From positions 186,001 through 250,000 of the forward strand of contig JAGRPP010000017.1 of assembly GCA_019449415.1 (NCBI GenBank): DNA of 64,000 bases, in the 5' to 3' direction. The notes under the pieces are model-generated. The model had not been told where the DNA came from and ran no database searches. It saw only the letters and a list, made by a program, of their open reading frames with translations. Each line of letters starts with the position of its first letter. Position 1 is the stretch's first letter. Source of the DNA: Geothrix sp. GTDB lineage: Bacteria; Acidobacteriota; Holophagae; Holophagales; Holophagaceae. The position numbers and the translations under genes are program-made. Positions 1 through 64,000 of this stretch are shown one piece after another.

Positions 1-2
1 TG

Positions 3-1199
3 GGTGTGTTCCGCATCCGCGAAGATGCGCAGGGTCGGCTTTGGGCCGCCACGACGGCGGGGCTCTACCTGCGGGGTGCCCAGGGATCCTGGCGGCTCTT
101 CACCGAGCGGGACGGCCTGCTCCCCTATGGCCTCTATGGCATGGCCTTCCTGCCTGACGGCAGCGCCTGGGTGCACTACCAGGAACCCCAGGGACTCACC
201 CGGATCCGCATCGACGGCAGCCACCTGACGGTGGTGGAACAGCGCGTGAAGGGGCAGGGGCTCCATTCGAACCTGGTCTATGCCGTGGAGGTGGATGACC
301 GGGAACGGACCTGGGCCTCGACGGATCTGGGCCTGGACCGCCTGGACCCGCCTCTGCACATCGGGCGCCGGGAGGGCATGGTCAGCGAGGACTGCGCCAT
401 CCAGGCCCTGCTCGCCGAAGGTGGACGCATCTGGGTGGGCACGGCCGCCGGTCTGGTCCGTTACGAAGCGGGTGACACCGACCTGCCCCTGGCGCCTCCC
501 CAGGCCCACATTCTCGAGATGGCCTTCGGCCCCCGGCGCCTGGAGCCCCCCTTCGACCGCCTGGCTCCGCTGTCCCACCAGGAGGCCACCGTGACCTTCC
601 GCGTGGGTGCGCCCTCCTATTTGGGCGAAGGCCGGGCGCGCCTGCAGGTCCGCCTGCTGGGGCTGGAGGATGCCTGGCGGGATGTCGAATCCCCCCTGGT
701 GAGGTACCCCGCGCTTCCCGGCGGGCGCTACCGGCTGGAGACCCGCGCGTCTGACGGGGAAGGGGCGTTCGGCCCGGTCGCCGCCCTGGACTTCCAGGTC
801 CGCCCCCCCTGGTGGCGCACCTGGTGGGCGACTGGCCTAGCCGGTCTCGCCCTCCTCGGCCTGGGCCTGGTCATCCTGCGCCTGCGCCTCGCCGCCTTGG
901 CCCGGAGCAAGGCCGAGCTGGAAGCCCTCGTGGCCGAGCGGACGGAAGAACTGCAGCACCGGAATGAGGAACTGTCGTCCGCCCTGGGCAATGTCAAACA
1001 ACTCTCCGGCCTTCTCCCCATCTGCTCCACCTGCAAGAAGATCCGGGACGACCAGGGCTACTGGAATCAGCTGGAACACTACATCAGCGAACACTCGGAA
1101 GTCGGGTTTTCGCACGGCATCTGCCCGGATTGCGTGGAGACCATGTTCCCGAAGCGCGCCAAGGGAGGCCAGGCCCCGGAGGCGGATCAGAAGGGCTGA
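3..1199 (+). CDS. Sensor protein with beta-propeller and Y_Y_Y domains, 5' end cut off
   Basis: The reading frame is open to the left edge of the window, so the N-terminus is missing. The first 150 or so residues contain short repeats of the two-component-regulator propeller type (for example DAQGRLWAATTAGLY). A Y_Y_Y-like beta domain follows (about residues 180-265), then one membrane helix (about 275-295) and a short coiled coil rich in Glu. The protein ends in a Cys-rich module with CSTCKK and CPDC pairs around a GYWNQLEHYI core, a tail found on signalling proteins of this kind. There is no HisKA, ATPase or GGDEF domain, so the output is unclear; a periplasmic sensor that signals through the Cys module is the best guess. 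The family assignment rests on motif appearance only. Confidence 0.75.
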   Translation, partial: GVFRIREDAQGRLWAATTAGLYLRGAQGSWRLFTERDGLLPYGLYGMAFLPDGSAWVHYQEPQGLTRIRIDGSHLTVVEQRVKGQGLHSNLVYAVEVDDRERTWASTDLGLDRLDPPLHIGRREGMVSEDCAIQALLAEGGRIWVGTAAGLVRYEAGDTDLPLAPPQAHILEMAFGPRRLEPPFDRLAPLSHQEATVTFRVGAPSYLGEGRARLQVRLLGLEDAWRDVESPLVRYPALPGGRYRLETRASDGEGAFGPVAALDFQVRPPWWRTWWATGLAGLALLGLGLVILRLRLAALARSKAELEALVAERTEELQHRNEELSSALGNVKQLSGLLPICSTCKKIRDDQGYWNQLEHYISEHSEVGFSHGICPDCVETMFPKRAKGGQAPEADQKG

Positions 1200-1285
1200 G
1201 GGGCCTCCCTCCGGGGAAATACCCGGGCGGTGGCGGTGGCGGGAACCTATCGTGGGGGTGGAACGCTACGGCTCGGGGAGGCTCC

Positions 1286-2428
1286 GTGATCCGTCGTACG
1301 CCTCGATCCTGGCTCAATACCCTCTTCCTCATGGGGACGCTGGTCTTAGCCCTGATCCTGGTGCCGTGGAAGGTGGCGATTCAGGGCCTTCGCTGGAGCG
1401 AAGCGGCGGTCCTTCTGGCCATGTATTCGGCCACGGGACTCGCCATCACCGTGGGCTACCATCGGCTCTTCAGCCATCGGGCCTTTCAGGCGGCCTGGCC
1501 CGTGCGGCTGGCGGTGCTGCTCTTCGGGGCCGCGGCCTTCCAGAACTCCGCCATCGCCTGGTGCAGTGACCATCGCCATCACCACCGCTTCGTAGACGAT
1601 CCCGAGCGCGATCCCTATCCGGTCAAGCGGGGCTTCTGGTACGCCCACTGGATCTGGGTGATGGAGGCCAAGGATCGGCCCCTGGAGGCCATTGGCGATC
1701 TGGAGCGGGATCCACTCCTCCGGTGGCAGCGCCGGTACCACTTCTGGATTGGCGGTGCCGTGGCGGCGTTGCCCGTGCTGGCGGTGGGCCTGCTGACCCG
1801 CAACCTCGTCGGTCAACTCGTGATCGGCCTGCTGCTGCGCATCGTTCTGACGCACCACAGCACCTTCCTCATCAACTCCGCTGCCCACTGGTTCGGCACC
1901 CAGCCCTACACGGATGCCAACAGCGCCCGCGACAATGTGCTGCTGGCGCCCTTCACCTTCGGCGAGGGCTATCACAACTTCCACCACATGTGGCAGTGGG
2001 ACTACCGCAACGGCCCCCGCTGGTACCAGTGGGACCCCGCGAAGTGGCTCATTGCCGCCGGAGCCTGGGTGGGCCTTACCCGGGGGCTGCGGCGGGTCTC
2101 CGCGACGGAGATCCAGCGGGCCCGGGTAGCCATGGAGGCCCGGCGGTTGGCGGCGGCGCTCACCCGGGATGCCTTCCAGGCCAGGCGGACCCTGGAAGCG
2201 GCCCGCTTCCGCATCGATGCGGCCCTCGCCGCCCTCCAGGCCTGTCTCGACGCGTGGCCCGCGAAGAAGGCCGAGTGGAAGGCGAAGGGCCATGCCAAGG
2301 CCGATGCCTGGCGCACGGTTCGGACCGAATGGAAACGCCAGCGACTCCAGCATCGCCGTGCGCTCCGGGAAGCCTGGGCAGGGTGGAACCAGGCGCGGCT
2401 GCAGGCCAAGCGGCAGGTGCTGACCTGA
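1286..2428 (+). CDS. Acyl-CoA/fatty-acid desaturase with C-terminal helical tail
   Basis: This is a membrane di-iron desaturase that introduces a double bond into acyl chains, probably the delta-9 acyl-CoA type. The three histidine boxes are visible: HRLFSH (about residues 59-64), HRHHH (96-100) and HNFHH (about 229-233), interleaved with hydrophobic segments. I chose the GTG at 1286 because GGGGAGG lies 4 bases upstream and the encoded protein then begins just before the first membrane helix; a longer in-frame start at 1130 would add low-complexity Gly-rich sequence overlapping the upstream gene. After residue about 280 there is an Ala/Arg/Lys-rich, probably coiled-coil tail of roughly 100 residues that the catalytic fold does not need. 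It is 380 aa and converges with dinB. Confidence 0.9.
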   Translation: MIRRTPRSWLNTLFLMGTLVLALILVPWKVAIQGLRWSEAAVLLAMYSATGLAITVGYHRLFSHRAFQAAWPVRLAVLLFGAAAFQNSAIAWCSDHRHHHRFVDDPERDPYPVKRGFWYAHWIWVMEAKDRPLEAIGDLERDPLLRWQRRYHFWIGGAVAALPVLAVGLLTRNLVGQLVIGLLLRIVLTHHSTFLINSAAHWFGTQPYTDANSARDNVLLAPFTFGEGYHNFHHMWQWDYRNGPRWYQWDPAKWLIAAGAWVGLTRGLRRVSATEIQRARVAMEARRLAAALTRDAFQARRTLEAARFRIDAALAALQACLDAWPAKKAEWKAKGHAKADAWRTVRTEWKRQRLQHRRALREAWAGWNQARLQAKRQVLT

Positions 2429-2451
2429 AGACCCAACCGGAAGCAGGGCTG

Positions 2452-3621
2452 TTACGAGAGGAGCTGGTCGAAGAGGCCCGGCTCGGTCACCTGAAGCCCC
2501 TGCATCGGGTGGGCTGAAGGGTCCCCGGCCTTCACGAGCGATCCCGCCCGGACGCCCAGCAGGCGCAACTTCCGGTCGAGGGGTGCCCTCCTCAGGGCGG
2601 CGCGGGCCGCCTCGCGGAGCGACGAGGCCTCCGCCACCGCCACCGCGAGAGCCTGATCCCGGGTGACGGTGGTGAAGTCCTCAAAGCGCAGCTTGATGCC
2701 GATGGAGTGGGCCCGAAGGCCCTTGCGCGCCAGATCCCCGGCGAGCCGCTCGCACAGGTCGAGCAGAATGCGCGACAGGTCCTCCCGATCCAGCCGCGCA
2801 TGGAGATCGCGCTCGAAGGTGGTCTCCCGGCTGATGGACTTGGGCTCCCGGGACAGCGCCAGGGGCCGCTCGTCCCGGCCCTGCGCGGCATCGTGAAGCC
2901 AAGCCCCGTAGCTCCGCCCGAAGTGCTCCACCAGCCAGGCGGGATCGGCCTGCGCCAGCTCCCCGATGGTGCGGATGCCGAAGCTGTCTAGCTTGGCGCT
3001 GGCCTTGGGTCCGATGCCATTGATGGCCGAGCAGGGCAGGGGCCAGATCCGGGAGGGAATGTCCTCGTACCCCAGGATGGTGATGCCATCGGGCTTCTGC
3101 AGCTCCGAGGCGATCTTGGACAGCAGCTTGTTGGGCGTGATCCCGATGGAGCAGGTCAGGCTGGTGGCCCGCCGGACGGCCTCTTTGAGGCGCCGGGCCA
3201 GCTCACCCGAGGTTCCCGGGACCTCCGTCAAGTCGATGTAGATCTCATCGATGCCGCGGTCTTCGATCAGCGGCGCCTCTTCCGCCACGGCGGCCTTGAA
3301 GGTCCGCGACACCCTCCCGTAGGCCTCGAAGTGGGCGGGCAGCAGAATCGCGTCCGGCGCCAGCGCCGCCGCCTTCATGAGTCCCATGCCGCTGCGCACC
3401 CCGAAGGCCCTGGCTTCGTAGGTCGCCGTGGTGGCCACGCCGCGGCCGACATAATCCTTCAGCCTCGGGTGGTCCTTCCCCGCCTGCGCCGCCGCGGCGC
3501 GGCGACCGCCGACGACCACCGGAAAGCCCCTCAGCTCCGGATGCTCCAGCAACTCCACCGACGCGAAGAAGGCATCCATGTCCAGGTGGGCGATGCGGCG
3601 GGCGGGTGGAACAAGATCCAT
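2452..3621 (-). CDS. dinB: DNA polymerase IV (Y-family translesion polymerase)
   Basis: This error-prone polymerase copies damaged template. Palm catalytic acidic residues are seen in HLDMDAFFASVE (D14, D16 from the chosen start) and GIDEIYIDL (D and E near 123-124), and the CSIGITPNKLLSKIAS motif is typical of DinB. A helix-hairpin-helix (INGIGPKASAKL) and the little-finger domain follow. The ATG at 3621 gives 389 aa, with AGGA about 7 bases upstream and a start at the conserved N-terminus; the frame runs 17 codons further but lacks conservation there. There is no adjacent imuB or lexA and I see no SOS box. The tail after residue about 350 is not the usual beta-clamp motif that I could identify with certainty. 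Confidence 0.95.
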   Translation of the reverse strand: MDLVPPARRIAHLDMDAFFASVELLEHPELRGFPVVVGGRRAAAAQAGKDHPRLKDYVGRGVATTATYEARAFGVRSGMGLMKAAALAPDAILLPAHFEAYGRVSRTFKAAVAEEAPLIEDRGIDEIYIDLTEVPGTSGELARRLKEAVRRATSLTCSIGITPNKLLSKIASELQKPDGITILGYEDIPSRIWPLPCSAINGIGPKASAKLDSFGIRTIGELAQADPAWLVEHFGRSYGAWLHDAAQGRDERPLALSREPKSISRETTFERDLHARLDREDLSRILLDLCERLAGDLARKGLRAHSIGIKLRFEDFTTVTRDQALAVAVAEASSLREAARAALRRAPLDRKLRLLGVRAGSLVKAGDPSAHPMQGLQVTEPGLFDQLLS

Positions 3622-3902
3622 CGGAGGTTCCTGGGACCGGATCAGGATGGCGAAAAATGGGCGAATAGGCAAGGGACGCGGATCACCGGGCCAGCCTGAT
3701 GGCTACTGTTTCTTGAGAGTGATCGACGACTGGCTCCGATCCTGGTTCGTGCAAACCGAGGCCGCAGACTCGAACTGGCGCGTGGCTGGGCGTCGGGGCC
3801 GGACGGCTCCGACGCCCCACCGGGGCGCCTCCACCTGGCCCCCTACCGGCCTGCCCCTGCTTCTCGGCAGTTCGAGTCTCTTGGCTTGGGTGGGCGTACA
3901 GC
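3622..3902. other. Intergenic region with hairpin and tRNA T-arm fragments
   Basis: No coding region is convincing here. It contains a long imperfect hairpin (3788-3817: a 13-bp stem with one mismatch and a GGAC loop) and two copies of a tRNA T-arm sequence. The first, GCAGACTCGAACTG at 3764-3777, is identical to 3948-3961 inside the tRNA-Met gene. The second is an inverted 12-base match at 3868-3879. The dinB promoter must lie at the left end, but I could not identify hexamers. Confidence 0.6.
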
Positions 3903-3926
3903 AAAACCGGAGCCGTGGGGCTCCGG
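3903..3926 (-). terminator. Intrinsic terminator of tRNA-Met
   Basis: A perfect 8-bp stem CCGGAGCC/GGCTCCGG (3907-3926) with a 4-base loop is followed, on the minus strand, by TTTT. It lies 10 bases beyond the encoded CCA of the tRNA. Confidence 0.8.
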
Positions 3927-3935
3927 TGTGGTGTG

Positions 3936-4012
3936 TGGTGGCTGGAGGCAGACTCGAACTGCCGACCTAGGGATTATGAGACCCTCGCTCTAACCACCTG
4001 AGCTACCCAGCC
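3936..4012 (-). tRNA. tRNA-Met (CAT), elongator
   Basis: This is a complete 77-base cloverleaf with CCA encoded. The acceptor GGCTGGG pairs with TCCAGCC, the D-arm is AGCTCAGGTGGTTAGAGC, the anticodon loop is CTCATAA and the T-arm is GGCAGTTCGAGTCTGCC. The CAT anticodon could mean Met, initiator Met or Ile2. The fully paired G1-C72 argues against the initiator, and its likeness to known elongator tRNA-Met sequences, plus the second CAT tRNA at 12542 that looks like Ile2, argue for elongator Met. Confidence 0.93.
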
Positions 4013-4022
4013 ATGAAGGAGC

Positions 4023-4051
4023 AGTGTAGCGCGGGTGTGGGCCTGCGTCTA
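4023..4051 (-). promoter_or_regulatory. Promoter of tRNA-Met
   Basis: On the minus strand TAGACG (4051-4046), a 17-base spacer and TACACT (4028-4023) end 10 bases before the tRNA. The -35 element starts with the stop codon of lutC, so the promoter is embedded in the end of that gene. Confidence 0.5.
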
Positions 4052-4711
4052 CGCCAGATCGTCCACCAGCACGACGATGAGGCGCTTGGGACCGTGGACG
4101 CCATAGGCCAGGGTCTGCTCGATGTCGGCGGTCTTGCTGGGGCCGGAGATCATCAACGCATTGGGCGGCAGGGCGCGGCCCCAGCCCAAGGCTTTCACGG
4201 CGGACCAGAAGCTGTCCTGGATCGTGGAAGCCCGGAGCAGCGCGATGTGGACGGGGGGCACCAGGGACATGAGCCGGGGCTCGGCGGGCCCGGGCATCAG
4301 CAGGAGGCCGCCGGTCTCGGCGACACCGCCCACCGTGCTGGTGAAGCCCGCATCCACCTCGCCGAAGAGTTCCTGTTTGAACGCTTCCACGGGGCGGTCG
4401 TACGGCATCAGCTGAGTCCCGCCGGGCGCCCAGGCGGCCGCCAGGGCCGCGCCATCCTGGCAGGCGGGACCGAAGAGCAGGTTCTTCAGGCCCTCGCGAT
4501 CGCAGAAGGCGCGCACCACGGCTGGCCAGGTCGCCGGAGTGGCGTCGAGGAATTCCGTGTGGACGGCCTCCATGCCCTTGCGGAGCCGGGCCACCCGCTC
4601 CTGGGCCGGCCATTGGCGGCGCTCGAGCACGGCCGTGTCGAGGGCGGGCAGGGGACCGGAATCACCGGCGGCGCGGAGGCGGCCAAGGATGGCGGTGCGG
4701 GGATCAGACAT
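4049..4711 (-). CDS. lutC: L-lactate utilisation protein C (LUD domain)
   Basis: LutC/LldG is one of three subunits of the non-flavin L-lactate dehydrogenase that oxidises L-lactate to pyruvate in the cytoplasm. The 220-aa protein has the LUD fold, with the recognisable stretches GFTSTVGGVAETGG, PRLMSLVPPVHIALL and ISGPSKTADIEQ (the last is the strongly conserved family signature). It is the last gene of the minus-strand lut cluster and overlaps the end of lutB by 8 bases, which suggests translational coupling. It is known of the family that LutC alone has no activity and needs LutA and LutB. Nothing is odd about its length or composition. Confidence 0.95.
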   Translation of the reverse strand: MSDPRTAILGRLRAAGDSGPLPALDTAVLERRQWPAQERVARLRKGMEAVHTEFLDATPATWPAVVRAFCDREGLKNLLFGPACQDGAALAAAWAPGGTQLMPYDRPVEAFKQELFGEVDAGFTSTVGGVAETGGLLLMPGPAEPRLMSLVPPVHIALLRASTIQDSFWSAVKALGWGRALPPNALMISGPSKTADIEQTLAYGVHGPKRLIVVLVDDLA

Positions 4712-6137
4712 GGGGGCCTCCCTCGGCGCGCATCCGTTCGCTGAGCGAGCGGCGGGCGGGCACGGGCTTGGTGCGGGACTGGGTCCAGTTCTTGATCAAG
4801 GGCGCGCCGGTGGGCAGGGCCTTCCCGAAGCGGGTGGCGAACCAGGTGGCGATCCGGTAGAGGGTGGGGCGCTTGGTGACGCCGGCCCAGAGACGCCAGG
4901 CCCAGTCTTCGGTGGCGGTGCGGCCGGTACCCTTGCCGGCCACGGCCGATCCCAGGTCCTCGTGGGTGGCCTCGCGGCGGAGACGCACCAGGATTTCCGG
5001 AATGGGGATCTCCACGGGGCAGACCTCCCCGCAGGCTCCGCAGAGGCTGGAGCCGTGGATCAGGTCGTGGCGGACGCCCACGCCCTCCATCTGCGGCGTG
5101 AGGATCTTGCCGATGGGACCGGGATAGACGGCCTCGTAGGCGTGGCCGCCCACGCGGGTGTAGACCGGGCAGTGGTTCATGCAGGCGCCGCAGCGGATGC
5201 AGCGCAGGGTGGCGCGCAGCTGGGGATCGGCATAGATCCGTGAACGGCCGTTGTCGAGGATGACCAGGTGGACTTCCTGGGGGCCATCCTTCTCGCCCGC
5301 GCCCCGGGGGCCGGTGATCAGGTTGAAGTAGGTGCTCACGGCCTGGCCCGTGGCCGAGCGCGTGAGGATGGCGTAGAGCGGCGCCACATCCTCCAGCCGC
5401 GCCACGACCTTCTCGAGGCCCATGACGGCGATGTGGAGGGGGGGCACATGTGTGCTCATGCGGCCGTTGCCCTCGTTCTCCACCAGACACAGAGTGCCGG
5501 TTTCCGCGACGGCAAAGTTCACGCCGGACAGACCCGCATCGGCGTCGAGGAACTTCTGGCGCAGCACCTTCCGGGCCATGGCCGTGAGCTCGTCCACATC
5601 CTCGGTGTACTTCGCGTCCTTGATCTTCTGGCTGAACTGCCGGGCGATCTGATCTTTGTTCTTGTGGATGGCCGGCATGATGATGTGGCTCGGCGTCTCG
5701 CCATCGAGCTGGATGATGTACTCACCCAAGTCGGATTCCAGGGCCTCGATACCCTTGGATTCCAGGAAGGCGTTGAGGTGCATCTCCTCGGAGACCATGC
5801 TCTTGCCCTTGACCAGGGTCTTGGCGCCCTTGGCCTGCATGATGCCCAGAATCAGCTCGTTGGCCTGCTCGCAGGTCTCGGCCCAGTGGACCTTGATGCC
5901 GTTCTTCGTGCAGTTGGCTTCGAACTGCTCGAGCAGTTCCGGCAGGTTCAGCAGGCTGCGGGAGCGGATGGCCGTGCTCAGGTCGCGGAGATCCTGCAGG
6001 TCGCGGGGATCCGGGAACTGGGCCTTGCGCTTGGTGATGAGGCCGTCCATGGCCCGGCGGAAATTGGCCCGGAGCTGGGGATCCAACAGGGCCTTGGCGG
6101 CGGCATCGCGGAAGTGGACTTCAGTCTCAGCGTGCAC
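4704..6137 (-). CDS. lutB: L-lactate utilisation iron-sulfur protein B
   Basis: LutB/LldF is the ferredoxin-containing subunit of the L-lactate oxidation complex. It has an N-terminal LUD domain (about residues 70-300), then two 4Fe-4S clusters, CIRCGACMNHC near 310-320 and CGACGEVC near 364-371, and a C-terminal tail. I chose the GTG at 6137: it has GGGAG about 7 bases upstream, overlaps the lutA stop by 11 bases, and gives 477 aa, close to the usual length of about 475. Longer in-frame starts (to 6209) would run deep into lutA. It sits between lutA and lutC in the standard order and presumably passes electrons to the quinone pool. Confidence 0.95.
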   Translation of the reverse strand: MHAETEVHFRDAAAKALLDPQLRANFRRAMDGLITKRKAQFPDPRDLQDLRDLSTAIRSRSLLNLPELLEQFEANCTKNGIKVHWAETCEQANELILGIMQAKGAKTLVKGKSMVSEEMHLNAFLESKGIEALESDLGEYIIQLDGETPSHIIMPAIHKNKDQIARQFSQKIKDAKYTEDVDELTAMARKVLRQKFLDADAGLSGVNFAVAETGTLCLVENEGNGRMSTHVPPLHIAVMGLEKVVARLEDVAPLYAILTRSATGQAVSTYFNLITGPRGAGEKDGPQEVHLVILDNGRSRIYADPQLRATLRCIRCGACMNHCPVYTRVGGHAYEAVYPGPIGKILTPQMEGVGVRHDLIHGSSLCGACGEVCPVEIPIPEILVRLRREATHEDLGSAVAGKGTGRTATEDWAWRLWAGVTKRPTLYRIATWFATRFGKALPTGAPLIKNWTQSRTKPVPARRSLSERMRAEGGPHV

Positions 6138-6873
6138 GGGTGCGCTCCCACAGGAATTCGGCGACATGCTGGACCTTGAGCTTGCTGCTCTTGGCTTCCA
6201 GAGTGCCATTCACATTGAGCAGGCAGCCGCCATCCGTGGACAGGACCACGGATGCGCCGGTCGCTTCGGCATCCGCGGCCTTGTCGCAGGACATGGCCGC
6301 GGAGATCTCCGGCTGCCGCACCGAGAAGGTGCCGCCGAAACCGCAGCACTCGTGCTCCCGGGTCAGGGGTGCCAGCTCCACCTGGGCGAGCTGGCCGATG
6401 AGCGCCTGGGGTTCGCCCTTCAGGCCCAGATCGCGGACGGCGTGGCAGGAGCTGTGCCAGGTGACCTTCACGGGCTCGCCCAGGTCCTTCAGCTTCACTC
6501 CGAGCACATTGACCAGGAACTGCGTCAGTTCGTAGACGCGAGCGCTGAAGGCGCGGACCTTGGCCTCGTCTGGCTGTCCATGGAAAAGCTCGGGATAATG
6601 GACCTTCATCATGCCTGCGCAGCTGCCGGAAGGCAGGATCACGGGCAGGTCCTGGGGGAAGAGCGCCACCTGGGTGCGCGCCACCTCGCGGGCCTCCTCC
6701 CAGTAGCCGCAGTTGAAGGCCGGCTGGCCGCAGCAGGTCTGGCCCTCGGGGAAGACCACCTCCACTCCAGCCTCGCGCAGGAGCTGGATGCCCGCCATGC
6801 CTGCATCGGGAAAGAACAGGTCCACCAGGCAAGTGCCGTAGAAATAGACCTTTTTGGGTTTCGATCCATTCAC
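6127..6873 (-). CDS. lutA: L-lactate utilisation (Fe-S)-binding protein A
   Basis: LutA/LldE has two CCG (cysteine-rich) domains that bind a noncanonical iron-sulfur cluster: TCCGQPAFN near residue 47 and ECCGFGGTF near 168. It works with LutB and LutC to turn L-lactate into pyruvate. The start is a GTG at 6873 that overlaps the TGA of the dehydrogenase gene in a GTGA junction, with GGAGG 9 bases upstream; this is typical of coupled translation. An ATG at 6869 is in a different frame and is not the start. Length is 248 aa, normal for the family. Confidence 0.95.
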   Translation of the reverse strand: MNGSKPKKVYFYGTCLVDLFFPDAGMAGIQLLREAGVEVVFPEGQTCCGQPAFNCGYWEEAREVARTQVALFPQDLPVILPSGSCAGMMKVHYPELFHGQPDEAKVRAFSARVYELTQFLVNVLGVKLKDLGEPVKVTWHSSCHAVRDLGLKGEPQALIGQLAQVELAPLTREHECCGFGGTFSVRQPEISAAMSCDKAADAEATGASVVLSTDGGCLLNVNGTLEAKSSKLKVQHVAEFLWERTRAR

Positions 6874-9728
6874 TTGGAGGCCTCCGGGCGGGTTGCGGAT
6901 TCGAGCAAGTATAGGAAGCTTCGGTAGACTTGGCCCGTGGATCGGGTCATGCCCACTTCGCAGGTGCGGCTGCTGGCGTAATACCCGTCGAAGGACTGGG
7001 TCTTCACTTCGCGGGCTTCGTGCTTGGTGGCCGAGGCCGTCAGTTCCGCGTGCGTGAAGCCCCGGTCACCCGCAAAGCCGCAGCAGCCCGCGTCCCGCGG
7101 GACCAGGACCTTGTCGGCGCAGGCCTTGGCCACGCCTTCCAGCTGGGGCAGGAGGTTCATCTTCGTCACGGAGCAGACAGGGTGGAGGACCACGGAACCG
7201 ACCTTGCGGGTCACCTTCAGGCGGGGCAGGAGCACATCGTTGGCGAAGGCCGTGCTGTCGATGATCTTCAGCTTGTCGAACCGGGCCTGGTTCTCGGGGG
7301 TGAGGTACCCGCGGCTGGTGATGACGCCGTAGGTGCAGGGGCTGGTGTCCATCACGATGGCCAGGCGGCCCTGGTGGCTCCACTCCCAGAACTTCTCGAT
7401 GGCGTGGTTCACCGTGTAGCGGTGCGCCTCGTCATAGCCCTTGGAGGAGAAGGGCACGCCACAGCAGGTGCCTTCCACATCGAAGGGGATGTGGACGGGG
7501 TACCCGGCGCGCTCCGCCACCTTCACGAGCGCTTCCACCAGGCTCAGTTCCTCGGGCTCTCCGGGCAGGTGCCCCATCATGCGGGAGATGCAGGCGGGGA
7601 AGTAGATGGCCTGGGCACCCTCCAGCTTGGTCACCGGGAGGGCGGCCTTGGCGGGCTTCGGCATCTCGGGACTCCACTGGTGGGAGGCGCCGAAAGCCTT
7701 CATGGCGCGGGTGATGAAGGGCATCACCTTGGGGCCGAAGAGGCTCTGGACGATGTGGCCGCTGCGCAGGGCCAGGCGCATGGCAGGCTCCACCGAGGCG
7801 AAGTTGCGGGCCACGGACAGGGCGATCTTCTGCGCCCGGCGGCTGTGGTTGGCCCGGCGGAAGCGCTTGGTGAGCTGGCCGGTGTCGATGCCCACGGGGC
7901 AGGCGGTGGCGCACAGGCCATCCACCGCGCAGGTATCCAGGGCCATGTAGGGGAACGCTTCCCGCAGGGAGGAGAGCAGGGCGGGATCCTCGCGGTTGGT
8001 TTCCAGGCGGGCCATCTCGCGCCGCACCACGATGCGCTGACGAGGTGTGAGCGTCAGCTCGCGACTGGGGCACTTGGGCTCGCAGTAGCCGCACTCGATG
8101 CACTTGTCGACTTCCTCTTCCACGCCGGGCATGGGCTTGAGGTCGGACAGGTGGCACTTGGGATCGGCATTGAGGATGACGCCGGGGTTCAGCAGGCGCT
8201 GGGGATCCACCAGGGCCTTGAGCTGTTCCATCACGGCCTTGGCCTCGGGGCCCCACTCGGCTTCCACGAAGGGTGCCATGTTGCGGCCCGTGCCGTGCTC
8301 GGCCTTGAGGGCGCCGTCGTATTTCTTCACCACCAGTTCCACCACATCATCGATGAGGGCCGAGTAGCGGTCCACGGCGGCCTGATCGTTGAAGGACTGG
8401 GTGATGACGAAATGCAGGTTGCCGTCCTTGGCATGGCCGAAGAGGATGGCCTCGTCATAGCGGTGCTTGACGAAGAGCTTGGTGAGGTCCACCGCGGCAT
8501 CCGCGAGCTTCTCGATGGGGAAGGCCACATCCTCGATGAGCACGGTGGTGCCGCGGGCGCGCACAGCGCCGACGGACGGGAAGGTCCCTGAACGGATCTT
8601 CCACATCAGGGCCTGCTCCACCGGATCGTGGGTGAAGCGGGCGGGCTCGAGCAGGGTCAGGTGGGCGGCGGCGTCCAGGGCCAGGCGCTCCAGCTCGGCC
8701 CGGGCGGACTCATCCTTGCCCTGGAATTCCACCAGCAGCGCCGCGGCGCCTTCCGGCAGGGTCTTGATGGTGGGGGGCGTGCCGGCCTGGTTCTCCACGG
8801 ACCGCAGCGAGGCCCGGTCCAGCAGCTCCAGGGCTGCGGCGCCGGCATCCCGCAGGGGCACGATGGCCGCGCAGGCGGCATGCAGGTCGGAGAAGATCAG
8901 GAAGCCCGTCACCTTCACGGGCAGATCGGGCACGGATTTCAGCACGGCCTCGGCGATGAAGGCCAGGGTGCCTTCCGAACCCACCAGAAGGTTGCGGAAG
9001 ATGTCCACCGGTCGTTCGTAATCGATAAAGGCGTTGAGCGAATAGCCTGTCGTGTTCTTCATCTTGTACTTGGCGCGGATGCGCTGGGCCAGCGGCTGGT
9101 TGGCTTCCAGGTCGGCCTTCAGCTTGAGCAGCCCTTCGGCCAGCGCCGGCTCGGCCTCGCGGAAGCGCGCATCCGCGTCGGCGGCGGCCGTATCGATCAC
9201 GGTGCCCGAAGGCAGCACGAAGGTCAGGGATTCCAGGGTGTGGTACGCGTTCTGGGTGACGCCGCAGCACATGCCGCTGGAGTTGTTGGAGAGGATGCCG
9301 CCCACGGTGCAGGTGTTGATGGAGGCCGGATCAGGCCCCATCTTGGCGCGGTAGGGGCGCAGGGCGTGGTTCACATGGGCGCCGATGACGCCGGGCTGCA
9401 CCTTCACCTTGGCGCCGCCCTCCAGCACCTGGATGCCGCGCCAGTTGCGGGCGACTTCCACGAGGATGCCGTCGGAGACCGACTGCCCGGACAGGCTCGT
9501 GCCCGCGGCTCGGAAGGTCATGGGGACCTGGAATTCGCGGCTCAGCCGGAACAGGGCCCGGACCTCGTCCACGCTGCCGGCGAAGACCACCGCCTTGGGG
9601 ATGAGGCGATAGAAGCTCGCATCGGAGGCGAAGGCGATCAGATCGACGGGTCGATCCAGAACGCGATCCGGGCCGACGATGGCAACGAGGGCTTCCTTCA
9701 AGGAAGTGGCGATGGCGGCAGTGCTCAT
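6870..9728 (-). CDS. dld: FAD- and Fe-S-dependent D-lactate dehydrogenase (Dld-II type)
   Basis: This 952-aa membrane-associated flavoprotein is likely to oxidise D-lactate to pyruvate. An N-terminal FAD-binding PCMH domain (about 40-180; TSLSGQSVSDG, STGGILSNNSSGMCCG-like region) is followed by the FAD-oxidase C-terminal domain (about 220-480), two 4Fe-4S motifs (CIECGYCEPKC near 543 and CAVDGLCATACP near 603) and two CCG domains (CCGVPF near 756, CCGFAG near 880). Thus GlcD-like and GlcF-like parts are fused, as in Shewanella Dld-II. The ATG at 9728 is preferred because AAGAGG lies 9 bases upstream. Between lctP and this gene there is a strong terminator, so it may be expressed by read-through or from its own promoter. 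A glycolate oxidase is the alternative, but the lactate neighbours argue against it. Confidence 0.9.
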   Translation of the reverse strand: MSTAAIATSLKEALVAIVGPDRVLDRPVDLIAFASDASFYRLIPKAVVFAGSVDEVRALFRLSREFQVPMTFRAAGTSLSGQSVSDGILVEVARNWRGIQVLEGGAKVKVQPGVIGAHVNHALRPYRAKMGPDPASINTCTVGGILSNNSSGMCCGVTQNAYHTLESLTFVLPSGTVIDTAAADADARFREAEPALAEGLLKLKADLEANQPLAQRIRAKYKMKNTTGYSLNAFIDYERPVDIFRNLLVGSEGTLAFIAEAVLKSVPDLPVKVTGFLIFSDLHAACAAIVPLRDAGAAALELLDRASLRSVENQAGTPPTIKTLPEGAAALLVEFQGKDESARAELERLALDAAAHLTLLEPARFTHDPVEQALMWKIRSGTFPSVGAVRARGTTVLIEDVAFPIEKLADAAVDLTKLFVKHRYDEAILFGHAKDGNLHFVITQSFNDQAAVDRYSALIDDVVELVVKKYDGALKAEHGTGRNMAPFVEAEWGPEAKAVMEQLKALVDPQRLLNPGVILNADPKCHLSDLKPMPGVEEEVDKCIECGYCEPKCPSRELTLTPRQRIVVRREMARLETNREDPALLSSLREAFPYMALDTCAVDGLCATACPVGIDTGQLTKRFRRANHSRRAQKIALSVARNFASVEPAMRLALRSGHIVQSLFGPKVMPFITRAMKAFGASHQWSPEMPKPAKAALPVTKLEGAQAIYFPACISRMMGHLPGEPEELSLVEALVKVAERAGYPVHIPFDVEGTCCGVPFSSKGYDEAHRYTVNHAIEKFWEWSHQGRLAIVMDTSPCTYGVITSRGYLTPENQARFDKLKIIDSTAFANDVLLPRLKVTRKVGSVVLHPVCSVTKMNLLPQLEGVAKACADKVLVPRDAGCCGFAGDRGFTHAELTASATKHEAREVKTQSFDGYYASSRTCEVGMTRSTGQVYRSFLYLLESATRPEASK

Positions 9729-9758
9729 GAGAAACATCCTCTTCCCACGGGGGGCGGC

Positions 9759-9796
9759 AAAAGGTCCCGCCGACGGTTGGAGCTGTCGGCGGGACC
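9759..9796 (-). terminator. Intrinsic terminator between lctP and dld
   Basis: A perfect 12-bp stem GGTCCCGCCGAC/GTCGGCGGGACC (9763-9774 and 9785-9796) with a 10-base loop is followed on the minus strand by TTTT. It begins 35 bases after the lctP stop and ends about 30 bases before the dld start codon. Confidence 0.85.
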
Positions 9797-9831
9797 CGGG
9801 GTCATTCAGTACGAGAGCGCCTGGGCCAGAG

Positions 9832-11592
9832 CTACTTGGCCGGGGCAGGGGCGGGCATGGTCGCCGGAGCGGCCGGGGCAACGGGAGCGGGAGCCGTCAC
9901 CACCGCAGGCGCGGCGGGGGGAAGCTGAGGCATCCAGTTGGCGGGCAGGACCTTCGCATAGAGGAAGACCACGACGCCGACCATGGCCGCCAGGGCCAGG
10001 CTGTGGAAGAACACATAGCGGAGGATGGTGCCCTCCTCACCCTGCTGGTTGGTGGCCACGGAGGCCACCACGAGGCTCTGGGCGTCGATCATCTTGCCCA
10101 TGACGCCGCCGGTGGTGTTGGCCGCGGCGGTGAGGATCGGGTTCAGGCCCAGCTGCTGAGCGGTGATCTTCTGGAGACCGCCGAACAGCACATTGGCGGA
10201 GGTGTCGCTGCCGGTCAGGGCCACGCCCAGCCAGCCCAGCATGGCGCTGAAGAAGGGGAACAGCACGCCGGTGCTGGCGAAGGCGAGGCCCATGGTGGCG
10301 TCCAGGCCCGCGGACTTGGAGACGAAACCAAGGCCCAGCATGGCGGCGATGGTGAGCAGGGAGATCTTCACGCGATTGACGGTCTTGCCGAAGATCTTGA
10401 CGAGTTCCAGGAAGCTGAAGCCCGCCACGAGACCACTGAGAATGCCGGCCAGGAGAAGGCTGGTACCCGTCAGGGAGAGCCAGTTGAAGGTCCAGACCGC
10501 GGTTTCAGCGGAAGGCTTGGCCACGACGGGAGGAGCCTTGATCACATTCTTGTGAAGCAGGGGGATCTCGAAGTTCTTGACGGTGTATCCGTAGAGGAAG
10601 TTCGGCTTGTCCTTGGTGCCGCCGTTGAGGAAGGTCTTGACCTGAGGCGTGCCCCAGGCAAACACGAACAGGGACAGGAACACCCAGGGCAGCCAGGCCT
10701 TGACGACCTTGCCGGCAGGCTGTTCGACCTTCACCGCGTGGGCATCTTCACGCTCGTGCTCATAGCGCCAGGTGGTCTTGGGCTGCCAGACCTTCAGGAA
10801 CAGGACCAAGGCCACCATGGAGACGATGGCGCCGATGATGTCCACCAGCCAGGGGCCGTGGAAGTTGCTCACCGCGAACTGCGTGATGGCGAAGCTGCCA
10901 CCGGCCACAAGGCAGGCAGGCCAGACTTCCATCATGGCTTTCCGCCCAGCCATGGTCCAAATGATCCAGAAAGGCACGATCAGCGAGAAGATGGGCAGAA
11001 TGCGGCCAGCGGCGGCGCTCAGCATGTCCAGGGGCAGGCCGGTCACGCCGGCGAGGGCGATCAGGGGGCTGCCCAGGGCGCCGTAGGCCACGGGGGCGGT
11101 GTTGCCGATGAGGGCCAGACCCGCGGCCTGGAGGGGGCGGAAGCCCAGGCCGATCAGCATGGCCGCGGAGATCGCCACGGGCGTGCCGAAGCCGGCGGCG
11201 CCCTCGATGAAGGCACCGAAACTGAAGGCGATCAGCAGGGCCTGGATGCGGCGGTCACCGGCCAGGCCGGCGATGGAATGCTTCACCACTTCGAAGTCCC
11301 CGGACTTCACGGTGATGTCGTAGATGAAGATGGCGTTCAGGACGATCCAGCCGATGGGCATCAGACCGAACAGGGCACCGTGCACGGCGGCCATGCTGGC
11401 CATGCCCGCGGGCATCTTGTAGATCAGGACGGCCACCGCGTAACAGGTGAGGAGGCCCAGGATGGCCGAGTAGTGGGCCTTGACATGTTTGGCCAGGAAG
11501 CCCAACAGCACGAAGACTGGCAATGCTGCCACCAGTGCGGAGAGGAAGATATTCCCCATGACGGGGGAATAGACTTGGGTCCACGGGGTCAT
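9832..11592 (-). CDS. lctP: L-lactate permease, LctP family
   Basis: This inner-membrane protein imports lactate with protons. The 586-aa protein has about a dozen hydrophobic segments, the family stretches GAFIEGAAGFGTPVAI and LTGSDTSANVLFGGLQ, and FPFFSAMLGWLGVALTGSDT. The ATG at 11592 has GGAGG 5 bases upstream and begins the conserved N-terminus; the frame continues upstream for 43 codons through the regulatory region without support. The C-terminal 30 residues are an Ala/Pro repeat that is not part of the transport fold. It is the first gene of the lactate cluster and is divergent from the GntR-type regulator. Confidence 0.95.
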   Translation of the reverse strand: MTPWTQVYSPVMGNIFLSALVAALPVFVLLGFLAKHVKAHYSAILGLLTCYAVAVLIYKMPAGMASMAAVHGALFGLMPIGWIVLNAIFIYDITVKSGDFEVVKHSIAGLAGDRRIQALLIAFSFGAFIEGAAGFGTPVAISAAMLIGLGFRPLQAAGLALIGNTAPVAYGALGSPLIALAGVTGLPLDMLSAAAGRILPIFSLIVPFWIIWTMAGRKAMMEVWPACLVAGGSFAITQFAVSNFHGPWLVDIIGAIVSMVALVLFLKVWQPKTTWRYEHEREDAHAVKVEQPAGKVVKAWLPWVFLSLFVFAWGTPQVKTFLNGGTKDKPNFLYGYTVKNFEIPLLHKNVIKAPPVVAKPSAETAVWTFNWLSLTGTSLLLAGILSGLVAGFSFLELVKIFGKTVNRVKISLLTIAAMLGLGFVSKSAGLDATMGLAFASTGVLFPFFSAMLGWLGVALTGSDTSANVLFGGLQKITAQQLGLNPILTAAANTTGGVMGKMIDAQSLVVASVATNQQGEEGTILRYVFFHSLALAAMVGVVVFLYAKVLPANWMPQLPPAAPAVVTAPAPVAPAAPATMPAPAPAK

Positions 11593-11675
11593 GCAGCCTC
11601 CAGTTGGGTGGGGGGAGTAGGGGATGAAGAGGTAGTTTAGGAAAAGAACCTGGAGGAAGATTACAATGGGTCTAG

Positions 11676-11686
11676 TGGTCAGACCA
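11676..11686. promoter_or_regulatory. FadR/LldR-type operator between lctP and the regulator
   Basis: The perfect palindrome TGGTCAGACCA fits the FadR-subfamily consensus TNGTNNNACNA. It lies 84 bases upstream of the lctP start and 82 upstream of the regulator start, inside an AT-rich stretch (11687-11760) that probably holds the promoters. A second inverted pair, GGGTCTA (11668-11674) and TAGACCC (11741-11747), brackets it. Confidence 0.7.
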
Positions 11687-11767
11687 TAAAAACACCTTCT
11701 GCTTTTGATCACACTTTGCATGTGTTATTTTTTATGGACTTAGACCCCTAACATAAAGCGAACCCCC

Positions 11768-12484
11768 ATGGAATTCACCCCCATCAAGACCAAGCGGCTC
11801 TACGAAGAGATCGTCGAGCAGATCAAACAGCTCATCACCGACGGAAAGCTGAAGCCCGGGGACAAACTGCTGGCCGAGCGGGAACTGGCCGAGCGGTTCC
11901 AGGTCAGCCGGGCCTCGGTACGCGAGGCCATCCGTACCCTCGAGATGCTAGGCGTCATCGACATCCGCCCGGGAGAAGGGACCTTCGTGCGGAGCAGTGA
12001 GACCGACGACATCATCCGGCCACTCGCGATGTTCCTCGCCGTCGAGCGCAGCTCGCTGCTCGACATGTTCGAGATGCGGCGGATCTTCGAGACCGCCACG
12101 GCCAGCCTCGCCGCAGAGCGCGCCACCATGGAGGAGCTGGATCAGATCGAATCCATGCTCGAGAGCATGAAGGAACGGCTGAATGTGCAGGACCCGGAGA
12201 AAGGCGAGGAGTTCGATGCCGCCTTCCACCACGCGGTCGCCGAGGCCACCCACAACAGCCTTCTGACCAAGCTGTTCAAGACTGTCTCCGAAGAGTTCGC
12301 CAAGGCCAACTCCGTGGCCCGCCGCCAGCTGTACCACGACAACATCCAGAACGCCCAGAAGATCATCGACCAGCACTCCGAGATCCTCGCCGCCATCCGA
12401 TCCGGCTCGCCCCAGATGGCCTCCAAGGCCATGCTGACCCACCTGATCTTCGCGGAAGACGAGCTGAGGAAATGGATCGTCTAG
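11768..12484 (+). CDS. FadR/LldR-family (GntR) transcriptional regulator
   Basis: This 238-aa regulator has an N-terminal winged helix (residues 8-75; LLAERELAERFQVSRASVREAIRTLEMLG and the wing GEGTFVRS) and an all-helical FCD ligand-binding domain (about 85-230) with conserved Asp, Arg and His positions (for example FHHAVAEATHN). It is divergent from lctP and a FadR-type palindrome lies between them. It is therefore likely that it represses lctP-dld-lutABC in the absence of lactate, as LldR and LutR do elsewhere; the effector and the sign of control are inferred. The ATG at 11768 lacks a strong ribosome site. Confidence 0.9.
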   Translation: MEFTPIKTKRLYEEIVEQIKQLITDGKLKPGDKLLAERELAERFQVSRASVREAIRTLEMLGVIDIRPGEGTFVRSSETDDIIRPLAMFLAVERSSLLDMFEMRRIFETATASLAAERATMEELDQIESMLESMKERLNVQDPEKGEEFDAAFHHAVAEATHNSLLTKLFKTVSEEFAKANSVARRQLYHDNIQNAQKIIDQHSEILAAIRSGSPQMASKAMLTHLIFAEDELRKWIV

Positions 12485-12495
12485 ACAAACGGTGA

Positions 12496-12518
12496 CGAGG
12501 GCACTTTCTGTGCCCTCG
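12496..12518. terminator. Bidirectional hairpin between regulator and tRNA-Ile2
   Basis: The 9-bp stem CGAGGGCAC/GTGCCCTCG with a 5-base loop lies 12 bases after the regulator stop and 24 bases beyond the tRNA 3' end. T-runs on either side are short, so efficiency is uncertain. Confidence 0.55.
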
Positions 12519-12541
12519 CCCTCTTTCGCATTCCGGCGAAA

Positions 12542-12617
12542 TGGTGGCCCCGGTGGGGTTCGAACCCACGACCAAGCGGTTATGAGCCGCCAGCTCTGAC
12601 CGCTGAGCTACAGGGCC
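12542..12617 (-). tRNA. tRNA-Ile2 (CAT, lysidine-modified)
   Basis: This is a complete 76-base tRNA with CCA encoded. The acceptor GGCCCTG pairs with CGGGGCC, the anticodon stem-loop is GCGGCTCATAACCGC and the T-arm is GTGGGTTCGAACCCCAC. The CAT anticodon plus the GGCC..GGCC acceptor and CTTGGTC variable region resemble the tRNA-Ile whose C34 is changed to lysidine by TilS to read AUA. A TACACT -10-like box (12629-12624, minus strand) lies 6 bases upstream; I found no clear -35. Confidence 0.85.
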
Positions 12618-12652
12618 GGAGCCAGTGTAGCAAGGCGGGCCGGGCCGCTCCG

Positions 12653-13276
12653 TCACACTCCGGGGATGGCCCGGCCCCCTTGGGCGAAATCCAGTAGCTG
12701 GATCATCCGTTCCGCCAGGGCTGGAAGATCGGGCGACTCCAGCAGGAACTGGCGCTCGGTCGGCTCGAAGTCCAGGGCCATCGCCAGCGTGTTCAGCCGG
12801 GCTGCGTCTTCCAGGGGCAGGTCCAGGAGTTCCTTGAGCTGGGTTTCGATGCCTTCGGCGGCGGCATAAGCGTGGAGTGACTCCATGAGGCGGCGGCGAT
12901 GCGGTCCTGGCCAGAGCACGGAACTGTCGAAGGGGAGCGGCTCGGTGCGCGCCTGACGGAAGCTCTTGCCGGGAACCTCTTCGAGAATCCGTACTGCCTC
13001 CTTGCCTTGCACCAGCAGGTTCCAGCGCCCGCCGGTCAACGGTTCAGCCCTGACCACCTCCGCCAGGCAACCCACCTCGAAGGTCGAGGCCGTCTCTCCG
13101 AAAGGGCCCGCATCCGGACTCTCCCTCATCAGCACGAGGACCAGATGGTGGTATCCGTTCAGCACCTCGACCGTCATCTCCTGATAGCGGGGCTCGAAGA
13201 CATGCAACGGCAGGAAGGTCTGCGGAAAGAGCACGACCTGGGGCAGGGGGAAGAGGGGAAGAATGGCTGGTAGCAT
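12653..13276 (-). CDS. Lon N-terminal (LAN/PUA-like) domain protein
   Basis: This 207-aa protein consists of the Lon protease substrate-recognition domain alone: the start MLPAILPLFPLPQVVLFP, the HVFEPRYQEM segment and the GCLAEV strand are characteristic. There is no AAA+ or peptidase part. Stand-alone LonN proteins are common and their role is unproven; binding of peptides or unfolded protein is plausible. The ATG at 13276 has AAGGTG upstream; a much longer frame to 13696 runs antisense through kdsD and is not coding. It is divergent from kdsD with only 34 bases between the starts. Confidence 0.85.
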   Translation of the reverse strand: MLPAILPLFPLPQVVLFPQTFLPLHVFEPRYQEMTVEVLNGYHHLVLVLMRESPDAGPFGETASTFEVGCLAEVVRAEPLTGGRWNLLVQGKEAVRILEEVPGKSFRQARTEPLPFDSSVLWPGPHRRRLMESLHAYAAAEGIETQLKELLDLPLEDAARLNTLAMALDFEPTERQFLLESPDLPALAERMIQLLDFAQGGRAIPGV

Positions 13277-13310
13277 GAACACCTTGCACCATCCCATCGG
13301 AGTCGGAACA

Positions 13311-14297
13311 GTGAAGGATGAGAACCAGGCCACCGCCGCGCAGGAAGTCGGCCACGCCGTGCTGGACGCGGTTCGAGGAGGCCTCGCGGAGCTCCGGGAA
13401 ACCTGGGATCCCGCCCAGGTGAATGCGTGGTGCCAGATGGTGCTGGGCCGAACCGGACGCGTGGTGCTCACGGGCATGGGCAAGTCGGGCCTCGTGGCCC
13501 AGAAGGTGGCGGCGACTCTGGCGTCGACCGGATGCCCGAGCTTCTTCCTCCATCCTGCCGAAGCCCTGCACGGCGATCTCGGCATGGTGACCCCCGACGA
13601 CTCGGTGCTGGCGCTTTCCAACAGCGGCGAAAGCGAGGAGGTCGTCCGCCTCCTGCCGAGCCTGTTGCGCCTGGGGATTCCCCTGGCGGCCATCACCGCG
13701 CGCTCCGAGAGCAGCCTGGGGGAGGCCGCCCAGTGGACCTTCCTCTACCGGTTGCCCCTGGGAGAGGGGTGCCCCCTCGATCTGGCCCCCATGGCGAGCA
13801 CCACCCTTCAGCTGGTCTGGGGTGACCTCCTGGCCGCCACGCTCATGGACCGACGAGGGTTCACCCGGGATAACTTCGCACTGAATCATCCCGCTGGAAG
13901 TCTTGGCGCGAAGCTCATGAAAGTCGGGAGTTTGATGCACACCGCATGGCCTAGGGTCGAACCTTCGTCCACCCTGACCGAGGTGCTGCGCGCCATGACC
14001 GAAGGGCGACTGGGCATGACCAGCGTCATGCTGGGCGCCAGCCTAAGCGGCGTCATCACCGATGGCGACATCCGCCGGGCCCTCGAAACCGCCGAACGGG
14101 AGGGACGGAACCCGCTTGGACTTCACGCCGAGCAGATCATGACCCGGACTCCGGCCCGGATCAGTCGCGAGGCCTTGGCCCTTGAAGCCGCCGCCGACAT
14201 GGAAGCCCGGAAGATCACCTTCCTCATGGTCGAACAGGAAGGGCGTCCCTGCGGCGTCATCCACATCCACGATCTTCTGGCGGCAAAGGTCTTGTGA
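13311..14297 (+). CDS. kdsD: Arabinose-5-phosphate isomerase
   Basis: KdsD converts ribulose 5-phosphate to arabinose 5-phosphate, the first step of KDO synthesis for lipopolysaccharide. An SIS domain (about 40-175) has GRVVLTGMGKSGLVAQK, HPAEALHGDLGM and LALSNSGESEEV; two CBS domains follow (about 205-325). The GTG at 13311 is preferred because it gives 328 aa, the usual family length, with GGAG about 9 bases upstream; an ATG at 13275 would add 12 residues. The next gene is an LPS-export permease, which supports an LPS role. Confidence 0.93.
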   Translation: MKDENQATAAQEVGHAVLDAVRGGLAELRETWDPAQVNAWCQMVLGRTGRVVLTGMGKSGLVAQKVAATLASTGCPSFFLHPAEALHGDLGMVTPDDSVLALSNSGESEEVVRLLPSLLRLGIPLAAITARSESSLGEAAQWTFLYRLPLGEGCPLDLAPMASTTLQLVWGDLLAATLMDRRGFTRDNFALNHPAGSLGAKLMKVGSLMHTAWPRVEPSSTLTEVLRAMTEGRLGMTSVMLGASLSGVITDGDIRRALETAEREGRNPLGLHAEQIMTRTPARISREALALEAAADMEARKITFLMVEQEGRPCGVIHIHDLLAAKVL

Positions 14298-14371
14298 ATG
14301 TCCGGCCCAGATCGAGGCCGTGATTCAAGGTTACATAATATACATTATCGAAAGCTAAATCTGGACCCCAA

Positions 14372-16609
14372 GTGCCTGCCGTACTGACCCGATACATCCT
14401 GCGCCGATGGAGCCTGCCTCTTGTGGGAGCCCTGCTCTTCTATGGGTTGCTCCTGCTTGCCAACGAGATGGTGGCCATCGCCAAGCAGATCTTCTCCCAG
14501 GGAGCACCCCTTCGTTGGCTCGTGCCGCTGCTGCTGACCTCGCTGCCGGAAATTCTGGGGATGGTGCTTCCCATGGCCGCGGTCCTTGGGGGGCTGCTCG
14601 GGACGCAACAGTTGATGGAAGGTTCCGAACTGGTAGCAGCCCAAGGGCTTGGTGCCGGCCGGCGCACCTGGACCGCCCCCTGGGCGATCCTGGCCCTCTC
14701 CCTCGTGGCCCTGGCCACGCTCAACGCTCACCTGCTGGTCCCCGCCGCGGCCCGGGTCCAACAGGGCCTGCAGGTCCGGATGACCGAAGAGGCCCAGGCC
14801 CGGTTCCTCCGACCGGGAGGGCCGCCCTGGTTCCCCCCCAGCGCTCCCCACTCCGCCTTCTGGGTCTCCCCGGAAGGCCAAATCCACATCATGGAATCGA
14901 CTCCCCAGGGGGTGCAGCACCTCACCGCCGCCACCATGACCTATGCGCTGGAGGCCAAGCCGGATGGATCTTCCGAACTCCAACTCCACCTGTCGGGGCT
15001 TCAGGGCGTCCTCTACCAGCCCGCCGGGGCCGGGAGCGTCCTCCATCTCCACCAGGAAAAGCAGGTCCTCCGCTTCGCCATTCCCTCGGGCAACCGCCTG
15101 CTCCCCCCCACGCCGCTGCGCTACGAAAACAGCGCCACGCTGCTGAAGTTGGGACGGCGGACGGGCTCGGGGGTGGAAACGCCCGATGCGAAGAACCGGA
15201 GGATCCTGGCGCTCATCGAGGTGTGCCGGCGCACGACCTTGCCACTGGCTGCCGCGGCCCTCCTGTTGCTGGGCATCGGCCTGGGCTTTGGGCATCCCCG
15301 GTTCTATCGGGGGGGCGCCATCCTGAAGAGCATGCTGGTCATCATGCTCTACTATTTGGTGATGAAGTACTTTGAAAACATGTGGTTGGCCGAGAAATTA
15401 AAAACGGTTGCCCCCCTACTGCTGCTCCCCTTCCCCTTCCTGATCGCCGGCTGGCTCCTGCTTCACCTGCGCCTGCGTCCCCACCATCCGAACCGCCTCT
15501 GGCGAAGACTCTCCCCCGGGTTCAAGCCCGTTCGGTCCCGTCTGGCTCCGACCCTGCAACGAATGGCCGACACCAAGGCCCATCTGCTGCGTTGGATCCA
15601 TGGGAAGGGCACCCAGCACGGGATCCTTCGGCACTGGTCCACCCTCGCCTGGTGGCGGAACTGGGCCTCGGCCCTGGGAAGCCTGCTCGTCCTGAACCTC
15701 CTGGTGGAGTACGCGACCCTGGCCGGTGACCTGTCGAAGAATGGTGTTCAACTCCATGTCTTTGCTCGTTATTGGTTCTGGAATCTCCCCCCCTTCCTGG
15801 TGATAGCCCTGCCGATGGCCTTCCTGCTGGGCAGTCTGCTCTCCCTTTCGGAGGCGGCCCTCAGCCGGGAGTGGCTGGCCCTCCGGGCGGGGGGCGTCAG
15901 TCTGCTGCGCTGGCTTTGGTGCAGCCGCTACGCCTGGGGGGTGGTCGCCCTTCTGACCCTGGTGCTGCAGGCAGGCGTAGCACCCACGGCCATGAGCCGT
16001 GCTAACAACCTTTATCGACGAATATTAAATCGGTCTGAGGTTCAAACCTCGTCGCGTCCCTGGCTGCATTTGGGGGCCACGGGCGTCCTTTGGCACCTCC
16101 AGGCGGATCAACGCTGGGGCTTCCCCCTGAAGGCTCCGGGGGAGGCGCCCATCCTGTTGAGATGGCGCCTCGGGGCTTCCCGATCCGAGGCCCTGGCCTG
16201 GGGCGGCCTCCATCTGGTGCAGGGGCCCGAGGCAGACCAACTCTTCCCCGCCCAGGCGCTCCGAGCCTCCGCTTCGGCCGAAGAGGCCCGCACCCTCGAC
16301 CTGCTCCACTGGCAGCGGTGGGCGCCGGACCCCGAGCGGTCCTACATGCTCTGGAGCCGCCTGCTCGGTTGGCTGGCCGGACCCTGCCTTGTCCTGGCCA
16401 TGCTGTCCTTCGCCTTTCCGGGCCCTCGTCAGGGGCGTGGCCAGGCCCTGGGTGCCGGATTGGTGGCAGGACTGGTGTTCCTGGGTCTCCAGACCCTGTT
16501 CGGCGGCGCGGCCCGGGCCTCTGAGATCCCCGCCTATTGGGGCGTCCTGGCCCCCCTGCTCATCCTGATGTCCATCTCCCTGTTGCGCCTTCAGCGCCTT
16601 AGAACCTAA
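14372..16609 (+). CDS. Single-chain LptF-LptG-like LPS export permease
   Basis: The 745-aa protein contains two YjgP/YjgQ units in tandem, each of which is normally a separate protein of about 360 aa. The first unit (residues 1-376) has the usual N-terminal helix (LTRYILRRWSLPLVGALLF), a periplasmic beta domain (about 125-250) and three C-terminal helices; a basic linker (376-425) leads to a second unit (425-745) with the same plan, including LPMAFLLGSLLSLSEAALSREW matching LPMAAVLGGLLGTQQLMEGSEL of the first. The Lpt complex LptB2FG lifts LPS out of the inner membrane, and this protein would supply both permease halves. The start is a GTG; an AT-rich patch at 14331-14356 probably holds the promoter. 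kdsD lies just upstream. Confidence 0.85.
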   Translation: MPAVLTRYILRRWSLPLVGALLFYGLLLLANEMVAIAKQIFSQGAPLRWLVPLLLTSLPEILGMVLPMAAVLGGLLGTQQLMEGSELVAAQGLGAGRRTWTAPWAILALSLVALATLNAHLLVPAAARVQQGLQVRMTEEAQARFLRPGGPPWFPPSAPHSAFWVSPEGQIHIMESTPQGVQHLTAATMTYALEAKPDGSSELQLHLSGLQGVLYQPAGAGSVLHLHQEKQVLRFAIPSGNRLLPPTPLRYENSATLLKLGRRTGSGVETPDAKNRRILALIEVCRRTTLPLAAAALLLLGIGLGFGHPRFYRGGAILKSMLVIMLYYLVMKYFENMWLAEKLKTVAPLLLLPFPFLIAGWLLLHLRLRPHHPNRLWRRLSPGFKPVRSRLAPTLQRMADTKAHLLRWIHGKGTQHGILRHWSTLAWWRNWASALGSLLVLNLLVEYATLAGDLSKNGVQLHVFARYWFWNLPPFLVIALPMAFLLGSLLSLSEAALSREWLALRAGGVSLLRWLWCSRYAWGVVALLTLVLQAGVAPTAMSRANNLYRRILNRSEVQTSSRPWLHLGATGVLWHLQADQRWGFPLKAPGEAPILLRWRLGASRSEALAWGGLHLVQGPEADQLFPAQALRASASAEEARTLDLLHWQRWAPDPERSYMLWSRLLGWLAGPCLVLAMLSFAFPGPRQGRGQALGAGLVAGLVFLGLQTLFGGAARASEIPAYWGVLAPLLILMSISLLRLQRLRT

Positions 16610-16612
16610 GCC

Positions 16613-17800
16613 ATGTCCACCCTGCTCGATGCCGCCCTCGGCCCCCTGTTGGAACACCCCACCTTGAAACGAGGAGACCGGGTTCTGGCGGCCATGTCCG
16701 GCGGTGTGGACAGCTCCGTGATGGCGGCCCTGCTGCATCGGGCCGGGTACGAGGTCATCGGCATTTCCATGCAGCTCTTCGACAAGAAAGGGCTTCAAAC
16801 TTCGGAAGGGAAATGTTGCACTCTTGATGACTTCCAGGACGCTCGTCGAGTGGCTTACGACCTCGGCTTCGCCCACTATGTCATGGACTTCGAAGAGCGG
16901 TTCCGGGACACCGTCATCGAAGGCTTCATCCAGGGGTACCTAGATGGCGAAACGCCAAGTCCTTGTATACGATGCAACCAACACCTCAAGTTCTCCACCC
17001 TGATGGATCGGGCCGAGGCTCTGGGGGCCGCTTTCGTGGCCACCGGACACTACGCGACCATTACCCATGGAGATGGGCGCTGGCACCTCCGAAAGGCTTC
17101 CGATCCAGCCAAGGATCAGAGCTATTTCCTCTTCCACCACCATCAGGCCACGCTGGCGCGAACCCTCTTCCCCCTGGCCCATCTCACCAAGCCGGAGGTG
17201 CGACGGTTGGGCGCGGAACTGGGCCTTCATCTGGCCGAAAAGCCCGAAAGCCAAGAGATCTGCTTCGTGACCCAGGATCGCTACGATGCCTTTCTTGAAG
17301 CCGAGGGTCGCACCCCGGGACTGGGAGATGGAGATATCCGGCACTTGGACGGCCGGGTGCTGGGCCGGCACCACGGCTATTGGCGGCACACCATCGGGCA
17401 GCGCCGGGGGCTGGGCGTCGCCTTTGCCGATCCTCTCTATGTGATCCGGCTCGAGCCCGCCACCAACACCGTCTGGGTGGGCGGCGAGGCCGATCTCTTC
17501 GGTCAGGAACTGGTGGCCCGCGAGCTGACCTGGGTGGACGGCCCACCCGCTGGTCCCCTGGCCTGCGAGGCCCGGATCCGCAGCCGCTCCCCGGAGGCCG
17601 AAGCCCTGGTGATCCCCCTGCCGGACGGCCGGGTGAAGGTCGCCTTCGCCGAACCCCAGCGGGCGATCGCCCCCGGGCAGGCCGTGGTCTTCTACCGGGA
17701 TGGCGAGGTCCTCGGAGGGGGGTGGATCGATGGCTGTGCGGGTCGCCCCGGGGATCGGCCTCTCAGCCCTGTGACCCCCGTCCAGGCCCACCATCGTTAG
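16613..17800 (+). CDS. mnmA: tRNA-specific 2-thiouridylase
   Basis: MnmA makes 2-thiouridine at the wobble base of tRNA-Lys, Glu and Gln. The 395-aa protein has the PP-loop MSGGVDSSV (about residue 28), the KCCTLDDFQDARRVA insert, the catalytic Cys pair C118 in PCIRCN and a second Cys near 217 in ESQEICFV, and the ATGHYA motif. A C-terminal beta barrel follows. It starts 4 bases after the permease stop, so it is probably cotranscribed with it. Length and motifs are complete. Confidence 0.96.
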   Translation: MSTLLDAALGPLLEHPTLKRGDRVLAAMSGGVDSSVMAALLHRAGYEVIGISMQLFDKKGLQTSEGKCCTLDDFQDARRVAYDLGFAHYVMDFEERFRDTVIEGFIQGYLDGETPSPCIRCNQHLKFSTLMDRAEALGAAFVATGHYATITHGDGRWHLRKASDPAKDQSYFLFHHHQATLARTLFPLAHLTKPEVRRLGAELGLHLAEKPESQEICFVTQDRYDAFLEAEGRTPGLGDGDIRHLDGRVLGRHHGYWRHTIGQRRGLGVAFADPLYVIRLEPATNTVWVGGEADLFGQELVARELTWVDGPPAGPLACEARIRSRSPEAEALVIPLPDGRVKVAFAEPQRAIAPGQAVVFYRDGEVLGGGWIDGCAGRPGDRPLSPVTPVQAHHR

Positions 17801-17809
17801 CCTTCAGGG

Positions 17810-18355
17810 ATGGTCACCTACCGCCTTTGGGTTCAGACCCATCCCTTCCTGTCCGCCGCCCTCCAGTTCGCCCTGCTGGGCACTTTGGGTGAGCTCGCGG
17901 CCTCAAGCTTTAGGGCTCGGCGCCCCAGCCTGCCCTGCACCGCCCCCCAGTTGCTGGCCAAGGTCCTGGCCTGGGCCCTGCTCGGCCTCGTCATCAAGGC
18001 CGGTTTCGTGGGCATGAGGGGCTTCACCCGGGCGCTGGTGGATCACCACATCCTGCCGGCTTTCCTGGGCTTCGGCCTCGGCGGCGCCTTCGCGCTCTCC
18101 GCCCTGACGAACCTCTTCTTCGGCCCGCAGATGATGCTGTTCCACCGCCTGGAGGACAACCTCATCCTCCGCCGCCGTGGCTTCGAGGGCATGGCGCCGG
18201 CGCTCTGGACCCTGCTCTGGTTCTGGGTTCCCGCGCACACCCTCACCTTCAGCCTACCCCTGGACTACCAGCTGGGGCTGGCGGCGCTGTGGTCCCTGGC
18301 GCTGGGCGTCATCCTGGGCCTGCGAAGCCGGGATCACTCCCTCCCCAGGGTGTAG
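17810..18355 (+). CDS. Integral membrane protein of unknown function
   Basis: The 181-aa protein has about four hydrophobic segments (around 15-30, 45-65, 80-105 and 130-170) and a Trp/Pro-rich stretch (LWTLLWFWVPAHTLTFSLP) followed by a last helix. The layout W..WVP....FSLP recalls the C-terminal half of the Mpv17/PMP22 family, but similarity is too faint to name it. It begins 9 bases after mnmA and is presumably in the same transcript. Its end overlaps the convergent Memo gene by 22 bases. Confidence 0.7.
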   Translation: MVTYRLWVQTHPFLSAALQFALLGTLGELAASSFRARRPSLPCTAPQLLAKVLAWALLGLVIKAGFVGMRGFTRALVDHHILPAFLGFGLGGAFALSALTNLFFGPQMMLFHRLEDNLILRRRGFEGMAPALWTLLWFWVPAHTLTFSLPLDYQLGLAALWSLALGVILGLRSRDHSLPRV

Positions 18356-19482
18356 GCCACCCCCGGATAACTCACGAAATGGTAGAGGTTCGCCTCGGCC
18401 GTGACCCCCAGGCCCTGACTCCGGACCGGCAGCTGGGGAAAGCTGATCGAGGTGCCGAAGGCGATGGGCTGGCCTGTGGGCACGGGACTGCCCAATTCGC
18501 GGGCCGTCTCCCCCAGGAGCAACAGGCCGAAGGGGATGGAGAAGCGGCCGCACCAGGGCATGCGGTATTCATCGGGGTTCTGCGGATTCACGACTGCGGT
18601 GAAAAAGGCCCTGGCCTTGGCGGTGGTCACCGGCCCGGCCAGCGGACCTTTCAGCAGATCGCGATCCCGCGCAACCGCCTCGGTGTAGGGGCCCACACCC
18701 CCTTCGCCGTACGGCGTGTATTTGAAGTCTGCACCGTAATGAATGCCATCGGAAGAGATGACCACCGCCAGATCCCTTCCCAGGGACCAGCCGCGAGCCT
18801 TGGCACTTTCCGCCAGGGCCTTCCCCAGGTGCGCGGCCAATTCCTGGAACCGGTCGAAGGAGGCCGAAGGGACCAGGACCGACACGATCTCCATTTTGGG
18901 ATTGAGGTGCTTCAGCCAATAGGCGATGGCCTCGACGGAGTGCTCACTGTCCTGCATCGCCGCATCCTGGATGACATCCGCCGCCGGAATCCGCGCCAGC
19001 AGATCCTCCCGCAGCTTCGACACGGGAATCTCCCCGTCGGGGGAACGCCAGGCCCGGTAGGAGTCGAATACCAGCGCATCCTTGGCGCCGAAGCGCCGGT
19101 ACTTATGGAAGACGCCCACCAGGACGACGGTCCGGGCCGTCACCAGGGGCAGGATGCGGCGATAGACCCGGCCGGCGTAAAGATAGTCATCGTGGGGGCA
19201 GATGAGCCCGGCGATCCCTGGGGCAGGCAGCGGACCGGCGAATTCCGGGGCGGGAGGAAGCGCGGAGGCCTCCCACACCTGGGCCATTTGATCGGGCCTG
19301 GACGCAAACCCCACGGTGTCCTGCTGACCACGAAGGTCCCCCTGGGAGGGGATGCCCATGGCCTTGCGGACCTCTTCCAGGGCCGGGCGCCGGGCCGGCG
19401 CTGGCTGCAGGGAGAGGGAAGCCTGGCCCAGGGCGGGAAGGCAGGCGAGAAGGCAGATGAAGATGGCCGGAATGCTTGGCAT
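18334..19482 (-). CDS. Secreted Memo-family (AmmeMemoRadiSam B) protein
   Basis: The 382-aa protein is a MEMO1-like protein: LICPHDDYLYAG (with the family His), the TVVLVGVFHKYRR strand, a long internal domain and the VISSDGIHYG loop with a second His are all recognisable. The fold is that of extradiol dioxygenases, and in the AmmeMemoRadiSam system it accompanies a radical SAM protein. Unusually it begins with a hydrophobic signal peptide (MPSIPAIFICLLACLPALGQA), so it should be exported to the periplasm. The ATG at 19482 has GGAG 7 bases upstream. No AmmeMemoRadiSam A protein is beside it. Function is unknown. Confidence 0.85.
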   Translation of the reverse strand: MPSIPAIFICLLACLPALGQASLSLQPAPARRPALEEVRKAMGIPSQGDLRGQQDTVGFASRPDQMAQVWEASALPPAPEFAGPLPAPGIAGLICPHDDYLYAGRVYRRILPLVTARTVVLVGVFHKYRRFGAKDALVFDSYRAWRSPDGEIPVSKLREDLLARIPAADVIQDAAMQDSEHSVEAIAYWLKHLNPKMEIVSVLVPSASFDRFQELAAHLGKALAESAKARGWSLGRDLAVVISSDGIHYGADFKYTPYGEGGVGPYTEAVARDRDLLKGPLAGPVTTAKARAFFTAVVNPQNPDEYRMPWCGRFSIPFGLLLLGETARELGSPVPTGQPIAFGTSISFPQLPVRSQGLGVTAEANLYHFVSYPGVAYTLGRE

Positions 19483-19510
19483 GGAGGATCTCCGGACCTA
19501 CCGTAACAGC

Positions 19511-19609
19511 CCTGCCTGCGCGCCATCTGCGACTTCGATGGCGGATTCAAACCTGGCAGCGCAAAAAAGCCCCCTTGCGGGGGCTGGTCTGGAGGCGCCG
19601 ATCGGAATC
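19511..19609 (-). repeat. Duplicated 3' fragment of tRNA-Cys with its terminator
   Basis: This segment repeats 19686-19773. The core 19565-19609 differs from 19729-19773 at only one base in 45. The minus strand contains the second half of the T-arm and the acceptor of tRNA-Cys (GATTCCGATCGGCGCCTCCA), followed by the same terminator hairpin (AGCCCCC/GGGGGCT with T6). The rest of the tRNA is absent, so it is a tRNA fragment, not a gene. Confidence 0.8.
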
Positions 19610-19727
19610 CGGTTCCCGCCGCACGGCTGGCTGCGCACGGCCCTTCTCGCCCGGAACGCCACATCGAGTGGCGCCCCGGGCGGGGCCTACCTGCGCGCCA
19701 TCCGCGACTTCGATTCCGACCGGCGCG

Positions 19728-19749
19728 AAAAAGCCCCCTTGCGGGGGCT
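19728..19749 (-). terminator. Intrinsic terminator of tRNA-Cys
   Basis: The 7-bp stem AGCCCCC/GGGGGCT with a 4-base loop is followed by TTTT on the minus strand, 4 bases beyond the tRNA CCA. Confidence 0.85.
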
Positions 19750-19753
19750 GATC

Positions 19754-19828
19754 TGGAGGCGCCGATCGGAATCGAACCGATGGATACAGGATTTGCAGTC
19801 CCGGGCCTTACCACTTGGCTACGGCGCC
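19754..19828 (-). tRNA. tRNA-Cys (GCA)
   Basis: This is a 75-base tRNA with CCA encoded. The acceptor GGCGCCG pairs with CGGCGCC, the discriminator is U as usual for Cys, the anticodon loop is ACTGCAAAT and the T-arm is TCGGTTCGATTCCGA. It lies 47 bases downstream of the tRNA-Gly terminator and may depend on its own weak promoter or on read-through. Confidence 0.95.
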
Positions 19829-19874
19829 TTGCGTTGATGCTGTGGGCGTTGGTGCTGTGGAGCTTTCAAACAAT

Positions 19875-19896
19875 CCGGGCCGCTTACGCGGCCCGG
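19875..19896 (-). terminator. Hairpin after tRNA-Gly
   Basis: The 9-bp stem CCGGGCCGC/GCGGCCCGG with a 4-base loop lies 4 bases beyond the tRNA 3' end. The following minus-strand sequence ATTGTTTG is only moderately T-rich. Confidence 0.7.
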
Positions 19897-19900
19897 GCAG

Positions 19901-19975
<75 letters not shown>

Positions 19976-19986
19976 GTGAGACATCA

Positions 19987-20015
19987 AGACTAGCAATGGC
20001 GCGCGATCCGGTCAA
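19987..20015 (-). promoter_or_regulatory. Promoter of tRNA-Gly
   Basis: On the minus strand TTGACC (20015-20010), a 17-base spacer and TAGTCT (19992-19987) end 11 bases before the tRNA. The -35 overlaps the stop codon of the Fur-family gene. Confidence 0.7.
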
Positions 20016-20446
20016 CGGTCTTTTTCAGCACGACAGGCGCCGCAGAGCCCGAACAGCATGAGCTGGTGGCGGGTGATCCGGAACCCCGAGAGCTTTTCCA
20101 GTTCGGTCAACGACGCGTCGAGGCCGCAGGCATCCACTTCCGTGGTGCGGCCGCAGCGCTCGCACTGCAGGTGGTGGTGGTGGTGCCGTGAATCGCAGCG
20201 CACGAACCGCATGACCTGATCGGGCCCCATGATGCTCTCGGCCCAACCCTCGTGGACGAACCGTTCGAGGTTGCGGTAGACGGTGGGAAGCCCCGAGCGG
20301 CGCTCGGGCATGCGCTCCCAGATCTCCTCGACGGTGAGGGGGCGATCGGAGTCCTTCAGCACGCGCAGGATCCCCTCCCGCTGGGGGGTCTGCCTCATGC
20401 CGGCGGCACGCAGAGAGGGCGTGGAGGGGGGTGCGGGTTCCAGCAT
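20012..20446 (-). CDS. Fur-family metalloregulator
   Basis: The 144-aa protein has a winged helix (about 15-85; RQTPQREGILRVL, LPTVYRNLERFV), a His cluster (88-92) and two zinc-binding CxxC pairs, C95/C98 and C135/C138. This is the Fur/PerR/Zur fold with a structural zinc site; which metal or peroxide it senses cannot be read from the sequence. I took the ATG at 20446 because it yields a normal length; the frame upstream runs through the antisense strand of the kinase. Its start lies 10 bases from the start of the divergent kinase gene, so their control regions overlap. Confidence 0.88.
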   Translation of the reverse strand: MLEPAPPSTPSLRAAGMRQTPQREGILRVLKDSDRPLTVEEIWERMPERRSGLPTVYRNLERFVHEGWAESIMGPDQVMRFVRCDSRHHHHHLQCERCGRTTEVDACGLDASLTELEKLSGFRITRHQLMLFGLCGACRAEKDR

Positions 20447-20455
20447 GGCCTTAGC

Positions 20456-22171
20456 ATGCCAGATTCGGGCATGCTGGAACCTATGCTCCAGCGCACATTG
20501 GGCCGCCTGGGCGTGCGGGATGCCAACCCGCCCTTCCTCCCCCTCGCCTTCAGGCTCTTCACCAGCTTCGGCTTGCTGGTGCTCCACCTTGCCCTGCCGG
20601 CCGAGGGGCGGGTCGCGGGCCCGGGCGAAAGCGCGTATCTCTTGGCCTTGGGGCTTCTGTTCATCGAGGCCACCTGGGAGGTCGGCCTCGGCCTGAAGGC
20701 CCAGGATCTCTTCCTCTTCCCCACCCCGCGGCTTCCATGGATCCGATGGAACCTGGCCCTGGACCTGGTCCTGGTGGCGCTGGTCATCGCCTTCCAGGGC
20801 GTGATGCAGGAGCGGTTCTCGACGCTGTACATCTTCCCGGTGCTGGCCTCCGCCTTCTACCTGGGGACCGTGGAGATCGTGTGGGTGGGCATCGCCTGCT
20901 CCGCATCCCACATCCTGCTGGTGCTGGGGTTCAGCAGCGGCCTGCTGCCCCCCTTCGGCCTCTCCGGGGAGACCCTCGATCCCGACGGGACCCGGCTTCC
21001 GTATCTGCTCGGCATCGCCTCCCTGCAGGTCTTCGCCACCACCCTGGTGGTGGTGCTCATCCGGCGGAACCTCGAGCGCCTGAGCACGGATCTCAGCGTC
21101 AGCGAGGCGGCCGTGGACGAGCTGTCCGCCCTCCATCGGCGGGTGGTGGAGTCCATGTCGTCCGGTCTCATCACGCTGGATTCGGCGGGTCGGGTGACTT
21201 CCGCGAACCCGGCCGCCGAAGCCATCCTCGGGCGGAGCGTCCCTTTGGGCGTACCGCTGCAGGGCCTGCTCCCCCTGGGAGATCCCCTCCCCACCCAGCG
21301 GGGGCGCGAACATCGCTTTGAACTGACCGTTCAGACCGAGGACGCGCGCCGCCGCATCCTGGGCGGGCACCTCGCCTCGCTGCGCGACGGCCGGGGCCAG
21401 GAGACGGGTCAGCTGCTGCTCTTCCAGGACCTCACGGAACTCAAGGCCCTCGAGGAGCGGACCCGGATCAGCGAGCGCCTCGCGGCCATCGGGCAGCTGG
21501 CGGCCGGCCTGGCCCACGAGCTGCGGAACCCCCTCGCTTCCATCAGCGGCTGCGTGCAGCTGCTCCACCAGCACCAGGCGCCCGTGGATGTGCAGGGCCG
21601 GGTCCTCGGCATCCTGGAGCGGGAGACCCATCGCGTGGGCGCCATCGTCTCCGACTTCCTCGACTTCGCCCGGCCGGAGGCCCTGCCCAGCGCCACGCTC
21701 TACCTGCCCAGGGTTCTGGAGGAAGCCCGAGCCAGCTGGGAGATGGATCTCCGGACCGGCGGTTTGCCGCTGACCGTGCAGGCGCCCCCCAAAGTATTCC
21801 TCCGCTCGGATGCCGTGGGCCTCCACCGCATGCTGATGAACCTCCTGAGCAACGCCCGCAAGGCCGTGAAGGGGACTCCCGCTCCCAGAGTCAGCCTCTC
21901 GGCCAGGCACTCGGCGGGGCAGATCCAGCTGACCGTGGAAGACAACGGCTGCGGCATGGGGCCCGACCAGCTGGACCGGCTGTTCGTGCCCTTCGCGGGG
22001 AGTTTCGAGGAGGGTTCGGGCCTCGGCATGAGCCTGGTCTACAAATTCACCGAGGCGATGGGGTGGCGGATCGAGGTGCAAAGCCGCCTCGGGGAGGGCA
22101 CCCGCGTCCAGATTTTCCTACCGGAGGCGGGACCGGAAGATGCATTGGCGGCTCATGGAGATCAGGCGTAA
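20456..22171 (+). CDS. PilS-like membrane sensor histidine kinase
   Basis: The protein (571 aa from this start) has about six N-terminal membrane helices (20-195), a PAS domain (about 220-325), a HisKA domain with LAHELRNPLASISG (His near 346) and a HATPase domain with DNGCGMGPDQLDRLF and GSGLGMSLVYKF. This matches PilS/NtrB-type kinases that control sigma-54 activators, but no partner response regulator is next to it, so it is an orphan. The exact start is uncertain: ATGs at 20456, 20471 and 20483 are all possible and none has a strong ribosome site. It is divergent from the Fur-family gene. Confidence 0.88.
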   Translation: MPDSGMLEPMLQRTLGRLGVRDANPPFLPLAFRLFTSFGLLVLHLALPAEGRVAGPGESAYLLALGLLFIEATWEVGLGLKAQDLFLFPTPRLPWIRWNLALDLVLVALVIAFQGVMQERFSTLYIFPVLASAFYLGTVEIVWVGIACSASHILLVLGFSSGLLPPFGLSGETLDPDGTRLPYLLGIASLQVFATTLVVVLIRRNLERLSTDLSVSEAAVDELSALHRRVVESMSSGLITLDSAGRVTSANPAAEAILGRSVPLGVPLQGLLPLGDPLPTQRGREHRFELTVQTEDARRRILGGHLASLRDGRGQETGQLLLFQDLTELKALEERTRISERLAAIGQLAAGLAHELRNPLASISGCVQLLHQHQAPVDVQGRVLGILERETHRVGAIVSDFLDFARPEALPSATLYLPRVLEEARASWEMDLRTGGLPLTVQAPPKVFLRSDAVGLHRMLMNLLSNARKAVKGTPAPRVSLSARHSAGQIQLTVEDNGCGMGPDQLDRLFVPFAGSFEEGSGLGMSLVYKFTEAMGWRIEVQSRLGEGTRVQIFLPEAGPEDALAAHGDQA

Positions 22172-22219
22172 ACTTCCGGCAGCTTTCAAGCATCAAATCT
22201 GCACACACCCTTGCGGGGT

Positions 22220-22242
22220 CCACTTGGCACCTGCCAAAGTGG
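22220..22242 (+). terminator. Possible terminator hairpin after the kinase gene
   Basis: CCACTTGGCA and TGCCAAAGTGG form a 10-bp stem with one bulged base, followed by CTTATTCCC. It sits 48 bases after the stop. Weak T-run, so this is tentative. Confidence 0.4.
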
Positions 22243-22369
22243 CTTATTCCCTTCCAGTGTCCTCAGGCCGCGCCTCCCCCTTGTCGCGTTCTGCCCAGGC
22301 TTGAGAGGGACCGGACACCCGCCGATGCCTTTGACATTCCACGCACAGCCCGACAGGCCAGGATCTGCC

Positions 22370-22852
22370 ATGAATCGCAAGCTCATCCGACCGAACCTCA
22401 GCGAACTCAAGGACAAGCTGGGCATTTCCGCCAAGGCCGGCGGTGGGGAAGCCATGACACCGGTTCCGCCCGCCCTGACGGCCAGCGGCGAGCCCAACCC
22501 GGCCACCAACCCGGCCGCGGCCACGGCGCCGCAGGGCCTCGGCAGCCCCCGGCGCAAGATCGCCCCTCCCGAGCAGACCAACGCCGAAAGCTTCTACTAC
22601 CTCAAGCAGATGCAGTCCAAGACGCCGATGGTGATCGTGCTCCAGGACGATGAGAAAGTGCGCGGGGTCATCGAGTGGTACGACAAGCACTGCCTGAAGA
22701 TCAATCGGGTGAAGGAACCCAATGTCCTAGTCCCGAAACACAACATCAAGTACATCTACAAGCAGGAAGAGGAACCCCGCATCCGGCGGAGCCGCGCCCT
22801 CAAGAAGGAAGAGCCGCTCAGCACCGAGGTGGAAGTCCCCGCCTACGATTGA
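22370..22852 (+). CDS. Hfq-like RNA-binding protein with long N-terminal extension
   Basis: Residues 72-131 match the Hfq Sm fold: an N-terminal helix (ESFYYLKQMQSKT), the Sm1 strands (VIVLQDDEKVRGVIEWYD, compare KLQGQIESFD of Hfq) and an Sm2 strand VPKHNIKYIYK, which keeps the KH of the YKHAI signature. Hfq forms RNA-binding rings for small RNAs. The protein is 160 aa, against about 75-100 for usual Hfq: it has a 70-residue Pro/Ala-rich N-terminal extension and an acidic/basic tail. The ATG at 22370 has AGGA upstream; the frame extends to 22211 without support. It is followed by pdxA after 67 bases, so it is not in the usual miaA-hfq-hflX context. Confidence 0.82.
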   Translation: MNRKLIRPNLSELKDKLGISAKAGGGEAMTPVPPALTASGEPNPATNPAAATAPQGLGSPRRKIAPPEQTNAESFYYLKQMQSKTPMVIVLQDDEKVRGVIEWYDKHCLKINRVKEPNVLVPKHNIKYIYKQEEEPRIRRSRALKKEEPLSTEVEVPAYD

Positions 22853-22919
22853 GGCCGGGCTTCCCACCCCCGAAATCACCGCCCCCGAGATCACAATCAG
22901 GATCACGATTGGGATCACC

Positions 22920-24122
22920 ATGAGCCGCCGACCGCGCATCGCCATCACGCTGGGAGATCCCTGCGGCATCGGGCCCGAGCTGCTGCTCCGGTCCCTGCCT
23001 GCCATCCGGGTCTGGTCCGATGTCGTGGTCGTGGGCTCCCGGGCGGGGGTGGACCTTCTCGAGGGCCTCGCCGGAAACGCAGTCACCTGGCGCTGGGCCC
23101 CTTCCTCCGCGCCTCCCCCACCCGCCTTCCAGGGCTCCGCGCTGGAGCTTCGGATCGAGGGGCTCCAGGACCCAGCCGCGGCCACCTGGCTGGATCCCAC
23201 GCCCGACATCGGAGTGGGGGATCTCCACCTGGGCCAGGGCTCCGCAGCTTCCGGCCGAGCCACGGTGGAGGCCATCCGCCTCGCCGCGGGCCTCGCATCC
23301 TCGGGGGCGGTGGATGCCCTCGTCACGCTGCCGATGGCCAAATCCGCCGCCCATCTCGCCGGGTACGACATCCCGGGCCACACCGAGTTCCTCCAGGCCC
23401 TCGCCGGCGCACCCCTCACCCGCATGGCCTTCGTGAGTCCCCGGCTGTCCGTGGTGCTGCACACGGTCCACCAGAGCCTGCGCTCCGTGGTGGACGGGCT
23501 TGAGGTCCAGGCCGTGGCCGAGACGCTGGCCTTCTCCGCGGATCGCTTCATCCAGCTCACGGGCAATCCGGGCCTGCGCGTGGCGCTCTGCGCCCTCAAC
23601 CCCCACGCCGGAGAGGCGGGGGCCTTCGGCCAGGAAGAGGCGCTGTTGTCGGAGGCCCTGGCCCGGGCCGAGGCCTCCTTCCGGGAGGCAGGGCCCGCGG
23701 GGCCGTTCGCAACCCTGCCCTCGCCCTTTCCGCCCGGCCCCGCGCCCCAGGGTTGGACGCTCCATCCAGGAGAGACCGGAAGGGCCCCGGTGGATGCCGG
23801 CGGGCCTTCCCCCCACTTCTCAGGACCGCACCCTTCCGACAGCCTGTTCCACCGCGCCGTCTCGGGGGAATTCGATCTGGTCGTGGCCCTGTACCACGAC
23901 CAGGGGCTCATCCCCATCAAGCTGCTGGAACCAACCCGGGCCGTGAACCTCACCCTGGGCCTGCCCTTCATCCGCACCAGCCCGGACCACGGTACGGCCT
24001 TCGACAAGGCCGGCCGGTGGATCGCCGATCCACGGAACTTCCTCGAAGCCACGGCCCTGGCAGTGCGCCTGGCGGGCCGGGCCCGCCACCAGCCCTGGAC
24101 CGCCCGCGTGGCCACGCCGTGA
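22920..24122 (+). CDS. pdxA: 4-hydroxythreonine-4-phosphate dehydrogenase
   Basis: PdxA oxidises 4-phosphohydroxy-L-threonine in the DXP-dependent pyridoxal phosphate pathway. Family motifs are ITLGDPCGIGPELL, the GHTEFL metal-site His, ALNPHAGE, ALYHDQGLIPIK and GLPFIRTSPDHGTAFD. The protein is 400 aa, about 70 longer than usual; the excess is Gly/Pro-rich and lies between the SEALARAEA helix and GPHPSDSLF (about residues 255-305) where other PdxA proteins have a short loop. It overlaps the next gene by a GTGA junction. Confidence 0.94.
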   Translation: MSRRPRIAITLGDPCGIGPELLLRSLPAIRVWSDVVVVGSRAGVDLLEGLAGNAVTWRWAPSSAPPPPAFQGSALELRIEGLQDPAAATWLDPTPDIGVGDLHLGQGSAASGRATVEAIRLAAGLASSGAVDALVTLPMAKSAAHLAGYDIPGHTEFLQALAGAPLTRMAFVSPRLSVVLHTVHQSLRSVVDGLEVQAVAETLAFSADRFIQLTGNPGLRVALCALNPHAGEAGAFGQEEALLSEALARAEASFREAGPAGPFATLPSPFPPGPAPQGWTLHPGETGRAPVDAGGPSPHFSGPHPSDSLFHRAVSGEFDLVVALYHDQGLIPIKLLEPTRAVNLTLGLPFIRTSPDHGTAFDKAGRWIADPRNFLEATALAVRLAGRARHQPWTARVATP

Positions 24123-24829
24123 GACCTGACGGAGACCGGCCTGCCGACGCGGTGTTCGGTCCCGGCGGTTCCGCCTGGCCCCCTGGCCACCCCCCACCTG
24201 CGGGAGAGGGACCCCGCACGGCCCTGCCCATCCACCGGGGCGTTCCGCGCCACCTGGAGGCCCACCTGGCGCGGCTCCAGGCCGGAGCGGAGGCGCTGGG
24301 CCAGGAGGTGCCCTGGCTGACCGGCGCCGTGATGGAACTCGGCAGCTGGCTGGAGCCGGTATCCGAAGGCGCCTTGCGTCTGGCGCTTCACCTGGAGCTC
24401 CGGTTCCTTGCGGCGCGGCTGGAGGTCCTGCCCTCGACGCCGGATTCCTATCGTCTGGCGCCCCTGCCCCACCCCATGGGGGATCTGCGGTCCAACCCCC
24501 TGGCCCCCCATAAAGGGCTTTCGGGCCCCTGGCGCACCCCGGCCATGGCCGAAGCCCGCCGTCGCGGCGCAGAGGATGCCCTCCTGCTGTGGCCCGATGG
24601 GACTCTGGCAGAGACGGCCATCGCGACCGTGGCCCTGGAGCGCGGGGGGGCCCTGATGCTCCCGCCTGCCCCGGGCCGGGTGGCCAGCGTGGCCGAGCGG
24701 CTGGACCTGCCGGCCTGGGCGGAGGCCCGGGGCTTGGCCCTGGAAACCCAGGACATCCCCCTTGGGACCGAGGGACGGCTCTGGTGCCTGAACGCGTTGC
24801 GCGGCATCTGGCCCGCAGTCCTAGTCTGA
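24119..24829 (+). CDS. Class-IV aminotransferase / aminodeoxychorismate lyase-like protein
   Basis: The 236-aa protein has the class-IV PLP-enzyme features: a Lys in APHKGLSG that should bind PLP, followed by GAEDALLLWPDGTLAETAIATVAL and a Pro-rich loop LPPAPG. The pattern of DALLLW.DG.L.E...A....L matches the lyase part of PabC or PabB-fused lyases, so 4-amino-4-deoxychorismate lyase (folate synthesis) is the best guess; a branched-chain or D-amino-acid transaminase is possible. The GTG start at 24119 overlaps the pdxA stop (GTGA), which argues for coupled translation. Both encoded enzymes concern cofactors. Confidence 0.75.
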   Translation: MRPDGDRPADAVFGPGGSAWPPGHPPPAGEGPRTALPIHRGVPRHLEAHLARLQAGAEALGQEVPWLTGAVMELGSWLEPVSEGALRLALHLELRFLAARLEVLPSTPDSYRLAPLPHPMGDLRSNPLAPHKGLSGPWRTPAMAEARRRGAEDALLLWPDGTLAETAIATVALERGGALMLPPAPGRVASVAERLDLPAWAEARGLALETQDIPLGTEGRLWCLNALRGIWPAVLV

Positions 24830-24891
24830 GTCCCCGGCCAGGCCCGTCAGGGTGACCGCGCAGCTGTTGTAGGCTGGTAGCGGGAGGTGGC

Positions 24892-26289
24892 ATGTCCACG
24901 GTGGCGGTGATCCTGGCAGCGGGCCTCGGAACCCGCATGAAATCGCGGCTTCCCAAGGTGCTGCATCCCATCCTCGGTGACCCCAGCCTGCTCTGGGCCC
25001 TGCGGGCCCTCCCTCCGGGCCTGGGCGGTGCGGTGGTGGTGGTTCACCACGGCAAGGAGCAGGTTCTGGCCGCCCTGGAGGCCTGGCAGAAGGCCGGGTT
25101 GCTGCCCTGTCCCGTGAGCACCGTGGACCAGGGGGAGCCCCTGGGCACCGGCCATGCCCTCCAGGTCTGCATCCCCGAACTGGACCGCCTCGGCGCCAGC
25201 CAGGTGGCCATCCTCTGCGGGGATGTGCCTCTGACTTCGGCCGCCACCGTGTTCCGGCTCTGCTCCGCCGAGGCCCTGCTGCTGGCCATGGACCTCCCCA
25301 CGCCCGGCTCCTACGGCCGGGTGATCCAGCACGGGGACGGCCACCTCGCCAATCTGGTGGAGGCCAAGGACGCCACCCCCGACCAGCTGGCCGTCCAGAG
25401 GGTGAATGGCGGCGCCTATGCCCTGCCCTGGCCCGCTCTGAAGAAGGCCCTCCAGGGCCTCAAGAACGACAACGCCCAGCAGGAGTACTACCTCACGGAT
25501 GCCGTGGCGGCCGTGGCCCGGGACATTCCCGTGGCCGTGGAGGTCTGCGATCCCGAGGAACTGGCCGGCATGAACTCCAGGCACGATCAGGCGGCCCTGC
25601 AGGCTGCGGCCCAGCGGCGGATCCAGAGGCACTGGATGGCCGAGGGCGTGACCTTCCTCCATCCCGAAAGCACGCTGGTGGGTCCGCGGGTGGTCCTTCA
25701 CCGCGATGTGCTGCTGGAACCCGGCGTGCGGATGGAAGGCTCGGTCCTCGTCGGCGAGGGCTGCCGCATCGGCCAGGGCACGGTGATCACGGATTCCGTC
25801 GTGGGCGAAGGCGTGGATATCCGGCCCTACTGCGTCATCGAGCAGGCCCTGGTGGGGGCGGGCGCCAAGCTGGGGCCCTTCGCCCGGCTGCGGGAGGGCA
25901 CCGACCTCGCCGAAGGCGTCCACATCGGCAACTTCGTGGAAACCAAGAAGGCGAAGCTCCACCGAGGCGCCAAGGCCAACCACCTCGCCTACCTCGGCGA
26001 CACCGAGATCGGCGAAGGCACCAACATCGGCGCCGGCGTCATCACCTGCAACTACGATGGCGTGAACAAGCACAAGACCACGATCGGCCGCCGGGTCTTC
26101 GTCGGATCGGACACCCAGCTGGTCGCTCCCGTGACCATTGGCGATGGGGCCCTCATTGGCGCGGGCAGCACCATCACCAAGGATGTCCCCGCCGACGCCC
26201 TGGCCCTCAGCCGGGCCCCGCAGACCAGCCGCGAGGGAGGCGCCTCCAAGCTGCGCGACCGACAGAAGAAGCCGTCTGGGTTAAGCTAG
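24892..26289 (+). CDS. glmU: Bifunctional N-acetylglucosamine-1-phosphate uridyltransferase / glucosamine-1-phosphate acetyltransferase
   Basis: GlmU makes UDP-N-acetylglucosamine for peptidoglycan and LPS. The N-terminal uridyltransferase part (1-230) has LAAGLGTRMKSRLPKVLH, and the C-terminal left-handed beta-helix (about 250-450) has hexapeptide repeats plus the acetyltransferase segment KKAKLHRGAKANHLAYLGD and NYDGVNKHKT. Length 465 aa is normal. The Mla operon follows after 21 bases. Confidence 0.97.
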   Translation: MSTVAVILAAGLGTRMKSRLPKVLHPILGDPSLLWALRALPPGLGGAVVVVHHGKEQVLAALEAWQKAGLLPCPVSTVDQGEPLGTGHALQVCIPELDRLGASQVAILCGDVPLTSAATVFRLCSAEALLLAMDLPTPGSYGRVIQHGDGHLANLVEAKDATPDQLAVQRVNGGAYALPWPALKKALQGLKNDNAQQEYYLTDAVAAVARDIPVAVEVCDPEELAGMNSRHDQAALQAAAQRRIQRHWMAEGVTFLHPESTLVGPRVVLHRDVLLEPGVRMEGSVLVGEGCRIGQGTVITDSVVGEGVDIRPYCVIEQALVGAGAKLGPFARLREGTDLAEGVHIGNFVETKKAKLHRGAKANHLAYLGDTEIGEGTNIGAGVITCNYDGVNKHKTTIGRRVFVGSDTQLVAPVTIGDGALIGAGSTITKDVPADALALSRAPQTSREGGASKLRDRQKKPSGLS

Positions 26290-26310
26290 GTTTTTGCGTC
26301 CCGGAGCCCC

Positions 26311-27087
26311 ATGGTCCTGACTCTCTTCGACAAGACCGGCGCCCGCGTGCTGGGGGCCCTTGAGACGACCGGGGACTTCGCCGTACTCGCAGGGCGGACC
26401 TTCGCCGCCATCTTCAAGCGTCCCTTCGACGGCAAGAGCCTGATGGGCCAACTCCATTCGCTGGGCGTGAACTCCATTCCCGTGGTGGTGCTCACGAGCA
26501 TCGCCGTGAGCATGGTGTTCGCCGTGCAGCTGGCCTTCGGCTTCCGTCAGTTCCAGGCGGAGGGCCTGGCCTCCCAGGTGGAGGGCTTGGCCATCGTCCG
26601 CGAGCTGGGGCCGGTGATCACGGGCCTGATGCTCTCCGGGCGCATCGGCTCGGCCATGGCCGCGGAATTGGGCACGATGCAGGTGACCGAACAGATCGAT
26701 GCGCTGGAGTGCCTGGCGACCGACCCCATCCACTACCTCTTCGTGCCGCGGTTCTTGGCCGCCGTCATCATGGTCCCCCTCCTCACGGTGGTCTCCATCT
26801 ATGTGAGCTTCTGGGGCGGCTACATGATCCTCGTCGGCGTGGAGGGCCAGAGCGCCTATGTCTACAGCAGCGAGTTCTACAAGTTGCTGGCCTTCCGCGA
26901 TCTCCGCATCGCCCTCATCAAGGCCCTGGTGTTCGGAATGATCATCGCCCTGGTGGGCTGCTGGAAGGGGTACCGCACCCACGGCGGCGCCGAAGGCGTG
27001 GGCAACGCCCCCACCAGCAGCGTGGTGACCAGCAGCCTCTGGATCCTCGTCTCCGACTTCTTCCTGACCAAGCTGTTGTTGGTGTGA
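26311..27087 (+). CDS. mlaE: Mla-type ABC transporter permease
   Basis: MlaE is the inner-membrane permease of the phospholipid transporter that maintains outer-membrane asymmetry. The 258-aa protein shows the family layout: amphipathic N-terminal segment, hydrophobic segments around 50-80, 145-170, 195-215 and 230-255, and the conserved ELGPVITGLMLSGRIGSAMAAELGTMQVTEQIDALE and FGMIIALVGCWKGY stretches. It is followed by mlaF after 4 bases. Confidence 0.95.
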   Translation: MVLTLFDKTGARVLGALETTGDFAVLAGRTFAAIFKRPFDGKSLMGQLHSLGVNSIPVVVLTSIAVSMVFAVQLAFGFRQFQAEGLASQVEGLAIVRELGPVITGLMLSGRIGSAMAAELGTMQVTEQIDALECLATDPIHYLFVPRFLAAVIMVPLLTVVSIYVSFWGGYMILVGVEGQSAYVYSSEFYKLLAFRDLRIALIKALVFGMIIALVGCWKGYRTHGGAEGVGNAPTSSVVTSSLWILVSDFFLTKLLLV

Positions 27088-27091
27088 CGGC

Positions 27092-27883
27092 ATGGCGCTG
27101 ATCGATGTCGTCAATCTCTCCAAGGCCTTCGGTCCGAAGGTGGTGCTGTCCAATGTGAACCTGCAGGTCCAGGAGGGCGAAAGCCTTGTCGTCCTGGGCG
27201 GATCCGGCACCGGCAAGACCGTGCTGCTCCGCAACATCATGGGCCTGCTGACCCCCGACTCGGGGCATGTGGCCATCGAGGGCAAGATCATCGCCCAGCT
27301 GGACCGGGAGGAACTGTTCCAGGTCCGCCAGAGCATCGGCATGTGCTTCCAGATGGCGGCCCTCTTCGATTCCATGACGGTGTTCGAGAATGTGGCCTTC
27401 GGCCTCCGGCGGCACCTCGAGATCACCGAGGCCGAAGTTCAGGCCCGGGTGGAGGAATGCCTTTCCATGGTGGGGATGAAGGGCACCGACAAGCTGAAGC
27501 CCGCGGAACTCTCCGGCGGCATGAAGCGCCGCGTGGGTTTCGCGCGCGCCATCGCCCTCAAGCCCAAGATCCTCCTCTTCGACGAGCCCACCACCGGGCT
27601 GGACCCGGTGATGACCGATGTCATCGGCCGCGTGATCCTGGACCTCAAGCACGAGCTGGGCGTCACCACCATCACCATCACCCACGACCTCAAGTCCGCC
27701 TTCGAGATCGCCGACCGCATCGCCCTGCTCTTCCGCGGCGAGTGCATTGCCTGCGAATCGCCGGCGGCCTTCAAGGTCAATCCCCATCCCGTCATTCAGC
27801 AGTTCCTGCGGGGGGATGCGGATGGCCCCTTCCTTCAGGACCCGCCCCCGCCCAAGCGCAAAACCCAGGAGGCCCACCCATGA
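27092..27883 (+). CDS. mlaF: Mla-type ABC transporter ATP-binding protein
   Basis: This 263-aa ATPase powers the MlaE permease. It has Walker A GGSGTGKTVLL (about 36-46), the Q-loop (FQMAALFDSMTV), signature LSGGMKRRVGFAR, Walker B ILLFDEPTTGLDP and the switch His in TITHDLKS. Its stop overlaps the mlaD start in an ATGA junction. No mlaB-like STAS gene is seen nearby. Confidence 0.95.
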   Translation: MALIDVVNLSKAFGPKVVLSNVNLQVQEGESLVVLGGSGTGKTVLLRNIMGLLTPDSGHVAIEGKIIAQLDREELFQVRQSIGMCFQMAALFDSMTVFENVAFGLRRHLEITEAEVQARVEECLSMVGMKGTDKLKPAELSGGMKRRVGFARAIALKPKILLFDEPTTGLDPVMTDVIGRVILDLKHELGVTTITITHDLKSAFEIADRIALLFRGECIACESPAAFKVNPHPVIQQFLRGDADGPFLQDPPPPKRKTQEAHP

Positions 27884-29346
27884 AGCTCGAAACCAAAGTC
27901 GGCCTCTTCTTCACGGGCGCCATCTTCCTCCTGGCCGTGCTCATTCTCCGGACCGAGAAGCTGGAGGTCGGCGGCAAGCGCAACCAATCCGAGCGGTTCA
28001 CCATCTTCGACTCCGTGGCCGGGCTGAGCCTCCAGAGCGCCGTGCGCATCGCCGGCGTGAAGGTGGGCGATGTCCGCACCATCGCCCTCGAGAACGGCAA
28101 GGCCCGCGTGGCCATTGGCCTGGGCAACGAAGTGCAGGTCTACCGCGATGCCAGCGTGTCCCTGGGCTCCATCGGCATCCTGGGCGAGAAGTTCATCGAC
28201 CTCGATCCCGGCCACAGCGCGATGGGCCCCTTCCCCGAAGGCATGCCCCTGCCCAGCAAGGCCGGCGTGAGCCTGGACAACCTCATGGAGACCCTCTCCG
28301 AGATCGGGAAGAATGTGAAGGGCGTCACCCAGTCCCTGAACGAATCCATCGGTGGCGAGCAGGGCCGGCAGAAACTCGACGAGATCGTGGACAACATCCG
28401 CGTGCTGACCGCCGAGTTCCGCTCCATGGCCCAGGAGAACCACGGGGCCATCAACAACACCATGGCCAATGTCGAGGCCATCAGCTCCGACCTGCGCGAC
28501 AAGCTGCCCAAGCTGGCCCAGCAGTTCGAGACCGTAGGCAAGAACCTCAACGCCATCCTGGAGGAGAATCGCCCCGAGCTGAAGGGCGTCATGAGCGATG
28601 TTCGCAAGCTGGCCCAGAGCTTCCAGGGGACCGCGGAGAACATGAAGGTGCTCACCGACCGGATCAACAAGGGCGAAGGCACCATCGGCAAACTGCTCAA
28701 CGACGAAACCACCATCAAAAAGATCAACGAGGCCGTGGACAATGTGAACGGCATGCTGGGCGGCTTCAACAAGATGGACTTCCGCCTCGACATGAACGCG
28801 GCGCAGTGGGACAAGCGCAAGGACAGCCGCGTGGGCCTGGGCCTGGAAATCGCGCCGCGGCCCGATTACTGGTATGCCCTGGGCTTCGCCTCCACGCCGG
28901 ATGGCAAGCTCAGCGAGAGCACCCGGACCGTCACCCAGATTGATCCCATCACGGGCCAATCCGTCAGCGTGCTCGAAAAGAACAAGTTCGTCACCACGGA
29001 CCAGAGCTTCACCGTATCGGCCCAGTTCGCCAAGCGCATCGGCGCCGCCATCTTCTCGGCGGGCATCGTCGAGGGCAAGGGCGGCGGCGGGCTGGAGTTC
29101 CGCACCTTGGATGATGACCGCCTGCGCTTCGGCATCCTGGCTTACGACTTCACCAAGCGGGACGACAAGCCGAATCCCCGCTACCGCTTCACCAGCAGCT
29201 ATCAGTTCTGGAAGGGCGCCTACATCCAGGCCGGCGTCCAGGACATCGGCAACAAGGACCTCCGCACCGTCTTCTTCGGTGGCGGCCTGCGCTGGAAGGA
29301 CGATGATTTGAAGAAGATCATCGGCTTGGCTGGAGCCTCCAAGTGA
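27880..29346 (+). CDS. mlaD: MlaD-type MCE protein with C-terminal beta-rich domain
   Basis: MlaD is the periplasmic substrate-binding MCE ring anchored to the inner membrane. The protein has an N-terminal helix (8-25), an MCE domain (about 38-118; SVAGLSLQSAVRIAGVKVGDV), a long helical region of heptad character (about 125-300) and a C-terminal domain (about 300-485) of alternating hydrophobic strands (for example RVGLGLEIAPRPDYWYALGF and RFTSSYQFWKGAYIQAGVQD) that looks like a small outer-membrane beta barrel. It is 488 aa, against about 180 for E. coli MlaD. A transenvelope MlaD of this architecture has been described in the diderm Firmicute Veillonella parvula. Start 27880 is tied to mlaF by ATGA. 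The barrel is predicted from strand pattern only. Confidence 0.85.
   Translation: MKLETKVGLFFTGAIFLLAVLILRTEKLEVGGKRNQSERFTIFDSVAGLSLQSAVRIAGVKVGDVRTIALENGKARVAIGLGNEVQVYRDASVSLGSIGILGEKFIDLDPGHSAMGPFPEGMPLPSKAGVSLDNLMETLSEIGKNVKGVTQSLNESIGGEQGRQKLDEIVDNIRVLTAEFRSMAQENHGAINNTMANVEAISSDLRDKLPKLAQQFETVGKNLNAILEENRPELKGVMSDVRKLAQSFQGTAENMKVLTDRINKGEGTIGKLLNDETTIKKINEAVDNVNGMLGGFNKMDFRLDMNAAQWDKRKDSRVGLGLEIAPRPDYWYALGFASTPDGKLSESTRTVTQIDPITGQSVSVLEKNKFVTTDQSFTVSAQFAKRIGAAIFSAGIVEGKGGGGLEFRTLDDDRLRFGILAYDFTKRDDKPNPRYRFTSSYQFWKGAYIQAGVQDIGNKDLRTVFFGGGLRWKDDDLKKIIGLAGASK
29311..29346 (+). repeat. Direct repeat, copy 1 (3' end of mlaD)
   Basis: The last 36 bases of mlaD recur at 29412-29447 with two mismatches, 101 bases further on. 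This copy encodes KKIIGLAGASK and the mlaD stop. Confidence 0.95.
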
Positions 29347-29411
29347 CGCCGCGCGGTCAGATGTTGCCGGCACGCCGACCCATGCGGTCTGAGCCTGCAC
29401 GGCAGGCGAAG

Positions 29412-29447
29412 AAGAAGATCATCGGCCTGGCTGGAGCCGCCAAGTGA
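29412..29447 (+). repeat. Direct repeat, copy 2 (supplies the start of the DUF116 gene)
   Basis: It is 34/36 identical to 29311-29346 and encodes, out of any gene, KKIIGLAGAAK and a stop. The AAGTGA at its end contains the GTG start codon of the DUF116 gene. Confidence 0.95.
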
Positions 29448-30229
29448 AGGAACCCCGCGCCCTGCCCCAGCCCGGCCCCCTGCCGGTGGAGCGGGGCGCG
29501 CTGTTCCTCTGGGTCCGCCGGGGCGTGCCGCTGGCGCTGGCGGTCTTCGCCTTCGCCTTTGCCGCCCTGCATTCGGCCGGTCGCGGCTGGTGGCTGCTGG
29601 CGGGCACCGGCGCCCTGGCCGCCGCCTGGCCCAGCTTCCTCCGGGGAGAGGCCTTCCTCCGCAACCAGGCCACGGTCATGCGCCAGGACTGCCTCTGGAC
29701 CAACGCCCTCCGCCCCCTGGCTCGGCGGCTGGGCCAGGAAGATGCCTGGATCCTCTCCTTCTGCGGCCACAACAACCAGCGCGTCCGGGAGGCTCTGGGC
29801 GGCCGCCGGGCCAGGCGGGCCCTCATCCTCCTGCCGCACTGCATCCAGATGGCCCGCTGCAAGGCCGGCATCCTCGACGACCTTCAGGCTTGCTACGACT
29901 GCGGCCTCTGCCCCGTGGGCGATTACATGAATGCCGCCCTGCTGAACCGGTGGGAAGGGCGCATCACCAACCGCAGCCACAAGGCCTACCGCGAGGCGCG
30001 GGAATTCAGGCCGGATCTCGTGGTGGCGGTGAGTTGCACGGACCGCCTGCTCAAAGGGCTCACGAAAATGCCGGAGATCCCCTGCTATGTAATCCCCCTG
30101 TCCCTGCCCCACGGCATGTGCGTGGACACGGATTTCAGCGTGCCCCATGTGCTCGCCGCCATGGAGGCCCTGGTGGAACCCAGGCGCCCCGGCGACATCC
30201 AGCCCCTCAGGCGCGAGGGCATCGCGTGA
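29444..30229 (+). CDS. DUF116 protein with membrane anchor and Cys cluster
   Basis: This 261-aa protein has a hydrophobic N-terminal segment (about 25-65) and a soluble domain with the conserved Cys pattern of DUF116: LLPHCIQMARC, then CYDCGLCPVGDY about 15 residues further, then a lone SCTDR Cys and PCYVIPL. The Cys residues could hold an iron-sulfur cluster, but no function is established for the family. The GTG start at 29444 lies inside a repeated segment copied from the mlaD end (29412-29447); GGAG about 8 bases upstream fits. The stop overlaps the next gene in a GTGA junction, so it is probably made with UbiA. Confidence 0.8.
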   Translation: MKEPRALPQPGPLPVERGALFLWVRRGVPLALAVFAFAFAALHSAGRGWWLLAGTGALAAAWPSFLRGEAFLRNQATVMRQDCLWTNALRPLARRLGQEDAWILSFCGHNNQRVREALGGRRARRALILLPHCIQMARCKAGILDDLQACYDCGLCPVGDYMNAALLNRWEGRITNRSHKAYREAREFRPDLVVAVSCTDRLLKGLTKMPEIPCYVIPLSLPHGMCVDTDFSVPHVLAAMEALVEPRRPGDIQPLRREGIA

Positions 30230-31128
30230 CCGGAGCGCCTCCCCGCTTCCCCCTGCGCACCTTCGCCCAACGCCTTCTCGGCCCGGAGGCCACGGCGTAC
30301 CTGCTCCACCTGCGACCGCTGGAATGGCCGATCATGACGGCCCACTTCCTGCTGGGCACACTGCTAGCCTCGGGCTGGCCCCTGGTGGTGGGCCCCGCCC
30401 TCCTGGGCTGGCTGGTGTTCGTGGCCCTGATGAACGGGGGCACCCTGGCCATCAACAGCGCCTTCGACCAGGACGAGGGCGACATCGGGTATCTCAAGGC
30501 GCCCCCCAAGCCCCCGGACCACCTGCTGACCTTCTCTGCCCTGCTGCTGGCCGCCTCCACCCTGCTGGGCTTCCTTCTTCCCCGCCCCTTCGCGCTCCTC
30601 AACCTCGCCTGCGTGGCCATGAGCATCCTCTATTCCGTGCCCCCGGCACGCCTCAAGGCCCGGGCGGGGTGGGATCTGCTCATCAACTGCCTGGGGTTCG
30701 GCCTGTTCACGCCCCTGGCGGGCTGGGCCCTCACCGGCCGGCCGTTCAGCCCGGCCATCCTCAGGGCCGCCCTCGGCTTTGCCTTTCTCTTCGCCACGCT
30801 CTACCCCATGACCCAGATCTACCAGGTGGCCGAGGACGCCCGGCGGGGTGACCGCACCCTGGTCATCCGCGTGGGTGTGGGCCGGAGCCTGGGATTGGCC
30901 CTCGGGGCGGCCCTGATTGCCCATGGTCTCTTCGCCGCCGCCGTTCTGGCCAAGGGGCGGAATCCCGGGTTCCTGGCCATCTCCCTGGGCGCCTGGCTGG
31001 CCGTCCTGCTGCCCTGGCTGGCCCGGTGGCGCACCTGGTCGGATCATCGGCACGAAGCTGGCATGTACTGGGGCCTGGGTGCCTGGGCCGTCACGGACCT
31101 GAGCCTTCTGGTCCTCTTGTGGCCTTGA
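30226..31128 (+). CDS. UbiA-family prenyltransferase
   Basis: The 300-aa integral membrane protein has eight or nine hydrophobic segments and the two Asp-rich Mg2+/diphosphate motifs of the UbiA family: NSAFDQDEGD (about residues 80-90) and YQVAEDARRGD (about 200-210). It should transfer an isoprenoid chain to an aromatic or lipid acceptor, as for ubiquinone, menaquinone, haem O or archaeal-like lipids; the substrate cannot be told from sequence. The GTG start overlaps the stop of the DUF116 gene (GTGA). No menA/ubi genes are alongside. Confidence 0.85.
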   Translation: MTGAPPRFPLRTFAQRLLGPEATAYLLHLRPLEWPIMTAHFLLGTLLASGWPLVVGPALLGWLVFVALMNGGTLAINSAFDQDEGDIGYLKAPPKPPDHLLTFSALLLAASTLLGFLLPRPFALLNLACVAMSILYSVPPARLKARAGWDLLINCLGFGLFTPLAGWALTGRPFSPAILRAALGFAFLFATLYPMTQIYQVAEDARRGDRTLVIRVGVGRSLGLALGAALIAHGLFAAAVLAKGRNPGFLAISLGAWLAVLLPWLARWRTWSDHRHEAGMYWGLGAWAVTDLSLLVLLWP

Positions 31129-31211
31129 GCAAGAATTGCCCTTGAGCAAGGGACCTCCCGATCCGATAGACTAGGAATAAGTGACAACAGTCGGAATCTT
31201 CAGGAGCGTGC

Positions 31212-32051
31212 ATGGGATTCAGCAGGGGTTTTCGGTTGGCAGGAGTCGTCTTGGCCGCAGGATGTGCGGTCCTGAGTGCTGGCTCGGCCCATTCCGCAAC
31301 CAAGCTGACCCTGAAGTCCGCATCTGCCCTGGTGCTGGATCAGAGCACGGGCCAGACCCTGCTGGAGAAGCAGGCCGGCGCCGTGGTGCCCATCGCGTCG
31401 ATCACCAAGCTTATGACCGCCATGGTGCTGCTGGACGCCCACCTCGACCCTCAGGAAATCCTCACCATCACCAATGATGACAAGGACATGCTGCGCCACA
31501 GCAAGTCCCGCCTGCCCGTGGGCACCCGGCTGCCCCGGGAGCAGGCCCTGCTGCTGGCCCTGCTGGCTTCCGAGAACCGTGCGGCCCACGCCCTGGGCCG
31601 CACCTTCCCGGGTGGTCTTTCGGCCTTCGTTCAGGCCATGAACGCCAAGGCGAAGGAACTCGGCCTGACCGGGGCCCGCTTCGAGGATCCCACGGGCCTT
31701 TCGAGCGGCAATGTCGCCACCGCCCGGGACCTGGCCCGCATCCTCGAAAGCGCCTACAACTACCCCGAAATCCGCGATTTCACCACCCGGCCCGAGACCA
31801 GCATCCTGTCCGGCCGGAAGAGCATCCAGTTCCCCAACACCAACGCCCTGGTGCGCAGCCCCCGCTGGAGCATCGGCCTCTCCAAGACCGGCTACATCGA
31901 AGAGGCCGGCCGCTGCCTCGTCATGCAGGCCATGCTGGCCAACCGGCCCGTGCTCATCATCCTGCTGGATTCCTGGGGTAAATACACCCGCCTGGGCGAC
32001 GCCAACCGCATCAAGCAGTGGATGGAAGCCCGCCTCGGCACCAAGGGCTGA
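31212..32051 (+). CDS. D-alanyl-D-alanine endopeptidase (PBP7-like)
   Basis: This low-molecular-weight penicillin-binding protein trims or cuts peptidoglycan cross-links in the periplasm. It has a signal peptide (about 1-28) and the three active-site motifs S63-I-T-K66, SEN near 121 and KTG near 225. It is 279 aa, short like PbpG/PBP7 rather than DacA, and lacks the C-terminal membrane anchor. A TTGAGC/TAGACT pair (31142-31172, 19-base spacer) upstream is a weak promoter candidate. Confidence 0.9.
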   Translation: MGFSRGFRLAGVVLAAGCAVLSAGSAHSATKLTLKSASALVLDQSTGQTLLEKQAGAVVPIASITKLMTAMVLLDAHLDPQEILTITNDDKDMLRHSKSRLPVGTRLPREQALLLALLASENRAAHALGRTFPGGLSAFVQAMNAKAKELGLTGARFEDPTGLSSGNVATARDLARILESAYNYPEIRDFTTRPETSILSGRKSIQFPNTNALVRSPRWSIGLSKTGYIEEAGRCLVMQAMLANRPVLIILLDSWGKYTRLGDANRIKQWMEARLGTKG

Positions 32052-32058
32052 GGGCCTG

Positions 32059-32748
32059 TTGCTCGTTCCCGAGGTCCGGCCCCCCTTCCCCCTGACCTGG
32101 GGCTTCTCCACCCGCCTGGATCCGCCTGAGGATCTGCCCGTCCGGCGCCTGAACCAGGTGCACCGCTGCGGGGTGGTGGAGGCTTCGGAGGCCACCGTGG
32201 GGGCCGTGGTGGAGGGCGATGGTCTCTGGACCACCGCCCCCGGCGTCCGCATCGGTGTGCGCGTGGCCGATTGTGTGCCCGTGCTGCTGGCTGGCCCGCT
32301 CCCCGGCGGCCGCCCCTGGGCCGCCGCCCTGCATGCAGGCTGGCGGGGCGCCACCGGGCACGGCGATGACACCCCCTTCGAGGGCCCCGGCCGGGGCATC
32401 CTGCGCCGCGGCACGGCACGCTACCTTGCCCTGGGAGGGCGTCCGGCGGACCTGGTCTGGGCCTTCGGCCCCGCCATTCTGGCCTGCCACTTCGAGGTGG
32501 GCGTGGAGGTCATCGAGGCCGCGCGCCGGGACCCCGCCTGGCACGAGGGGCTGCGTTCCGAAGGTTCCTCGGGGAAGTCCCATCTCGACCTGCATGGCTT
32601 CCTGCGGGCCCAGGCCTTGGATCTGGGCCTGGATCCGGCCCGGGACGGCAGCGTACCGCTCTGCACCGTGTGCCGCCCGGACCTGCTCTACTCGTACCGC
32701 CGCGGTGAGACCACCGGCCGCCAGTGGGGCTGGATCGAGATCGGATAA
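32059..32748 (+). CDS. YfiH/laccase-domain protein (peptidoglycan editing factor-like)
   Basis: This 229-aa protein has the DUF152 metal-site residues: NQVHRCG, VADCVPVLL and HAGWRG, and ends with CTVCRPDLLYSYRR. Proteins of this family (YfiH/PgeF, YlmD) have been linked to editing of wrong residues in peptidoglycan precursors or to purine nucleoside hydrolysis. I chose the TTG at 32059: TGAGGG lies 5 bases upstream and there is no ATG or GTG ahead of the conserved part. It follows the endopeptidase gene by 7 bases, which fits a cell-wall role. Confidence 0.85.
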   Translation: MLVPEVRPPFPLTWGFSTRLDPPEDLPVRRLNQVHRCGVVEASEATVGAVVEGDGLWTTAPGVRIGVRVADCVPVLLAGPLPGGRPWAAALHAGWRGATGHGDDTPFEGPGRGILRRGTARYLALGGRPADLVWAFGPAILACHFEVGVEVIEAARRDPAWHEGLRSEGSSGKSHLDLHGFLRAQALDLGLDPARDGSVPLCTVCRPDLLYSYRRGETTGRQWGWIEIG

Positions 32749-32808
32749 CCTGAGAGTCCACCTCGCTCCTGACGACTGAGGCCTGAAGATTCAAGACTGA
32801 GGACTGAC

Positions 32809-33168
32809 ATGCTCAACATTACGGATGTTCGCATCACCAAGGTGGAAGGCGATGACAAGCTCCGGGCCTTTGCGGGTCTGGTGATCGATGACTGCTTCCT
32901 GGTCGGCGACCTGCGGGTGGTGGAGGGCGAGGACGGCTACTTCGTGGCTATGCCCAGCCGGCGCAAGCGCGATGGCAGCTTCAAGGACATTGCCTACCCC
33001 CTGAACAACACCCTCCGCGAACAGATCGAGGAGCGCGTGCTCCTGGCCTATGAGACCGCCACCGGAAACCGCGCCCTCAGCCGCATCGAGCGGGGCGAAG
33101 CCGCCGTGGTGCGCCCCGACCTGCTGAGCGTCGAGGAATTCGGGTTCACGCCCAAGAGCAATCCATGA
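32809..33168 (+). CDS. spoVG: SpoVG-family nucleic-acid-binding protein
   Basis: The 119-aa protein matches SpoVG over its length: ITDVRITKVEGDDKLRAFAGLVIDDCFLVGDLRVVEGEDGYFVAMPSRR-type core (start to residue 50) and FKDIAYPLN. SpoVG proteins bind DNA and RNA and act as regulators in Bacillus, Staphylococcus and Borrelia; its targets here are unknown. GAGG lies 6 bases before the ATG, in a leader with GACTGAGG repeated at 32770-32802. Confidence 0.93.
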   Translation: MLNITDVRITKVEGDDKLRAFAGLVIDDCFLVGDLRVVEGEDGYFVAMPSRRKRDGSFKDIAYPLNNTLREQIEERVLLAYETATGNRALSRIERGEAAVVRPDLLSVEEFGFTPKSNP

Positions 33169-33205
33169 ACGGGCCTCTGGCCTGGGCCTGATCCAAGAGT
33201 CGGAC

Positions 33206-33234
33206 TTGGGCGGGACGCAGAGCCGCGCTATGCT
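33206..33234 (+). promoter_or_regulatory. Promoter of tRNA-Gln
   Basis: TTGGGC (33206-33211), a 17-base spacer and TATGCT (33229-33234) end 12 bases upstream of the tRNA. Confidence 0.65.
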
Positions 33235-33246
33235 TGCCTTTGCGCC

Positions 33247-33321
33247 TGGGGAGTAGCCAAGTGGTAAGGCAGCAGGTTTTGATCCTGCGTACCGAGGGTT
33301 CGAATCCTTCCTCCCCAACCA
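33247..33321 (+). tRNA. tRNA-Gln (TTG)
   Basis: This is a 75-base tRNA with CCA encoded. The acceptor TGGGGAG pairs with CTCCCCA, the anticodon stem-loop is GCAGGTTTTGATCCTGC (TTG) and the T-arm is GAGGGTTCGAATCCTTC. Its last 11 bases form the left arm of a palindrome that continues into the terminator. Confidence 0.96.
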
Positions 33322-33358
33322 AAACGACCGCCGCAAGGCGGTCGTTTTGGTTGGGGAG
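33311..33358. terminator. Palindromic terminator overlapping the tRNA-Gln 3' end
   Basis: Two perfect 22-base arms (33311-33332 and 33337-33358) flank a GCAA loop. The inner 12 bp (AAAACGACCGCC/GGCGGTCGTTTT) make a classical bidirectional terminator between convergent tRNA-Gln and the kinase gene; the outer part is the 3' acceptor strand and CCA of the tRNA. Confidence 0.9.
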
Positions 33359-33407
33359 TGCCTGAAGGGTCCGAAATCAGGGATGGCCTTGCAGCCTCTT
33401 TCCCCGG

Positions 33408-35309
33408 TTACAACGGGAATCGCAAGCCCTTGTCCCCACGGACCTCCACCGTCTCGCTCTTGCTTCCCCGGGCGCCCCGGACGGTGATGGTGTGGCGGCC
33501 TTGCGCCACCTGGACACTGCTGCCGTCGCTCTCGATGCCCGCGTCCTGACCATCCACGAAGACCTTGCCGGTGCCGGGAAAGGTCTCGACGGTGAGGGCG
33601 GCGAGGGCGGGGAGCGTCAGGGGGAGGACCTGGCCCGCAGACACGCTCAGCGCGCGGCTGTCTTTGTAGAAGTGTTTAGGGCTGACGAGCTCGAGCTTGT
33701 GGGGGCCCGGTGGCAACGCCAGCTTGGCGCCGGGGCTGAGGTCGCCCAGGTCCTTGCCATCCACCTTCACGCGCACGCTGAACCCACCCGCCAGCTTGAG
33801 GGTCCCCGGGGCGTTGGGATCCAGGGGCGGTTCCTGCCTCGTATCAGCGGTGGTGGCCTCCTTCAGTTCAAAGGCCCGCCCTCCCGGAACCTCGCCGGGC
33901 CCGAAATCCGAGGCGTACCCCAGCTTCTCCTTGGTGAGCGTCAGACGGTGGGGCTGCCCCTGATTCCAGCGCACCTTCAGGGGCGTCACGCCCTCCAGGG
34001 GCTTCTCATCCAGCACGACGGTGGCCCCCTGGGGCACGGAATCGAGCGTCTCCTCCGTGATGATGGCCTCCAGGGGGAAGGCTGGGGGCGCCTCGCCGGG
34101 CTTGAACGCATAGAGGATGGGCTGGAACCCCTTCAGCTCGAGACGCAGCTGATCGCCTGCCTGCAGCGGCTGGTTCATGGGCGTGGCGCCCACGGCCAGC
34201 CCGTTCACGAAGACCTTGGCCCCCGCGGGCTGGGAGTCGATCTGCAACCGGGTGCCTTTCGGACCGCGGAAGAGGAACCAGCCACCCACCGCCAAGACCG
34301 CAGCGGCGGCCAGGCCCAGCCAGATCCGACTGGCCCGGCTGGATTCGGCCCGCGGCACCACCATGGTCTCGTCGAAGGAGGTGGAGGTGATCTCCGGGAG
34401 CGGCGAATCGCCGCTCAGCTTCATGAGCCCGAGGATCTCGCGCCGGTCCTCCTTGCCGAGGTCCACCACCGCGTCGAGCAGGTCCCGCACGAAGGCCGTG
34501 CAGGTGGCGTGCCGGTCCTCCGGCCGCTTGGCCAGCACCTTGTCGAAGACCCGCCGCCAGCCTTCGGGCAGGATGCCGGTGACCGGAGGCTGCACCTCGA
34601 CGGGCGGTTCATTCACGATGCGATAGAGGATGGTGTTGATGGAGTTGCCGGGAAACGGCGACTGGCCGCTCATCAGCTCGAAGACCAGCACCCCGAAGCT
34701 GAAGATGTCGGACCGGCTGTCCACCGTGCCTTCGCGGATCTGTTCGGGACTGGCGTAGCTGGGAGTGCCCAGGAAGGTGCCCGTCTGGGTGAGGCTGGCG
34801 TCCTCCCGCTTGGCGATGCCGAAATCCATCAGCTTGGTGCGGCCGTCCTCGCCCACCATCGCGTTGCCCGGCTTCACATCCCGGTGGACGATCCCCTTGG
34901 CGTGGGCGTGGTCGAGGGCCTCCGCCAACCCCACGGCGATCCGCAGCTTTTCTTTCGTCGGGAGCGGCGGGCCGGTCTTGATGAGGCTGTCCAGGGGCTT
35001 TCCGGACACGAACTCCATGGCCAGGAAGGGCCCCAGCCCCTCCTCCTCCCCGACATCGTAGATGGCCACGATTCCCGGGTGGTTGAGCAGGCCCGAAACC
35101 TCGGCTTCCCGCTGGAAACGAAGGAGATATTCGTGGCGATCCGCCTCGGTCCGGGCCGCATCCATCCGCATCAGCTTGATCGCCACCTTGCGCTTGATCC
35201 GGGGGTCCTCCGCCAGCACCACGCTACCCATGGCACCGGAGCCCAGCAGGCGCTGGACCTGGTAGCGGCCGATGGATTGGGGGAGGTTCAGGTTGTCGAG
35301 GTCGGCCAT
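33408..35309 (-). CDS. Membrane Ser/Thr protein kinase with PEGA-like extracytoplasmic repeats
   Basis: The 633-aa protein has an N-terminal Hanks-type kinase domain (about 14-280) with LGSGAMGSVVLAED, VAIKLM, the catalytic HRDVKPGN, DFGIAK and GTPSYASPEQ, so it should be active. A single membrane helix (about 330-348) leads to an extracytoplasmic part with at least two PEGA-like beta repeats (SQPAGAKVFVNGLAVGATP and SVPQGATVVLDEKPLEGVTP) and further Gly/Pro-rich beta stretches to the C-terminus. Kinases of this layout sense envelope conditions. It is a single gene, convergent with tRNA-Gln and divergent from the glycosyltransferase. Confidence 0.9.
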   Translation of the reverse strand: MADLDNLNLPQSIGRYQVQRLLGSGAMGSVVLAEDPRIKRKVAIKLMRMDAARTEADRHEYLLRFQREAEVSGLLNHPGIVAIYDVGEEEGLGPFLAMEFVSGKPLDSLIKTGPPLPTKEKLRIAVGLAEALDHAHAKGIVHRDVKPGNAMVGEDGRTKLMDFGIAKREDASLTQTGTFLGTPSYASPEQIREGTVDSRSDIFSFGVLVFELMSGQSPFPGNSINTILYRIVNEPPVEVQPPVTGILPEGWRRVFDKVLAKRPEDRHATCTAFVRDLLDAVVDLGKEDRREILGLMKLSGDSPLPEITSTSFDETMVVPRAESSRASRIWLGLAAAAVLAVGGWFLFRGPKGTRLQIDSQPAGAKVFVNGLAVGATPMNQPLQAGDQLRLELKGFQPILYAFKPGEAPPAFPLEAIITEETLDSVPQGATVVLDEKPLEGVTPLKVRWNQGQPHRLTLTKEKLGYASDFGPGEVPGGRAFELKEATTADTRQEPPLDPNAPGTLKLAGGFSVRVKVDGKDLGDLSPGAKLALPPGPHKLELVSPKHFYKDSRALSVSAGQVLPLTLPALAALTVETFPGTGKVFVDGQDAGIESDGSSVQVAQGRHTITVRGARGSKSETVEVRGDKGLRFPL

Positions 35310-35391
35310 GTCAGCATCCTACCGAACCCATCGGAGATGAAGCGGTAGATTGTTAGGTTTTTCGTGGATTTTCCCAGCGTCCCTGCCAGAC

Positions 35392-35397
35392 TATAAG
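35392..35397 (+). promoter_or_regulatory. Possible -10 element of the glycosyltransferase gene
   Basis: TATAAG lies 37 bases before the start codon in the divergent intergenic region; no good -35 hexamer is found 17 bases upstream. Confidence 0.35.
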
Positions 35398-35433
35398 CAG
35401 GCTCACTGACCTGGGCTGTGGGAGGTTTATTCC

Positions 35434-36960
35434 GTGATGGAAGTCGTCAAGACCATCGTGCTCGGCACCTACTTCACGCTGCTCACCATCCTGAGCATCT
35501 ACGGGGCGCATCGCCTCTGGATGCTGCTGCTCTACTACCGCCACAAGAATGAGGTTCCCCAGCCCAAGGGCGACGAGAACTACCTGCCGGTGGTCACGGT
35601 GCAGTTGGCGGTGTTCAACGAGATGAATGTCATCGAGCGCCTCATGGACCATGTCGTGAAGATGGACTGGCCCAAGGAGAAGCTCGAGATCCAGGTGCTG
35701 GACGACTCCACGGACGATACCGTCAAGGTCGCCAGCGCCGTGGTGGACCGCTACAAGGCCCTCGGCTTCGACATCCACTACCTCCATCGCACAGACCGCA
35801 CGGGCTTCAAGGCCGGCGCGCTCTCCGAGGGCCTCAAGGTCGCCAAGGGCGAGCTGGTGGCCATGTTCGACGCCGACTTCCTCCCCACCGAGGATTTTCT
35901 GCGCAAAGCCGTGCCCCACTTCGCCGACGAGAAGGTGGCCTTCGTCCAGGGCTGCTGGGCTCACCTGAACCGCGAGTTCTCCCTCCTCACCCAGGTGCAG
36001 GCGATCCTCCTCGACGGCCACTTCGTCTTCGAGCACACGGCCCGCCACCGCTCCCACGCCTTCTTCAACTTCAGCGGCACCGCCGGCATGTGGCGCGTCT
36101 CCGCCATCGCCGATGCGGGCGGCTGGGAGCACGACACCATCACCGAGGATGCCGATCTGTCCTACCGGGCCCAGCTCAAGGGCTGGAAGGGCGTCTATCT
36201 CAAGGATCTCGTCGTTCCCGCCGAGCTGCCCGTGGAGGTCAACGCCTTCAAGAGCCAGCAGCACCGCTGGGCCAAGGGCAACGCCCAGGTCATCCGCAAA
36301 CTCATGAAGACCATCTGGAAATCGAACGAGAGCCTGCACACCAAGCTGGAGTGCTGGTTCCACCTCACGGCCAACTGCAACTACATGCTGATGGTCGTGC
36401 TCTCCGTCATCATGGTGCCCGCCATGATCTTCCGGGCCGGCACCCCCATGCATGTCCTGCTGCTCACGGATGGGCCCTTCTTCCTGCTGAACGCGGTGAG
36501 CGTGGGGCTCTACTTCGGGCTCTCCCAGAAAGAGCTGACGGACAACACCGGCTGGCAGTCCCGCCTGAAGTACATCCCCGGCCTCATGGGCCTGGGCATC
36601 GGCCTCGCCCTGAACCAGGCCAAGGCTGTGCTGGAGGGCTTCTTCACCGACGACAAGGAGTTCAAGCGCACCCCCAAGTACGGCGTGGATGCCACTGGCA
36701 AGACGGTCACCAAGCGGGCCTACAAGGTGCCCAAGAGCCTCATGACCTTCCTGGAGCTGGGCTTCGCGATCTACTATTTCGCGGCCGTCCTCGTGGCCAT
36801 CTGGATCCGCAAGTGGGCCTCGGTCCCCTTCCTCTGGCTCTTCTTCAGCGGCTTCTCCTACATGAGCATCCTGTCCCTGGCCGATGTGAAGCTGTTCCGG
36901 CGCCTGGCCATGGATGAACCTGCCGACGACGCCCAGAGCGCCGCGAACTTCGTTCAGTAG
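35434..36960 (+). CDS. Processive family-2 glycosyltransferase (cellulose-synthase-like)
   Basis: The 508-aa protein has an N-terminal membrane helix (about 5-28), a GT-A catalytic domain (about 45-285) with DDSTDD, DADF, TEDADLS and the QQHRW motif of processive beta-glycosyltransferases, and several C-terminal membrane segments (about 320-490). It should polymerise a sugar chain across the inner membrane or add sugars to a lipid carrier; the product is unknown. The start codon is GTG-ATG with GGGAGG 8 bases upstream. No bcs-type or PilZ subunit is adjacent. Confidence 0.9.
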   Translation: MMEVVKTIVLGTYFTLLTILSIYGAHRLWMLLLYYRHKNEVPQPKGDENYLPVVTVQLAVFNEMNVIERLMDHVVKMDWPKEKLEIQVLDDSTDDTVKVASAVVDRYKALGFDIHYLHRTDRTGFKAGALSEGLKVAKGELVAMFDADFLPTEDFLRKAVPHFADEKVAFVQGCWAHLNREFSLLTQVQAILLDGHFVFEHTARHRSHAFFNFSGTAGMWRVSAIADAGGWEHDTITEDADLSYRAQLKGWKGVYLKDLVVPAELPVEVNAFKSQQHRWAKGNAQVIRKLMKTIWKSNESLHTKLECWFHLTANCNYMLMVVLSVIMVPAMIFRAGTPMHVLLLTDGPFFLLNAVSVGLYFGLSQKELTDNTGWQSRLKYIPGLMGLGIGLALNQAKAVLEGFFTDDKEFKRTPKYGVDATGKTVTKRAYKVPKSLMTFLELGFAIYYFAAVLVAIWIRKWASVPFLWLFFSGFSYMSILSLADVKLFRRLAMDEPADDAQSAANFVQ

Positions 36961-36981
36961 CCCGGCTTCCGATCAGGGACC

Positions 36982-37302
36982 ATGGCTCGCCCAGCCGCCC
37001 GTCCCGGATCCTCCCGCCCCCGCGCCGCCGCCTTGCGGTACCGGCCGGAGGCGCCCTTCCAGGACGCGGCGCCCCGTCTGGTGGCCAAAGGCCAGGGGCT
37101 CCTGGCGGAACGCATCCTGGAACTGGCGAAGCAGCACGGCGTCATGGTCTCCAAAGATCCCGACCTGCTGGCCGCCCTCGAACCGCTGGACCTGGACCGC
37201 CTCATCCCCCCCGAGCTTTTCCAGGCCGTCGCCGTACTGCTGGCCGCCCTTTACCGGGCCAACAAGAGCCTGGCGCCACCCCTTCCTGATCCGAGACGAT
37301 GA
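36982..37302 (+). CDS. FlhB C-terminal-domain-like protein
   Basis: This 106-aa protein resembles the cytoplasmic tail of the flagellar/type III export component FlhB (FhlB/YlqH-like): ALRYRPEAPFQDAAPRLVAKGQG and ILELAKQHGVMVSKDPDLL correspond to the end of FlhB. The NPTH self-cleavage motif and membrane part are absent. Stand-alone copies occur in many flagellated bacteria, where they may replace the FlhB tail in substrate switching. Its stop overlaps the next start (ATGA). No flagellar genes lie near. Confidence 0.8.
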   Translation: MARPAARPGSSRPRAAALRYRPEAPFQDAAPRLVAKGQGLLAERILELAKQHGVMVSKDPDLLAALEPLDLDRLIPPELFQAVAVLLAALYRANKSLAPPLPDPRR

Positions 37303-38150
37303 TCGATCTGCACTGCCACACCCTCCACTCCGACGGCACGGACACGCCCGAACGGCTGGCCCTGCTCGCGGACGAGGCCCGGCTGACGGCCCTGTGCCTG
37401 ACGGATCACGACACTCTGGGCGGCATCCCTGCCCTCCTCGCCATGCAGCCCCAGGTGAAGGTCCGCCTGCTGGTCGGCACAGAACTGAGCTGCCGCTTCC
37501 TGGGCCGCTCCCTCCATGTGCTGGGCCTGCTCGTGGACCCTGCCGATGCCCGCTTCCAAGCCCGCCTCGAGGACCTGCGCGGACGCCGGGATGACCGGAA
37601 CCGCCGCATGATCGTGCGCCTGGCGGAGCTGGGCTGCCCCATCACCTACGAGGAAGTCCAGGCCCAGGCCGACACCCCCCTGCTCTCCCGCGTCCATTTC
37701 GCCAAGGCCCTCGCCGCGCGGGGCTTCGTGCGCCGGGCGCCGGAGGCCTTCGAGCGACTCATCGGCGATGACTGCCCCGGCTTCGTCCCGCGGGAGGAAC
37801 TGAGCCCGGCCGAGGCCGCCCGCTGGATCCGCGAGGCCGGGGGCGTGCCCGTGGTGGCCCATCCCGGCCGCTTCGCCAACGGGGGCTTCCGCTGGGACGA
37901 GGCCATGCAGGACCTCCAGCGTGAAGGCCTGGAAGGACTGGAGGGCTATTACGGCGAGTACCGGGCCGCCGAACAGAAATACTTCGTGGCGCTGGCCACG
38001 CGCCTCGGCATGGTCGTCACCGGCGGCAGCGACTACCACGGCGGGAACAAGCCGGGCCTCCGGCTCGGCCGTGGGCGCGGCGGCCTCAAGGTGCCCGACG
38101 ATCTGCTGGATCGTCTGGAAACCCAGCAAAGAAATGGCACTTATCGCTGA
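37299..38150 (+). CDS. PHP-domain phosphoesterase
   Basis: The 283-aa protein has the PHP metal-site motifs DLHCHTLHSDG (start), LTDHD, GTELS and GGSDYHG. It resembles the YciV/RNase AM family, which removes nucleotides from 5' ends of small RNA fragments or hydrolyses nucleoside 3',5'-bisphosphate. It is coupled by an ATGA overlap to the FlhB-tail gene, an odd pair. Catalytic residues look complete. Confidence 0.9.
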   Translation: MIDLHCHTLHSDGTDTPERLALLADEARLTALCLTDHDTLGGIPALLAMQPQVKVRLLVGTELSCRFLGRSLHVLGLLVDPADARFQARLEDLRGRRDDRNRRMIVRLAELGCPITYEEVQAQADTPLLSRVHFAKALAARGFVRRAPEAFERLIGDDCPGFVPREELSPAEAARWIREAGGVPVVAHPGRFANGGFRWDEAMQDLQREGLEGLEGYYGEYRAAEQKYFVALATRLGMVVTGGSDYHGGNKPGLRLGRGRGGLKVPDDLLDRLETQQRNGTYR

Positions 38151-38181
38151 AGGCCGATAGGCTGAAAGCACCGAGGCCGAC

Positions 38182-38580
38182 ATGTCCGAGCGCATCCTCC
38201 TCGTCGAGGACGACCCCATCAACATCAAGTTCATCTCGACCGTCCTTGTAAAAAAGGGTGGCTACGAAGTCGTCGTCTCGGAAGAAGTGGATGAGATCCT
38301 GCGCCTGGCCCGCGAGACGGATTTGAAGGCCGTCATCATGGATGTGAGCCTGTCCCGCTCGAGCTACGAGGGCCGCAAGGTGGATGGCATCTTCATCACG
38401 CAGCTTCTCAAGCAGGACGAGGCCACGCGCCACATTCCCGTCCTGCTCGCCACGGCCCACGCCATGTTCGGGGACCGGGAGAAATACCTGGAGCTGACCG
38501 GCGCGGAAGGCTACATCGCCAAGCCGATCCATGACCCCGCATCACTCATCGAGGCGGTGAAGGCCGTCATCGGACACTGA
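38182..38580 (+). CDS. Single-domain response regulator (receiver only)
   Basis: This 132-aa CheY-like protein has the acidic pocket in LLVEDDPINIKF, the phospho-acceptor Asp in VIMDVSL (near 54), the conserved Thr in LLATAHAM and Lys in IAKPI. There is no output domain, so it must act by protein contact or by phosphotransfer. No kinase is adjacent. Confidence 0.92.
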   Translation: MSERILLVEDDPINIKFISTVLVKKGGYEVVVSEEVDEILRLARETDLKAVIMDVSLSRSSYEGRKVDGIFITQLLKQDEATRHIPVLLATAHAMFGDREKYLELTGAEGYIAKPIHDPASLIEAVKAVIGH

Positions 38581-38582
38581 CC

Positions 38583-39413
38583 ATGGCCGTGAAACCCGCT
38601 CCCCTCGCCGCTTTCCGGCTCCTGCTGGAGTACGACGGCAGCCGCTTCCAGGGCTGGCAGAAACAGGGACCGAAGCAGTCCCGCGAGGGTGTGCGCACCG
38701 TGGCCGGGAGCCTGGAGCACGCCATCCACGAAGCCGGCCTGCGGCTCCTCTACTTGGGCGGCGCGGGACGGACGGATGCGGGCGTTCATGCCCTGGGCCA
38801 GGTCGCCCACCTCCACCTGGAAGCCAAGGGCGCCCCGCGCCCCGGCGAGCTGCGGCGCCTCCTGGATGCGGCCCTGCCCCAGGATGTCGCCGTGCGGGAT
38901 GTGCGGTCCTGCCCTCCGCGCTTCCACGCGCGGCACGACGCCGTGGACCGCAGCTACCTGTACCAGATCAGCCACCGCCGCAGCGCCTTCGGCAAGCCGT
39001 GGATCTGGTGGGTGAAGCGCAGCCTCGATCCCCAGAAGCTGAGCCAGGCCTGGAGCGCCTTTCAGGGCGACCTGGATGTGAGCGCCTTCGCGGATCTGGA
39101 TCCCGAGGAGGACGGTCGCAGCCGGATCATCCGCTGCGAGATCGTCGAAAGCGGCTCCCTCACCCTGCTGCGGGTGCGGGCCACCCACTTCTTCCGCCGC
39201 CAGGTGCGCCGCATGGTGGGCGCCTCCGTGGCCTGCGCCCTGGGCGAAGAAGAACCCCGCCGCGTGCTGGAGGATCTCCGCAACCCCACGGAAGCCGCCA
39301 ACCTCTACTGGGGCGCCAAGGCCGCCCCCGCCTCGGGCCTGTTCCTGGAGGCCGTGCGCTACGCCGGAGATCCTGAACCCGGGCCGCCGAAGCCCACCCT
39401 CTCCATTCCCTGA
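38583..39413 (+). CDS. truA: tRNA pseudouridine(38-40) synthase
   Basis: TruA isomerises uridines 38-40 of the anticodon arm. Motifs LEYDGSRFQGWQ and GAGRTDAGVHALGQ, with the catalytic Asp near 66, are complete. Length 276 aa is usual. It follows the receiver gene by 2 bases. Confidence 0.96.
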   Translation: MAVKPAPLAAFRLLLEYDGSRFQGWQKQGPKQSREGVRTVAGSLEHAIHEAGLRLLYLGGAGRTDAGVHALGQVAHLHLEAKGAPRPGELRRLLDAALPQDVAVRDVRSCPPRFHARHDAVDRSYLYQISHRRSAFGKPWIWWVKRSLDPQKLSQAWSAFQGDLDVSAFADLDPEEDGRSRIIRCEIVESGSLTLLRVRATHFFRRQVRRMVGASVACALGEEEPRRVLEDLRNPTEAANLYWGAKAAPASGLFLEAVRYAGDPEPGPPKPTLSIP

Positions 39414-39423
39414 GGATGCCCTG

Positions 39424-39981
39424 ATGCTCACCCGCGACGAAGGCTGGCAGCTGCTCTGCGAATGGACGCCCTCCGCCAAGCTGCGCGTCCACGCCCGGGC
39501 TGTGGAACTGGTCATGCGCGACCTCGCGGGCCGGCTGGGCGAAGATGTGGAGCGCTTCGGCCTCGCAGGCCTGCTGCACGATGCGGACTACGACACCTGG
39601 CCCGAAGAGCATCCGACGCGCATCGTGGCCTGGTTGCGGGAGCGCGGCGAGGCGGATCTGGCCCATGCCGTCAGCGCCCACTACACCCGCTGGGGCGTGC
39701 CTTACGACCACCTGCTGGACAAAGCCCTGCTGGCCTCCGATGAGATCACGGGCTTCGTTATGGCGTGCGCGCTCGTGCGTCCCACGCGCACCGAGGGTCT
39801 GGAGCCGAAGAGCGTGAAGAAGAAACTGAAGGACAAGGCCTTCGCGGCAGGGGTCGATCGCTTCGAGGTGGCCGAGGGCCTCCGCATGCTCATCGAGGCC
39901 CAAGGCGGGACCGAGGAGGAGCACCTGGCCCGCATCATCGCCGTGCTGCATGAGCACCGCGAAGAACTCGGGCTCGCCTAG
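39424..39981 (+). CDS. HD-domain protein
   Basis: This 185-aa protein has an HD metal site: VHARAVE, GLLHDADYD (HD pair near 57-58) and HPTRIV. It should be a phosphohydrolase of nucleotides or related; the substrate is unknown. It lies 10 bases after truA and converges with the CapA gene. Confidence 0.85.
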   Translation: MLTRDEGWQLLCEWTPSAKLRVHARAVELVMRDLAGRLGEDVERFGLAGLLHDADYDTWPEEHPTRIVAWLRERGEADLAHAVSAHYTRWGVPYDHLLDKALLASDEITGFVMACALVRPTRTEGLEPKSVKKKLKDKAFAAGVDRFEVAEGLRMLIEAQGGTEEEHLARIIAVLHEHREELGLA

Positions 39982-39990
39982 CCGACGCCC

Positions 39991-41232
39991 CTAACGGACG
40001 ACGAAAGCCTCGCCCAGCGTCTCGGCGATGCGTTGTCGGCGAAGGATGAGCGTCCGCAGGTACTCCTGCTTTTCGAGCAGGGTCTTCCGGCGCAGGGGTT
40101 CATCGGGCAAGGCCCTGGGCCCTTCCTGGGGGTCGGAGAGCCGGTCTACCTCAGCCCTGGCCCGGGCTTCGGCGGCGGCGACGCGGATGACGCGGATCGC
40201 CCGTTTCGCGGCAGATGACCCCCAGTTGTTCTCGGTCCACAGGGGTTCGAAGGCTGCTTCCGCCAGCACCACCCGCTCGCGACCATCGGCCTGGCGCCGG
40301 CGCTCGAAGACGGCCTGCAGGGCCGCCCCGTCCCGGCTGTCACCCCCCGCCACTGGAAACAGGTCCGCCCGGTACATGCGGTCCTGGTTGCTGATGAAGT
40401 TGCCCAGGGAGTAGACCACCAGGGCCTTCCGTCCATCCACTTCCAGCAGTTCCGCGGGCTGCAGCACATGGGGATGGTGGCCCAGCAGGAGGTCACAGCC
40501 CGCCTCCACCAGCTTCCGGGCGAGCTCCCGCTGCCGCTTCGTGGGCTGCCGCTGGTACTCGTTCCCCCAGTGGACGCTCACCACCACCAGGTCGGCCTTT
40601 TCCCGGGCCGCGCGCACGGCCGCCAGGGCCGGCTCCAGGTCCAGCGGGCGCACCCAGGGCTCCGTGGCCCGGCGGTTCAGGTCCACATTGAAGAGATCCG
40701 TGAAGCCCAGGAAGGCCACCTTCAGCCCCTGCCGCTCGATCACATGCAGCGCCTCGGCCCGGGGCCGGTCCTCGCCGCTTCCCACGGCCACGAGTGCTTC
40801 CGCCCGCAGGCGTTCCAGCGTTTCCCGCACGCCCCTCGGCCCCTGGTCGAAGGCATGGTTGTTGGCCGTGGACAGGACGGTGAACCCGCTCGCCCGCAGG
40901 GCCGCCGGGAGGGTCGCGGGGGCGTTGAACTGGAACGGCACGCCGGGCCGGCCCGTGCTGGGTGCGATGGGCGTCTCCAGATTGCCGAAGGCGACATCGG
41001 CCCCCTGGAAGAGCGGCAGCAGATCCTCCCACAGGGCCGGGTACCCCTGCGGGTGGGCCTCGGCGGCGGCCTTCACATCCTGGTGCATGAGGATGTCCCC
41101 CACCGCCACGAGGCGGATCTGCGGGGGCGGAGGGAGGGCTGCCCCGGCCTTCTCCCGGGATCGGCAGGCCAATGCCAGGAGCACCAGTCCAGCCGCCGCC
41201 AGGGTGGCTCCGGCCCGGCGCGGGCTGGACAT
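39991..41232 (-). CDS. CapA-like lipoprotein (metallophosphoesterase fold)
   Basis: The 413-aa protein has a lipoprotein signal peptide (LLALAC, Cys near 23) and a PGA_cap/CapA domain with VGDILMHQDV, FGNLETPI, STANNHAFDQG and LLGHHPHVLQP, the metal-ligand positions of the calcineurin-like fold. Family members take part in poly-gamma-glutamate capsule anchoring or are of unknown role. The ATG at 41232 overlaps the radical SAM gene stop (TGATG) with GGAGG 10 bases upstream; the ATG at 41241 is too close to that site. Confidence 0.85.
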   Translation of the reverse strand: MSSPRRAGATLAAAGLVLLALACRSREKAGAALPPPPQIRLVAVGDILMHQDVKAAAEAHPQGYPALWEDLLPLFQGADVAFGNLETPIAPSTGRPGVPFQFNAPATLPAALRASGFTVLSTANNHAFDQGPRGVRETLERLRAEALVAVGSGEDRPRAEALHVIERQGLKVAFLGFTDLFNVDLNRRATEPWVRPLDLEPALAAVRAAREKADLVVVSVHWGNEYQRQPTKRQRELARKLVEAGCDLLLGHHPHVLQPAELLEVDGRKALVVYSLGNFISNQDRMYRADLFPVAGGDSRDGAALQAVFERRRQADGRERVVLAEAAFEPLWTENNWGSSAAKRAIRVIRVAAAEARARAEVDRLSDPQEGPRALPDEPLRRKTLLEKQEYLRTLILRRQRIAETLGEAFVVR

Positions 41233-42110
41233 CAGGCCCATTCCTCCGGCCCGTAGTAGACCTCCACCGGGAGGCCCGGCAGCCGGGACCGCAGGCTGGC
41301 GGCCAGGGCGTCCATTTCGAGCCGCGGCAGCGGCCGGGCCTCGGGTTCGGGCGTGGGCCGGGCCACGGTGTAGAGCTGGATGGCCTGGAGCTTTCCCCCC
41401 TGCGCGAGAATCGTCTCCAGGCGCCCGCAGTAGGCCTCGACTTCATCGGCGGAAGGGCCCTGCCCTTTCCAGCTCAGGAAGAGCGTCTGGATCAGGATGG
41501 GCCAGCGACGGGCCGTGGTCAGCAGGTTGTCGAGGATACGCGCGAAGGGCACCTGACTGCGGCAGATCTCCCGGTAGTAGGCCTCAGTGCCCGCGTCGAG
41601 CTTGGCCCAGACCTCCCCGTGGTTCGCCATCAGCACTTCCAGGCCGCGCACCACATCCGGGGCCTGGAGGCGGCTGGAATCCGTGATGAGGATGAGCTTC
41701 ACCAGGTCCAGCCCCCGGGCCCGCTTCAGATCGGCCACGCAGGTCACGGCCTCGGCGAAGGCCGGAGCCGTGGTGGGCTCCCCATCGCCGCTGAACGCGA
41801 TGTCATTGAGGCGCCGCTGCTCCGGCCGCGCGGAATCGAAGGGAGGGATGTCGTAGATCTCGCCGCTGGTGGCCAAGTCCAACAGCAGGCCCAGCTCCTG
41901 CCGAAGCAGATCCAGGTCCAGGTCGCGGCGCTTGGGTTGGGTGAGGCGGTCCACCTCGCAGTAGACGCAATCGAAGTTGCAGACCTTGTCGGGGTTGAGG
42001 TTCACACCCAGGCTCACGCCCCGGCTGCGCCGCGAGATCACCGGGTAGCAGTAGTCAAAATCCCGCCAGACACGACGGTGATCCAGGTGGGCCTTGATGA
42101 GCTCTGACAT
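41232..42110 (-). CDS. Radical SAM protein
   Basis: The 292-aa enzyme carries the SAM-cluster motif C44-NFD-C48-VY-C51 and a GDGEPT-like GGE region (FSGDGEPT). Such stand-alone proteins with a C-terminal AVTCV...LILITDSS strand layout are conserved but uncharacterised. It is translated just before the CapA-like gene and overlaps it by one base. Confidence 0.87.
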   Translation of the reverse strand: MSELIKAHLDHRRVWRDFDYCYPVISRRSRGVSLGVNLNPDKVCNFDCVYCEVDRLTQPKRRDLDLDLLRQELGLLLDLATSGEIYDIPPFDSARPEQRRLNDIAFSGDGEPTTAPAFAEAVTCVADLKRARGLDLVKLILITDSSRLQAPDVVRGLEVLMANHGEVWAKLDAGTEAYYREICRSQVPFARILDNLLTTARRWPILIQTLFLSWKGQGPSADEVEAYCGRLETILAQGGKLQAIQLYTVARPTPEPEARPLPRLEMDALAASLRSRLPGLPVEVYYGPEEWA

Positions 42111-42128
42111 GGCACCAGAATACGCGCG

Positions 42129-42554
42129 TCAGGCGCGCTTTGCCCGGCCGTTCCGGGCCCGGTGGGCAGCTTCCGCCACCTGGACCATCTCCGGCTTCCA
42201 CAGGATCGGTTCTGGTTGCAGCGCCTCGTTCACGGCCACCATCACGAATTCGCCGCTGGTGACATCCCGGCGCTGATCCGAGACCGGCTCATAAACCTGG
42301 ACTTCAAGCTGGAGGGTGAGGCTAGTGCGTCCCTGCCGGGTGATCCCTATGTAGAACTCGATGATCTCACCGGCCCGCACCGGGCTGTGGAAAACCAGTT
42401 CCGAGACCTTGACCGTGAGGAACCGCCGGTTCCGGGACATGAGCGAGGCAGTGATCCCGGCCACCTTGTCCATGCGGGACATCATGTCGCCGCCGAAGAG
42501 GGTGGCATTGAGGCCGATGTCCTGATCCAGGACCATTTCGCGAGAGATGAGCAT
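42129..42554 (-). CDS. Acyl-CoA thioesterase (hotdog fold)
   Basis: The 141-aa protein is a YciA/BFIT-type hotdog thioesterase: LNATLFGGDMMSRMDKVAGITA and VFHSPVRAGEIIEFY are typical and include the catalytic-region Asp. It should cleave acyl-CoA to free acid. It is the last gene before the sucCD terminator on the same strand. Confidence 0.9.
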   Translation of the reverse strand: MLISREMVLDQDIGLNATLFGGDMMSRMDKVAGITASLMSRNRRFLTVKVSELVFHSPVRAGEIIEFYIGITRQGRTSLTLQLEVQVYEPVSDQRRDVTSGEFVMVAVNEALQPEPILWKPEMVQVAEAAHRARNGRAKRA

Positions 42555-42589
42555 GCCTCAGTACAGCACGGGGCCGGAGCCGTGACAGC

Positions 42590-42622
42590 AAAAAGGGCAC
42601 CGGAAGGAGGCCGGTGCCCTTT
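42590..42622 (-). terminator. Intrinsic terminator of sucCD
   Basis: The 12-bp perfect stem AAAGGGCACCGG/CCGGTGCCCTTT (42592-42622) is followed on the minus strand by TTTT. It lies 19 bases after the sucD stop and before the thioesterase start. Confidence 0.85.
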
Positions 42623-42640
42623 GGGTCTGGAATGGACGGA

Positions 42641-43513
42641 CTACTTCAGGCGCTCAGCCAGGGCGCGGCCCATGTCGGCCGGGCTCTGCACCACGGTGAT
42701 GCCCGCGGCAGTGAGGGCCTTCATCTTCTCGGCGGCGGTGCCCTTGCCCCCGGAGATGATGGCGCCCGCGTGGCCCATACGGCGCCCCGGAGGGGCCGTC
42801 TGGCCGGCGATGAAGGCCACCACGGGCTTCTTCATGTTGGCCTTCACCCAGGCGGCGGCATCTTCCTCGGCGCTGCCGCCGATCTCGCCGATCATGATGA
42901 CGGCGTGGGTGTCGGGGTCGTTGTTGAACAGCTCGAGCGCGTCGATGTGGCTGGTGCCGCTCACGGGGTCACCGCCGATGCCGATGCAGGTGCTCTGGCC
43001 GATACCGAGCGCCGTGAGCTGGCCCACGGCCTCATAGGTGAGGGTGCCGGAGCGGCTGACCACGCCCACATTCCCCTGCTTGTGGATGCGGCCGGGCATG
43101 ATGCCGATCTTGGCCATGCCGGGGCTGATGATGCCCGGGCAGTTGGGGCCGATGAGGCGGCTCTTGGGGTAGTTGGGCAGCACCCGCTTGACCTTGACCA
43201 TGTCCAGGACGGGAATGCCTTCGGTGATGCAGACGATCAGCTCGATGCCCGCGTCCAGCGCCTCGAGAATGGCGTCCGCGGCGGCCACGGGGGGCACGAA
43301 GATCATGGTGGCGTTGGCACCTGTCTTGGCCACGGCTTCCTGGACGGTGTTGAAGACGGGGAAACCTTCGATCTCGGTACCGCCTTTGCCGGGGGTCACG
43401 CCGCCCACGACCTTGGTGCCGTAGTCCCGGCAGCCCTTGGCGTGGAAGAGACCTTCGCGGCCCGTGATGCCCTGGACGATGAGTTTGGTGTGGTTGCCCA
43501 CGAGAACGGCCAT
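42641..43513 (-). CDS. sucD: Succinyl-CoA synthetase alpha subunit
   Basis: SucD binds CoA and carries the phosphohistidine of the TCA-cycle enzyme that converts succinyl-CoA to succinate with ATP or GTP formation. The 290-aa protein has [24 protein letters not shown] and the active-site His in MGHAGAI (near 248). It lies 42 bases after sucC in the same transcript. Confidence 0.96.
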
Positions 43514-43555
43514 GTCATACCTCTCGAAAATGCGATTCAGGGTTCCGTGGATGAA

Positions 43556-44713
43556 CTACTTAACCGAAGCGACCACCTTCTCGGCGGCATCCTTCAGGTC
43601 GGCGGCGACGATGAGGTTCAGGCCGCTGTCGGCAAGGATCTTCTTACCTTCCTCGACATTGGTGCCTTCGAGGCGCACCACCACCGGCACCTTGATGCCG
43701 ATTTCCTTGGCCGCGTTCACGATGCCGGAAGCCACGATGTCGCAGCGCATGATGCCGCCGAAGATGTTCACCAGCACGGCCTTCACCGCCTTGTCCTGCA
43801 GGATGATGCGGAAGGCGTTCTTCACCGCGTCCTCGGTGGCGCTGCCGCCCACATCCAGGAAGTTGGCCGGGGAGCTGCCGCAGTACTTGATGATGTCCAT
43901 GGTGGCCATGGCGAGACCGGCGCCGTTCACCATGCAGCCGATGCTGCCGTCCAGCTTGATGAAGTTGAGGTTGTACTTGCTGGCTTCCACTTCCTCTTCC
44001 GCTTCCTCGTTGAGGTCGCGGTAGGCCAGCACATCCGGGTGGCGGACCAGGCCGTTGTCGTCGAAACCGATCTTGGCGTCCAGGGCGGTGACATCCCCCT
44101 GCTTGGTGATCACCAGCGGGTTGATCTCCACCATGGAGCAGTCCTTCTCCACGAATAGCTTGTACAGGTTCTGGAGGAAGACCACGCCCTGCTTGAAGGA
44201 GTTGCCTTCGAGTCCCAGGGCGAAAGCCACCTGGCGGGCCTGGAAGCCGTTGAGGCCCAGGGCCGGATCCACGGCCACCTTGACGATCTTCTCGGGGGTC
44301 TTCTCGGCCACTTCCTCGATCTCCACGCCGCCTTCCGTGGAGGCCAGGATGGTGATCCGGCTGGTGACGCGATCCACCAGGAAGCTCAGGTAGAGTTCCC
44401 GCTCGATGTCCACGGGCTTGGAAAGGAAGACCGTGCGGACCTTGCGCCCCTCGGCGCCGGTCTGCTTGGTGACCAGCTGCATGCCGATCATGGCCTTGAA
44501 CAGCTCGGCGGCCTTGTCGGGATCCGTGGCGAACTTCACGCCGCCGCCCTTGCCGCGACCGCCGGCATGGATCTGCGCCTTGACCACGCTGGCCCCACCG
44601 AACTCCTTGGTGATCATGCGGGCCTCTTCCGCATCCTGGGCCACCTTCCCATCCGGGGTGGCTACCTTGTACTGCCGCAGCAGTTCCTTGGCCTGGTATT
44701 CGTGAATATTCAT
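43556..44713 (-). CDS. sucC: Succinyl-CoA synthetase beta subunit
   Basis: SucC provides the ATP-grasp nucleotide site and succinate binding. The 385-aa protein starts [15 protein letters not shown], keeps [14 protein letters not shown] and the end [14 protein letters not shown]. The ATG at 44713 has GGGAG 6 bases upstream; the frame extends further upstream without support. It is divergent from the PilT-like gene. Confidence 0.96.
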
Positions 44714-44822
44714 GGTCACTCCCGAAAGGGTCACCTTCCAGTCTAGCGACCGGAGGCCAAAGCCCGAACCCCGAAGGCTGTGACCCGTGGCATCCTTTGA
44801 ATCTCCAGGGAGGAGTTTCCCC

Positions 44823-46397
44823 ATGGCCCAACTGGACCGGCTGCTTTCCCATGTCATCGCCAAGGGTGGCTCGAAGCTGCGTCTCGAGGCCGACAAGCGG
44901 CCCTCCCTCGAGCTGCGGCGCGGCGGGAGCGTGGACCTCCTCCCGAACCCCCTGCCCGCCGTGATGGTGGATGTGCTGGCCGGGGATGTGGTGCCTCCCG
45001 AGCTCAAGAACGCCTGGGCCACGGAGGGCCGGGCAGAATTCGAGTACAACCTCTCCGGCCAGGCTTTCCTCATCCGCCTGACCCGCTACCAGGAGGCCGC
45101 CCAGATCACCGCTGAGCACCTCGGTTCGGCGGCACCCGCCCCCGCCGTCAAGGCCGACCTCCCTGCGGCCGCCCCGGCTGCGGCGGCTGCCACGCCAGTG
45201 GCCACGACGGCTCAACCCAGCGCTCCGAAACCGGCCCCGAAATCCGCGCCAAAACCCATGTCGACGCCCGGCGGAACCGGCGACGCGCCCCGGCACGCCC
45301 TGGCCGAACGGCTGTTCGCCGCGCTGCTGGAATGCCAGGGCTCCGACCTGCACTGCACCAGCCGCGAGGCCCCCCTGGTCCGAGTGCACGGCGACATGCA
45401 GGAACTGCCCGGCTTCCAGCCCCTGGAACCGGAGGCCCTGCTCGAGCTGATGGAGGCCCTGGCCACACCGGACGCCTGGGCCCGGTTCCAGAGCCATCGC
45501 GATGCGGACTTCGCCCACGCCTACGATGCGGGCGGGTGCCGGCTGCGCGTGAACTACTTTCACGACCGGGTGGGACCGGGCTTCGTCTGTCGCGTCATCC
45601 CCAACCAGATTCCCGACCCCGACAAGCTCGGCCTACCCGATCCCGTCCGGCGCCTCTGCAACCTGGCCAAGGGCCTGGTGCTGGTGACGGGCCCCACGGG
45701 CAGCGGTAAATCCACGACCCTGGCGGCCATCCTCGACCTGGCCAACCAGAAGCGGAGAGACCACATCCTCACCATCGAGGACCCCATCGAGTTCGTGCAC
45801 CCCCGCAAGGGCTGCCTGGTGAACCAGCGCGAAGTGGGCACCCACACCGACAGCTTCAAGAGCGGCCTGCGCGCCGCGCTCCGCGAGGATCCCGACATCG
45901 TGATGGTAGGCGAGATGCGCGACCTGGAAACCATCGCCATCGCCCTGGAGACCGCCGTCACCGGCCACCTGGTCTTCGGGACCCTGCACACCAGCAGCGC
46001 CATCGGCACCATCGACCGCATCGTGGACCAGTTCCCCGCGGATCGGCAGCAGCAGATCCGCGTGATGCTGGCGGATGCCCTGAAGTGCGTGGTCAGCCAG
46101 ACCCTGCTCAAGAAGATCGGCGGAGGCCGCGTCGCGGCCCTGGAGACCCTCTTCATCAGCCCGGCCATCGCCAACCTCATCCGCGAAGGCAAGAACTTCC
46201 AGATTCCCAGCGCCATGCAGACGGGCCGCAGCTACGGCCAGAAGCTCATGAACGACTCCCTGGTCGAGCTCATCAAGGACAAGAAGGTCGAGCCCATGGA
46301 GGCCTACCTCAAGTGCCCCGACAAGGAGAGCTTCATCGCCGCCTGCAAACGGGCGGGGATCCCCTTCGATCTGAGGCTCGGGGAAGTCGAAGCTTAG
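44823..46397 (+). CDS. PilT-like pilus-retraction ATPase with extra N-terminal domain
   Basis: The 524-aa protein is a type IV pilus or twitching-type ATPase. The C-terminal part has Walker [10 protein letters not shown] (about 290-298), the Asp box IEDPIEFVH, Walker [11 protein letters not shown], the His box [14 protein letters not shown] and the AIANLIRE signature of PilT. The usual PilT N-domain is at about 150-270 ([21 protein letters not shown]). In front of it are another 100 residues that echo that N-domain ([22 protein letters not shown]) and an Ala/Pro linker. Start: the ATG at 44823 with GGGAGGAG 8 bases upstream; a more distant ATG at 44787 lacks a ribosome site. Normal PilT is about 350 aa. 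Confidence 0.88.
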
Positions 46398-46597
46398 GGC
46401 ACCGGCAGACCTTGCGCGAAGGCCCGGCCATCCCATCCTGGATAGCGCCTGCGGGCCAGGTTCTGTGCGTCTGCCCACCCGGGGGTCCCCTTTTGGAACC
46501 TCCGGTGAAGTTTGTAATGATTTGCCTTCATTCAGGGAGATGCATCCAAGCCCGCCCCGATCAGAGTCCATTTTGAGATCTGTCCTGGAGGTGGAGC

Positions 46598-47953
46598 ATG
46601 GCCCTGCAACTGGGGAAGTCCCCTCGATCGCCCAAGGCGGCCCCCACGAAAAGGGGGCCAGTCCATCCCAAGGCCCGCAAAGCGCAGGCCGTGGTGGCCG
46701 TCCTCCCCTTCTTGGATCAGCGCCCGGGGGGCGCCGATTCCCACCTCAGCGAAGGCATCGCCGAGGAGGTCCTGCAGGCCCTCAACCACCTGGAGGGCCT
46801 GCAGGTGGTCTCCAGGACCACCTCCTTCCACTACGGGGGATCGGCCCTCTCCCCGCTGGCGGTGGGCCGCCGCCTGCATGCGACTGCAATCCTGGCAGGC
46901 ACACTCCGGAAGGAAGCCTCCCTCCTGACCCTGAAAGCGGAACTGGTGGAGGTGAAATCGGGCCGGGTCACCTGGTCCAAGGCCTACGCCTTCGACCGGC
47001 AGGATCTCTTCAAGACGCTGGACGACCTCATTGCATGCGTGGCCTCGGCCCTGCATGTGCCAGCCTTCATCCGGCCCCGCTACGCGGTGGATCTCGAAGC
47101 CTACGAATCCTACCTGCGGGGACGGCAGGCCTACTTCCGGTTCAACCGCCAAGGCATGCGGTCCGCGGCCGAGATGTATCGACGCGCCCTGGACCTGGAT
47201 CCGGATTTCCCCTCGGCCTGGGCAGGTCTGGCCAACTGCGCGGCCTTCACCTACATCTACATCGACCGCACCGAACCTCAGAGGGAGCTGGCCGAGTCCT
47301 GCAGCCGCAAGGCCCTGGAACTGGACCCCGGCCTGGCCGAGGCGCACGCCTCCCGGGGTGTGGCCCTCTCGGCCGCCGGCCTGGCCGACGAGGCCGAGGC
47401 GGCCTTCGAGACGGCCCTCCGCCTGGATCCCAATCTCTTCGCGGCGGCCTACTTCTACGCGCGCCATTGCTTCGCCAACGGCAAGCTGGAAAGGGCCATC
47501 GAGTACTTTGAATGGGCCGCCGCCCTCCGCCCCGAAGACTTCCAGGCCATCCTGCTCGTGGCGCAGGTCTACCACAGCCTCGGCCTGGAGGATGAGGCCG
47601 AGCGCGCCCGGAGGACCGGGCTCGCCCTGGTGGAGGAACGGCTGGAGCGGGTTCCCGAGGATGTGCGCGCCCGCTACCTGGGGGCCAATGCCCTCGTGGC
47701 CCTGGGAGAGCGGGAGAAGGGCCTGAATTGGGCCCGCAAGGCCCGGAGCATGGATCCGGACGACTCGATGCTGCTCTACAACCTGGGCTGCATCCATGCC
47801 CTCGCTGGTGATCCCGAGGAGAGCCTGGACTGCCTGGAACGGGCGGCCAGCGGAGGGCTCTCCCAGAAGGACTGGTTCATCCATGACGGGGATCTGGATG
47901 CCATCCGGTCCCATCCCCGCTTCCAGGCCCTGATGGCACGGCTGGGGAGCTGA
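46598..47953 (+). CDS. TolB-like-domain and TPR-repeat protein
   Basis: The 451-aa protein begins with a FlgO/TolB-N-like domain (about 30-160: VVAVLPFLDQ, LSEGIAEEVLQAL, VVSRTTSFHYGG, ILAGTLRKEASLLTLKAELVEVKSGRVTWSKAYAF) and continues with at least five TPR repeats (about 160-440). This arrangement is common as the C-terminal half of adenylate cyclases and DNA-binding regulators in other bacteria; here the catalytic or DNA-binding part is absent. GGAGG sits 8 bases before the ATG. Role unknown, presumably protein assembly. The region 46398-46597 upstream shows no gene. Confidence 0.82.
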   Translation: MALQLGKSPRSPKAAPTKRGPVHPKARKAQAVVAVLPFLDQRPGGADSHLSEGIAEEVLQALNHLEGLQVVSRTTSFHYGGSALSPLAVGRRLHATAILAGTLRKEASLLTLKAELVEVKSGRVTWSKAYAFDRQDLFKTLDDLIACVASALHVPAFIRPRYAVDLEAYESYLRGRQAYFRFNRQGMRSAAEMYRRALDLDPDFPSAWAGLANCAAFTYIYIDRTEPQRELAESCSRKALELDPGLAEAHASRGVALSAAGLADEAEAAFETALRLDPNLFAAAYFYARHCFANGKLERAIEYFEWAAALRPEDFQAILLVAQVYHSLGLEDEAERARRTGLALVEERLERVPEDVRARYLGANALVALGEREKGLNWARKARSMDPDDSMLLYNLGCIHALAGDPEESLDCLERAASGGLSQKDWFIHDGDLDAIRSHPRFQALMARLGS

Positions 47954-47968
47954 CCTGAGGGCCCCGCT

Positions 47969-48964
47969 TCACATGCTCCGCGACAGCAGGGCTTCGGGGA
48001 TCTCGCGCAGCAACTCGCCGGTGGCGGCCTCGCCCTGCACCAGGGCCAGGTGGGCCACGGCATTCCTCGAGGCCCTCACCGCCAGTTCCCGGGTCTCGGC
48101 CAAGGCATCATGCTGGACGATGAGGGCGCGGAGGTGGGCTTCCTCGTCCTCGGGAATGGGCACTTCCTCGCCCCGATCCCAAATGGTCCGAACCAGGGAC
48201 CTGGCCTCGTCCGGGGCCTTCTCCAGCAGGGTGAGCATGGGCAGGGTGAGCTTACCTTCGCGCAGGTCGCTGAAGGCCGGCTTGCCCAGCTGCTCGCTGG
48301 TGGCGGTGTAATCCAGGAGGTCGTCCACCAGCTGGAAGGCTCGGCCCACTTCCAGGCCGTACTGGCGCATGGCGATGCATTCCTCCTGGCTCCGGCCCGT
48401 GAGGACGGCGCCCGTCTCCGTGCAGCCGCTAAACAGCAGGGCGGTCTTCCGCTCCTGGATGTCGAAGTAGTCCTTCCGGCTGGTGTCCAGCTTGAAGAGC
48501 ACATCGTTCTGGATCAGCTCACCCTCGATCATGCGGGTGGTGACCTCCGCGAAGATCTCCATCATCCGCCAGCTGCGCCCGGCGATGGCCTCGCTCATGG
48601 CCACCAGGTAGAGCAGGTCCCCGAAGAGCACCGTCAGGGTGTTGCCCCACAGACGGTTCAGGGTGGGCATGCCGCGCCGGAGCTGGGCATGGTCGATGAC
48701 ATCGTCGTGCACCAGGGTGGCCGTGTGGATCAGCTCGAAGACCGCGCCGAAGCGCACATCCTCATCGTTGGGGACGCCGCAGAACCGGGATGACAGCATC
48801 ACCAGGGCCGGCCGCAGGCGCTTCCCCTGCCCCCCTCGGACATGGTCCGCCAGCTTCTGGACCACCTCCACATCACTCTGCAGAATGCGCTGCAGCTCTG
48901 CCTCCACACCCGCCAGCTTCGGGGCGATGGGAAGGAAATAGCGGGAGAGGTCCAGTCGGCTCAA
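47969..48964 (-). CDS. Polyprenyl diphosphate synthase
   Basis: The 331-aa trans-prenyltransferase has the first Asp-rich motif DDVID (near 87) and the second DDLLDY near 219, plus GKRLRPALV. By its long form (no bulky residue visible before the first motif) it makes a long chain such as octaprenyl or nonaprenyl diphosphate for quinone side chains. It precedes yajQ in the minus direction and is convergent with the TPR gene. Confidence 0.93.
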   Translation of the reverse strand: MSRLDLSRYFLPIAPKLAGVEAELQRILQSDVEVVQKLADHVRGGQGKRLRPALVMLSSRFCGVPNDEDVRFGAVFELIHTATLVHDDVIDHAQLRRGMPTLNRLWGNTLTVLFGDLLYLVAMSEAIAGRSWRMMEIFAEVTTRMIEGELIQNDVLFKLDTSRKDYFDIQERKTALLFSGCTETGAVLTGRSQEECIAMRQYGLEVGRAFQLVDDLLDYTATSEQLGKPAFSDLREGKLTLPMLTLLEKAPDEARSLVRTIWDRGEEVPIPEDEEAHLRALIVQHDALAETRELAVRASRNAVAHLALVQGEAATGELLREIPEALLSRSM

Positions 48965-48966
48965 GG

Positions 48967-49464
48967 TCAGCCCCGGTAATTGGTGAACTGCAGGTCCAGC
49001 CCCTGATCGTCCTTCTTGAACAGGGCGATGACCTCCTGCAGATCGTCCCGGCTCTTGCCGCTCACGCGGAGCTGATCGCCCTGGATGCTGGCCTGGACCT
49101 TGATCTTCGCGTCCTTCACGGCCTTGATGAGCCCCTTGGCCTTCTCCACCGGGATGCCCTGGTGGATGGTGACCTCCTGGCGGACCGTGCCCTTGGCGGC
49201 GGGCTCGATCTTGCCGTATTCCATGCTGCGGATGCTCACGCCGCGCTTGTGCAGCTTGGTCTGGAGCACATCGATGACAGCCTTCAGCTTCACCTCGTCG
49301 TCGCTGGTGAGCACGAGGATCTTGTCGTCCTTGAGCTCGATCTTGGAGACCGATCCCTTGAAGTCGTAACGCTGGCCGATCTCCTTCATCGCCTGGGAGA
49401 CGGCGTTCTTCACCTCGTCCAGGTCCACCTTGCAGACAACATCAAACGAACATTCGCTGGCCAT
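48967..49464 (-). CDS. yajQ: YajQ-family cyclic-di-GMP-binding protein
   Basis: The 165-aa protein matches YajQ (UPF0234) along its length: FDVVCKVDLDEVKNAVSQA, YDFKGS, and KDDQGLDLQFTNYR. In Xanthomonas a member binds c-di-GMP and a LysR regulator. The ATG at 49464 has GAGGAG 5 bases upstream; a GTG at 49470 is less likely. Ends 2 bases before the polyprenyl synthase start. Confidence 0.95.
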   Translation of the reverse strand: MASECSFDVVCKVDLDEVKNAVSQAMKEIGQRYDFKGSVSKIELKDDKILVLTSDDEVKLKAVIDVLQTKLHKRGVSIRSMEYGKIEPAAKGTVRQEVTIHQGIPVEKAKGLIKAVKDAKIKVQASIQGDQLRVSGKSRDDLQEVIALFKKDDQGLDLQFTNYRG

Positions 49465-49536
49465 GGGCACTCCTCATCCGGGTCCAGCCTCCAGACTAGC
49501 GCCTCGCGCGGCTTCGGGAAAAGGCGACAAGCCGGT

Positions 49537-50142
49537 TCAGAGTTCCAATCGCTGCCGGAGGGCGGGCCAGCCCTCCCACAAGCCCAGGAACTGGAAGGCC
49601 GCCAGAACCAGGGCGTGGTGGATCTCCCCCCGGCGCATGCGGGCCTCCCATTCGGGCCAGGAGCAGGCCCAGACCTGGAGCTCTTCGGCCGGATCCAGGG
49701 CCAGGGCCCCATCGGCCTCGCAATCCAGGGCCAGGAAGGTGTGGCAGCGGTTGTTCTGGGTGGCGGGGTTCGGGGTGCAGCTGCCCAGGGCCACCCACCG
49801 ATCCGACACGAAGCCTGTCTCCTCTCGCAGTTCGCGGCGGGCCGCCGCGGCCGGGGTCTCCCCCGCATCGCAGCCCCCTCCGGGGATCTCCAGCGTCGGG
49901 GCATCGATGCCGTGACGGAACTGCTCCACCACCAGGAGGTCGCCGCCCCGCGTGAAGGCCACCACATTCACCCAATCGGGGCCCTGGAGGCGGTAGAAGG
50001 CGTGCTGGCGCCCCGTGTGGGGGCTGCGGCGCTGGGCAACGATTTGGCGGAAGAGGCGCGAATCCTGGCGTACGCTCTCGGACTCCTGGATCCAGGCGGC
50101 GGTGGGATCAAAGCCCTCCGGGTGGCGGTGGAGGAGACGCAT
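49537..50142 (-). CDS. Nudix hydrolase (ADP-ribose pyrophosphatase-like)
   Basis: The 201-aa protein has the full Nudix box GGGCDAGETPAAAARRELREETGF. Its preceding strand layout and size fit ADP-ribose or nucleoside-diphosphate-sugar hydrolases, but the substrate is not defined. It starts by TGATG overlap with the rhodanese gene. Confidence 0.9.
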   Translation of the reverse strand: MRLLHRHPEGFDPTAAWIQESESVRQDSRLFRQIVAQRRSPHTGRQHAFYRLQGPDWVNVVAFTRGGDLLVVEQFRHGIDAPTLEIPGGGCDAGETPAAAARRELREETGFVSDRWVALGSCTPNPATQNNRCHTFLALDCEADGALALDPAEELQVWACSWPEWEARMRRGEIHHALVLAAFQFLGLWEGWPALRQRLEL

Positions 50143-50459
50143 CAGTAGCGGGGCACCGTGGGATCCAGGCGGCTGTAGGCATCGATGCCGCCGGCGAGAT
50201 GGGCCAGGTCCTTGAACCCCGCGCCCTGGAGGAAGCGCAGGGCGTAGAGGCTGCGGGTGCCGTGGTGGCAGTAGGCTGCCACGGGCCGGGAGGGATCCAG
50301 TTCGCCCACCCGGTCCGCCAGTTCGCCCAGAGGGATCAGGACGGCTCCGGGAATCCGGGCGAGGTCGTATTCCCAGGGCTCGCGAACATCGAGCCGCTGC
50401 ACGGTCCCGTCGAGATCCCGGTAGGTCTCCGGAGAGAGGTGGATGCCCTGCTCAAACAT
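50142..50459 (-). CDS. Rhodanese-like sulfurtransferase
   Basis: This 105-aa single-domain rhodanese resembles GlpE. The active loop CHHGTRS carries the catalytic Cys (near 65) and LDVREPWEYDLARIPGAVLIPLGEL is characteristic. It should transfer sulfane sulfur. The ATG at 50459 overlaps the end of the uridine kinase gene by 8 bases and has GGAGG upstream. Confidence 0.9.
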   Translation of the reverse strand: MFEQGIHLSPETYRDLDGTVQRLDVREPWEYDLARIPGAVLIPLGELADRVGELDPSRPVAAYCHHGTRSLYALRFLQGAGFKDLAHLAGGIDAYSRLDPTVPRY

Positions 50460-51105
50460 GCGGCGGTCCTCCGGAGCCGAGCACCCGGCTGCAGATGTGG
50501 TGGGTGATGACATCCAGGGCCGTGCGGTTCTCCACGCCCGTGGGCACGATCAGGTCGGCCCAGCGCTTGCTGGGTTCCACGAACTCCAGGTGCATGGGCC
50601 TCACGCTCTGTTCGTACTGATCCATGACGCTTTCCAGGCTGCGGCCCCGCTCCCGGGTGTCCCGGCGGATGCGACGCAGGATGCGGATGTCCGCGTCCGT
50701 ATCCACGAAGACCTTCATATCCAGCTGATCGCGCAGCTCCGGCAAGGCGAAGAGCAGCAGCCCCTCCAGGATCACCACCTGGCCCGGCGGCAGGGGATCC
50801 TCCCAGCCGGTGCGGTCCGACAGGGTGAAATCATAGGTCGGCTTCCGGATGCTCTCGCCGCGATGCATCGCCGACAGGTGGGAGGCCATCAGTTCCAGAT
50901 CGAAGGCGTGGGGGTGGTCCCAGTTGACGGGCCGGTCCCCGAAGCGCCCCTTCACGACCTCAAGCGGGGCGTAGTAGGCATCCATGTCCAGCAGGAGGGC
51001 GGCCACGGCCTTCTTCTTGAGCCGCTTCACCAGCTCGGCGGCCACGGAGGTCTTCCCGCTCCCGGAGCCACCCACGATGCCCACCAGCATCGGTCTGTCG
51101 ATCAT
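50452..51105 (-). CDS. udk: Uridine kinase
   Basis: Udk phosphorylates uridine and cytidine in pyrimidine salvage. The 217-aa protein has the P-loop GGSGSGKTS (start), DAYY and the VILEGLLLF strand. It heads the minus-strand group udk-rhodanese-Nudix. Confidence 0.92.
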   Translation of the reverse strand: MIDRPMLVGIVGGSGSGKTSVAAELVKRLKKKAVAALLLDMDAYYAPLEVVKGRFGDRPVNWDHPHAFDLELMASHLSAMHRGESIRKPTYDFTLSDRTGWEDPLPPGQVVILEGLLLFALPELRDQLDMKVFVDTDADIRILRRIRRDTRERGRSLESVMDQYEQSVRPMHLEFVEPSKRWADLIVPTGVENRTALDVITHHICSRVLGSGGPPHV

Positions 51106-51157
51106 GACGCCCCCTTTCTTCCATCCTACTTCACACGCCTCTGCTAAGGTTCATGCC

Positions 51158-51781
51158 ATGAAGCGCACGCGCATCACTCCCGCCCTGGCCCTTCTGGTGC
51201 TGCTGGCCGGCTGCAGTTCGGAAGATCCCCGGCTCCCCGGCAACCTCTACGAAGAGGCCCGGAAGCTGAATCTGGAGGGCCGGAGCCTCGAAGCCCGGGC
51301 CATGATGAAGCAACTGGCGGAGCGCTACCCGGATTCCGAGGCCGCCCACCAGGCCAAGCGGGACCTCTACCTCATCGAGGCCTTCGTGAGCCGCGACATG
51401 GCCGACCGCCAGCGGCAGGTCCGCGGGGCCATGAAGCGCGTCACCGATGCCCTCATCCGGTTCAGGACGAAGAAGGGAGAATATCCCGTGGCCCTGCAGG
51501 AGCTGGTGCCCGAGTACCTCGACCAGGTGCCCGAGGCGCCCTGGGGCCATCCCTTCCTCTACCGGCCCTATGTCACCCGCCCCGTGGAGGAGATCCAGGT
51601 CAAGCGGGGCCCCGTGCGGCAGAAATTCAACACCAAGTTCGACGGCTATTATCTCGCCTGCCTCGGGACCGACCTCCTGCCCGGCGGCGAAGGCCTGGCC
51701 GGCGACCTCCTCATCAAGGATGGCGCCCCCTGGAGCGAGGCGGGCCTCCCGCCCATCCCCCAGCCCCAGCCGGTGCGCTGA
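51158..51781 (+). CDS. Lipoprotein with TPR-like and pseudopilin-like parts
   Basis: The 207-aa protein has a lipoprotein signal (LLVLLAGCSS, Cys near 19), a helical stretch like two TPR helices, then a C-terminal half beginning near 90 (TDALIRFRTKKGEYPVALQELVPEYLDQVPEAPWG) that matches the soluble part of type II pseudopilins such as GspG. It lacks the prepilin leader. Such lipoproteins are common in Geothrix-like genomes but unnamed. AAGG lies 8 bases upstream of the ATG. Confidence 0.8.
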   Translation: MKRTRITPALALLVLLAGCSSEDPRLPGNLYEEARKLNLEGRSLEARAMMKQLAERYPDSEAAHQAKRDLYLIEAFVSRDMADRQRQVRGAMKRVTDALIRFRTKKGEYPVALQELVPEYLDQVPEAPWGHPFLYRPYVTRPVEEIQVKRGPVRQKFNTKFDGYYLACLGTDLLPGGEGLAGDLLIKDGAPWSEAGLPPIPQPQPVR

Positions 51782-51800
51782 GGCGCTTGCGCAAGCACAC

Positions 51801-51826
51801 GAACTGCGGCCACCGGGCCGCAGTTC
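51801..51826. terminator. Hairpin between convergent genes
   Basis: Perfect 10-bp stem GAACTGCGGC/GCCGCAGTTC with a 6-base loop lies between the lipoprotein and tdh stops. T-runs are lacking, so it is a candidate bidirectional terminator. Confidence 0.55.
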
Positions 51827-51850
51827 GCCGTCATGTCCACCCGGAAGGAG

Positions 51851-52882
51851 CTACTTCACGCCCCAGTCCAGGATCACCTTCCCGCTCTGTCCGCTCCGCA
51901 TGGCGTCGAAGCCCTTCTGGAAATCGTCGATGCCGAAGCGATGCGTGATCACGGGCGTGATGTCCAGGCCGCTCTGGATCATGGCGGCCATCTTGTACCA
52001 GGTCTCGAACATCTCGCGGCCGTAGATGCCCTTCAGGATGAGGCCCTTGAAGATCACCTGGCTCCAGTCGATGGCGCAGTCGCCCGGCAGGATGCCCAGC
52101 AGCGCCACACGGCCGCCATGGTGCATGGCCTCCAGCATGGATTCGAAGGCGTTGCGGTTGCCGCTCATCTCCAGGCCCACATCGAAGCCCTCGGTCATGC
52201 CCAGGTCCTTCATGACCTCGGGGAGGCCCTTCTTCATGGGGTTCACGGCGACTGTGGCGCCCATCTTGCGAGCCAGGTCGAGCCGGTATTCATTCACATC
52301 TGTGATCACCACATGGCGGGCACCCACATGCTTGGCGATGGCCACCGCCATGATGCCGATGGGGCCTGCACCCGTGATCAGCACATCCTCGCCCACCATG
52401 TCGAAGCTCAGGGCCGTGTGGGCCGCATTGCCGTAGGGATCGAAGATCGAGGCCACCTCGTCGGGCACATTGTCCGGGACCTTGAAGACATTGAAGGCCG
52501 GGATGGACAGGTACTCGGCGAAGGAGCCCGTGCGGTTCACGCCCACGCCCACGGTGTTGCGGCAGAGGTGGCGCTTGCCTGCCCTGCAATTGCGGCAGTG
52601 GCCGCAGGTGATGTGGCCCTCGCCGCTGACACGGTCTCCGGGCTGGTAGCCCTCCACCTCGGCACCCACCTGCTCGATGACGCCGAAATACTCGTGTCCC
52701 ACCACCATGGGCACCGGAATGGTCTTCTGGGCCCACTCGTCCCAGTTGTAGATGTGCACATCGGTACCGCAGATCGCGCTCTTGTGGACGCGGATCAGGA
52801 CATCGTTCGGCCCCACCTGGGGCATGGGCGCCTCCCCCATCCAGATGCCTTCCTCGCGCTTGGACTTCAACAGGACTTTCAT
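51851..52882 (-). CDS. tdh: L-threonine 3-dehydrogenase
   Basis: Tdh oxidises L-threonine to 2-amino-3-ketobutyrate with NAD+. The 343-aa zinc alcohol-dehydrogenase-like protein has the catalytic zinc residues in [13 protein letters not shown] and GHEYFG, and the structural zinc loop [15 protein letters not shown]. The ATG at 52882 has GGAGG 6 bases upstream and gives the usual length; the frame runs further up into the intergenic region. Its partner kbl lies at 55583, separated by three plus-strand genes. Confidence 0.95.
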
Positions 52883-53098
52883 GCGTGCCTCCAACCGCAC
52901 CATTTCATCATCAAGGGCAAGGCCGGCCAACTTCGGCCTTCCCGACTTGACGATTCGAGAAACCGGCCGATAAGGTGCTTCCAGGCTTTCCATGACTTCC
53001 ACCCCCCTGCGGCCCAACCGCCATTCCAATCGGTTCCCTCGCGCGGATCGCGTGTGGGCCGGTGAGGGCGTCTCCTAGATCCCTGGTTTCCCGGACCA

Positions 53099-53136
53099 CC
53101 CCCGATTCGCGACAGCGGATCGGGGGTTTTTCTTTT
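53099..53136 (+). terminator. Terminator-like hairpin just before asnB
   Basis: The stem CCCCCGAT/ATCGGGGG (53099-53106 and 53119-53126) is followed directly by TTTTTCTTTT. It ends 10 bases before the asnB start codon and overlaps the ribosome-binding region. On this strand no other gene ends upstream, so it may act as an attenuator. Confidence 0.8.
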
Positions 53137-53145
53137 GGAGTCTCC

Positions 53146-54843
53146 ATGTGCGGCATTCTCACCATCCTCGGCATCGATCCGACCCGGTCCAATCCCGCCG
53201 AGCTCCGGCGTCAGGCTCTGGCCATGGCGCGGAAGATCCGCCATCGGGGGCCCGACTGGAGCGGCATCTTCGCCGATGACCGGGCGATCCTCGTCCACGA
53301 GCGGCTGTCCATCGTGGATGTGGAGCATGGCGCCCAGCCCCTGATCGACACCCTCCAGGGCACCGTGCTGGCGGTCAACGGCGAGATTTACAACCACCGG
53401 GACCTCCAGGAGGAGCTGCAGGAGCCCCACGACTTCCAGACCCTGTCGGACTGCGAGGTGATCCTCTACCTCTACGACGAACGGTCTCCCAAGGAGTTCC
53501 TCAACCGCATGAACGGCATCTTCGCGTTCGTCCTCTACGATCCCAAGCGGGGGACCTTCCTCATCGCCCGGGATCCCATCGGCGTGGTGCCGCTCTATGT
53601 GGGCTGGGACGAGGCCGGCAACTTGTACGCCGCCTCGGAGATGAAGGCCCTGGTGGGCCACTGCGAACGGATCCGCGAGTTCCCGCCGGGGCACTTCTTC
53701 CTGGGGCACCAGGCGGACAGGGGGTTCCAGCGCTACTACGAACCGGACTGGGCCGAGCCCGGCCGGGTGCCGCAGGAACCCTATGACCCCGCGGCCCTCC
53801 GGAAGGCCCTGGAGGCCGCCGTGCGCCGCCAGCTCATGTGCGATGTGCCCTATGGCGTCCTGATCTCGGGCGGCGTGGACTCCTCGCTGATCGCCGCCAT
53901 CGCCGCCCAGTACCGGGAGGGCCGGGTGGAAGCGGGCGGCAGCGCCCCGGCCTGGTGGCCCCGGATCCACAGCTTCGCCGTGGGGCTGAAGGGTGCGCCG
54001 GACCTCGGCCCCGCGCGGCTGGTGGCCGACCACATCGGCGCCATCCACCACGAGATCCACTTCACAGTGCAGGAGGGCCTGGATGCCCTCTCGGATGTGA
54101 TCTACCACCTGGAGACCTTCGACATCACGACGATCCGGGCCTCCACGCCCATGTACCTCATGATGCGGAAGATCCGGGCCATGGGCATCAAGATGGTGCT
54201 GTCGGGCGAGGGGGCCGACGAGATTTTTGGCGGCTACCTCTACTTCCACAAGGCGCCGGACGGGGCCGAGCTGCACGCGGAAACCGTGCGGAAGCTCCAG
54301 AAACTGCACCTCTACGACTGCGCCCGGGCCAACAAATCCAGCGCCGCCTGGGGCGTGGAGGCCCGGGTCCCCTTCCTCGATCGCGAGTTCCTCGATGTGG
54401 CCATGCGCCTGGACCCCTCGGTGAAATTGCCGCGCAACGCCGCCCGGCCCCGCCCCATCGAGAAATATCCCCTGCGCAAGGCCTTCGAGGGGCTCATCCC
54501 GGACGAGGTGCTGTGGCGGCAGAAGGAGCAGTTCTCGGATGGGGTCGGCTATGCCTGGATCGATGCCCTCAAGGCCGCCGCCGAGCGCGAGATCAGCGAC
54601 GCCATGATGCAGACCGCAGCGGCCCGCTTCCCCGTGAAGACGCCCGAAACCAAGGAAGCCTACTTCTACCGCCAGTTCTTCGAGCACCACTTCCCTTCCG
54701 CTGCCGCCGTCGAGTGCGTGCCCCACGAGCGCAGCGTGGCCTGCAGCACGCCCATCGCCCTGGCCTGGGATGCGGCCTTCGCGACCATGGCCGATCCCTC
54801 CGGGCGGGCCGTGCGCGATGTCCACCAGCAGGGCCACCGCTAG
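53146..54843 (+). CDS. asnB: Glutamine-hydrolysing asparagine synthetase
   Basis: AsnB makes asparagine from aspartate, ATP and glutamine nitrogen. The 565-aa protein has Cys2 as N-terminal nucleophile after Met (MCGIL), the glutaminase residues in VNGEIYNH, the PP-loop SGGVDSS near 240 and the end region LSGEGADEIFGGY. The start at 53146 is fixed by the catalytic Cys; the upstream frame is spurious. GGAG is 6 bases upstream, directly after a T-rich terminator-like hairpin. Confidence 0.96.
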   Translation: MCGILTILGIDPTRSNPAELRRQALAMARKIRHRGPDWSGIFADDRAILVHERLSIVDVEHGAQPLIDTLQGTVLAVNGEIYNHRDLQEELQEPHDFQTLSDCEVILYLYDERSPKEFLNRMNGIFAFVLYDPKRGTFLIARDPIGVVPLYVGWDEAGNLYAASEMKALVGHCERIREFPPGHFFLGHQADRGFQRYYEPDWAEPGRVPQEPYDPAALRKALEAAVRRQLMCDVPYGVLISGGVDSSLIAAIAAQYREGRVEAGGSAPAWWPRIHSFAVGLKGAPDLGPARLVADHIGAIHHEIHFTVQEGLDALSDVIYHLETFDITTIRASTPMYLMMRKIRAMGIKMVLSGEGADEIFGGYLYFHKAPDGAELHAETVRKLQKLHLYDCARANKSSAAWGVEARVPFLDREFLDVAMRLDPSVKLPRNAARPRPIEKYPLRKAFEGLIPDEVLWRQKEQFSDGVGYAWIDALKAAAEREISDAMMQTAAARFPVKTPETKEAYFYRQFFEHHFPSAAAVECVPHERSVACSTPIALAWDAAFATMADPSGRAVRDVHQQGHR

Positions 54844-54891
54844 CCTCCGGATCTCCCGCCCGCGCTATCATGCATCGACCAGCAGACCTGG

Positions 54892-55272
54892 ATGCCAGTG
54901 GTGAGCGTGCCTTCCGACCAACGACAGTTTCCCCGCGTCCCCATCGCCTACCGGGTGAAGGTGGTGACCGGCGACCAGATCCTCGCCTTCCCCTCGGCGA
55001 TCAACATCAGCCTGGGCGGCATCCTGGTCGGGGGCACGGAGCGGCTTCCCCTCGGCAGCGCCTGCGGCGTGGCCATCCTCCTCGAGGAGGCCGAGGCCGG
55101 GAAGCGGATCGTGACCCGGGGCACTGTGGTCCGGGCCGATGCGGATGGCATGGCCATCGCGTTCTCCAGAGACCTCGACCCGTCCAGCCTCGACGCCCTG
55201 AGGGCCTTGATCCGATCCCTGAACCCCGAGACTGATCAGGCCTTCGAGGCCCCCATCAAGGCCTGCGGTTAG
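54892..55272 (+). CDS. PilZ-domain protein
   Basis: This 126-aa protein is a single PilZ domain: RQFPR (the RxxxR motif) and NISLGGI (the [DN]xSxxG motif) form the c-di-GMP site. It should bind c-di-GMP. Its start is uncertain among ATG 54892 and nearby GTGs. It follows asnB by 48 bases. Confidence 0.85.
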   Translation: MPVVSVPSDQRQFPRVPIAYRVKVVTGDQILAFPSAINISLGGILVGGTERLPLGSACGVAILLEEAEAGKRIVTRGTVVRADADGMAIAFSRDLDPSSLDALRALIRSLNPETDQAFEAPIKACG

Positions 55273-55323
55273 CCGCCTCCCGACCGGAAGCGCCCGCCAT
55301 CCGAATCTGCCCCTGGAGCCCCC

Positions 55324-55581
55324 GTGCAGCCCCCTGAATCCGCCTTCTCGCGCCTCATGGACTACATCAAACCCGGCTCCGCCGCCCAGGGCACCGCCGG
55401 GGAGGCCGCCAGAGAGGCATGGACCCCGCCCGTCTTCGAGCGGTACGAAGACATCAAGCCCTGGCTGGCCGAGTCCGTCCTGAGCGCCACGATGTACGAA
55501 CGGTTCCCGGATGGCCGCTGGACCATCCAGCTCCTGCTGAAGGAGCAGAACCCGGGAACCTACCGGTACATCGTGCTCTAG
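55324..55581 (+). CDS. Small conserved-looking protein of unknown function
   Basis: This 85-aa protein has no recognisable domain. It has a charged C-terminal half (YEDIKPWLAESVLSATMYER, then RWTIQLLLKEQN) with coding-type composition. GTG start with GGAG about 8 bases upstream. It ends 1 base before the kbl stop on the other strand. Could be partner of the PilZ protein. Confidence 0.6.
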   Translation: MQPPESAFSRLMDYIKPGSAAQGTAGEAAREAWTPPVFERYEDIKPWLAESVLSATMYERFPDGRWTIQLLLKEQNPGTYRYIVL

Positions 55582-55582
55582 G

Positions 55583-56776
55583 TCAGGCGATCACCTTCAG
55601 CTCGCGGCCCACCTTGGTGAAGGCGGCGATGGCGTGATCGAGGTCCGCGCGGGTGTGGGCGGCGCTCATCTGGGTGCGGATGCGGGCCTGGCCCTTGGGC
55701 ACCACGGGGAAGAAGAAGCCGATGACATAGACGCCCTCATCGAGGAGCCGCTTGGCGAACCCCTGGGCCAGGGGCGCCTCGTAGAGCATGACCGGCACGA
55801 TGGGATGCTCGCCCGGCAGCAGCTTGAACCCGGCCTTCTCCATCCCAGTGCGGAAGTAGCGGGCGTTCTCGTGCACCTGCCGGATGAGGCCCTGGCTGTC
55901 CTTGAGCAGGTCCAGCACCTTCAGGGTCGCCGCCACGATGGCCGGGGCCACGGAATTCGAGAACAGGTAGGGCCGGGCCTTTTGGCGCAGCCAGTCGATG
56001 GCCTCGCGCTTCCCGGCGATGTAGCCACCGGAGGCGCCACCCAGAGCCTTGCCGAAGGTGCCCGTCATGAAGTCCACACGCCCCATAACGCCACAGTGCT
56101 CATGCGTGCCGCGACCATTCACGCCCATGAAACCCACGGCGTGGCTGTCATCCACCATCACCATGGCGCCGTACTTCTCCGCCAGGTCGCAGATGGCCGC
56201 GAGCTTGGCGATGTAGCCATCCATGCTGAAGACGCCGTCGGTCACCACCAGCTTGAAGCGGGCTCCGGCGGCATCCGCGGCTTTCAGCTGGGCTTCCAGG
56301 TCGGCCATGTCCGAGTTGGCGTAGCGGAAGCGCTTGGCCTTGCAGAGCCGGATGCCGTCGATGATGGAGGCGTGGTTCAGGGCGTCGCTGATGATCGCGT
56401 CCTCCTCCCCCAGCAGGCCCTCGAAGATGGCGCCGTTGGCATCGAAGCAGGAGGAATACAGCTGCGTGTCCTCGAAGCCGAGGAAGGCGGCGAGCTTGAG
56501 CTCGAGTTCCCGGTGGATGTCCTGGGTGCCGCAGATAAACCGCACCGAGGCCATGCCGAAGCCGTGGCCATCCATCACCGCCTTGGCGGCCTGGATGACT
56601 TCTGGATGGTTCGCCAGGCCGAGGTAGTTGTTGGCGCACAGGCACACCACATCCCGGCCGTTGGCCTTCATCTGGGGCTGCTGCGGCGAGGTGATGACGC
56701 GCTCGGTCTTGTAGAGTCCGGCCTCCTTCAGCAGCTCGATCTCACGGTTGAGGTGGGCCAGGTAGCCAGGATTCAC
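55583..56776 (-). CDS. kbl: Glycine C-acetyltransferase (2-amino-3-ketobutyrate CoA ligase)
   Basis: Kbl cleaves 2-amino-3-ketobutyrate with CoA to glycine and acetyl-CoA, the step after Tdh. The 397-aa PLP enzyme has [35 protein letters not shown] and the PLP Lys in [13 protein letters not shown] (near 242). Normal length. tdh is 2.7 kb away on the same strand with asnB, the PilZ gene and the small gene in between on the other strand. Confidence 0.96.
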
Positions 56777-56875
56777 GGCAATCTCCTATCGTCAGCAACT
56801 TGATAGGATACTGCGAGGTTGAAAGGCTGGCACCGAGTTGTGTCACCATCCTTGCGAACCGGAGAGGAACCGACC

Positions 56876-57421
56876 ATGCGCCCTGCCCTGCTCCTTCCCG
56901 TCCTCCTGCTCACCCTGGCCTGCAGCTCCAAGCTGGAGCGCGGCAAGGCCGAGGACCTGATCCGCAAGGATTACCCCGTCGTGGTTCCCGTCACCGTGCC
57001 AGAGAAGGCCAGTGCGACGAAGGGCAGCCCCGAGCACCTGCGCCTGGGAGCGCTCAAGGAGAACCTCGACAAAAGCGGCTGGTTCGACACCACCGTGCAG
57101 ACCGAGGGCGATCGGGAGTCCTTCACCTTCCGCCTGAAGGCCGACGCCCCCAAGATGATCAAGGCCGCGCCCAAGGGGTTCTCCCTGCCCGCAGCCGAGG
57201 CCACCTTTGTCCGGGCCATCCGGCTGGAGCCCACCCGGGAGGGGGCCCGCGTCACCTACGAAATCCGCCTGGAGAAGCCCACGGCCCAGTTCCCCCTCTT
57301 CCAGGCCCTGCATCCGGACGCGAAGGTGGGGCAGACCAAGCAGCGTCATGCCACCTTCGAGCGGCGCCGGGGCTCCTGGGAACTGACGGGGACCGACGAA
57401 GCCTTCCGCAAGGCCGAATGA
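56876..57421 (+). CDS. Lipoprotein of unknown function
   Basis: The 181-aa protein starts with a lipoprotein signal (LLLTLACSS, Cys near 14). The rest is a beta-rich domain without a known motif that I recognise (for example VTYEIRLEKPTAQFPLFQAL, ELTGTDEAFRKAE). GGAGAGG is 8 bases upstream of the ATG. It precedes the MFS gene by 75 bases. Confidence 0.75.
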   Translation: MRPALLLPVLLLTLACSSKLERGKAEDLIRKDYPVVVPVTVPEKASATKGSPEHLRLGALKENLDKSGWFDTTVQTEGDRESFTFRLKADAPKMIKAAPKGFSLPAAEATFVRAIRLEPTREGARVTYEIRLEKPTAQFPLFQALHPDAKVGQTKQRHATFERRRGSWELTGTDEAFRKAE

Positions 57422-57496
57422 CTTTGACCAGAGTTACAGCCTCGTCACTTGGGGGCCGGCAGACCCTCCAGTACCCTTGAAGGCATCGAGGTTCCC

Positions 57497-58840
57497 TTGA
57501 AGCACAGTCCCGCCTTTCGTCTGCGCCGGTTCCTGAACTGGTTTCCCCTGGGACTGACCTACGCGGCCATGTACATGGGCCGTTACAACTTCAATATCGT
57601 GAAGAACGACATCGGCGCCTGGTACCACCTGGACAAGGCGCAGATGGGCCTCATCGCCTCGGCGGGCTTCTGGACCTACGGCCTCGCCGTGGCCTTCAAC
57701 GGCCCCCTCGCCGACCGCATCGGCGGGCGCAAGGCGATCCTCGTGGGTTCCCTGGGTGCCGCCCTCCTGAACCTGGCCATCGGGTTCATGTTCCTGAACG
57801 GGCATGTCACCCAGATCCTGGTGAGCATGAGCCTGCTCTGGAGCCTGAACATGTACTTCCAGAGCTTCGGGGCCCTGTCCGTGGTGAAGGTGAACAGCAC
57901 CTGGTTCCATGTGCAGGAGCGCGGCGTCTTCGGCGGCATCTTCGGGATCATGATCAGCTCGGGCTACTTCCTGGCCACCACCATCGGAGCCTGGCTGCTC
58001 GCCAGTTCCCGCAGCTGGACGGTCATCTGGTTCGTGCCGGCCGCCGCCATGGCGTTCATGTTCGCCGTGGACTGGTTCCTGGTGCGCAACCGCCCCAGCC
58101 ATGCCGGATACCCCGACTTCGACACCGGGGATGGCTCCAACGCCGGCTCTGCCGAAGATGCCCCCCTGCCCCTCCGCGACCTGATCAAGAAGGTCTTCCA
58201 CAACCCCATCATCGTGTCGCTCATCTTCGCGGAGTTCTGCACGGGCTTCGTGCGCCAGGGGGTGATGCTCTACTTCACCGAATACCTGCAGGAGATCTAC
58301 CACCTGGGCAAGAAGGAGTACCTCTTCTGGTGGACCGGCATCGCCTTCATGGGCGGCGGCATCCTCGGGGGCCTGCTCTGCGGGTGGATGAGCGACAAGC
58401 TGTTCCAGTCCCGGCGTCCGCCCGTGGCCTTCTTCTTCTACCTGGTGCAGGTGGTCATGCTGGGCCTGCTGGGCATGACCCTGGGCCAGGGCACCTGGGG
58501 CGGCCAGATCTGGGCCGTGATCCTGCTGGGCCTCACCGCCATGTTCATCTTCGGCGTCCACGGCATGCTCAGCGGCACCGCCAGCATGGATTTTGGAGGA
58601 CGGAAGGCCGCGGCCTCGGTGGCCGGGGCCCTGGACGGCATCCAGTACATCGGCTCCGGCCTGACGGGCTTCGGCCTGGGCTGGATCCTCAAGACCTACG
58701 GCTGGGACGGCGTGGCCATCCACGGCCACCAGCCGGCCCACGCCTGGGTCTGGGTGGGCTCCATCATCCCCTTCAGCCTCATCGGCGCCTTCATCATGAC
58801 CCGCATCTGGAACGCCAAGGCGGGCGCCGGGGCGCACTGA
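57497..58840 (+). CDS. MFS transporter of the organophosphate:phosphate antiporter type
   Basis: The 447-aa protein has 12 hydrophobic segments. Its N-terminus LNWFPLGLTYAAMYMGRYNFN and the later GRKAAASVAGALDGIQYIGSGLTGFGLG strand match the GlpT/UhpT/PgtP group, which exchanges sugar or glycerol phosphates for phosphate. The substrate cannot be defined. I chose the TTG at 57497 with GAGG 5 bases upstream; the TTG at 57449 is a longer option. A CACAGAG-rich palindrome follows it. Confidence 0.85.
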   Translation: MKHSPAFRLRRFLNWFPLGLTYAAMYMGRYNFNIVKNDIGAWYHLDKAQMGLIASAGFWTYGLAVAFNGPLADRIGGRKAILVGSLGAALLNLAIGFMFLNGHVTQILVSMSLLWSLNMYFQSFGALSVVKVNSTWFHVQERGVFGGIFGIMISSGYFLATTIGAWLLASSRSWTVIWFVPAAAMAFMFAVDWFLVRNRPSHAGYPDFDTGDGSNAGSAEDAPLPLRDLIKKVFHNPIIVSLIFAEFCTGFVRQGVMLYFTEYLQEIYHLGKKEYLFWWTGIAFMGGGILGGLLCGWMSDKLFQSRRPPVAFFFYLVQVVMLGLLGMTLGQGTWGGQIWAVILLGLTAMFIFGVHGMLSGTASMDFGGRKAAASVAGALDGIQYIGSGLTGFGLGWILKTYGWDGVAIHGHQPAHAWVWVGSIIPFSLIGAFIMTRIWNAKAGAGAH

Positions 58841-58849
58841 ACTGAAGAT

Positions 58850-58919
58850 CAACCACAGAGGACACAGAGACCGCAGAGAAAAGCCAAGCTCCCTCTGCGC
58901 TCTCTGTGGCCTCTGTGGT
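58850..58919. repeat. CACAGAG-rich palindrome, copy 1
   Basis: Two 28-base arms (58850-58877 and 58892-58919) pair at 26 of 28 positions around a 14-base loop. It lies between the convergent MFS and P-loop genes and could serve as terminator for either. The same words occur in a related element after rpoD. Confidence 0.85.
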
Positions 58920-58928
58920 TAAAGGCTT

Positions 58929-59918
58929 TTACTTCTTCACCAGCTGGTCGAAAGCCGCCTTCAGGCCGCCGTGGATGGCCTGGACATCGGCGGGTTTCCA
59001 GAGCTTCTGCTCTTCGCGGACGAAGGTGGTGAGGTCATTCCGGTTGTCAAAGCGGGCCACAGGCAGGTGGTAGACCTTGCTGGCGTAGCGATCGCCTTCC
59101 TGGATGAGGCGCTCCACGCGGATGGTGCCGGGACGGTCGCTCTGCTCCATGAGCCAGGCCATATCGTCCGTGCCGTACTGCCCCAGCATCACCTCCGTGG
59201 GGACGCTGTGGTGGAGGATGCTGCCCTGGCCGTTGGGGCGGCCGCGCTCGATGTTCTTGCGGCGGCTCTCCACGGGATCCACCCAGACATACAGCACGGA
59301 GGCGGTCTCCAGGATGGCCGGGGACAGGGTCTGGAAGGCCGTGTCGTAGCCGTGGGGTGGGCATAGGGGGAACGCGGAGCCGTGGGCACCGCCCCGTGCA
59401 GCCTCGATCACCAGGGTGCGGCCCGTCTTGTCCTGTGCGTTCTGGCGGTTGAGGGTATCCAGCTCGGCCCGGCATTCGTCTTCCAGGGCCTCGGCCATGC
59501 GCACCCTGATGCGGTGGGGGACCTCGCCAAGGGGCTGGGAGAGTCCCACCTTGGCGTGGGCCGCATCCAGGCGGTCGAAGAGATGCTGCGCCGCGCTGGC
59601 CACCAGGGTCTGGCGGCTGGCCATGAGGTTCGCGTAGTCCTCGTTCAACAGCTCGATGAGGACGGCCCAGGTCCAGTTGTCCCGGAAGGGCCGGTTCGGG
59701 CCGTGGTAGTAGGCGTAGCCAAGGCCGTTGGCCTTCAGCTCGTCATCGATGCGGTGCATGAGGTGGACATAGGGATAGTCGTCCAGCTGCAGCGTGGGGC
59801 CCATGTGGAAGTCGTTCCGGCACTGGTCGGGCGTGAGGCTGGCCAGGTAGCGGCGCACCTCCGACTTGCCGGAGGCGGGCAGGCTGAAGAGGAGGATGGT
59901 GTCGAGGAGCTGGCTCAT
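58929..59918 (-). CDS. P-loop nucleotide-binding protein of unknown function
   Basis: The 329-aa protein begins with a Walker A-like loop (LLFSLPASGKSEVRRYL, about 9-25) as in nucleotide or adenylate-kinase-like enzymes, then YHGPNRPFRDNWTW and a VEAARGGAHG-like strand (VIEAARGGAHGSAFPL), and WVDPVESRRKNIERGR that could be the lid-like Arg-rich region. I do not recognise a named family. The ATG at 59918 is chosen because the P-loop begins just after; the frame goes up to 60134 without support. It is divergent from dnaG. Confidence 0.75.
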   Translation of the reverse strand: MSQLLDTILLFSLPASGKSEVRRYLASLTPDQCRNDFHMGPTLQLDDYPYVHLMHRIDDELKANGLGYAYYHGPNRPFRDNWTWAVLIELLNEDYANLMASRQTLVASAAQHLFDRLDAAHAKVGLSQPLGEVPHRIRVRMAEALEDECRAELDTLNRQNAQDKTGRTLVIEAARGGAHGSAFPLCPPHGYDTAFQTLSPAILETASVLYVWVDPVESRRKNIERGRPNGQGSILHHSVPTEVMLGQYGTDDMAWLMEQSDRPGTIRVERLIQEGDRYASKVYHLPVARFDNRNDLTTFVREEQKLWKPADVQAIHGGLKAAFDQLVKK

Positions 59919-60136
59919 GGGGTCCGCCGTACAGAACTTCAAGAATGCCATGCCCGGAGCGAAACGGAATCCCGGAAGGCTCAAGCCAAGGGATCGCGAG
60001 CTCATGGAGAAGCCCCTGTAACCTCCGGCCCGGAGCGCGGGGAGCGGTATGCTGGAGCAAGGGCCCTTCCCCGCACCCCCGACCACATCGGCGACCCTCC
60101 GCAAGCGTGGTTCCTTTTCTCCGGAATGTATCACCC

Positions 60137-61864
60137 ATGCGTGACCGCGAAATCGTCGAGCGCGTCCGGGACGCCACGGACCTCCTGGCCCTGGTGGGTC
60201 AGGCGGTGAAGCTGCGCAAGCAGGGCTCGGCCCATGTGGGCCTCTGTCCCTTCCACGCGGAACGGAGCCCCAGCTTCCAGGTGGTGGCCAACCGGGGCTT
60301 CTACCACTGCTTCGGCTGCGGCAAGCACGGCGATGCCTTCGCCTGGCTCATGGAGCGCGAGGGCATGACCTTTCCCGAGGCTCTGGAGCAGCTGGCCCGG
60401 GCCGCGGGCGTCGACCTGCCCCAGCGCCGGGAGCGGCCCTCTGCCGAGGTGGACCTGGAAACCCGCATGCGTTCGGCGCTGGAGGCCGCCCAGTCCTTCT
60501 ATGAACGCCAGCTCGAGCGCAGCGAGGCGGCCCGCACCTACCTGCGCCAGCGGGGCTACGAAGGCCCCTTCGTGGCCGAAGCGGGCTTCGGCGTGGCACC
60601 GGACGGCTGGGATGCGCTGGTGACGCACCTCCGGGGCCTGGACTTCTCGGGCGAGCTGCTGGAGCAGGCGGGTCTGGTCAGCCGCAGCGAGCGCGGCACG
60701 CAGATCGACTTCCTCCGCAACCGCCTCACCCTGCCCATCCATGACGCCCGGGGCCGCATCGTGGCCTTCGGCGGACGCATCATGGGAGAAGGCCAACCGA
60801 AGTATCTGAACACCCGCGATACGCCCCTCTTCCACAAGGGCGAGACCCTCTTCGGCTTTCACCGCGCCAAGGGCGCCATGAAGGACGGAGCCCTGGTGGT
60901 GGAGGGCTATTTCGATGTGCTGCAGCTCCATCAGCACGGCATTCACCAGGCCGTGGCGCCCCTGGGCACGGCCCTCACCGAGGAGCATCTGAAGGCCCTG
61001 GGCCGCTTCACCCGCCGGGTCATCCTCTGCTTCGACGGTGATGCGGCCGGCCGGAGAGCCATGGAGAAGAGCCTGAGGATGGCGCTGCCGCTGGGGTTCG
61101 AGGTTCGTCTGTTGGAGCTGCCGCAGGGCGAGGATCCCGATACCTGGTGCCTCAAGCTGGGTGGCGAGGCCTTCCGCGACCTGCTGCGCACCGCGCCGGA
61201 CTGGACCGCCTTCATGGTGGACCGGGCCATGGAGGGCAAGGACCTGCGCCGCATCACGGATCGCATGGGCGCCTTCAAGGACCTGCTGGACTTCCTGCCC
61301 TACCTGCCCCGCACCACCGAAAGCCGGGATCTCTTCGCCAGCCTGGCCCATCAGCTCCAGGTCCCCCTGCAGGAGCTGGACCGCGCCGTGCGTGGCCGCC
61401 AGGCCCCGGTTCAGGGTTCCGAAGAGCCCCCGCCCAGCCAGTCCGCCCCCCCGGAAGTGGATGACCTCATCCGCAGCCTCCTCCTGCTGAGCACCGCGGG
61501 TCACTGGCGGCGGGTCCAGGAGGTTCCACCGGCCTGGTGGGAAAGCCTTCCCGGGGCACCGCTTCTGCAGGCCCTCCTGGATGCCGAAGGGGATCCCACC
61601 GAGCTGCCCGCGGGCGCCCTGGCCGCCATCCGCCACCTGGAGGCCCAGGCCAGCCACAAGGATGAAGCCGGCCGGGATGCCGATTCTTTATTTGCGAAGC
61701 TGGAAGGCCGATACCTGGATCGGGAGATACAGGCCAACAATCGCCTGCTCCAGGATCCCCGCACCCTCGTGGACGCAGCTCTCACGAAACAGGTGGAGAT
61801 CCGCCAGAACGACCTGCTCATGCGCCAGAAGAAGCTTTCCCAGCAGCGGCGGGTCGCCCGGTGA
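60137..61864 (+). CDS. dnaG: DNA primase
   Basis: DnaG lays RNA primers at the replication fork. The 575-aa protein has the CHC2 zinc site (C37, H40, C58, C61), the RNA-polymerase domain and the TOPRIM motifs VVEGYFDVL and CFDGDAAGR. A C-terminal helical DnaB-binding part follows. The ATG at 60137 is set by the conserved start REIVERVRDATDLLALV. rpoD follows, a usual order. Confidence 0.96.
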   Translation: MRDREIVERVRDATDLLALVGQAVKLRKQGSAHVGLCPFHAERSPSFQVVANRGFYHCFGCGKHGDAFAWLMEREGMTFPEALEQLARAAGVDLPQRRERPSAEVDLETRMRSALEAAQSFYERQLERSEAARTYLRQRGYEGPFVAEAGFGVAPDGWDALVTHLRGLDFSGELLEQAGLVSRSERGTQIDFLRNRLTLPIHDARGRIVAFGGRIMGEGQPKYLNTRDTPLFHKGETLFGFHRAKGAMKDGALVVEGYFDVLQLHQHGIHQAVAPLGTALTEEHLKALGRFTRRVILCFDGDAAGRRAMEKSLRMALPLGFEVRLLELPQGEDPDTWCLKLGGEAFRDLLRTAPDWTAFMVDRAMEGKDLRRITDRMGAFKDLLDFLPYLPRTTESRDLFASLAHQLQVPLQELDRAVRGRQAPVQGSEEPPPSQSAPPEVDDLIRSLLLLSTAGHWRRVQEVPPAWWESLPGAPLLQALLDAEGDPTELPAGALAAIRHLEAQASHKDEAGRDADSLFAKLEGRYLDREIQANNRLLQDPRTLVDAALTKQVEIRQNDLLMRQKKLSQQRRVAR

Positions 61865-61887
61865 GGGTTCAAGCCACCATCCGACCC

Positions 61888-61915
61888 TTGCCTGAATCCG
61901 CAGATCCCTTATACT
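61888..61915 (+). promoter_or_regulatory. Promoter of rpoD
   Basis: TTGCCT (61888-61893), a 16-base spacer and TATACT (61910-61915) lie about 100 bases ahead of the rpoD start, in a 150-base intergenic stretch. This leaves a 5' leader of roughly 90 bases. Confidence 0.65.
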
Positions 61916-62014
61916 GAAAAGTTCCGGACTCGGCCGGTACATTGGACGAGTTCTGCTTACCTCTCGGCCGCCGGCACCGCCGGCCCGATATCTGCAGCGT
62001 TCTTTGAGGTCCGA

Positions 62015-63739
62015 ATGGTTCCGACGCCACCGCGAGAAGCCTACTACCCCCTGACTAAAGCCCTGATCTCCATCGGAAGGAAGAACGGATTCCTGCTGGT
62101 TGACCAGCTCAATGATTTCCTCCCCGATACCGCCTCCAGTCCCATGGACCTTGAGGTGGTCATGGGTCTGTTCGCCCGTCTGGGCGTGGGCATCGGCGCC
62201 ACGGAGGAGGAGGCTCAGGCCGCCCGTGAGGCCATCGAACCCGAATTCGTCCTGGTGGACGGCGGCGGCAAGGGCGACAAGGACCTCGAAGTCGAGATCG
62301 ACAGCCCCGACAGCGACAAATTCAATGACCCGGTCCGCATGTACCTCAAGGAGATGGGCACGGTCCCCCTCCTCAAGCGCGAGGACGAGGTCGAGATCGC
62401 CAAGCGCATCGAGGTGGGCGTGCGCAGCGTCATGCGCGCCCTGTCCCGGTCCCGCCTGGCCGCCAGCCTCCTCATCGACATCGGCAAGATGCTGAAGGAG
62501 AACCCCGGCAAGATCCGCGAAGTGGTGGGTCTGTCCGACGAGGTGGACGACGACGAGGATGCCGAGAGCACCTCCGCCACCCAGCATGTGCACCACCAGT
62601 TCGAGAAGCTGTTGGTCTACGACCAGGCCCTTCAGGAGCTGCTGGATCTGCACCTCCAGGTGGAGGCCGGTACCAAGACCCTCCCCAAGAAGCGCAAGCT
62701 GGGCCGGGAAATCCTCATGGCCCGCGGCCGCCTGTCCCGCCAGATCCGCAAGCTGGGCCTCAACAGCCTCGCCGTCACGCGCCTCATCGACAAGATCACC
62801 CATCAGCACAGCCAGGTGATGGCCGGGGAACGCAAGTGCCGCGAGCTGCGGGACCGGCTCAAGAACCCCGCCTTCGCCAAGCTGAAGGATCGCTACAAGG
62901 AAGAGCTGGCCCACATCGAGAAGACCCTCGAGGACTTCTTCGAGAAGTACGAGACCACCAGCGAGCAGTTCCACAAGGATTTCAATGGTCTCAAGGCCGC
63001 CGAGAGCATCAGCCGCGGCGCCAAGGCCGAGCTCATCGAGGCCAACCTGCGCCTCGTGGTCTCCATCGCCAAGCGTTACACCAACCGCGGCCTGCAGTTC
63101 CTGGACCTCATCCAGGAAGGCAACATCGGGCTCATGAAGGCCGTGGACAAGTTCGAATACAGCCGCGGCTTCAAGTTCTCGACCTACGCCACCTGGTGGA
63201 TCCGGCAGGCCATCACCCGCGCCATCGCGGATCAGGCCCGCACCATCCGCATTCCCGTGCACATGATCGAGACCATCAACAAGCTCATCCGCACCCAGCG
63301 CGAGCTGGTGCAGAAGCTGGGCCGGGAACCCTCCAGCGAGGAGATCGCCCACGCCATGGACATGCCCGTGGGCAAGGTTCGCAAAGTGATGAAGATCGCG
63401 CAGGAACCCATCTCCCTTGAGACGCCCATCGGCGAGGAGGAGGATTCCCACCTGGGGGATTTCATCGAGGACAAGACCGTGGTCTCCCCCGTGGAGCAGG
63501 TCGTGCAGCAGCGCCTCAAGGAGACCGTCCGCAATGTGCTCAACACCCTCAGCGAGCGCGAGGAGCGCGTGCTGCGCATGCGCTTCGGCGTGGGCGACGA
63601 CGGCTCCGAACACACGCTGGAGGAGGTCGGCAGCGAGTTCGCCGTCACCCGCGAGCGCATCCGCCAGATCGAATCCAAGGCCCTACGAAAGATCAGGCAC
63701 CCCCGCTACTCCAAGACCCTCAAGGCATTCCTGGGGTAA
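62015..63739 (+). CDS. rpoD: Primary RNA polymerase sigma factor (sigma-70)
   Basis: The 574-aa protein has region 1.1 (start), 1.2 ([16 protein letters not shown]), a non-conserved stretch, region 2 ([56 protein letters not shown]), region 3 and region 4.2 ([29 protein letters not shown]). Residues of region 2.4 and 4.2 that read -10 and -35 are intact. GAGG is 5 bases upstream of the ATG. Confidence 0.97.
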
Positions 63740-63747
63740 CACCCTTC

Positions 63748-63820
63748 GCAGAGAGCGCCGAGATGACCGAGGTTCACAGAGGAAGATTTGTTCTCCTCTG
63801 CGAACCTCGGCTGTCTCTGC
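63748..63820. repeat. CACAGAG-rich palindrome, copy 2
   Basis: The inner arms 63767-63783 and 63794-63810 pair with one mismatch in 17; outside them GCAGAGA and TCTCTGC extend the pairing after a bulge. It lies 8 bases after the rpoD stop and shares words CACAGAGGA and CAGAGAGCGC with 58850-58919. Confidence 0.8.
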
Positions 63821-63867
63821 ACCCTCCGAGAGTGTTTTTCCCAATGAAGTCGAGGTAGCCTGAGCCC

Positions 63868-64000
63868 GTGACCGACGCCCGAAAGAGCCCCTTCGCCCCG
63901 CTTCGAAATCGCATCTTTATGGCGATCTGGATCGCGGCCATGGTCTCGAATGTGGGCACCTGGGTCCAGAGCGTGGGCGAGAAGTGGCTCATGGCCGAGA
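63868..64000 (+). CDS. MFS transporter, 3' end outside window
   Basis: The first 44 residues are seen: a GTG start, a short polar leader, then the hydrophobic FMAIWIAAMVSNVGTWVQSV segment and GEKWLMAE. The NVGTWVQ..GEKWLM layout is that of the first helix of the EntS/MFS_3 group of exporters. The window ends here, so this is partial. Confidence 0.7.
   Translation, partial: MTDARKSPFAPLRNRIFMAIWIAAMVSNVGTWVQSVGEKWLMAE

Follow-up and report, generated by a model that had tools for sequence, protein, structure and literature searches.

The window analysed here, a stretch of 64,000 nucleotides from a Geothrix-like bacterium of the family Holophagaceae (Acidobacteriota), carries an mlaE-mlaF-mlaD operon whose third gene probably encodes the MlaD of a three-gene transenvelope MlaEFD system of the Veillonella parvula type, in which MlaD would form a tube across the periplasm and its barrels would provide the anchor in the outer membrane. 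The V. parvula MlaEFD with its elongated MlaD has been described as a transenvelope system (Grasekamp et al., 2023; PMC10665443), and the window protein, in its sequence and its predicted structure, fits this long MlaD by every feature open to computation. The type of system is known; the detail added here is its spread over three groups (Acidobacteriota, Nitrospirae, and Deltaproteobacteria), a signature in the terminal strand of the barrel, and a helix at the C-terminus. The operon is made up of the following genes.

26311..27087, + strand: mlaE, inner-membrane permease of a lipid ABC transporter, 258 aa (Pfam MlaE PF02405, E 2.7e-76; TIGR00056 above cut-off)
27092..27883, + strand: mlaF, ATPase, 263 aa (ABC_tran, E 2.8e-35)
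27880..29346, + strand: long mlaD, MCE protein with a C-terminal barrel, 488 aa (Pfam MlaD, E 5.5e-14)

The ATG of mlaD lies at 27880, giving a 4-base overlap with the end of mlaF, and its stop codon ends at 29346. The top NCBIfam match of the mlaF product is MlaF (NF008809, E 2.2e-65), below the cut-off of that model. The operon is flanked by glmU upstream and a DUF116 gene downstream, and its gene content and a Pfam scan revealed no mlaA, mlaB, or mlaC within it, as the initial annotation had stated; the absence of mlaB is judged solely from this gene content. Among the loci examined, the glmU/DUF116 flank is confined to close relatives, mostly Holophagaceae, and at 101 of the 113 loci with room upstream the gene order is mlaE-mlaF-mlaD. 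Named Geothrix strains hold copies 84-89% identical to the window protein. The domains of the long MlaD, up to the end of the barrel, are as follows.

27886..27954, + strand: inner-membrane anchor helix, residues 3-25 (AF2 helix)
27985..28212, + strand: MCE domain, residues 36-111 (Pfam MlaD match at 43-111)
28267..28755, + strand: long helical region, residues 130-292 (AF2 helices, low confidence)
28777..29298, + strand: 10-strand barrel domain, residues 300-473 (AF2, fold matches, alternation test)
28897..29004, + strand: long, hairpin-bearing loop joining strands 3 and 4, residues 340-375 (two extra short strands in AF2, lower pLDDT)

The AF2 model of the full-length protein (45 sequences) comprises a transmembrane helix, an MCE fold (residues 36-109), helices (132-292), and ten barrel strands. 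The MCE domain superimposes on E. coli MlaD (5uw8) with a VIA-align Z of 15.8 and 1.9 Å over 96 residues. The region that follows, about 163 residues in length, would extend to ~245 Å if it formed one continuous helix, which is sufficient to cross a periplasm. Its hydrophobic residues recur with a period of 3.5 residues per turn (142 sequences; none of 1000 shuffles was as strong), and homologues possess 150 to 221 residues in the span matching 112-293. By these analyses, two parts of the initial annotation were borne out, namely an inner-membrane-anchored MCE protein at residues 1-120 and a helical stretch at 125-300, the latter through its periodicity and through model helices reaching residue 292. 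Confidence in these helices is low, with pLDDT mostly <50 in the full-length model, so that the continuous tube is something that we infer.

Prediction of residues 290-488 alone, as the initial annotation had proposed (199 residues, 102 homologues), gave a closed barrel of ten long strands with a short hairpin between strands 3 and 4, at a pLDDT of 89.4 and a pTM of 0.77. The best aligned solved folds are two outer-membrane barrels of ten strands, OpcA (Z 16.2, 3.2 Å over 159 residues) and the designed TMB10_163 (Z 14.6, 2.5 Å over 133 residues); a third outer-membrane barrel, that of the OmpT-type protease Pla, follows at Z 13.4. By itself, Foldseek returned only weak matches (best E 1.2e-3), almost all of them to outer-membrane barrels. 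In Pfam, no family was found for the barrel domain of the window protein, while a scan of 102 barrel sequences yielded scattered weak matches (such as OMP_b-brl, BBP2_2, and DUF2490); a profile of the barrel sequences had no match among solved structures (best E 1). By prediction, the C-terminal domain is therefore supported as a closed 10-strand barrel of the outer-membrane type, the top fold matches being outer-membrane barrels and not the soluble fold that the initial annotation had named as contrary evidence.

Soluble 10-strand barrels were also among the fold matches (nitrobindin 3wje and 2a13, Z 11.7-11.9; Rv0813, Z 10.8), as would be expected if the C-terminal domain were a soluble periplasmic barrel of the calycin/nitrobindin kind, lying outside the outer membrane and binding a lipid or hydrophobic ligand in its interior as a built-in MlaC-like shuttle. 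However, OpcA and TMB10_163 score higher, and the properties of the strands, loops, and terminus described below make this reading improbable. The alternation of residues expected of β-strands, claimed previously for residues 300-485, was confirmed over the 102 sequences: the mean face-to-face difference in hydrophobicity is 2.96, compared with 1.19 ± 0.27 after shuffling within strands, and none of 5000 shuffles reached the observed value. The hydrophobic face consists of 81% hydrophobic and 5% charged or amide residues; the polar face, with 42% charged or amide residues and 32% G/S/T/P, presumably lines the lumen of the barrel, and Gly, Arg, Glu, and Gln are conserved on it. The alternation test is silent on which face is outward, a point in favor of the soluble barrel. 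A test for stronger conservation of the polar than of the hydrophobic face was not significant (p 0.54), so that conservation by itself leaves the inward face undecided, but the polar face is about as conserved as the hydrophobic one, which would be unusual if it were exposed to solvent.

A barrel of ten strands would have its two ends on one side of the membrane, the periplasmic one. Counted from the AF2 models, the outward loops would then be ~4, 36, 2, 11, and 8 residues long, against ~4, 2, 5, and 2 for the periplasmic turns, and the loop at residues 340-375 would face the cell exterior. In these models, long and short loops by turns give the usual arrangement of outer-membrane barrels, which is a further argument against the soluble barrel. 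Two features mark the end of the protein.

29272..29295, + strand: terminal-strand signature GxxHyxHy, residues 465-472, FFGGGLRW (GxxHyxHy kept in 96 of 102 sequences)
29299..29337, + strand: conserved C-terminal helix with a W-x-D-x-D-L-K motif, residues 474-486 (AF2 helix)

In the last strand, G467 is present in all 102 sequences and position 472 is Trp or Phe in 90. Outer-membrane proteins usually end right after the last strand, and 21 of the 102 homologues terminate 0-2 residues past it. At the sequence level, the terminal-strand signature resembles the Bam-recognized signal of outer-membrane proteins; the many homologues whose chain ends at the GxxHyxHy strand itself are not what a soluble shuttle domain would suggest. 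Fractionation points the same way, the equivalent barrel construct of V. parvula having been found with the outer membrane (PMC10665443). In the other 81 sequences, the last strand is followed by a conserved extension of 14-22 residues, with the fuller motif W-x-D-x-D-[LI]-K-x-[LI]-[LI]-G, and Lys 478 is kept in 80 of the sequences reaching that position. A helical extension of some barrel sequences is noted by Grasekamp et al., with no role given in the main text (PMC10665443). The helix may serve as a plug, as an anchor, or as a change of the Bam signal. A more specific arrangement is conceivable, though we consider it unlikely: the long MlaD proteins of Acidobacteriota, Nitrospirae, and Deltaproteobacteria would form a homohexameric tube ending in a ring of six barrels in the outer membrane, and the D-x-D-L-K helix would plug or gate each barrel or dock it to the mouth of the tube.

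In the preferred reading, the V. parvula-type transenvelope system, MlaE-MlaF would carry six copies of MlaD in the inner membrane, with a ring made of the MCE domains and a tube of helices crossing the periplasm. The Bam machinery would insert the barrels into the outer membrane, against which they would fix the tube; proteins of the Omp85 family were found in all 21 genomes of the genus. We propose that, because the barrels would hold the tube at the outer membrane, phospholipids, the likely cargo of this MlaEFD, could cross with neither MlaC as a soluble shuttle nor MlaA as a separate part, in the retrograde direction (outer to inner) if the default known from Mla applies. A barrel of ten strands is narrow, and its lumen here is presumably polar; its most likely role is therefore to anchor and position the tube, and an anchor is more plausible than a lipid pore.

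The absence of MlaA and MlaC was assessed on near-complete relatives because the window genome is just 64% complete. A genome search for an mlaA-mlaC set, as suggested in the initial annotation, found none: MlaA was not detected in any of 247 Acidobacteriota genomes, among them one of the same species with a listed completeness of 100%, whereas the E. coli and Caulobacter controls were both positive, and MlaC was detected in 6 of the 247, none of them of the window genus. Five of these six genomes bear the barrel. The six matches were considered as a refutation of a shuttle-less system and rejected: at the four loci read (G001, G031, G090, and G099), the MlaC-family gene adjoins a TolC-like gene, an MMPL transporter with HpnN as its top named match, or both, a context arguing that these genes are not Mla shuttles. 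Two of the MlaC-family proteins were scanned and gave HpnM matches below the cut-off. MlaC-family proteins beside HpnN-like MMPL transporters, with or without a TolC-like gene, were seen at L185:4147-8787 and L189:1209-4287, and such clusters in some Acidobacteriota are possibly hopanoid or lipid export clusters.

The proposal of the initial annotation that the protein spans the envelope and replaces MlaC and MlaA stands only in part. The closed barrel is supported by prediction and no mlaA-mlaC set was found, but replacement is weakened. Acidobacteriota genomes without the barrel are also without MlaA, so that the absence of MlaA is not creditable to the barrel, and in other phyla MlaA occurs alongside the barrel in 8 of 30 genomes bearing it, so that the two can coexist; the loci with this co-occurrence (L190-L195) are mostly named Deltaproteobacteria or Nitrospirae. 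Such coexistence would also be expected if the protein were anchored in both membranes with its barrel acting as a mere tether, and the lipids were passed on by a further periplasmic or outer-membrane partner instead of by a one-protein bridge. The poorly predicted helical region of the window MlaD is compatible with this alternative, as are the remarks by Grasekamp et al. that phospholipids could not pass through a barrel as narrow as the one predicted and that the majority of long MlaD proteins have no barrel (PMC10665443). Against it, the Acidobacteriota searched have no MlaA and the genus no MlaC, and the downstream genes at 22 diverse loci resemble, by reading, unrelated housekeeping genes. 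A tether with a further partner therefore appears to have only a modest chance of being correct.

A second MCE match is present throughout the genus, with at least two in each of the 21 genomes. In the window's own genome, the second MCE operon (L180:3989-6401, contig C7) encodes MlaE, an ABC ATPase, and an MlaD that is short (321 aa) and has no barrel; the signature motif of this ATPase is apparently degenerate, with VSSAARKHANLARLL instead of LSGG. This second, barrel-less system could also carry lipid traffic. The classical LptD model PF04453 matched none of the 21 genomes and LptD_2 (PF19838) matched 16 of them, so that the LPS exporter of the genus may be of a divergent type.

Among known systems, the window and V. 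parvula share an mlaEFD operon without mlaA, mlaB, or mlaC, an N-terminal transmembrane helix with a single MCE domain, a helical region of ~150-180 residues, and a ten-strand C-terminal barrel, the barrels of both being likened by architecture. They differ in the length of MlaD (488 residues in the window, 419 in V. parvula), in the flanking genes (glmU and DUF116 as against tolC and tamB), and in the C-terminal helix beyond the barrel of the window protein. The E. coli system, MlaFEDB with MlaC and MlaA, has in common with the window the MCE domain, the MlaE permease, and the MlaF ATPase. In E. coli, however, a short MlaD (183 aa) cooperates with MlaB, MlaC, and MlaA; the operon and genome searches described above recovered none of these three. 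LetB and PqiB likewise span the periplasm as MCE proteins, but they do so with several stacked MCE domains and have no outer-membrane barrel, whereas the window protein combines a single MCE domain with helices and a barrel. The top Foldseek matches of the full-length model are to the mycobacterial Mce1 complex (8fed), in which MCE domains are also followed by long envelope-bridging helices. Mce1 is a heterohexamer that contributes one strand per chain to a small barrel (PMC10665443); in contrast, each chain of the window MlaD has its own 10-strand barrel.

These findings support the view that the shuttle-based Mla of E. coli is an exception and that a fixed bridge is perhaps used by many bacteria. 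They also supply cultured hosts outside the Firmicutes, the Geothrix strains, and some 100 diverse sequences of the barrel, in which a C-terminal helix is conserved, for testing the bridge model.

The barrel profile matched 74 of the 247 Acidobacteriota genomes, in 41 of 140 genera. A genome scan with the full-length alignment gave 80 loci, from records that bear the names Acidobacteria, Nitrospirae, Deltaproteobacteria, Desulfobacterales, and Pseudobdellovibrio; at 79 of these loci the match to the query extends into the barrel. As far as homology and prediction can tell, the transenvelope MlaD design is shown to be common to many Acidobacteriota, Nitrospirae, and Deltaproteobacteria. The expectation of the initial annotation that its presence in Acidobacteriota would widen the design carries little weight, since V. 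parvula-type transenvelope MlaEFD was already reported to be widespread, in a paper whose main text does not name Acidobacteria (PMC10665443). A text search of the literature for MlaD in Acidobacteria found nothing apart from an unrelated soil study. Two further copies come from records with other titles. The copy at L091, titled Bacillota, is 63% identical to the window protein, and the record looks like a mislabelled Holophagaceae bin; the copy at L110, titled Candidatus Bipolaricaulota, is 32% identical.
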